A stretch of DNA of 24,687 bases, taken from a virus. The number at the start of each line of letters is the position of its first letter. The stretch's first letter is position 1. The stretch spans positions 1-24,687 of IMG/VR virus record IMGVR_UViG_3300017735_000094; one strand, given 5' to 3'. Positions 1 to 24,687 of this stretch are shown piece by piece. The notes beneath the pieces were generated by a model that worked only from the letters and a program-made list of their open reading frames with translations, made no database searches and was not told the origin of the DNA. The position numbers and the translations under genes are program-made.

Positions 1-2
1 GA

Positions 3-1787
3 ATAGGTGGCATAGATGGCTCAATTGGTAGCTCGATGTCAATTAGCCTAAGAACTGGCAAATGGTATGATCACGCGACCGAAGACAAAGGCGGTGATCT
101 CATATCGTTATATGCAGCCGTTGCAAATTTGACGCAGGGCGAAGCTGCAAGCGAATTGCAGGGCGAGGCTAATATACTGCGAATGCCTAAACAATCTAAG
201 GCTAATAAACCATTGGTTTCCGAGTCAGATTGGGAACACGCACTTACTAAGCCGACAACACCTGCGCCAGAACATTGGGAACATGGCGAACCGACAAAAG
301 TTTACAAATATGCAGACACCGCTGGCCGTCCAGTTGGAGTTATAATGCGGTGGGATTTGCCAGATGGCAGAAAAACAATCAGTCAATGTAGCTGGATGCG
401 CCATAAAAAGACCGACCGATGCACTTGGAAATGGCAAGCATTTAACGCTCCGCGACCAATTTACAACGCGGAGTTATTAGATAGAAAGCCAAATTCTACT
501 GTTGTCATAGTAGAGGGAGAAAAGGCAGCCGATGCACTATCAACCAAATTGCCGAGCCATGTTGTTGTGTCTTGGGCAGGTGGTTCTAAGGCAATTAACC
601 AGACCGATTGGGAAGTATTAAAGGATCGAAACGTAATTATTTGGCCAGATAACGACAGCCCAGGTAGAACCGCAGGAAAGGATTTGCAGGAACTAACTGG
701 CGGTAAGCTAATAGATGCGCCAAGCGATAAACCAAGCGGATGGGATGCTGCGGATGCAGTTTCTGAAGGTTGGACAACGCAAGGGCTAGAGGAATTGATA
801 GCCACAAGCATGGAACGCCAATCTTTTAATGTTTTGAGTGGTAACGAGGGCCGACCGCAATCTTCCGACGAAGCACTAGCGAGGCGACCAAATGTTATAA
901 TTGACGGCTTACTATACGAGCGATCTAAGTTACTGATTGGTGGCGTAGCCAAAGCCGGAAAGTCTCACTTTGCTATGTCTTTGTCGGCTTGCATGGCTTC
1001 TGGTCTGCCATTTTTAGAATGGAAGGCACCATCTCCGCAAAAGGTCTTATATGTAGACTTTGAGTTGCACGAATGGGAATTGAACGAGCGTTGCGCATCT
1101 GCTTGTAATTGGGATGTGCCAAACAACTTATCAACATTAAGTTTACGGAAGCATTACGATGTGCGCAGCACTAAGGAGGTGAGCCGAGTTCTAAAAACCA
1201 TCGACGCTAGTAAATACGACGTGATTATTCTCGATTGTCTTTACAAATTTAACAGCGCGGAGGATGAAAACGACAACGCAGCTATGAAAGCAATAGGTTC
1301 TTGGATGGACGAGATAATAGCCAAATACGGCATTACACCTATATTGATCCATCACTTTGGTAAAGGAGGTCAATCTGGCAAAGATGTTATTGATAGATTC
1401 CGAGGCGCATCGAGTGTCGTTGGAGAGATGGACGGCCTTATATCTATTATCAGCCATGAGAACGAGAATTGTTATATTGTAGACAGCGTCGTTAGATCAT
1501 TCAAATCAACGCCGGCGTTCGTCGCTCGATGGGATTATCCTCATTGGGTATTGTCTGAAGACCTAGATGCAAGTCGTGCTGCAAAGCCCGGTGCTAAGAA
1601 GAAGCAAGGCGACGGCAAAATATTAGACCAAATACCATTTGGTGAAGATAACGCGGTATTTTACAGCGATATTGTATTGGATATGAGCAAGGCAAACTTT
1701 GATCGGAGAAGGCAGAAAATAGACAAAATTAAGGTGATTAAGGTGCAGAACGCAGCCGGTCGAGCAGAGAACGCTTTTTACCAATAA
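3..1787 (+). CDS. Phage DNA primase-helicase (TOPRIM + RepA-like ATPase), 5' end outside window
   Basis: Probable replication protein that lays RNA primers and unwinds phage DNA. The frame is open to the left edge (first whole codon at base 3). The residues before the first ATG (base 36) continue a primase-like run ending in TGKWYDHATEDKGGDLISL, so the ATG is probably internal and the zinc-binding N-terminus lies outside the window. Numbered from that ATG: TOPRIM-like core at about 156-225 with VIVEGEKAADAL (157-168) and the acidic WPDNDSPG (203-210); Walker A GVAKAGKS at 303-310; Walker B VIILD at 396-400; and an HHFGKG segment (439-444) followed by a RFRGASS stretch, as in RepA/AAA_25 helicases. 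The domain order fits phage and plasmid primase-helicases. No terminator follows directly; about 335 bases of non-coding DNA separate it from the next gene. Confidence 0.85.
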   Translation: MGGIDGSIGSSMSISLRTGKWYDHATEDKGGDLISLYAAVANLTQGEAASELQGEANILRMPKQSKANKPLVSESDWEHALTKPTTPAPEHWEHGEPTKVYKYADTAGRPVGVIMRWDLPDGRKTISQCSWMRHKKTDRCTWKWQAFNAPRPIYNAELLDRKPNSTVVIVEGEKAADALSTKLPSHVVVSWAGGSKAINQTDWEVLKDRNVIIWPDNDSPGRTAGKDLQELTGGKLIDAPSDKPSGWDAADAVSEGWTTQGLEELIATSMERQSFNVLSGNEGRPQSSDEALARRPNVIIDGLLYERSKLLIGGVAKAGKSHFAMSLSACMASGLPFLEWKAPSPQKVLYVDFELHEWELNERCASACNWDVPNNLSTLSLRKHYDVRSTKEVSRVLKTIDASKYDVIILDCLYKFNSAEDENDNAAMKAIGSWMDEIIAKYGITPILIHHFGKGGQSGKDVIDRFRGASSVVGEMDGLISIISHENENCYIVDSVVRSFKSTPAFVARWDYPHWVLSEDLDASRAAKPGAKKKQGDGKILDQIPFGEDNAVFYSDIVLDMSKANFDRRRQKIDKIKVIKVQNAAGRAENAFYQ

Positions 1788-1820
1788 TAACGATAAGTTT
1801 ACCTTATGCAGATTAAATAC

Positions 1821-1857
1821 GATAGAGGAGCATCTAATATGATAGAGGAAGCATCTA
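1821..1857 (+). repeat. Two-copy tandem repeat, period 20
   Basis: GATAGAGGAGCATCTA at 1821-1836 recurs at 1841-1857 as GATAGAGGAAGCATCTA, with one extra A. Two adjacent copies upstream of a possible promoter could be operator half-sites or a simple duplication. Confidence 0.6.
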
Positions 1858-1931
1858 TCCTAGTGTTTAAGCGGTTCTACGTCATGCAGATTAGTTTAGT
1901 TAAGCACATTAAAACAGCATTAGTATCGATG

Positions 1932-1953
1932 GTGTGGGGCCAAAAGCCCACAC
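1932..1953 (+). other. GC-rich hairpin in intergenic region
   Basis: GTGTGGGGC (1932-1940) pairs with GCCCACAC (1946-1953) around the loop CAAAA, with one bulged G. No T-run follows, so it does not look like an intrinsic terminator. It may be an RNA structural element or a protein site. Confidence 0.45.
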
Positions 1954-2123
1954 ATCTAGACTCGTTCCTCATAATAATTAAATCTCTTAAGGGTGATGAG
2001 GAAGGAAGGAATATATTTTTAATATCCCCTAGTCATCACAAAAGTATATAGAGATTGTTTGTGTAGATAATTAGCATGCCCCAATGGCTATTGAATGAGA
2101 CACTTAAACAATTCGCATAGGTA

Positions 2124-2152
2124 TTGACACAATCTTGTGTGTGTATTGCATC
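2124..2152 (+). promoter_or_regulatory. Promoter-like TTGACA 35 bases before the RHH gene start
   Basis: TTGACA at 2124-2129 is a perfect sigma-70-type -35 hexamer. The -10 position 17 bases later reads TGCATC, a weak match. The hexamer lies exactly 35 bases before the ATG at 2159, the same distance as at three later genes, so the position is better supported than the -10. If active, the RNA would start at or next to the ATG. Confidence 0.4.
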
Positions 2153-2158
2153 CATCCC

Positions 2159-2329
2159 ATGACAACAAATACAAAAGATAAACCAAACAGTAAGATGGTT
2201 TCATTTAGAATGCCCATCCAATATGTTAACCTGCTGCAAGAACTATCAGATAAGTTTGGGCTGCCTAAGTCAGAAATATTAAGGAGAGGCTTGGATTCCA
2301 TGAATAAAGCCGACCAGGGTGTTAGTTAA
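2159..2329 (+). CDS. Small ribbon-helix-helix (CopG/Arc-type) DNA-binding protein
   Basis: A 56-residue protein. A hydrophilic lead of about 12 residues is followed by a beta strand KMVSFRMP (12-19), helix YVNLLQELSDKFG (22-34), turn LPKSE (35-39) and helix ILRRGLDSMN (40-49), the ribbon-helix-helix pattern. Such dimers bind operators and usually act as repressors, or as antitoxins if a toxin is adjacent; no toxin-like gene is seen here. An upstream in-frame TTG (2135) would add eight residues, but the ATG at 2159 fits the fold and the TTGACA spacing. No SD is visible. It precedes the methyltransferase/terminase block and may regulate it, which is inference. Confidence 0.7.
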   Translation: MTTNTKDKPNSKMVSFRMPIQYVNLLQELSDKFGLPKSEILRRGLDSMNKADQGVS

Positions 2330-2420
2330 TTGGCCCCCAGTTAGAAGGCTTCCGTTCTCAAAAATATTTAGGGTAAACTGACTTGGTGCGTTTTTTTACG
2401 CAAAACAAAAAAAAAATTAT
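2330..2420 (+). other. Short leader before the methyltransferase gene
   Basis: An A/T-rich gap of 91 bases. A small inverted repeat TGCGT/ACGCA (2387-2391 and 2398-2402) surrounds a T-run, and an A-run lies immediately before the ATG at 2421. No SD and no clear -35/-10 pair are visible. The following gene is either translated from an A-rich leader or transcribed from further upstream. Confidence 0.35.
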
Positions 2421-3668
2421 ATGGCACAAAAAATTGAACAACTAAAAGCAGCAGACTTAATTCCTTACGCAGGGAATACTAGAACGCACGACGAAAAACA
2501 GGTGGCGCAGGTTGCGGCTAGCATTAAAGAGTTTGGCTTTACTAATCCAATCTTAGTGGATGGCGACAACGGAATCATTGCTGGGCATGGAAGATTGCTC
2601 GCTGCTCAAAAACTAGGTTTGGAAGATGTGCCTTGTTTGCGACTCGGCCATTTAACCGACGCGCAGCGCAGAGCATATATCATAGCCGACAACAAGTTAG
2701 CTTTGAATGCCGGTTGGGATGAGGATGCGCTAGCCACCGAAATCGAGAGATTGCTAGAAGATGGATTTGATCTAGACCTAACTGGATTCGGAGAAGATGA
2801 GATTGCTGACTTTTTGGACCAGGGCGAAAAGGATGGTTTAACCGATGACGACGACGTGCCAGATGCTTCCGACGACCTAGTTACTATTACAGGCGATGTT
2901 TGGAAAATGGGAAAGCATCGGCTACTTTGTGGAGATAGCACAAGCACAGAAGATTTGCTAAAGCTATGCGAAGGACAACTCGTCGATATGTGGCTGACCG
3001 ATCCTCCGTATAATGTAGCTTACGAAGGCAAAACGGCTGATGCGCTGACAATACAAAACGACAAAATGGCCGATGGGAACTTTAGAGATTTCCTTCGTGC
3101 AGCGTATTCTGCTGCGGATAGCGTGATGAAAGCAGGCGCGGTATTTTACATCTGGCACGCAGACAGCGAAGGATACAATTTTAGGGGCGCAGCGCACGAT
3201 GTAAATTGGAAGGTTCGCCAATGCCTAATATGGAAAAAGTCGTCAATGGTTATGGGCCGACAAGATTATCATTGGATGCACGAACCTTGTTTATATGGGT
3301 GGAAGGAAGGCGCAGGGCATTTGTGGGCATCCGACAGAACGCAAACGACAATTCTAGAATTCCAAAGACCTAGCAGAAGCACCGAGCATCCAACGATGAA
3401 GCCGGTTGATTTGTTTTCTTATCAAATGCTTAACAATACAAAGGGCGACGACCTAGTTTTAGACAGCTTTGCTGGTTCTGGCACAACTGCAATTGTTTGC
3501 GAAAAGCACAACCGGCAGGCTAGAATTGTTGAACTTGATCCAAAATACTGCGATGTGATTGTTAGGCGTTGGCAGGAGTTTACTGGTAGCGAAGCCGTCA
3601 ATGAAGCAACTGGTCTTACATTTGAGAAGACCGAAGCTAAAATGAAGGGCAACCCGGTTGATGGCTAA
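2421..3668 (+). CDS. ParB/sulfiredoxin-like domain fused to DNA methyltransferase
   Basis: A 415-residue fusion. Residues about 1-90 are ParB/Srx-like with the signature IIAGHGRLLAAQKLG (52-66). Residues about 155-385 are an AdoMet-dependent DNA methyltransferase of the beta-type order: catalytic DPPY at 194-197, then the AdoMet site DSFAGSGTT at 348-356, with the presumed target-recognition stretch between them. DPPY favours N6-adenine over N4-cytosine, but the sequence does not settle this. An acidic linker (about 137-152) joins the domains. The fusion is frequent in phages and mobile elements. No restriction endonuclease lies beside it, so it is probably an orphan methylase protecting phage DNA or marking it for packaging. 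Its 3' end overlaps the next start by 8 bases, suggesting translational coupling. Confidence 0.9.
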   Translation: MAQKIEQLKAADLIPYAGNTRTHDEKQVAQVAASIKEFGFTNPILVDGDNGIIAGHGRLLAAQKLGLEDVPCLRLGHLTDAQRRAYIIADNKLALNAGWDEDALATEIERLLEDGFDLDLTGFGEDEIADFLDQGEKDGLTDDDDVPDASDDLVTITGDVWKMGKHRLLCGDSTSTEDLLKLCEGQLVDMWLTDPPYNVAYEGKTADALTIQNDKMADGNFRDFLRAAYSAADSVMKAGAVFYIWHADSEGYNFRGAAHDVNWKVRQCLIWKKSSMVMGRQDYHWMHEPCLYGWKEGAGHLWASDRTQTTILEFQRPSRSTEHPTMKPVDLFSYQMLNNTKGDDLVLDSFAGSGTTAIVCEKHNRQARIVELDPKYCDVIVRRWQEFTGSEAVNEATGLTFEKTEAKMKGNPVDG

Positions 3669-4485
3669 AGAAGAAAAAGCCATCCCATTTGACGCTATTA
3701 GAAAGCGTAACATTGCCAATATCTTAACTAAGGTAAAAGCCGGAAAGTCTTTGACTACTTCCGAGCAGCGGACGCTCGATGACGAAGAAGCGCGGGCCAA
3801 CGGCAAACGCGAAAAGCGCACGATTGCGCAAATGTCAAAAGAATATCATGCTGCGGTAAGAACTATAAACAGGTGGGTTAAGCTAGAAGCACCATTTGAG
3901 GATGACCAGGCAATGAACGCTTTTGTAATGAAACAAAAGCACATCCCCAAAGAATTCATTAAATGGCAAATATCTAAGGGTTTTACAAAGTTAGAGGAAG
4001 CGACCGACGAAGAAATAGGCGACGAGTTTGAAAGCCAAGTTAAGCTGCGCGACTTCTACTTTAGCAAACTTAGCGGCGCAGCTAAAAGAAACGATCAAAA
4101 CCAGATTAAGTATTGGAATGAACTGCTGCTTAAAACGGAAGAAAGTATGCGGCGCACCGAAGCGCACCAGAAAAAGTTTGATTTAGAAAGCGGCGAAACA
4201 ATCGACCGGGCCGAAGTGCAGCGGATATTGGCTGCAGTAATATACGCAGGGAACGTATGCGTAAGATCGCAAATAAAAGAGATTGCCGAGGTTTTGGCTG
4301 CAGAGTCATCGCCGGCCCAAATATATGAAATTTTGTCACCGGCTATCTTGGGCGGTCGCATATTTGAGGGCTTTAAGACACTTACCAAGTCGGAAAGCCA
4401 AGTCAAATTGCCGATGTGGGTAGTTGAATGCGTCCAAAGCGAAGGCGAGAACTATCTGGAAGGAGTCGACGTTGTTGCTAAATAA
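3661..4485 (+). CDS. Probable terminase small subunit (HTH DNA-binding)
   Basis: A 274-residue protein from the ATG at 3661; an in-frame TTG three bases earlier is less likely. RTIAQMSKEYHAAVRTINRWVKL (about residues 53-75) reads as a helix-turn-helix, preceded by a lysine-rich stretch (KAGKSLTTSEQRTL) of the kind seen in phage packaging HTH proteins. The rest is charged and largely helical, which would suit oligomerisation. It lies directly upstream of the large terminase and overlaps it by 14 bases from the chosen TTG start. Small subunits recognise the packaging site and load the motor. The call rests on position plus HTH; sequence similarity is not decisive. Confidence 0.65.
   Translation: MAKEEKAIPFDAIRKRNIANILTKVKAGKSLTTSEQRTLDDEEARANGKREKRTIAQMSKEYHAAVRTINRWVKLEAPFEDDQAMNAFVMKQKHIPKEFIKWQISKGFTKLEEATDEEIGDEFESQVKLRDFYFSKLSGAAKRNDQNQIKYWNELLLKTEESMRRTEAHQKKFDLESGETIDRAEVQRILAAVIYAGNVCVRSQIKEIAEVLAAESSPAQIYEILSPAILGGRIFEGFKTLTKSESQVKLPMWVVECVQSEGENYLEGVDVVAK
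4458..4474 (+). promoter_or_regulatory. Strong ribosome binding site that sets a TTG start for the large terminase
   Basis: GGAAGGAG at 4458-4465 lies 6 bases before TTG 4472 (another in-frame TTG follows at 4475). The frame is open back to a TTG at 4424, but that codon has no such site. The SD therefore supports 4472, inside the 3' end of the small-subunit gene. Confidence 0.7.
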
Positions 4486-6256
4486 ATATCAAAAAGTTAA
4501 CCCGGTTAACTGGTGCGAGCGCAATATAACGTTAGATTACGGAAAATTTAATTCTAATTTTCATCCGCTGCTAATTGAGCCAATGCGTGCTTTGGCTAAT
4601 TGCCGAGGTAAAACTGTGGGCCTAATTGGATCGGTGCAGCACATTAAAACGCTGCTTGCGCAGCTTTGGCAGCTGTATTGTTTACACGTCGAGCCTGGTC
4701 GCGCTGCGATGTATGATTTGACTGAATCTGCGCTTAAAGAGTTTAGCGACGATAAGTTTACGCCATTGATTGATTCTACTGATAGAATATTAGATTTAAT
4801 ACCAGACCAACAATACCGGCGCACTAAATTTTTTACTTCGACAAATGCTGGTGCTATTCGCTTGTTGTCGGCAAATGTTCTTGCAGCGCGTAATTCAAAA
4901 ACACTTGAACGCATAACCGCAGACGAATCTTGGGCTTACGGCCACAACTGGCTGGATCAAATAAAAGACCGCATGAGCAGCTATTCTTGGAGTTGGCAGA
5001 TGTTTTTGCCAACTTCCGGGCAAACAAAAGGAAGCGAACTAGACAAGATGTGGCAAAGGTCGCAAAAGAAAACTTGGCACATCAAATGCGAATGCTGCGG
5101 TGAGTTCATTCCTTACATTTGGAGGCAGGTATCGACCGGGAATAAAATCCCAGTTGGAGGTATGCGATGGGCTGCTAAAGAAGATTATACCAACGAGGAA
5201 GGTAAAATAAATTTCACCGCTTTGGCTGCATCAGTTTATTACGAATGCCAACTATGCGGAGGCAAAATAGAAGCCGATTTATCTAAACAAAAAGTTCGCA
5301 ATCAAACGGGCAAGTATATTGCGCTGAATCCTTCCGGTGATGAATCTTTGGATTTTTATAGTTACAACGCAATGGCGCACATCGATTGGACTAATCTTGT
5401 GGAGCAGTTTAAGTTGGCGCAAATAAACCGCGAACGTGGCGCATTAGATTCTTTAGAAAACTTTGTGCGAAAACGGCTGGCCGAAGCTTGGGCCGATGAA
5501 GATTACGTTTCAGCCGATGTGCAGCAAACCGCAGCAGGAGGTTACAATTTGCAGAACGCCTGGGATGCAGCAAATCAATTTATATTTTGCACAGTAGACG
5601 TGCAAAAGGATCATTACTATTACTTGATTAGGTCTTGGGCCATAGTAGAAGGAACGTTAAGAACGAGATTACTTGATTGCCGGAAGGTTGTGACAACGGG
5701 CGAAATAGCCGATGCCTGCAATCGCTGGAAGATTCCGCAGAACGCTTTGGGTTCTGGCGGTGCTTGCCGAGTATTTTTAGATGGAAATTATAACACCAAC
5801 CAAGTGCAGCGTATTGCGCTAGAAAACAACTGGATGGTGTTTCGAGGTGATTCAGCTAAGGATTACATGAACCGAGATGGCTTTCGCCGCATATATTCTG
5901 ATTTGAAGCCAGTTGACGCATACGATGGAACTTCTGGAAGCCGAGGTGCCAGGGTTGGGCAATTCTTCTTTTCTAAGCAATCGGCAAAAAACCGCCTTAG
6001 TTTGATACGCTCGTTAACCGACCATCGAGGCGATCCAATATGGACGCACGCAGATGACGCCGGCGCAATGTATGAAAGGCAAATAAATGCTTGGGCTAAG
6101 ATTGCCAAGACTAAGCCAGATGGTTCCGTTTTCTACGATTGGATCAATCGCGACAAACACAACGACCACTTTTATGATTGCGAGGCAATGCAGGTTGTTT
6201 GCGCTGCGATGTGCAAGTCACTAGGAACTGAAAGTATTATTGTAGATGAGGAGTGA
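4472..6256 (+). CDS. Phage terminase large subunit, GpA family
   Basis: A 594-residue motor-nuclease that packages DNA through the portal. Evidence for the lambda gpA/Phage_GPA family: a nucleotide-loop segment at about 53-60 (GSVQHIKT), an acidic ADESWAY at 150-156 in the Walker B/catalytic region, a cysteine cluster CECCG (206-210) matched by CQLCG (259-263) as in GpA-type terminases, the nuclease-like stretch FCTVDVQKDHYY, and near the C-terminus HNDHFYDCEAM resembling the conserved N-D-x-x-D-C segment. The nucleotide loop is unusual: Ile replaces the Gly before Lys, and a Gly sits where many relatives have Lys. The start is TTG 4472 because of the SD. The stop overlaps the upstream end of the next reading frame, suggesting coupling. 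Confidence 0.9.
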   Translation: MLLNKYQKVNPVNWCERNITLDYGKFNSNFHPLLIEPMRALANCRGKTVGLIGSVQHIKTLLAQLWQLYCLHVEPGRAAMYDLTESALKEFSDDKFTPLIDSTDRILDLIPDQQYRRTKFFTSTNAGAIRLLSANVLAARNSKTLERITADESWAYGHNWLDQIKDRMSSYSWSWQMFLPTSGQTKGSELDKMWQRSQKKTWHIKCECCGEFIPYIWRQVSTGNKIPVGGMRWAAKEDYTNEEGKINFTALAASVYYECQLCGGKIEADLSKQKVRNQTGKYIALNPSGDESLDFYSYNAMAHIDWTNLVEQFKLAQINRERGALDSLENFVRKRLAEAWADEDYVSADVQQTAAGGYNLQNAWDAANQFIFCTVDVQKDHYYYLIRSWAIVEGTLRTRLLDCRKVVTTGEIADACNRWKIPQNALGSGGACRVFLDGNYNTNQVQRIALENNWMVFRGDSAKDYMNRDGFRRIYSDLKPVDAYDGTSGSRGARVGQFFFSKQSAKNRLSLIRSLTDHRGDPIWTHADDAGAMYERQINAWAKIAKTKPDGSVFYDWINRDKHNDHFYDCEAMQVVCAAMCKSLGTESIIVDEE

Positions 6257-6261
6257 TTGTA

Positions 6262-6609
6262 TTGACAATAAGGTTTGATCGACTAAGTTATGTGAATAGC
6301 AAGAACGCTATTATTAACAATAATAATATAAATATGAGACACGTAGGAATACAAAAAACTAGCATGGGAACATTAAGAAAAACAGTTGATGTTGATTATT
6401 ACGTTCCGCGAAAAGGCGACACGCTTAAATTGTGGGGTGTAAGAGTTAAACTAACAAAAGACCTAAGACCTAGAATTAAAGTAGGTTGGGATGGCGAAAA
6501 ATACGTCGGCAGTATAATGAGAACCAATGATGGTCTAGACAAAGTGGTTTTTGCAGGAGGCGACGGGCTTGGTTGGAGACAAGGCGAACCTTACGAAAAG
6601 CAAAGTTAG
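6262..6609 (+). CDS. Unknown small basic protein after the large terminase
   Basis: A 115-residue protein from TTG 6262, chosen because GAGGAG (6248-6253) lies 8 bases upstream; ATG 6334 is the main alternative and gives 91 residues. The first 25 residues are Asn-rich (NAIINNNNIN). The body is basic and looks beta-rich (YYVPRKGDTLKLWGVRVKL, then KVGWDGEKYVG), with a Gly-rich end. I do not recognise the family. It is the last gene before the double terminator and so part of the methylase-terminase transcription unit. A role in packaging or head completion is possible from position only. The start codon is also the first codon of a TTGACA hexamer, so that hexamer may be coding rather than a promoter. 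Confidence 0.55.
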   Translation: MTIRFDRLSYVNSKNAIINNNNINMRHVGIQKTSMGTLRKTVDVDYYVPRKGDTLKLWGVRVKLTKDLRPRIKVGWDGEKYVGSIMRTNDGLDKVVFAGGDGLGWRQGEPYEKQS

Positions 6610-6630
6610 TAAATTACTAATTTACCAAAC

Positions 6631-6659
6631 AAGCTCCACAGCAATGTGGGGCTTTTTTT
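6631..6659 (+). terminator. Intrinsic terminator after the terminase block (first of two)
   Basis: AAGCTCCACA (6631-6640) pairs with TGTGGGGCTT (6645-6654) around a GCAA tetraloop. The stem is 10 bp with one G-T pair and runs into a T-run to 6659. A stable stem, tetraloop and T-tract make this a strong Rho-independent terminator for + strand transcription. Confidence 0.9.
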
Positions 6660-6697
6660 GGGGCGTGAAAACATTAGGGCTTTCACGCCCCTTTTTT
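6660..6697 (+). terminator. Intrinsic terminator after the terminase block (second of two)
   Basis: GGGGCGTGAAA (6660-6670) pairs perfectly with TTTCACGCCCC (6681-6691) around a 10-base loop, followed by six T (6692-6697). It abuts the first terminator and gives a fail-safe stop between the packaging and head blocks. Confidence 0.9.
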
Positions 6698-6714
6698 GTA
6701 TTAATTTAGGCGCA

Positions 6715-6743
6715 TTGACATTTTATAGTTTTTTGCTCATAAA
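6715..6743 (+). promoter_or_regulatory. Promoter for the head genes
   Basis: TTGACA at 6715-6720, 17 bases, then CATAAA at 6738-6743, eight bases before the ATG at 6752. It lies 18 bases beyond the double terminator, where a new transcript is needed. The expected RNA start is within a few bases of the ATG, so the message would be nearly leaderless; no SD is present. Confidence 0.6.
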
Positions 6744-6751
6744 GAAAATAC

Positions 6752-7105
6752 ATGAGAAGTCTTTTGTTTGTTATATGGATCAAATCGTCTAAAGACGCGG
6801 CAACCGCATTGTCTATAATAGAGACCTTGGCACTTGGTGAGTTTGATACGCAATCAAGAGGTGGCGCACGCATTGTTTCTGCAAATGTAGCAGGAAAACA
6901 ATTTCAATACGAATTACCGGCTGAATGGTCGGCCCAAGATTTTATTGAGCAACTGAGGTTGCTTTACAAGGTTGTTACAACTGGCGGTGCTAGTGGCGGT
7001 CAGATGACAGATTCTGAAATAGAATCATACGTCATCGATGCAGACAACCAAGTCACGAACGTCACCAAAGCACGCTTTGCTGACCAAGCAGGAGGTAGAT
7101 ACTAA
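6752..7105 (+). CDS. gpW-like head completion protein candidate
   Basis: A 117-residue protein between the terminase block and the portal gene, exactly where lambda W sits between A and B. Residues about 13-72 resemble the gpW layout: a helix (DAATALSIIETLALGEF), a short strand pair around a turn (RIVSANVAGKQFQYEL) and a second helix (SAQDFIEQLRLLYKVV). gpW plugs the filled head and prepares it for tail attachment. This protein is longer than lambda gpW (68 residues), having a hydrophobic lead (MRSLLFVIWI) and a 40-residue tail. Its stop overlaps the portal ATG (TAATG). The assignment is by position and predicted fold and would need profile comparison. Confidence 0.5.
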   Translation: MRSLLFVIWIKSSKDAATALSIIETLALGEFDTQSRGGARIVSANVAGKQFQYELPAEWSAQDFIEQLRLLYKVVTTGGASGGQMTDSEIESYVIDADNQVTNVTKARFADQAGGRY

Positions 7106-8634
7106 TGGCAATTAAACCAATCAAACTATTGCCAAAGTTAAAAAAAATAACTTCTGGCGTGACTTCATTCTGGGGAAGAGGTGGAACTAATGAGTTTTAC
7201 CCTGGCGGTGCAGACGATCAACGTAGATATGGTCGTGGTAAATTAGCTAGAGACATTGCAGAACTTATGGTGGAAAACCGCCAAAAAATGCTTCTTGGCG
7301 ATAGCCGTTACATTTACCAATCATTTTCAACTGTATCTGGCGCAGTTAAGCAGAAGGCAAATTACGTTTATGGAAACGCTTGGAGGCTGCAATCTTACAG
7401 CAAAGACACCGAGTTTGCTATGGCCGTGGAAAAGGACTTTGCGCAAATTGACAGATTGCTCGATACGCGTGGCACAAGTTTTTCTTTTAAGAAGTCATCT
7501 TGGCTAGGATCAAAGACAATAGATGTTGATGGCGATTACTTTATTATTTTAACGGAAAATGCCGACACCGGCTTTCCTAAACTGCAATTTTTAGAATCTC
7601 ATCGAGTTGGATCGTTTGGTCTCAATGGTGAGCATACAGTAAAAAATGGTCGTTATCGCGGTCTTAGAATTTTTGCTGGCGTAATTGTTGATGAGTATAT
7701 GCAGCCAATTGCATATCGCGTATTAGATGAATCTTCTAAAGAAGGGCATCGAGATGTAAATGCTAACAGCATGATTCACGTGGCCGACCTAGAATGGTTC
7801 AGCCAAAGTCGCGGTCAACCATCAGTCGCAGCTGCAATTCTAGATTGGTATGATTTAGCCGAAACTCGAGATGCAGAAAAAATTGCAGAAAAGGTAAACA
7901 GCGCACTAACATTAGTAGAATCTAATGAAGCAGGTCGTGCTGATATGGGAAATAGCATTGTAAACCCACAGCCTGGTAGCGATGGTCGATTGCAAACCCA
8001 ATTATTTGATTCTGGATTAGTTCGATATATTAAAAATGGCGGTTCACTTAAAGCACATCAAAGCAACCGACCAAGTGACCAATGGCTAAACTTTACAAAG
8101 CTAGTCGAATCATCCGCTTTTTATGCGCTAGGTTGGAGACGGGAAATGCTCGATTCATCCTCTGTTGGTGGTGCCGGCGTTCGTGGCTTTGCTGCAGACA
8201 TTAATAAATCAATAGCAACAAGATGTGAAATTATTGAAGCAGCAATGAAGCGTGCAGCAATTTATGTAATATCTAAACGGGCCAAACAGGGTGTTTATGG
8301 TGATCTTCCAGAAGATTGGTGGAAGGTTGGTTTTACAAAGCCGGCTCAATTTACTGTCGATGAGGGTCGTATGCGCGCAGCAGACATTGCTGATTTAAGA
8401 GCAGGATTAACTACTGAAGATCATATTGTAGAAGCACGCGGTATGGATTATGAAGAACTGCTGCGCAAGCGTGCTGCAAACTTAGTTTTGAAAAAACAAA
8501 TTGCCGAGGAAAATGGATTAAACCCAACTGAACTCGGAACAACCGCAATGCCCGGTGATCCAGTTGAACTCGTAGAAGAAGAAACTGGCGAAACAACCGA
8601 GCAACAATCTGAAGAAACTCAATCGGAGAACTAA
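7105..8634 (+). CDS. Phage portal protein, lambda gpB family
   Basis: A 509-residue protein that would form the dodecameric ring at the capsid vertex through which DNA enters and leaves. Family-typical landmarks: an N-terminal stretch leading to SGAVKQKANYVYGNAWRLQS (78-97), the DGDYFIIL segment (142-149), and QSRGQPSVAAAI (234-245), matching the conserved Q-x-R-G-x-P region of lambda-type portals. A variable acidic C-terminus rich in Glu and Thr ends the protein. The length matches the family (about 500-550). GGAGGT (7091-7096) lies 8 bases before the ATG, which overlaps the upstream stop, so translation is probably coupled. Confidence 0.88.
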   Translation: MAIKPIKLLPKLKKITSGVTSFWGRGGTNEFYPGGADDQRRYGRGKLARDIAELMVENRQKMLLGDSRYIYQSFSTVSGAVKQKANYVYGNAWRLQSYSKDTEFAMAVEKDFAQIDRLLDTRGTSFSFKKSSWLGSKTIDVDGDYFIILTENADTGFPKLQFLESHRVGSFGLNGEHTVKNGRYRGLRIFAGVIVDEYMQPIAYRVLDESSKEGHRDVNANSMIHVADLEWFSQSRGQPSVAAAILDWYDLAETRDAEKIAEKVNSALTLVESNEAGRADMGNSIVNPQPGSDGRLQTQLFDSGLVRYIKNGGSLKAHQSNRPSDQWLNFTKLVESSAFYALGWRREMLDSSSVGGAGVRGFAADINKSIATRCEIIEAAMKRAAIYVISKRAKQGVYGDLPEDWWKVGFTKPAQFTVDEGRMRAADIADLRAGLTTEDHIVEARGMDYEELLRKRAANLVLKKQIAEENGLNPTELGTTAMPGDPVELVEEETGETTEQQSEETQSEN

Positions 8635-8639
8635 CTAAA

Positions 8640-9668
8640 ATGGAAAAACCAAACAAACAAACATGGTATGCAATGGAACAAGAAGCTGATGCCGAAGGAG
8701 TTAAATCTTCTAAGGCCGAAATCTTTGTTTATGACGAAATCGGAGGCTACGGAATCGGAGCAAACGAATTCATCCAAGGTCTTGATGGACTTGGAGAAGT
8801 TGAACAAATCGACCTGCGAATTAGCTCGCCCGGTGGATCAATCATAGAAGGAAATGTAATATTTAATGCAATTAAACGTCATCCTGCAAACGTTACAGTT
8901 TACATTGACGGCATGGCTGCATCGATGGCTTCTGTCATTGCAATGGCTGGCGATGAAATTCTCATGGCCGACAATGCTTTGCTAATGATTCATAATCCTT
9001 GGACTGTATCAATTGGCGATAGCGAGCAGCTTCGCAAAGATGCCGATCTTATGGATAAAATGAAGTCGGCAATCACTAATGCATATAGCCGTTCTAACTA
9101 TTCTGAAGAAGAACTTGAAGAACTCATGAATGCAGAAACTTGGTTCACAGCTGATGAAGCTATTGAAGCAGGATTTATTGATGGCACTATTGAAGGGCTT
9201 AAAGCAGCTGCATCAATTGGAGAAATGGCTGCAATTGCATCCCAGGCAGGCGCAACGCTTCCAGTTGAAAAAATAGTTGCTAGCATTGTTAACAAGCACG
9301 ATGGAATAGTATCGAAGCTAGAAGATCACATTTCAGATGTAACAGATCAACTTGAGCAACGTGAACAGGAAATTGCTGAATTGCAAAATTCTAAAAAAGA
9401 CTATATCTCTCAAATTGAAGGCATGAAAGATACTCACGCAGAACAATTAGAAGAAGCATCTAAAGCAACAACTCAAGAAGTTGCGGCTGCGGCTGCGGAA
9501 CTAATGGCTTTGCAAACCGCAGAAGCTGTTGCTGAAGCATCTAATGAAGCGGATGGGCCAGTTAGCGCAGACTCTTTTTGGGATGAATACAAAGCAGTCG
9601 GCAAATCACAAGGTCTTGAAGCCAAGAATAAGTGGTATGCCGAAAACAAACATCTACTAAACAAATAA
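8640..9668 (+). CDS. Head maturation protease (ClpP/S14-like) with C-terminal scaffold-like domain
   Basis: A 342-residue protein. Residues about 25-185 form a ClpP-like serine protease: SSPGGSIIEGN (62-72) matches the ClpP loop, the nucleophile is Ser95 in GMAASMAS (91-98), and the general base is His118 in MIHNPW (116-121). The third catalytic residue is not certain; ETWFTADEAIEAGFID (166-181) matches the family's C-terminal signature. Residues about 222-300 are charged and coiled-coil-like, followed by the end FWDEYKAVGKSQGLEAKN. Such proteases cut scaffold and capsid tails during prohead maturation. The long C-terminal part may itself be scaffold, as in lambda C/Nu3; whether an internal start yields scaffold alone is open. 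The start lies 6 bases after the portal stop in an A-rich leader, with only a distant weak SD. Confidence 0.85.
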   Translation: MEKPNKQTWYAMEQEADAEGVKSSKAEIFVYDEIGGYGIGANEFIQGLDGLGEVEQIDLRISSPGGSIIEGNVIFNAIKRHPANVTVYIDGMAASMASVIAMAGDEILMADNALLMIHNPWTVSIGDSEQLRKDADLMDKMKSAITNAYSRSNYSEEELEELMNAETWFTADEAIEAGFIDGTIEGLKAAASIGEMAAIASQAGATLPVEKIVASIVNKHDGIVSKLEDHISDVTDQLEQREQEIAELQNSKKDYISQIEGMKDTHAEQLEEASKATTQEVAAAAAELMALQTAEAVAEASNEADGPVSADSFWDEYKAVGKSQGLEAKNKWYAENKHLLNK

Positions 9669-9669
9669 T

Positions 9670-9687
9670 TTCACACAACCAAGTGAA
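9670..9687 (+). repeat. Small inverted repeat upstream of the capsid gene
   Basis: TTCAC (9670-9674) and GTGAA (9683-9687) flank an 8-base spacer in the 50-base gap before the major capsid ATG. No T-run follows. It may be an mRNA 5' structure or chance. The rest of the gap is an A-rich leader without SD. Confidence 0.35.
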
Positions 9688-9718
9688 TCTTAACTAAAAC
9701 AAATAAAAACCAAATATT

Positions 9719-10606
9719 ATGGCTAATACAATCGCAGGGGCAAATCTTGCCGAAATCGCACAGGAAAGCTTGGCTGGACTAAGTTCTCTTTTCGCTCCAT
9801 TGAGCGCACTAACAACTGACTTCTCAGCCGACATCCAAGGTGCCGGTGAAAGCGTCACAACTCGTTATCCAACTAAACCATCTGCTTCAAGCATGGCAGC
9901 AGGAATCAAAAGCGCAGCACAAGATGTCGCAATGACATCTGCAACTGTAACACTTGATTCACATCAAGGTTTTACTTATGGATTTACCGATCTTGAGCGC
10001 AGCAAGTCTTCCATTAACCTAAACAACCTTTTCATTGAGCCCGCACTTCAAGCACTTGGTGACAAAGTTTTTGGTGACATTTGGAATTTGATCACAGAGG
10101 CAAACTTTGCAACTGAAACTGCTGCAATCACAGCCGCAAACTTTAGCCGTGATGATATTGCCGATCTTAATGCTACACTTACAAGCACTAAGAAAGCACC
10201 ACAAGGCGGTCGTTCTGTGTTCATGAATCCTACTTACTACTCATCACTTGTTAAGTCTCTTAATGGCGCAGATGTTCCTGGTCTTTTAACAGAAAAAGCT
10301 GAAGCAATCGTTCCTCGCGTTGCTAAGTTTGACATCTATGAAAGTGATCTTTGCGATGGCAACAGCGAAAACCTTGAGGGCTTTGCATTCCAACGCAACT
10401 CGCTTCTAATGGCTGGCCGTGGCGTTGATACTGAAGGTGCTGAACAAGCAGGCATCGAAGTAGAAACTGTTGTGATTCCAGAACTTGGACTTCCAGTTCA
10501 GTTCCGTAGATTCTACGACAACGATGGTGTTTTATACTACAATTGCAACATTCTCTACGGAGTTGCAAAGGGCGTTGATTATGGCGTTCGCATCGTTTCT
10601 GCTTAA
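9719..10606 (+). CDS. Major capsid protein (HK97-fold candidate)
   Basis: A 295-residue protein right after the maturation protease and followed by a terminator, the expected place and size for the major capsid protein (lambda E position). Features typical of HK97-fold coats: an Ala/Ser-rich amphipathic N-terminus; the segment FTYGFTDLERSK followed by a long helix (NNLFIEPALQALGDKVFGDI) resembling the spine region; FMNPTYYSSLVKSLN, the common 'V-x-x-P-x-x-x-x-x-L' stretch; and a C-terminal IEVETVVIPELGLPVQFRRFYDN block near the end. There is no obvious propeptide cut site. The leader is A-rich and lacks an SD, surprising for what should be the most strongly made protein in the window. Confidence 0.82.
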   Translation: MANTIAGANLAEIAQESLAGLSSLFAPLSALTTDFSADIQGAGESVTTRYPTKPSASSMAAGIKSAAQDVAMTSATVTLDSHQGFTYGFTDLERSKSSINLNNLFIEPALQALGDKVFGDIWNLITEANFATETAAITAANFSRDDIADLNATLTSTKKAPQGGRSVFMNPTYYSSLVKSLNGADVPGLLTEKAEAIVPRVAKFDIYESDLCDGNSENLEGFAFQRNSLLMAGRGVDTEGAEQAGIEVETVVIPELGLPVQFRRFYDNDGVLYYNCNILYGVAKGVDYGVRIVSA

Positions 10607-10621
10607 TTGCTAATTTAAAAG

Positions 10622-10654
10622 CCGTCACTTGCGCTGCAGGTGGCGGTTTTTTTT
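10622..10654 (+). terminator. Intrinsic terminator after the major capsid gene
   Basis: CCGTCACTTGC (10622-10632) pairs with GCAGGTGGCGG (10636-10646) across a 3-base loop GCT. The stem is 11 bp with two G-T pairs, followed by eight T (10647-10654). Its CCGTCA/GGTGGCGG arms recur in the terminator at 10936-10968. Confidence 0.88.
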
Positions 10655-10668
10655 AACCTAAATTTATT

Positions 10669-10908
10669 ATGTTTAAACCATCAGCCACAATACACAAATC
10701 ACCAAGCGGTGCTTTGTCTGTTTTAGTATGTTCTGAAGATGCCAATGAATGCTTAATTGCTTACAAGGCTTGCGCAGAACCCGGTCAGGTTGCTTATTTG
10801 CGACATGGTCATTTTGATAGATTCAAAAAAATACCAATTGATATAAAGGTTGCTAAACCAAAAGCAGCTAAAAAGACTTCAAAAAGTAAAAAGACAATTT
10901 TGCAATAG
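10669..10908 (+). CDS. Unknown small protein with lysine-rich tail, between two terminators
   Basis: A 79-residue protein of unknown family. A mixed N-terminal part of about 55 residues (SGALSVLVCSEDANECLIAY, two Cys) is followed by a strongly basic C-terminus (residues about 60-76, many Lys and Ala) that could bind DNA or RNA or pack against the capsid interior. It starts only 14 bases after the T-run of one terminator and ends 27 bases before the stem of another of similar sequence. No SD and no TTG(A/C)CA motif precede it, so it is probably expressed by read-through from the capsid gene at a reduced level. It occupies the place of lambda FI but shows no clear resemblance to it. Confidence 0.6.
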   Translation: MFKPSATIHKSPSGALSVLVCSEDANECLIAYKACAEPGQVAYLRHGHFDRFKKIPIDIKVAKPKAAKKTSKSKKTILQ

Positions 10909-10935
10909 GGGCATTGTTATCGTATAAGCGTGTGG

Positions 10936-10968
10936 GCCGTCATCTACTATTGTGGGTGGCGGCTTTTT
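10936..10968 (+). terminator. Intrinsic terminator after the 79-residue gene
   Basis: GCCGTCATC (10936-10944) pairs with GGTGGCGGC (10955-10963) across a 10-base loop, with G-T pairs at two positions, followed by five T. The arms closely resemble those of the terminator at 10622-10654. Confidence 0.85.
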
Positions 10969-10974
10969 CGCATC

Positions 10975-11003
10975 TTGCCAAATCGTCAATGTAGCTTTAC
11001 AAA
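10975..11003 (+). promoter_or_regulatory. Promoter for the connector genes, predicted leaderless
   Basis: TTGCCA at 10975-10980, 17 bases, TACAAA at 10998-11003, 6 bases, then the ATG at 11010. The layout is identical base for base in spacing to 12094-12122. It starts 7 bases after a terminator T-run. The transcript should begin at or next to the ATG. Confidence 0.6.
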
Positions 11004-11009
11004 CAAGTT

Positions 11010-11330
11010 ATGAGCGACTTTAACGACTTTTTAAATATCGGTTGCCATGACGCTGCAGGTATCATGGGCGAATCAATCGAGATCAACGGCCAAACTGTAA
11101 ATGCGGTATTTGACGAGCAATTAAGCGAGTGGGATATGAACGAGCATGGTGATTACGAGAATCCAGAGACAAAGCTAGTCGTTGCAACGCTAGACCTTAG
11201 AACTATTCCAAATAAGAAGGATAGATTTGTGAGAGTAGAAACTGGCGAGACCTTCTTTATTACTGAAATAAGCATCAGCACCGGCAACGTCGAAATAGCA
11301 GCTCGTAATGAAACCAAATTAGATGTCTAA
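11010..11330 (+). CDS. Head-tail attachment protein candidate (gpFII-like)
   Basis: A 106-residue protein in the lambda FII position (after capsid, before Z). FII-type proteins are short beta-barrel connectors sitting on the head after gpW. Consistent features: an N-terminal helix (MSDFNDFLNIGCHDAAGIMG), a strand pair with INGQTVNAVFDEQ as in the family's 'g-x-x-v-x-g-v-F-D' stretch, TKLVVATLDLRTIPNKKDRF resembling 'L-x-v-x-x-x-D-v-x-x-L-x-x-x-D', and a closing TFFITEISISTGNVEIAA. Size matches lambda gpFII (117). The start has no SD but perfect spacing to a promoter-like motif. The 3' end overlaps the next gene by 8 bases. Confidence 0.55.
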   Translation: MSDFNDFLNIGCHDAAGIMGESIEINGQTVNAVFDEQLSEWDMNEHGDYENPETKLVVATLDLRTIPNKKDRFVRVETGETFFITEISISTGNVEIAARNETKLDV

Positions 11331-12093
11331 ACAATATGTTACTTTAAACGACGATGTATTTCAGCACAAAATACGGAAGCTAGTTAAAAAATGGGGCGTT
11401 GATGAAAAGGAGTTTGTGCAAGAGCAAGGTGCATTGTTTTTAAATGACATTGGACGCTTTGTTCCTCCGTATAGGACATTTCCAATGGGCCGAAGCAGGT
11501 CAATGGGTAAAGCCCAGGATAAAAAGGCAGGTCAGCTAGCAATCGAGTATGATCTAAACAAAATATTTTTTGTTCCAGAAGCACGTGTATTTACATGGGC
11601 TGAGAGAACATTTGCTACAGGGCAAATCTACAAAGGAAGGAAAGTTATTGGCGCAGGAGTAATGAAATCAATTGACGAAATGCGCAGATTCCACAACTCG
11701 CAGCGCAAATCAAGCAATGGAAGAACTAGGTCTTTGAAAGGTTTGCAACAAATGTGGGTTTCTCCGGATATGTTTAAAAAGTATTTAAAGCTGCAAATAG
11801 CAGATGTCGGCATTGCTAAAGCATCAATTGCTAAAGCTATATTAAGACTTAACCCAGCAGCTAAAATACCATCTTGGGTTAGAAAGCAAATGTCTAAAGC
11901 AACTGGCAACTCTAGGATGGTAAAAGTTAATGGTTCTTGGTCAGCTGTTTTTAAATCAAGAGCGTATGGTTTGCAGCACGTATCTGGTAAATCAATTAGG
12001 ATTGTGCAAGCTGGCCGTTTAAAGGCTATGGAAAAGCGTCTAAAGTTTATATTTAAAGATGCAGCTCAAAGATCTGGCTGGAAAGTGCGCTAA
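11323..12093 (+). CDS. Minor tail/neck protein in the Z position
   Basis: A 256-residue, strongly basic protein (many Lys/Arg, KxRxL-type helices) in the lambda Z / HK97 gp10 position. Those proteins act at the head-tail joint or tail completion. Sequence resemblance is not strong: the start (VFQHKIRKLVKKWGVDEKEFVQEQGALFLNDIGRFVPP) reads like the 'amphipathic helix then A-x-x-P-v-x-T' opening of such tail-completion proteins, and the C-terminus is helix-rich. Its start overlaps the FII-like gene by 8 bases (coupled translation). Its stop (TAA 12091-12093) is followed immediately by the next promoter-like motif. Confidence 0.45.
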   Translation: MSKQYVTLNDDVFQHKIRKLVKKWGVDEKEFVQEQGALFLNDIGRFVPPYRTFPMGRSRSMGKAQDKKAGQLAIEYDLNKIFFVPEARVFTWAERTFATGQIYKGRKVIGAGVMKSIDEMRRFHNSQRKSSNGRTRSLKGLQQMWVSPDMFKKYLKLQIADVGIAKASIAKAILRLNPAAKIPSWVRKQMSKATGNSRMVKVNGSWSAVFKSRAYGLQHVSGKSIRIVQAGRLKAMEKRLKFIFKDAAQRSGWKVR

Positions 12094-12122
12094 TTGACAA
12101 AAACAATTAGAGCATATACAAA
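12094..12122 (+). promoter_or_regulatory. Promoter for the U-like and V-like tail genes, predicted leaderless
   Basis: TTGACA at 12094-12099 directly follows the stop codon of the Z-position gene. After 17 bases comes TACAAA (12117-12122), then 6 bases, then ATG 12129. Spacing and -10 hexamer equal those at 10975-11003, although the intervening bases differ. No SD precedes the ATG. Confidence 0.6.
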
Positions 12123-12128
12123 GAAATC

Positions 12129-12632
12129 ATGCCGGCTTCATCTTACACAGAATTGTTTAACTTTGAAGGCAATGTCGAATCTGCTTTTAAAGAATGGCTT
12201 GCTGACCAATTAATAGAAGTGCGCGAAACTTTAGGGCTAGAAAGTCTGCCAGATGATTATATTGGTGTGACTTTTAAACTTGGAGCGGTAACTGGTCATT
12301 ACAATCCATCGCCTGGAGGCGCAACTAATCCAACTTATGATCAATATGAATTTGATTTAGATTTTGTAATACAAACTCGCAGGCATAACGAGGATGGCGA
12401 GCTAGTCAAACACATTAGTTCTAGGCAGCATGGGCTTGTTGCGCTGCTTCGCACTTGGTTAAGTCTTTTTAAGATAAAAGGTTCTAGTTTAGAATCATAC
12501 CTTAATTATTACCAAATAGAATTTTTGCGTCCATCTGGAACTGCAAACGACGTTGATGATGTTTTTGACATCACAACTTTGTCTTATGAAGGCCAAATTT
12601 CAATAGTGACAACAGCGTGGCCAACTGTATAA
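12129..12632 (+). CDS. Tail terminator candidate (U position)
   Basis: A 167-residue protein between the Z-position gene and the putative tail tube. gpU-type proteins form a ring capping the tail tube and connect it to the head. The layout is compatible: a helical N-terminus (NVESAFKEWLADQLIEVRETL), a strand-rich middle (YEFDLDFVIQTRRH), a helix (HGLVALLRTWLSLFKI) and a last strand pair (YEGQISIVTTAWPTV). The call is mainly positional. No SD; the start is supported by spacing to the upstream promoter-like motif. Confidence 0.45.
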   Translation: MPASSYTELFNFEGNVESAFKEWLADQLIEVRETLGLESLPDDYIGVTFKLGAVTGHYNPSPGGATNPTYDQYEFDLDFVIQTRRHNEDGELVKHISSRQHGLVALLRTWLSLFKIKGSSLESYLNYYQIEFLRPSGTANDVDDVFDITTLSYEGQISIVTTAWPTV

Positions 12633-12643
12633 ATTAAATAAAC

Positions 12644-12654
12644 GGCAAATTGCC
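12644..12654 (+). repeat. Short palindrome before the putative tail tube gene
   Basis: GGCAA-A-TTGCC, 5-base arms around one base, 18 bases before the ATG at 12673. The arms match the core of the TTGGCAA/TTGCCAA inverted repeat upstream of the fibre gene (17390-17413), so the two may bind the same protein. Chance is possible at this size. Confidence 0.3.
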
Positions 12655-12672
12655 ACAACTAACTAAAATATT

Positions 12673-13059
12673 ATGTCAATACCAACTTCATCCACAACAA
12701 ACCTTCCACAAGGTTTTGAATCAGTAACAATCGGTGCCGGAGAAACTGCAATTTCATACATTATTGATGCAGTTTCTGGCGCATCACATGCAAACAGAGT
12801 AATTAGTCGCACAGATTCTAAAGGTGATCGTGCGGATTTTATGATTCGTAATGGATCAGATCAAATTGAAGTTACATATACACTTCAACGTTCAACAACT
12901 AATACAATTCTTCCACAAATTGGTTTTGGTTTTACTCATGACTATGATCGCAGCGGCACACCATCTAGTTTTATCGTTAAAGATGTAACAGTAAATCGTG
13001 ACAAAGATTCTTTTGACACATTTGAAGTAGTTGCAATTCGTAAAGCTTACCAATCTTAA
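12673..13059 (+). CDS. Putative major tail tube protein (V position)
   Basis: A 128-residue protein predicted to be mostly beta: VTIGAGETAISYII, NRVISRTDSKGDRADFMIRN, IEVTYTLQRSTT, PSSFIVKDVTVNRDKDSFDTFEVVAI. It occupies the lambda V position (after U, before the chaperone and tape measure). A single beta-sandwich domain of this size is compatible with a small siphovirus tail tube subunit. The family is not recognised with certainty. The leader is A-rich (AACTAAAATATT before ATG), similar to the leader of the capsid gene, with no SD. It is followed after 2 bases by a 53-residue gene. Confidence 0.5.
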   Translation: MSIPTSSTTNLPQGFESVTIGAGETAISYIIDAVSGASHANRVISRTDSKGDRADFMIRNGSDQIEVTYTLQRSTTNTILPQIGFGFTHDYDRSGTPSSFIVKDVTVNRDKDSFDTFEVVAIRKAYQS

Positions 13060-13061
13060 CT

Positions 13062-13223
13062 ATGAAAGTTACACTTAAAACAGATAAATTTATACGCGGT
13101 TATTTGACCGCAGCTGGAACAACAGTTGATATTAGTGATGAGGTAGCCCAAGTTTTAATTGATTGTGGCTGCGCAACTAAGGATTCTGTTAAAACTAAAA
13201 AAATTAATAAAGCTGAAGATTAA
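13062..13223 (+). CDS. 53-residue phage protein, unknown function
   Basis: MKVTLKTDKFIRGYL starts the protein. It continues with AAGTTVDISDEVAQVLIDCGCA and a Lys-rich end. The pattern 'G-x-x-V-D-I-x-x-x-x-A-x-x-L-I-x-x-G-x-A' matches a class of small phage proteins usually found among head/connector genes, whose function I do not know. It follows the putative tail tube stop by 2 bases and is cotranscribed with it, and it is too short to appear in simple ORF lists. A terminator lies 29 bases downstream. Confidence 0.6.
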   Translation: MKVTLKTDKFIRGYLTAAGTTVDISDEVAQVLIDCGCATKDSVKTKKINKAED

Positions 13224-13245
13224 AAAATAGATCTTTTAATAAATA

Positions 13246-13280
13246 GCCTTGTCTGCCCATTTGGTGGGCAGGGCTTTTTT
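13246..13280 (+). terminator. Intrinsic terminator directly upstream of the chaperone-position gene
   Basis: CTGCCCA (13253-13259) pairs with TGGGCAG (13265-13271) around TTTGG. Lower pairs GCC/GGC (13246-13248 and 13272-13274) add stability across a bulge, and six T follow (13275-13280). The T-run ends only 5 bases before the next ATG (13286), so the stem may also hide or expose the start of that gene. Confidence 0.85.
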
Positions 13281-13285
13281 GTATT

Positions 13286-13921
13286 ATGATTGATGAATTG
13301 TCACTAGATTTAAAAAAGGCAAAAGCCAAAATTTACAAAAACAGGCTTTTAGCGTGGTGTTCAAATGAAGGTGAATCTTCTGTTGATAAGATTACGTTAC
13401 TTCCATTAACGGCCAAAGCTTGGGTTGATTTAAATGTAATAGACAACAAATTTATTTGTGGAGGTGATCCAGCAAACAATGACATTATGGAATATTTGTG
13501 GAGAAATTCAGACAAATATAATTCAAAATCATCTAGAAAAACAAACAAAGCAAAGAAACAAATAGGCTATTTATTTGCACAATCTCAACCAGGCGAACTT
13601 AAAAAATTAGTCTATGAACATATATATGCAGCCTTTGAGGAATTTCCACAAAGCAATAATATTAAGGGTGAAACAGTAAAAAGAAAAAACACAATTGCTG
13701 AAATAGATGGCATAGTTGGCATCATTGATGAGGTCGCTGCTCGCTATGGACAGAATCCATCAAGTGTATTAAACTGGTCAATGAATCGCATTTTCCAATT
13801 ACAAAAAGCAATCAGATTGGCAACTATACCAAATTACAAATTGGCTGAACCAAAATTGATTAAAATGATTAAACAAGAAATTTTAGAGGAACTTAACAAT
13901 GGCACAAAAAGCAGACCTTAG
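13286..13921 (+). CDS. Protein in the tail assembly chaperone position
   Basis: A 211-residue protein immediately upstream of the tape measure gene, where siphoviruses encode tail assembly chaperones (lambda G/GT). It is helical and basic. The segment LLPLTAKAWVDLNVIDNKFICGGDP followed by NNDIMEYLWRNSDKY resembles the N-terminal part of such proteins in other phages, but the family call is not firm. No second T-like frame is present. The 3' end overlaps the tape measure start by 23 bases in another frame; joining the two would need a +1 (or -2) shift, and no convincing slippery site is seen. The gene begins 5 bases after a terminator T-run and has no SD, so expression probably depends on read-through. 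Confidence 0.5.
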   Translation: MIDELSLDLKKAKAKIYKNRLLAWCSNEGESSVDKITLLPLTAKAWVDLNVIDNKFICGGDPANNDIMEYLWRNSDKYNSKSSRKTNKAKKQIGYLFAQSQPGELKKLVYEHIYAAFEEFPQSNNIKGETVKRKNTIAEIDGIVGIIDEVAARYGQNPSSVLNWSMNRIFQLQKAIRLATIPNYKLAEPKLIKMIKQEILEELNNGTKSRP

Positions 13922-15533
13922 AGGAAAAATAAATCTTGATTCGTCTGGATTTAAACGTGGCATTGCACAGGCTAAAGGTTCTGTTGGCACCTTTGTAAAT
14001 ACATTAAAAGGATCGCTGCTTCCGGCATTGGGTGCAGCTGGCGCGGCAGGCGCAATGATTTCTTTTGGTCGCAGGGCTATTGAATCTGCATCTCAAATTA
14101 AAGAGTTGTCGCAAGTATCTGGCGTTGGCGTTGTTGCATTTCAAAAATATGCAGAAGCAGCAAGAACTGTTAATATAGAACAAGAAAAACTTGCTGATAT
14201 ATTTAAAGACACTAGCGATAAAATCGGTGACTTTATTAATACTGGCGGTGGCCCAATGGTTGATTTCTTTGAAAAGATTGCACCACTAGTTGGAGCAACT
14301 AAAGAAGAATTTATGGGTTTAAGTGGCCCGGAATCTTTGCAGAAGTATTTTAATTATTTAGAAGAAGCCAACATACCGCACCAAGAAATGGTTTTCTACA
14401 TGGAGGCAATTGCATCAGATGCAACTATGCTTATCCCATTACTTGAAAATGGTGGTGAAGCATTCAGAACATTAGGTGATGGTGCTGAAGAAGCAGGTCG
14501 CGTGATGAGCGAATCTACAATTGAAGCATTGGATCAAGCTAATGAAGAAATTGATCGCTTCATGCAAAATGTAACTATTTTTACAGGTCAATTACTTGCT
14601 AAGTTGCGTCCAGCCAAAGATGAATTGCGCGAATTGGCTATTGAACAACTGCGAGCAGAAGATGCCTTTTCCAAAGGTTTTTTCGGCAAAAGGATTGCCA
14701 TGTTTACTGGTAGCGATGGCGATTTAATTCGTGAAAGGACTGCGTTGCTAAAACAAGAAGCTGATGCGGCTGAATTAGTAAGAATGCAAAATGAACAAAA
14801 TGCATTAACTTTATCAAAAATTAAATCAATTAAAGAAGGTGAAGCAGCCAAAGCAGCCAAAGAAGCTGAAATGGCTGCCAAGTTGCAAAAAATAAAAGAT
14901 AATGCTACAAGCAAACCAGACTTTGCAGCTATTGAAAAAGCGGAAAATGCCAGGAAGGAAAAAATACAAGAAATTCGTGAAACCATTAAGCCAGATTTAA
15001 ATAAAGAAACTGAAGATGGGAAGGATGCTGGTAAAGCTTACTCAACTGGTTTTTTTGCAGAGTTTGAGGAACAATCAAAATTAAGAAGCAGCGATATATT
15101 AAAATCTGAAATAAAAGATATATCCCAACAAAGAGAAGAAAAAAGGCGCGTTGGTGATTTTAGTGGCGATAGGGAATTAAGAGATCAAGAAAGTGCTTTG
15201 CGTTCTGAAATGAGAGATGCAAGGGGTGAAGAACGGACAGAAAGACTTTTGCAAAGTCTTGGCCGAAAACCTAAAACACAAGATTCTAATTCTAGAAATG
15301 AACAAGGCAGATCAAAAGTTTCTGAGTATCATCAAAAATCTATTGAATTAAAAACAAGCATCAAAGAATTATTGGAGCCAGTTTCAAAATATTATGCTGA
15401 AGGCGCACTTTTTTCTTTAGAAAAAGATGCTTACCAAAGCCAAATTGAATTATACAAACTAACAGAAAAACAATCTGAAAATATAAAAACAGTTGTTGAT
15501 AAATTAAATCGTCTCGACCAAGCACTTAGATAA
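13899..15533 (+). CDS. Tail tape measure protein
   Basis: A 544-residue protein that sets tail length and is ejected with DNA. The N-terminus has the usual phage tape measure opening (GKINLDSSGFKRGIAQAKGSVG, residues 9-30), a hydrophobic Gly/Ala stretch (41-57), and ASQIKELSQVSGVGVVAFQKYAEAA, very typical of the family. The C-terminal half is highly charged and coiled-coil-like (many K/E/R/Q). Using about 0.15 nm of tail per residue, 544 residues predicts a tail of about 80 nm, shorter than lambda. The SD-like AGAGGAA lies about 9 bases before the ATG, within the 3' end of the upstream gene. Confidence 0.85.
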   Translation: MAQKADLRGKINLDSSGFKRGIAQAKGSVGTFVNTLKGSLLPALGAAGAAGAMISFGRRAIESASQIKELSQVSGVGVVAFQKYAEAARTVNIEQEKLADIFKDTSDKIGDFINTGGGPMVDFFEKIAPLVGATKEEFMGLSGPESLQKYFNYLEEANIPHQEMVFYMEAIASDATMLIPLLENGGEAFRTLGDGAEEAGRVMSESTIEALDQANEEIDRFMQNVTIFTGQLLAKLRPAKDELRELAIEQLRAEDAFSKGFFGKRIAMFTGSDGDLIRERTALLKQEADAAELVRMQNEQNALTLSKIKSIKEGEAAKAAKEAEMAAKLQKIKDNATSKPDFAAIEKAENARKEKIQEIRETIKPDLNKETEDGKDAGKAYSTGFFAEFEEQSKLRSSDILKSEIKDISQQREEKRRVGDFSGDRELRDQESALRSEMRDARGEERTERLLQSLGRKPKTQDSNSRNEQGRSKVSEYHQKSIELKTSIKELLEPVSKYYAEGALFSLEKDAYQSQIELYKLTEKQSENIKTVVDKLNRLDQALR

Positions 15534-15541
15534 ATAAAATT

Positions 15542-16855
15542 ATGGCAGTATATTATGTAAAAGGAATAAGTAAAGATGGTGCAACTTTTGGATATGGTGG
15601 ATATTTTTATCCATTATATTTAACTGCAACTGAAGCTAACAATTCTAGCAGTAATACAAGTGGAACTTCTCATGCTCATACATTTTATGAGTTTCCGGGC
15701 AAATGGTTTTACATGCCAACGACTGGTGCGGTGCATGGAGCTGCAACTGCGCCAACTGGTTCATATGGCGGTGAAAATTATAGTGAATTTGTTGATCTTG
15801 GAATCAATGGAATACCTTATAGACCAAAACCAACATCTACAAATGAATTTATAAGTTTAGACAGGCCAACTTGCACAGGTGGTTATTCAACAAAACCATT
15901 TAGAGATCATGGAGATATACGCACAAATATATTTTACCATGAAATGAAAGTTTTAACAGAAGCTTACACGCCATTGGCTGATGATAATACGATGACAACA
16001 GCAACTCAAAAACCTTTAAGATCGCCATTTCCAGATGATGTAGAGGCTTTTTACGTTGGTGATCAAAATGTTGCTGATGCTTCTGATGGATTTACAACAT
16101 TTACACGTGTATTTGCAAACATTCCACAAACTAGATTTGATCCAACCGGGTTATACGCATTTGATTTTTCTGGCGTTACAACAACTTCACCAAACACAAC
16201 AACGGAAACAAGGGCTTACGGCATGAGCCTAAGTCTACAAGGCTACAATGGCAGATATACATCTTCTGGAAGTCAAGATGGTGGCCGCATATCTTGGGCA
16301 TTTGGCTCAGATTTGGGTAGTGGCAATATATTTGCAGGGTCTGTGAGTAACTCTGCTGGATTGGCGGTTGGTGATACACTTACTGTTGCATTTGATTCAA
16401 TTGTTACACCTGCAAGTTCATTTGGAACAGCAAGCTTTGTTGTAGTAAGTGCATCAATCGTGAGAATAAATGGCAACTTTGTAACTTTCAAATTTCCTTA
16501 TCAACGATATCAAGATTCCTACGAATGGAAATGGGCAGATGAAGCAAACTCAGCGGCATTTAGTAAGAACATTGTCACAAACGGAACAACAGTAAATGAG
16601 GGTGAAATAGAAACAAGAAATTCACCATCTAGAGAATTAAAGACGTATATAAAAACATCGCAACCAACAACTGAAGTTTTGGAAAACATGACGCAGCTTC
16701 CAAAATCTTTAACTACCACATCAATTCCGACAATTGCACAGTATAATGCAATGGTTGCAAATGGTGATTATTTAAATGGTGCGCCAGAAACTATTACTAG
16801 ATGGATGGGCAACATCTATGAAAAGTCTTTAATACAAGTTAGAGCAATTAGTTAA
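15542..16855 (+). CDS. Unknown virion protein after the tape measure
   Basis: A 437-residue protein of unrecognised family in the region where siphoviruses encode distal tail/tip proteins. It begins MAVYYVKGISKDGATFGYGGYF and is rich in Gly, Ser, Thr, Tyr and Phe, as in beta-structured virion surface proteins. Notable are an aromatic/His segment (SHAHTFYEFPGKWFYMP, about residues 43-59), a possible beta-barrel-like middle (AYGMSLSLQGYNGRYTSSGSQDGGRISWAFGSDLG), and a less Gly-rich C-terminus ending WMGNIYEKSLIQVRAIS. No signal peptide or membrane span. The A-rich leader (AAATAAAATT before ATG) lacks an SD, and the stop overlaps the next ATG (TAATG). A distal tail or adhesin role is inferred from position only. 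Confidence 0.55.
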   Translation: MAVYYVKGISKDGATFGYGGYFYPLYLTATEANNSSSNTSGTSHAHTFYEFPGKWFYMPTTGAVHGAATAPTGSYGGENYSEFVDLGINGIPYRPKPTSTNEFISLDRPTCTGGYSTKPFRDHGDIRTNIFYHEMKVLTEAYTPLADDNTMTTATQKPLRSPFPDDVEAFYVGDQNVADASDGFTTFTRVFANIPQTRFDPTGLYAFDFSGVTTTSPNTTTETRAYGMSLSLQGYNGRYTSSGSQDGGRISWAFGSDLGSGNIFAGSVSNSAGLAVGDTLTVAFDSIVTPASSFGTASFVVVSASIVRINGNFVTFKFPYQRYQDSYEWKWADEANSAAFSKNIVTNGTTVNEGEIETRNSPSRELKTYIKTSQPTTEVLENMTQLPKSLTTTSIPTIAQYNAMVANGDYLNGAPETITRWMGNIYEKSLIQVRAIS

Positions 16856-17379
16856 TGTATATTTCTGCCAATGGGAAACGTGTGCGAACTAAACTTGCTG
16901 AAATTTTAGTTCGTATGAATTATAACAAGTTAAAATGTTTAAGATTTGTTAAATATCCTGCACCTAAAAAAATAAGAGTTTACGCAAAAGGCAAAGATAA
17001 GGTTGTTGGTCATTTTAATGGAACCGTTCATGAAGGTTATGTTGTTGGACGAACAATCCAATGTTACCATCACGAAAAGGATCAACACAAATATTTTAGA
17101 ACTGGTGACACAGTAGTAGAAACATCAGTTTTAAATGATGGCAAAGAGGATTGGTTTTTAACTGCAAGCCGGTTAGATGTGCAATATTCTGATCTAAGCA
17201 CTAATGCTAAAGGATTTGGAAGTTATAAAACTGGCAAAGGTGAAGAATCTCCAAAGTTTCCAGCGGTGCATCTAACGAGAATACCTGCTCCAAGATCATG
17301 GCCAGTTCCATTTTTTCTAACACAGCCCCAAAGCTTTGTTTCATTAAATTATTCATTTTACTCAGAACCCGGTTATTAA
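16855..17379 (+). CDS. Unknown basic protein between tail genes
   Basis: A 174-residue protein, family not recognised. It starts MYISANGKRVRTKLAEILVRM, with Lys/Arg-rich strands (KKIRVYAKGKDKVVG), a Cys/His pair (TIQCYHHEKDQHKYF, about residues 62-76) and an aromatic, Pro-rich end (PRSWPVPFFLTQPQSFVSLNYSFYSEPGY). The ATG overlaps the stop of the previous gene by one base (TAATG), indicating coupled translation and perhaps a shared complex. A small tail-tip or fibre-attachment protein is plausible from position. The next gene starts after a 62-base gap with a promoter-like motif. Confidence 0.5.
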   Translation: MYISANGKRVRTKLAEILVRMNYNKLKCLRFVKYPAPKKIRVYAKGKDKVVGHFNGTVHEGYVVGRTIQCYHHEKDQHKYFRTGDTVVETSVLNDGKEDWFLTASRLDVQYSDLSTNAKGFGSYKTGKGEESPKFPAVHLTRIPAPRSWPVPFFLTQPQSFVSLNYSFYSEPGY

Positions 17380-17389
17380 GCTAATTATA

Positions 17390-17413
17390 TTGGCAAGTGT
17401 CACCTATTGCCAA
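17390..17413 (+). repeat. Inverted repeat TTGGCAA/TTGCCAA overlapping a promoter -35
   Basis: TTGGCAA (17390-17396) and TTGCCAA (17407-17413) flank a 10-base spacer. No T-run follows, so it is not a terminator. The right arm contains the TTGCCA hexamer at the -35 position of the fibre gene, so a protein bound here could block or recruit RNA polymerase. Confidence 0.5.
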
Positions 17414-17435
17414 AATCAAAAAAACAGACTAAGAA
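17407..17435 (+). promoter_or_regulatory. Promoter for the fibre gene, predicted leaderless
   Basis: TTGCCA at 17407-17412, 17 bases, TAAGAA at 17430-17435, 6 bases, ATG at 17442. Spacing is identical to the motifs at 10975 and 12094; the -10 differs (TAAGAA instead of TACAAA). No SD is present. Confidence 0.5.
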
Positions 17436-17441
17436 TAATCT

Positions 17442-20400
17442 ATGGCGACCAAGATTTACATAAATACAGACTTAAAGGATTTGACCGCCAATGCGGTTGC
17501 TAACAAAAACAGACCATCTCAAGTAGTGCGGTTGCCGCAAATCGTTGAGGGCGAGACTGTTGACGTAGAATTGTCACTAGTTAATTCTAATGGTGGATAT
17601 GATTCAAGAAGTGGTGATGCAGCCGTTGATTTGGCTGTTGCAATATCTGCAAAAGGTGCGGTGGCAACATCTGGCACATTTACGCTGACAGCCGGAACTG
17701 AAACAACCGCAGCAATTCCTTATAATGCATCGGCTGAAGCGTTGCAAAATGCTTTAAATGATCTGAATAGTAAAACAGGGCCGTATGGATCAACAGTAAC
17801 TGTAAAAAAATTAAACATAGGGTCGTATCGTATTATTTTTGACGCAGTTGGCGCACGCACAATTTTCGGCGGCACAAGTATTGACATTGCACCAGAATCT
17901 GAAGTTACAATTGGAACATCGGTTGTTGGATCAGCAACGATCCAGGCGCAAATGATCATTGAGATTAGCCAACAGCCAGCGATTTACACTAGCACTTGGA
18001 CAACTGGATCAAACAAATTTAGCGGTCAATTAGACGCAAACACAGCCAGAGTGCAGGAATTGATTGCAACTGGGCAAGATGCATTTTTTGAAGTTAAAGC
18101 AGGCAATGATGTTCTTTGCCAAATACCAATATCTGTATTGTCGGCTGTTGCTGCACCAAACAGTTTGCCGGCACATGTTTTACCAAGCAACTTAAACGAT
18201 TTTGCTAATGATCCTAGCACTAATGGTAAATTTAACGTCACTAATTGGCTGACTGATTTATTAGCACCACACACAAAAGCTGTTTGGGGATATATAACAG
18301 GCACACTAAGTGACCAAACAGATTTGCAAGCAGCATTAGATGCTAAAGGTAGTGCAAGCGATGTATCTACCAACACCACAAACATAGCTACTAATACGAC
18401 AGAAATAGATACGCTATCTAACAGTCTAAGTAGTGTAGCTGATCAAACAGCTACCAACACTTCAAACATAGCTACTAACACATCTAATATATCAACAAAT
18501 GCTTCTGGCGTATCAACCAATGCTAGTAACATAGCAACCAATGCTTCTGACATTTCAACTAATGCTAGTGCTATATCAAGTAACGCTAGTGCTATATCTA
18601 CTAACTCTGATGATATATCTGCACTAGATTTATCAAAAGCACCTTTGGCTGGCCCAGCATTTACTGGCAACCCAACCGCTCCAACAAAAAATGCAGCTGA
18701 CAATTCTACAAGCATTGCAACGACAGCCTATGTAGATGCGCAAAATTCGCCAAACAACAAAGGGTTTTTTGCTAACCCAGCCGCATTGATTTCTGCATAT
18801 GCAACAGGTCAAAGTGGATGGTATGCCATCGTTGGAACTACTGACACTTTTTGGGTGTGGGATGCCGATGATTCTGCTTGGGAAGATACCGATTCCAATT
18901 CAGCAGGAACAGTAACATCTATTTCAGTAACTGGTGGAACCGGCATTGATTCAACTGGTTCACCAGTTACTGTAACTGGAACCATTGATGTTGCTTTAGA
19001 TTCAGCAACGCAATCAACTTTGGCAAATGTTTCAACAAACGCTTCTGCTATATCTACAAACGCAACCAACATTGCAACAAACACTTCTGATATAGCTACC
19101 AACACTTCTGATATAGCTACCAACACTTCAGATATAGCAACCAATGCAAGTGATATATCTACCAACACTTCTGATATATCTACTAACACTTCAGATATAG
19201 CAACCAATGCAAGTGGTATATCTACTAACACAGCTGCTATATCAACAAACACATCTAATATATCAACAAATGCATCTGGCGTATCAACAAATGCTAGTAA
19301 TATAGCTAGTAATACTAGCAACATAGCTTCTAACACTTCTGCTATATCTACTAATGTTGCAAATATATCAACAAACACATCTGGTATATCTAGTAACGCT
19401 TCTGATATATCGACAAACACATCTGATATAGCAACTAACGCTAGTGATATAGCAACTAACACTTCTAATATTGCTACTAATGCTAGCAACATAGCTTCTA
19501 ACACTTCTTCTATATCAACAAACACTTCTGATGTATCAACTAATGCTAGTGGTATAGCGACAAACGCTAGCAATATATCAAGCAACACAAGTGATATAGC
19601 AACTAACACATCTGCTATTGCTACGAATACATCTGCCATTGCAACAAATGCATCTGGCGTATCGACCAACGCATCTAACATATCGACGAACACTTCTAAT
19701 ATAGCGACAAACACAAGTGACATATCGACGAACGCTTCTGATATATCTACCAACACTTCTGATATAGCGACAAACGCTTCTGGTGTTTCTACAAATGCAT
19801 CAAATATAGCTAGTAACACTTCTAGCATATCAACTAATGCTTCCGATATATCTGCACTAGATTTATCAAAAGCAAATTTGGCATCGCCTGGATTTACTGG
19901 AAACCCAACCGCTCCAACTCAAAACGCAGCTGACAATTCTACAAAGTTGGCAACTACTGCTTACGTTGATGCGCAAAGTTCTCCAAACAATAAGGGATTT
20001 TTTGCAACTGAATCAGCACTAACAACTGCTTATGCAACGGGCCAAAGTGGATGGTATGCTATTGTTGGATCAACAGACACATTTTGGGTTTGGGATGCAG
20101 ACACATCTGCTTGGAAAAATACTAATTCAGATTCACAAGGAACAGTTACTTCTGTTTCAGTAACAGGAGGAACCGGGCTGGCATCAACTGGTTCGCCAGT
20201 TACTACATCTGGAAGCATTGCACTTGAACTTGATACTGCGACACAAAATACTTTGGCTAAAGTTGCAACAAATGAAAGTGCTATTGCAACTAACACTTCA
20301 GCTATCGCAACTAATACAGCCGATATTGCTAGTAACGATGCTACTTTAGTCTCTCATACAAATAACATTTTAATTAACGCATCTAACATTACTGCAAATC

Positions 20401-21539
20401 AAAATGCCATTGCCCTTAATACAGCTAAAGTTGGAATCACAACAGCTCAAGCAAATGCTATAACTAGTAATACGAATGATGTGCAGGTTAATGCAGCTAA
20501 TATAGCTCAGATTGCTACTGACACTAATACTAACACTAGCGACATAGCTACTAATGTAGCAGCACTTCTTCTTAAAGCACCAATTGCAGACCCAGATTTT
20601 ACTGGAACTGTTGGCATAGCAAAATCTGGTGTTAATGGTGTGCTAGATATAAATGGAAATGTGTATATTGAAAACGGAAAAATTGAAGGTGACACAGGAA
20701 GTCTTGATTTCGATAGTAATCAAGCTCAACTTATATTAGGAACTTTTAAATCAGATGCTATAAAAGTCGAAAGAGTTGATGCCAACAGCACACTAATATT
20801 TAAAGTAGATGCAAGTTCAGCAACTACTGGCAAAGCAACAATGCTGAATGCTGAAGTTAGTAATAATTTAACTGTTTCTGGTAAATCTGTTGTAAAAGAA
20901 ATAGAATCCTTTGGTGGTGCAGGAGGTAGTCCAGATGGAATTACTATAGATGCACTTCACGGCACGCTCAATTTAAATGCAGACGATAATGTTGAAGTTG
21001 ATGCGACTGGAACAATTAAATTAGACGCAGGTCAAACAGTTGCATTGTCTAGTGATCTCATAATCAATGACGGTGACATTGACGTTGATAGTGATCATCG
21101 TATTAGTGTCGGACAAGTAGTTACTAGCAAAATATTATGTGAGGGAGCAGGCGGTTCTGCAACTGCTCAACCAATAACATATGACTCTAAGGAACACCGC
21201 TTTAGAGATTATGATGGATCAACTAATGGGCCGACAAATATGTTGGTTGTAAATAAGTTTGATGGATATACTGGTGCAAGAGTTGGAATTAACAAAGACC
21301 CAAGTTCTAGTAACGCTGTTGCCCTACACATTGTAGCAGGTCAAAATTCTAGCACAGGTGTAAAAGACACAGGCTTAAAAGTTATTGGAGATGCTTTTTT
21401 TGATAACACAGTTAGAGTTGGTCATTATGCAACTGCTGATAGACCTACAAGCCCAATTGGATCAATTATTTACAATAGCACAACTCATGAATTTGAAGGT
21501 TTTTGCGGAAACGGAAAAGGTTGGAAGCAATTATCTTAA
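17442..21539 (+). CDS. Long tail fibre with 39-heptad stalk
   Basis: A 1365-residue protein that probably contacts the host. In order: an N-terminal beta domain (about 1-300) with a segment SGTFTLTAGTETTAAIPYNA; heptad array 1 (308-391, 12 repeats, 3 degenerate); module A (391-530) with the phage tail-repeat motif LSKAPLAGPAFTG and TTAYVDAQ; heptad array 2 (530-802, 39 perfect-register repeats); module B (802-941), a second copy of A; a decaying array 3 (about 941-997); a third KAPIADPDFTG motif; then beta-rich repeats (about 1060-1320) and the C-terminal signature ADRPTSPIGSIIYNSTTHEFEGFCGNGKGW common at ends of phage fibres. The low-complexity stalk suggests a long trimeric fibre. No S74-type self-cleaving chaperone domain is visible. 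No SD. Confidence 0.85.
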   Translation: MATKIYINTDLKDLTANAVANKNRPSQVVRLPQIVEGETVDVELSLVNSNGGYDSRSGDAAVDLAVAISAKGAVATSGTFTLTAGTETTAAIPYNASAEALQNALNDLNSKTGPYGSTVTVKKLNIGSYRIIFDAVGARTIFGGTSIDIAPESEVTIGTSVVGSATIQAQMIIEISQQPAIYTSTWTTGSNKFSGQLDANTARVQELIATGQDAFFEVKAGNDVLCQIPISVLSAVAAPNSLPAHVLPSNLNDFANDPSTNGKFNVTNWLTDLLAPHTKAVWGYITGTLSDQTDLQAALDAKGSASDVSTNTTNIATNTTEIDTLSNSLSSVADQTATNTSNIATNTSNISTNASGVSTNASNIATNASDISTNASAISSNASAISTNSDDISALDLSKAPLAGPAFTGNPTAPTKNAADNSTSIATTAYVDAQNSPNNKGFFANPAALISAYATGQSGWYAIVGTTDTFWVWDADDSAWEDTDSNSAGTVTSISVTGGTGIDSTGSPVTVTGTIDVALDSATQSTLANVSTNASAISTNATNIATNTSDIATNTSDIATNTSDIATNASDISTNTSDISTNTSDIATNASGISTNTAAISTNTSNISTNASGVSTNASNIASNTSNIASNTSAISTNVANISTNTSGISSNASDISTNTSDIATNASDIATNTSNIATNASNIASNTSSISTNTSDVSTNASGIATNASNISSNTSDIATNTSAIATNTSAIATNASGVSTNASNISTNTSNIATNTSDISTNASDISTNTSDIATNASGVSTNASNIASNTSSISTNASDISALDLSKANLASPGFTGNPTAPTQNAADNSTKLATTAYVDAQSSPNNKGFFATESALTTAYATGQSGWYAIVGSTDTFWVWDADTSAWKNTNSDSQGTVTSVSVTGGTGLASTGSPVTTSGSIALELDTATQNTLAKVATNESAIATNTSAIATNTADIASNDATLVSHTNNILINASNITANQNAIALNTAKVGITTAQANAITSNTNDVQVNAANIAQIATDTNTNTSDIATNVAALLLKAPIADPDFTGTVGIAKSGVNGVLDINGNVYIENGKIEGDTGSLDFDSNQAQLILGTFKSDAIKVERVDANSTLIFKVDASSATTGKATMLNAEVSNNLTVSGKSVVKEIESFGGAGGSPDGITIDALHGTLNLNADDNVEVDATGTIKLDAGQTVALSSDLIINDGDIDVDSDHRISVGQVVTSKILCEGAGGSATAQPITYDSKEHRFRDYDGSTNGPTNMLVVNKFDGYTGARVGINKDPSSSNAVALHIVAGQNSSTGVKDTGLKVIGDAFFDNTVRVGHYATADRPTSPIGSIIYNSTTHEFEGFCGNGKGWKQLS
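18363..18614 (+). repeat. Fibre heptad array 1 (12 repeats)
   Basis: Twelve 21-base units encoding residues 308-391. Units 3 and 4 (IDTLSNS, LSSVADQ) have lost the Asn; the others read (I/V/T)(A/S)(T/S)N followed by T, A or S. It is separated from array 2 by module A. Confidence 0.8.
18612..19031 (+). repeat. Fibre module A (copy 1 of a 420-base duplication)
   Basis: Encodes residues 391-530, from DISALDLSKAPL to STLANV. It aligns without gaps to module B at 19845-20264, exactly 1233 bases (411 codons) downstream. It includes the stretch SGWYAIVGTTDTFWVWDADDSAW, which looks like a small carbohydrate-binding-like or connector domain, but this is a guess. Confidence 0.9.
19029..19847 (+). repeat. 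Fibre heptad array 2 (39 uninterrupted repeats)
   Basis: 39 consecutive 21-base units encode (I/V)(A/S)(T/S)N(T/A/V)xx, residues 530-802, with no insertions or register breaks. Ile or Val opens each heptad and Asn is fixed at its fourth position. Codons are scrambled (Ser as TCT, TCA, AGT and others), but adjacent units near 19080-19125 are almost identical, suggesting recent unit duplication. Confidence 0.9.
19845..20264 (+). repeat. Fibre module B (copy 2 of a 420-base duplication)
   Basis: Encodes residues 802-941, from DISALDLSKANL to NTLAKV. It is collinear with module A without gaps; many codons are identical, with scattered substitutions (for example TDTFWVWDAD is kept while its neighbours vary). 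It is followed by a decaying third heptad stretch (about 20262-20429). Confidence 0.9.
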
Positions 21540-21563
21540 AAATTACTTAATGGAAATATTTAA

Positions 21564-21725
21564 ATGGAAGATCATATTGTTACACAGTTTAAAATTTGGG
21601 GTTTAGTTTTCTTGGGAGAAATAACTGCATTTAATCTTAATGCCGGGGCGCAGGCGTTCATGTATTGCTGCGCAGGATTGGCATCACTAGCAACCGCGTA
21701 TTACTACGTGTTCATCAAAAAATAA
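21564..21725 (+). CDS. Small hydrophobic protein, holin candidate
   Basis: A 53-residue protein (MEDHIVTQFKIWGLVFLG start, YYYVFIKK end). Two hydrophobic stretches, about 12-25 (IWGLVFLGEITAF) and about 31-50 (AFMYCCAGLASLATAYYYVF), are separated by a short Asn/Ala/Gly turn and followed by two Lys. Size and two-span layout fit a class II holin. It follows the fibre stop by 24 bases and is 4 bases upstream of the next membrane protein gene. An alternative ATG at 21550 is out of frame and gives only 18 residues. No SD. The function is inferred from composition and context. Confidence 0.5.
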   Translation: MEDHIVTQFKIWGLVFLGEITAFNLNAGAQAFMYCCAGLASLATAYYYVFIKK

Positions 21726-21729
21726 AATT

Positions 21730-22134
21730 ATGAGTTTAGAACTAATAGCTATGTTGGGTGGCGGTGTTAGCGGATTTGTCATGAAGATGATTGCGGCACA
21801 AGCTGAAGCACAATCAAGAAACTTTGAAATGATGATTCAAAAGCAAGTTGCTGCGGATCAATCAGCCAACGAAGCCGCACAACGTGGCGGTGTTTGGGTG
21901 CGCAGAATCTTTGTTGGGTTCATATTGTTTGCTGTAATTCTTGCGCCATTTATTTTGTCGCTGACATCAACACCGATCACAGTTGAAAAAGAAGGATTGG
22001 GCGGTTTTTTTAAATTGATTGGATTAAGCGCAGGCGGTTGGGAATCGTTGGAAGGTTTTGTTCTGCTTCCAGAAGTAAGACAATCAATGCTTGCCATCGT
22101 TGGATTTTACTTTGGCAGCTCACAAGTTAAATGA
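21730..22134 (+). CDS. Membrane protein, 3-TM holin-like candidate
   Basis: A 134-residue protein with three hydrophobic regions: about 4-22 (ELIAMLGGGVSGFVMKMIA), 57-80 (VRRIFVGFILFAVILAPFIL, the strongest) and 112-130 (LPEVRQSMLAIVGFYFGSS). The middle hydrophilic linker is Gln/Ala-rich. The ending 'VGFYFGSSxxK' resembles C-termini of the 3-TM holins of marine phages and gene transfer agents, the best family guess. It could also be a structural membrane protein. Together with its neighbours at 21564 and 22131 it forms a compact membrane-gene group. Its stop overlaps the next start (ATGA). Confidence 0.55.
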   Translation: MSLELIAMLGGGVSGFVMKMIAAQAEAQSRNFEMMIQKQVAADQSANEAAQRGGVWVRRIFVGFILFAVILAPFILSLTSTPITVEKEGLGGFFKLIGLSAGGWESLEGFVLLPEVRQSMLAIVGFYFGSSQVK

Positions 22135-22286
22135 ATGAAGTTTTGCAAATCATTACGTCTCTTTGGCCCATTGGTATTGGCGTAATTACGTTAATTATTG
22201 TGTTGGCTAGAATGCATTACAATTTAGAAGCACTTACTGAAAAGGTGAAAGTCTTGTTTGATTTTCACAACAAACGCGAAAAGTAA
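22131..22286 (+). CDS. Small single-span membrane protein, possible spanin-like
   Basis: A 51-residue protein (MNEVLQIITSLWPIGIGVITL start). One N-terminal hydrophobic span, about 7-26, is followed by a charged helical tail (RMHYNLEALTEKVKVLFDFHNKREK). The layout (N-terminal anchor, charged coil) resembles inner-membrane spanins, though it is very short; any anchored helper protein is possible. ATG overlaps the previous stop by four bases (ATGA), implying coupled translation. No lipoprotein partner (o-spanin) was seen overlapping or nearby. Too short for simple ORF lists. Confidence 0.5.
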   Translation: MNEVLQIITSLWPIGIGVITLIIVLARMHYNLEALTEKVKVLFDFHNKREK

Positions 22287-22319
22287 AACGCATTTGCATC
22301 GCATTAAGTGCCATAATTT

Positions 22320-23447
22320 ATGGCTACAAAAAAACAGCAGGACATACTCCATGATTACTTGGAGACGCAATCTTACAGAAAGACTGCTCGAAATTTGGGT
22401 GTCGATAAAAGATATATTGGCAGAACGATCAAATTGCTAGAAGCAAGGGGTGAAGTGCCTTGGCAATCTGAAGCACCAAGCCCGGCGCATTTGGAAGTCG
22501 GAAAGCGCACAGTTCAATACAATGCCGATGGCGAAGTAATCCAAGAATGGAGACGGCTTTATCCTCATGTGCAAGCCATGCAGGACTTCGTAGATGGTCT
22601 TTGCGATCAAGTTAAGGGGCAAGGCAAGGCTTCTGCCAGAAAGCCACTTAAAAGCGATTCTGATGACATTCTATTCGAGTTAGACATATTTGATGCTCAT
22701 GTCGGTATGTATGCCGACGAAAAAGAAACAAAGGATTCCGACTATAATTGCGACATAGCTGCAAAAAGAATGGTTGATGCTGCGCAAGGTTTGGCAAATA
22801 GGGCCAGCCGACCTTCAAAATGCGTTCTTGTGTTTGGAGGCGATATGATGCATAGCGACAACCGGCGCAATCAAACCGAGGCTTCTGGTCATGTTTTAGA
22901 CGTAGATACGCGCTACCATCGCGTGGTAGAATACTTGATTAAGGCGTGCCGAGATGTCGTAGAAATAGCATCTTCTGTCGCAGCCGAGGTCGAAATCGTA
23001 GTTTTAGAAGGAAATCATAGCTGGCACAGCGAGGTTTGGTTGGCAAAGGTGCTTGATGCTTATTACAGCAATTGCCCAAATATAAGCGTAAAAGCCGAGC
23101 CATCACCAAGAAAGCACCTGGTCTGGGGCGAAAATCTGTTAGTTTGGGCGCATGGAGACCGAATAGCTGCACAAAAGTGGCCGATGATCATAGCTGCTGA
23201 ATTTGCGCAGCAATGGGGCCAAACCAAATGGAGGCATTTAAAGTGCGGTCATATACACCATAAAAAAACAATCGCGCCGGTTACCATCGATGAGCAATCT
23301 GGATTGGTTGTTGAGTTCTTAGAAGCATTATGCCCAACCGATGCATGGCATACGGGCGCAGGTTTCGTGGGATCGCAAAAGGGCGCAAGCGCATTTGAAT
23401 ACCATAAGACCAGGGGATTAATAACACGCTACTATCAACCAATATGA
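22320..23447 (+). CDS. HTH-metallophosphoesterase protein
   Basis: A 375-residue protein. Residues about 5-45 look like a helix-turn-helix (YRKTARNLGVDKRYIGRTIKLL). Residues about 118-330 carry the calcineurin-like metallophosphoesterase motifs: FDAHVG with D125/H127, GGD at 173-175, GNH at 231-233, AHGD at 277-280 and GHIHH at 310-314. These bind two metal ions and hydrolyse phosphate esters; the substrate cannot be read from the sequence (nucleic acid end or nucleotide are likely in phage context). The HTH suggests a DNA-targeted enzyme. Related HTH-phosphoesterase fusions are frequent in phages beside replication genes. No SD. The next gene overlaps its stop (ATGA). Confidence 0.8.
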   Translation: MATKKQQDILHDYLETQSYRKTARNLGVDKRYIGRTIKLLEARGEVPWQSEAPSPAHLEVGKRTVQYNADGEVIQEWRRLYPHVQAMQDFVDGLCDQVKGQGKASARKPLKSDSDDILFELDIFDAHVGMYADEKETKDSDYNCDIAAKRMVDAAQGLANRASRPSKCVLVFGGDMMHSDNRRNQTEASGHVLDVDTRYHRVVEYLIKACRDVVEIASSVAAEVEIVVLEGNHSWHSEVWLAKVLDAYYSNCPNISVKAEPSPRKHLVWGENLLVWAHGDRIAAQKWPMIIAAEFAQQWGQTKWRHLKCGHIHHKKTIAPVTIDEQSGLVVEFLEALCPTDAWHTGAGFVGSQKGASAFEYHKTRGLITRYYQPI

Positions 23448-23683
23448 GAAATAGCGAGCAATCGGCTTTTAAAAACATAAAAGCGCAAATGTCAGAGCAT
23501 TTTGACAATTTTGTATTTGTTATTTTAGACGAAGATGGTGAGGTATTTTATGGTTTCAAAAACAAGATTATTGGAAAGGCATTGCTGGCCGAAGCGGTAA
23601 AAGAATTAAAAGAAGAAGATGAATTCGAAGACGATTATTTATGGGAAGAGGAGGGCGACGGATGGGAAGAATTGGAAGACTAA
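23444..23683 (+). CDS. Small acidic protein of unknown function
   Basis: A 79-residue protein. A short basic N-terminus is followed by FDNFVFVILDEDGEVFYGFKN, a beta-hairpin-like stretch found in various small phage proteins, and then a strongly acidic end (EEDEFEDDYLWEEEGDGWEELED). The acidic tail could mimic DNA or bind a basic partner. ATG overlaps the phosphoesterase stop (ATGA). The 3' end overlaps the next gene by 22 bases, and that gene's SD lies within its coding sequence. Confidence 0.6.
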   Translation: MRNSEQSAFKNIKAQMSEHFDNFVFVILDEDGEVFYGFKNKIIGKALLAEAVKELKEEDEFEDDYLWEEEGDGWEELED

Positions 23684-24213
23684 TTGCATTTAATGGTGCT
23701 AAAACTGTGGGAAAGACAACCATTGCCAAAGCGGTGGCTGCATTGAGCGATGATGTCGTAATATTATCATTTGCAACGCCTTTAAGGGCTATGTTAGAAG
23801 CTATGGGAATAGACCGGCACAACTTGGATGTTGGTAAAGAGGAACCAGTCAAAGGTCTAAATCAATCGGCTAGACAAATGCTTTGCTCGCTAGGAACCGA
23901 GTGGGGCCGACAAATGGTTTCACAAGAAATTTGGCTATGGGCTATGCAGCGTCAAATTGACCAAATTGTAAAAAAATCATTAAATCCAGGCGATCTAATA
24001 ATAATTATTGACGATTGTCGATTTGCTAACGAAGCCGAGTGGGTTGCTTCGCAAGATGGGGTTGTTGTCAAATTATACCGAGATGGCATTGATTATAGCC
24101 AAGATCATAGCAGCGAAGTGCCATTGCCAGACGAATTGATTGATTATGTATTTGATGCCGGTGGCGTTCAAAACTGCTTAAAAAATATTGTGCAGAATAT
24201 TCTCGCACATTAG
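23662..24213 (+). CDS. Deoxynucleoside monophosphate kinase
   Basis: A 183-residue protein that phosphorylates dNMPs to dNDPs to supply phage replication. Walker A GAKTVGKT at 12-19; FATPLRAMLEAMG (37-49) as in phage dNMP kinases; IIIIDDCRFANEAEW near the middle matches the conserved 'D-x-R-F-x-N-E-a' (LID/Walker B) segment of that family (T4 gp1-like). Start ATG 23662 is preferred over the in-frame ATG 23641 because GAGGAGGG (about 23647-23654) ends 7 bases before it and because the nucleotide loop then sits close to the N-terminus, as in the family. The length fits. Confidence 0.85.
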   Translation: MGRIGRLIAFNGAKTVGKTTIAKAVAALSDDVVILSFATPLRAMLEAMGIDRHNLDVGKEEPVKGLNQSARQMLCSLGTEWGRQMVSQEIWLWAMQRQIDQIVKKSLNPGDLIIIIDDCRFANEAEWVASQDGVVVKLYRDGIDYSQDHSSEVPLPDELIDYVFDAGGVQNCLKNIVQNILAH

Positions 24214-24305
24214 TTGACCAAAGCAAATGAGGCTTTTGTCTCCTAAGATGTAGCATATCTGCTGCATCCAATAATAATCGGTCATCACGGCCAAATATAA
24301 CAATA
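24214..24305 (+). other. Leader with hairpin before the RecT block
   Basis: A 92-base gap. GATGTAGCA (24247-24255) and TGCTGCATC (24260-24268) form a 9-bp stem with one G-T pair around the loop TATC, without a following T-run. TTGACC at 24214-24219 is promoter-like but is followed 35 bases later by no usable start. TATAAC at 24296-24301 lies just before the next ATG. Control of the RecT block is possible; terminator activity is unlikely. Confidence 0.4.
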
Positions 24306-24479
24306 ATGAATGATATAAGTATAAAAGCTATTAAGTTTGAGGCTGAAGTAGCTATTGAAAAAATACTAGCAGACATGCAATCAAAAGGTGTAGAAGTCTT
24401 TAGGTTGCAGGTCTTTAAGAAAAAAAACACCGCACCGCAGGTCAACATTGTAGTCGATGAGCAAGGAGGTGGCCGATGA
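24306..24479 (+). CDS. Small protein upstream of RecT-like gene, unknown function
   Basis: A 57-residue protein beginning MNDISIKAIKFEAEVAIEKIL; amphipathic helix-like N-terminal half, then a strand pair (VFRLQVFKKK, APQVNIVVDE) and a Gly-rich end. No family recognised. The ATG at 24306 has no SD. Its 3' end overlaps the RecT-like start (ATGA at 24476-24479), and GGAGGT (24465-24470) for that gene lies inside its coding sequence, so the two are translated together. Confidence 0.55.
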   Translation: MNDISIKAIKFEAEVAIEKILADMQSKGVEVFRLQVFKKKNTAPQVNIVVDEQGGGR

Positions 24480-24687
24480 GCCAAATAGTTGCTTACGATA
24501 AAATTAACGATGCCCCAGGAATTGAGATGTTTGGCAATGCTATCTGCCGATCTGGGATGTTTGGCTGCGAAAGCAAAGAAGCAGGTATTGTTTTTGCGCT
24601 ACAATGTGTAGCTGAAAACAAACCACCATTGGAAATGGCTAAGAATTATCACCTTGTGAAAGGCAAATTGACCAAACGCGCAGATGC
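24476..24687 (+). CDS. RecT-like single-strand annealing protein, 3' end outside window
   Basis: Only the first 70 codons are present. ATG 24476 follows GGAGGT by 5 bases. After an N-terminal lead (MSQIVAYDKINDAPGIEMFG) the sequence SGMFGCESKEAGIVFALQCVA, then ENKPPLEMAKNYHLVKGKLTKRADA, follows the pattern of phage RecT-type recombinases ('S-G-x-F-x-x-x-s-x-e-x-A-x-x-L-x-x-x-A-x-x-x-x-x-P-x-x-x-A-x-x-Y-x-x-v-x-G-k-x-x-x-k-a-d-A'). RecT-like proteins anneal complementary strands in phage recombination. The protein is cut off by the window, so this is an N-terminal call only. Its neighbours (dNMP kinase, phosphoesterase) support a replication/recombination block. Confidence 0.6.
   Translation, partial: MSQIVAYDKINDAPGIEMFGNAICRSGMFGCESKEAGIVFALQCVAENKPPLEMAKNYHLVKGKLTKRAD

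Follow-up and report, generated by a model that had tools for sequence, protein, structure and literature searches.

The locus examined here raises the question of what is formed by 39 consecutive heptads in a phage protein that all carry Asn at the same position. The window (the whole 24,687-base virus record that was analysed) encodes a primase/helicase, a ParB-like/methyltransferase protein, a large terminase, a portal, a ClpP-like head protease, a major head protein and a tape measure. The array lies in a gene that was assigned to the tail fibres on three grounds, namely homology to an annotated fibre (residues 1–281 share 42 % identity with the Verrucomicrobia phage P8625 tail fibre), PHROG tail-fibre matches and a tape-measure gene upstream. 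The array is best explained as a trimeric coiled-coil stalk of this fibre, ~40 nm long and with Asn at heptad position d (N@d), a reading to which we assign a probability of about 0.8. The paper on the N@d motif is reportedly that of Hartmann et al., PNAS 2009. The fibre gene is laid out as follows.

17442–21539, plus strand: tail-fibre gene, 1365 amino acids, with P8625 tail-fibre homology and PHROG tail-fibre matches, located 3′ of the tape-measure gene
17442–18341, plus strand: N-terminal region, residues 1–300, ~81–83 % identical in three related viral contigs (L133, L135 and L136)
18348–18629, plus strand: coil 1, residues 303–396, including seven perfect (I/V)xxN heptads at 18468–18614
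18618–19022, plus strand: module A, a neck-like FTGNPTAPTKNAADNSTSIATTAYVDAQ element and a small domain, with relatives in many phage tail fibres
19029–19847, plus strand: coil 2, residues 530–802, the 39-heptad (I/V)xxN array, a helix in the AlphaFold2 model
19848–19868, plus strand: last in-phase heptad, ISALDLS in the translated sequence, with Leu at d
19851–20246, plus strand: module B, the second copy of module A, ~75 % DNA identity
20262–20570, plus strand: coil 3, irregular (I/V)xxN heptads, with perfect runs at 20262–20345 (four heptads) and 20367–20429 (three heptads)
20571–21536, plus strand: C-terminal region, the last part of which is common to contig L138 (84 of 150 residues identical)

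The N-terminal region (residues 1–300) would attach the fibre to the virion, and the C-terminal region is probably the distal tip. The C-terminal region (20571–21536) matched nothing in PHROG, nor any Pfam family above the curated cut-off, and a comparison of the whole fibre with Pfam returned nothing but sub-threshold chance matches, such as Syntaxin. The element that forms modules A and B is widespread in phage fibres and is present in a solved tail fibre (9k09, 18 chains deposited); the AlphaFold2 model of module A had a mean pLDDT of 55.8, with low confidence outside the helix. The host of P8625 is Puniceicoccales sp. IMCC8625; the window phage likely has a similar host, and the host bacteria are probably marine. 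Residues ~61–149 of the fibre (within 17442–18341) resemble the tail-tip cage protein gp23 and the tail-tube protein gp19 of a solved phage tail (9d93), and part of the N-terminus also resembles a major tail protein family.

Over 19029–19847, the reading frame of the fibre gene (17442–21539) holds exactly 39 heptads, or 273 residues. Position a is Ile in 34 and Val in five, position d is Asn in all 39, and position e is Thr in 21, Ala in 17 and Val in one. Of the remaining positions, b is Ser or Ala, c is Thr or Ser, f is mostly Ser and g is Asp, Asn, Gly, Ala or Ser. Only eight amino acids are used (S, T, N, A, I, D, V and G), with 15 Asp and no positively charged residue in each chain. The first-pass annotation had reported 39 uninterrupted (I/V)xxN(T/A)xx heptads. 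This stands for (I/V)xxN, which is kept in 39 of 39, but not for the full motif, which is broken once, by Val at e in heptad 16 (ISTNVAN), so that the strict run is 15 plus 23 heptads. Its statement that Asn occupies d in every heptad, and that a hydrophobic d is never used, proved correct inside the array; the Leu at d listed above belongs to the heptad that follows in phase. When the residues of the array were shuffled 20,000 times, the longest run obtained was four. Periodicity at 3.5 residues was strong, and the other (I/V)xxN runs of the fibre consist of seven, four and three heptads.

Among PDB sequences, the array matched UspA1 2qih (9e-8) and SadA 2wpr (1e-5) best, both in the same heptad phase, and SadA 2wpq also matched in phase. 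The closest solved sequences are N@d trimers, in line with the earlier comparison to the stalks of trimeric autotransporter adhesins (TAAs). In the solved UspA1 and SadA trimers, Asn stands at d in the core and chloride is present (PMC6839023). The array would form the longest segment of the stalk in a trimeric phage tail fibre, its three chains winding in parallel into a left-handed coiled coil ~40 nm long (273 residues × 0.148 nm; the ~41 nm given earlier was a fair estimate). Ile/Val at a would supply the hydrophobic layers, Thr/Ala at e would complete the N@d motif, and the three Asn side chains of each d layer would converge at the axis around an anion, likely chloride, or water. Published work credits N@d layers with setting the trimeric state and the correct register (PMC5940361), and such control would matter for 39 near-identical, slippage-prone repeats. 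In the fibre, the Asn layers may therefore favour the trimer and keep three long, near-identical repeats in register, and the stalk, as a spacer, would determine how far the distal domains extend.

A variant of this model keeps the same Asn-at-d core with cavities that hold mostly water, or water and anions in alternation, in which case the stalk would not be ‘ion-filled’ and the Asn layers would act solely on oligomeric state, register and flexibility. We consider this a genuine possibility, at somewhat less than even odds. Chloride is high in seawater, which would weigh against a mostly water-filled core if the host is marine. The N@d layers of published TAA structures are also reported to coordinate chloride, with no known exception, although one UspA1 layer was refined with 50 % chloride occupancy (PMC6839023). 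The published chloride affinity is weak or uncertain, which favours water: binding simulated in three trimers ranged from unfavourable to strong, a KD of ~0.1–1 M was inferred for one peptide, and the chloride affinity of Asn triads is reported not to have been measured directly in the model trimers (PMC12933892). The 15 Asp per chain, with no Lys or Arg, would further oppose anion filling of all sites. Anion occupancy of all 39 Asn layers at once, which would give each fibre a continuous file of ~39 chloride ions over ~40 nm and make stalk stiffness or assembly salt-dependent, is unlikely.

The placement of Asn in the core was examined by comparing slots in the in-phase heptads that flank (I/V)xxN arrays at viral and cell-genome loci. 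In the heptad following viral arrays, d was occupied by L/I/V/M/F in 68 of 99, as against 4–18 at b, c, e, f and g; in the preceding heptad, d was hydrophobic in 40 of 58, as against 2–6 at the same other slots. The register signal was weaker for cell-genome arrays, which include a His-containing family. Hydrophobic residues in the Asn slot just outside viral arrays, together with ISALDLS in the window, indicate, indirectly, that the Asn slot is a core position. The near invariance of Thr/Ala in the e slot (38 of 39) could instead be read as a shifted register, with Ile at d, Thr/Ala at a in the core and Asn at g on the flank. This is improbable, as hydrophobic residues around viral arrays prefer the Asn slot over the Thr/Ala slot (68 versus 17 in the following heptad, 40 versus 6 in the preceding one) and the solved homologues carry Asn at d in the same phase.

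AlphaFold2 modelled a single chain of the array and its flanks as one continuous helix of 286 residues (3–288 of 327) with no beta structure, at a mean pLDDT of 74.9 and with blocks mostly at 72–93; when a five-row alignment was supplied, pLDDT exceeded 90 at the start of the helix. The array is predicted to be alpha-helical from this single-chain model, which is weak evidence because repetitive sequence tends to be drawn as one helix. Helices rich in Ser, Thr, Asn and Gly have a low intrinsic helix propensity. A flexible or beta-structured low-complexity linker with no coiled coil would suit a composition restricted to S/T/N/A/I/D/V/G, but is a shade less probable even than the shifted register, given the exact seven-residue phase across 273 residues, the strong 3.5-residue periodicity, the helix in both AlphaFold2 models and the likeness to helical TAA stalks. 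The earlier proposal of an Asn-cored helical coiled coil is supported by the phase shared with SadA and UspA1, the single-chain helix and the hydrophobic residues in the flanking d slots.

At the DNA level, 38 of the 39 21-mers of the array are distinct and no exact internal repeat exceeds 31 bases. Comparison of the units gave pS of 0.61 and pN of 0.22, with dS of 1.25 and dN of 0.27 for the whole array, which corresponds to a dN/dS of ~0.2 with synonymous change near saturation. The Asn codons at d comprise 27 AAC and 12 AAT with no replacement (dN = 0). The array is not the product of recent DNA stutter: with almost all units distinct and silent sites diverged while Asn was kept, it has existed long enough for the silent sites to be scrambled, and its protein pattern is under purifying selection. 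An assembly artefact or a recent functionless tandem-repeat expansion is hardly credible in view of the distinct units, the short exact repeats and the low dN/dS, although arrays may break assemblies, as a related contig (L140, 88.9 % identity to window 19832–24200) begins inside the array end and its own array was therefore probably cut off by assembly.

Two further observations concern the DNA of the array. Within 19029–19847, ATA is the codon for 30 of the 34 Ile residues, compared with a share of 32 % in the other genes of the window; this bias was rejected as a general trait of such arrays, since arrays at other loci do not have it. A minus-strand ORF of 339 amino acids (18809–19828) runs antisense to the array, and its translation mirrors the repeat as a periodic hydrophobic sequence, most likely a mechanical by-product.

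The frequency of such arrays was assessed with a strict heptad, (I/V)xxN(T/A), and a loose heptad, (I/V)xxN. Apart from the window, 17 viral contigs and 113 bacterial contig stretches contain at least 10 strict heptads, and four viral contigs contain at least 18. The 39 loose heptads of the window form the longest array among the loci compared; by the strict motif, Muricauda sp. CP2A has 38 (matches 23982 to 24772 on its contig) versus 23 in the window. The array is thus of a known repeat kind, extreme in length and uniformity without being unique, and the earlier view that Asn-at-d heptads usually occur a few at a time was too narrow, as runs of 10–38 occur in other phages and bacteria. Similar arrays co-occur with trimeric modules (YadA head, YadA stalk, YadA anchor and Peptidase_S74 chaperone). 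Bacterial array proteins include clear trimeric autotransporters, one with a YadA anchor (L049) and one with ESPR, head, stalk and anchor (L052); in phages, L002 combines YadA_head repeats with runs of 24 and 10, while in L011 a Peptidase_S74 chaperone accompanies a run of 11. Muricauda and related Flavobacteriaceae (L019, L025, L031, L042, L054, L082, L088, L093, L116 and L117) encode proteins with many separate long (I/V)xxN arrays. A tblastn search of phages with the array gave no matches, for which the low-complexity filter is probably responsible, and blastn gave short matches only, among them Roseobacter phage CRP-143, which bears a few such heptads.

Relatives of the fibre N-terminus are encoded by six viral contigs, five of which cover residues 1–248 or more at 65–83 % identity, and their fibres contain 0–3 (I/V)xxN heptads per run. 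L136 has the N-terminus and one module copy (~80 % identical) with the array absent. L135 matches the window at ~80 % identity to either side of the distal fibre (~18348–21563), which it does not share, and the alignments of L133, L136 and L138 to the window end near 18348–18382. Relatives keep the N-terminus and vary the rest, and the stalk therefore appears to behave as an exchangeable spacer, which may be gained, lost or resized together with other fibre cassettes. Nucleotide similarity breaks at ~18348 and ~21563, as if the distal fibre were an exchanged cassette. The fibre of L133 has BspA-type leucine-rich repeats (Pfam), and such repeats adjoin (I/V)xxN heptads in phage fibre proteins of L133, L003, L008 and L013, the Pfam comparison covering L133.

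If the trimeric N@d stalk is correct, phage fibres use the stalk element of bacterial adhesins as an exchangeable spacer. The array would also offer a near-ideal natural system in which to test polar coiled-coil cores, as it has a single repeat unit, a single core type and no other chemistry, and its 39-fold repetition would amplify any salt effect on Asn triads.

The array shares with SadA (2wpq/2wpr) and UspA1 (2qih) the (I/V)xxN(T/A)xx heptads, their phase and Asn in the core. The solved fragments of those adhesins contain ~4 consecutive Asn-at-d heptads, as counted in the alignments, compared with 39 in the window fibre. Unlike TAAs, the array sits in a phage fibre with neither a secretion signal nor a membrane anchor: YadA_anchor (Pfam) was not found in the 1365 residues, ESPR had no match in the fibre, and no signal peptide was evident by eye at the N-terminus (MATKIYINTD). 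The P8625 tail fibre has residues 1–281 (42 %) and the type of gene neighbourhood in common with the window, but is without the array and carries YadA-head-like ‘SHAEG..TTASG’ repeats, which were seen by eye and have no Pfam match. We know of no long N@d array in the streptococcal phage hyaluronidase 2C3F. This protein is a homologue of the TAA short neck, and its neck DPTANDHAATKAYVDKAI resembles the NAADNSTSIATTAYVDAQ element of the window fibre, as judged by eye (PMC4786415). The phages and bacteria with long arrays (Muricauda sp. CP2A, L002, L003 and L005) have the same motif in 18–38 strict heptads, in proteins that differ from the window fibre; the Muricauda run is longer than that of the window by the strict motif and one heptad shorter by the loose one.
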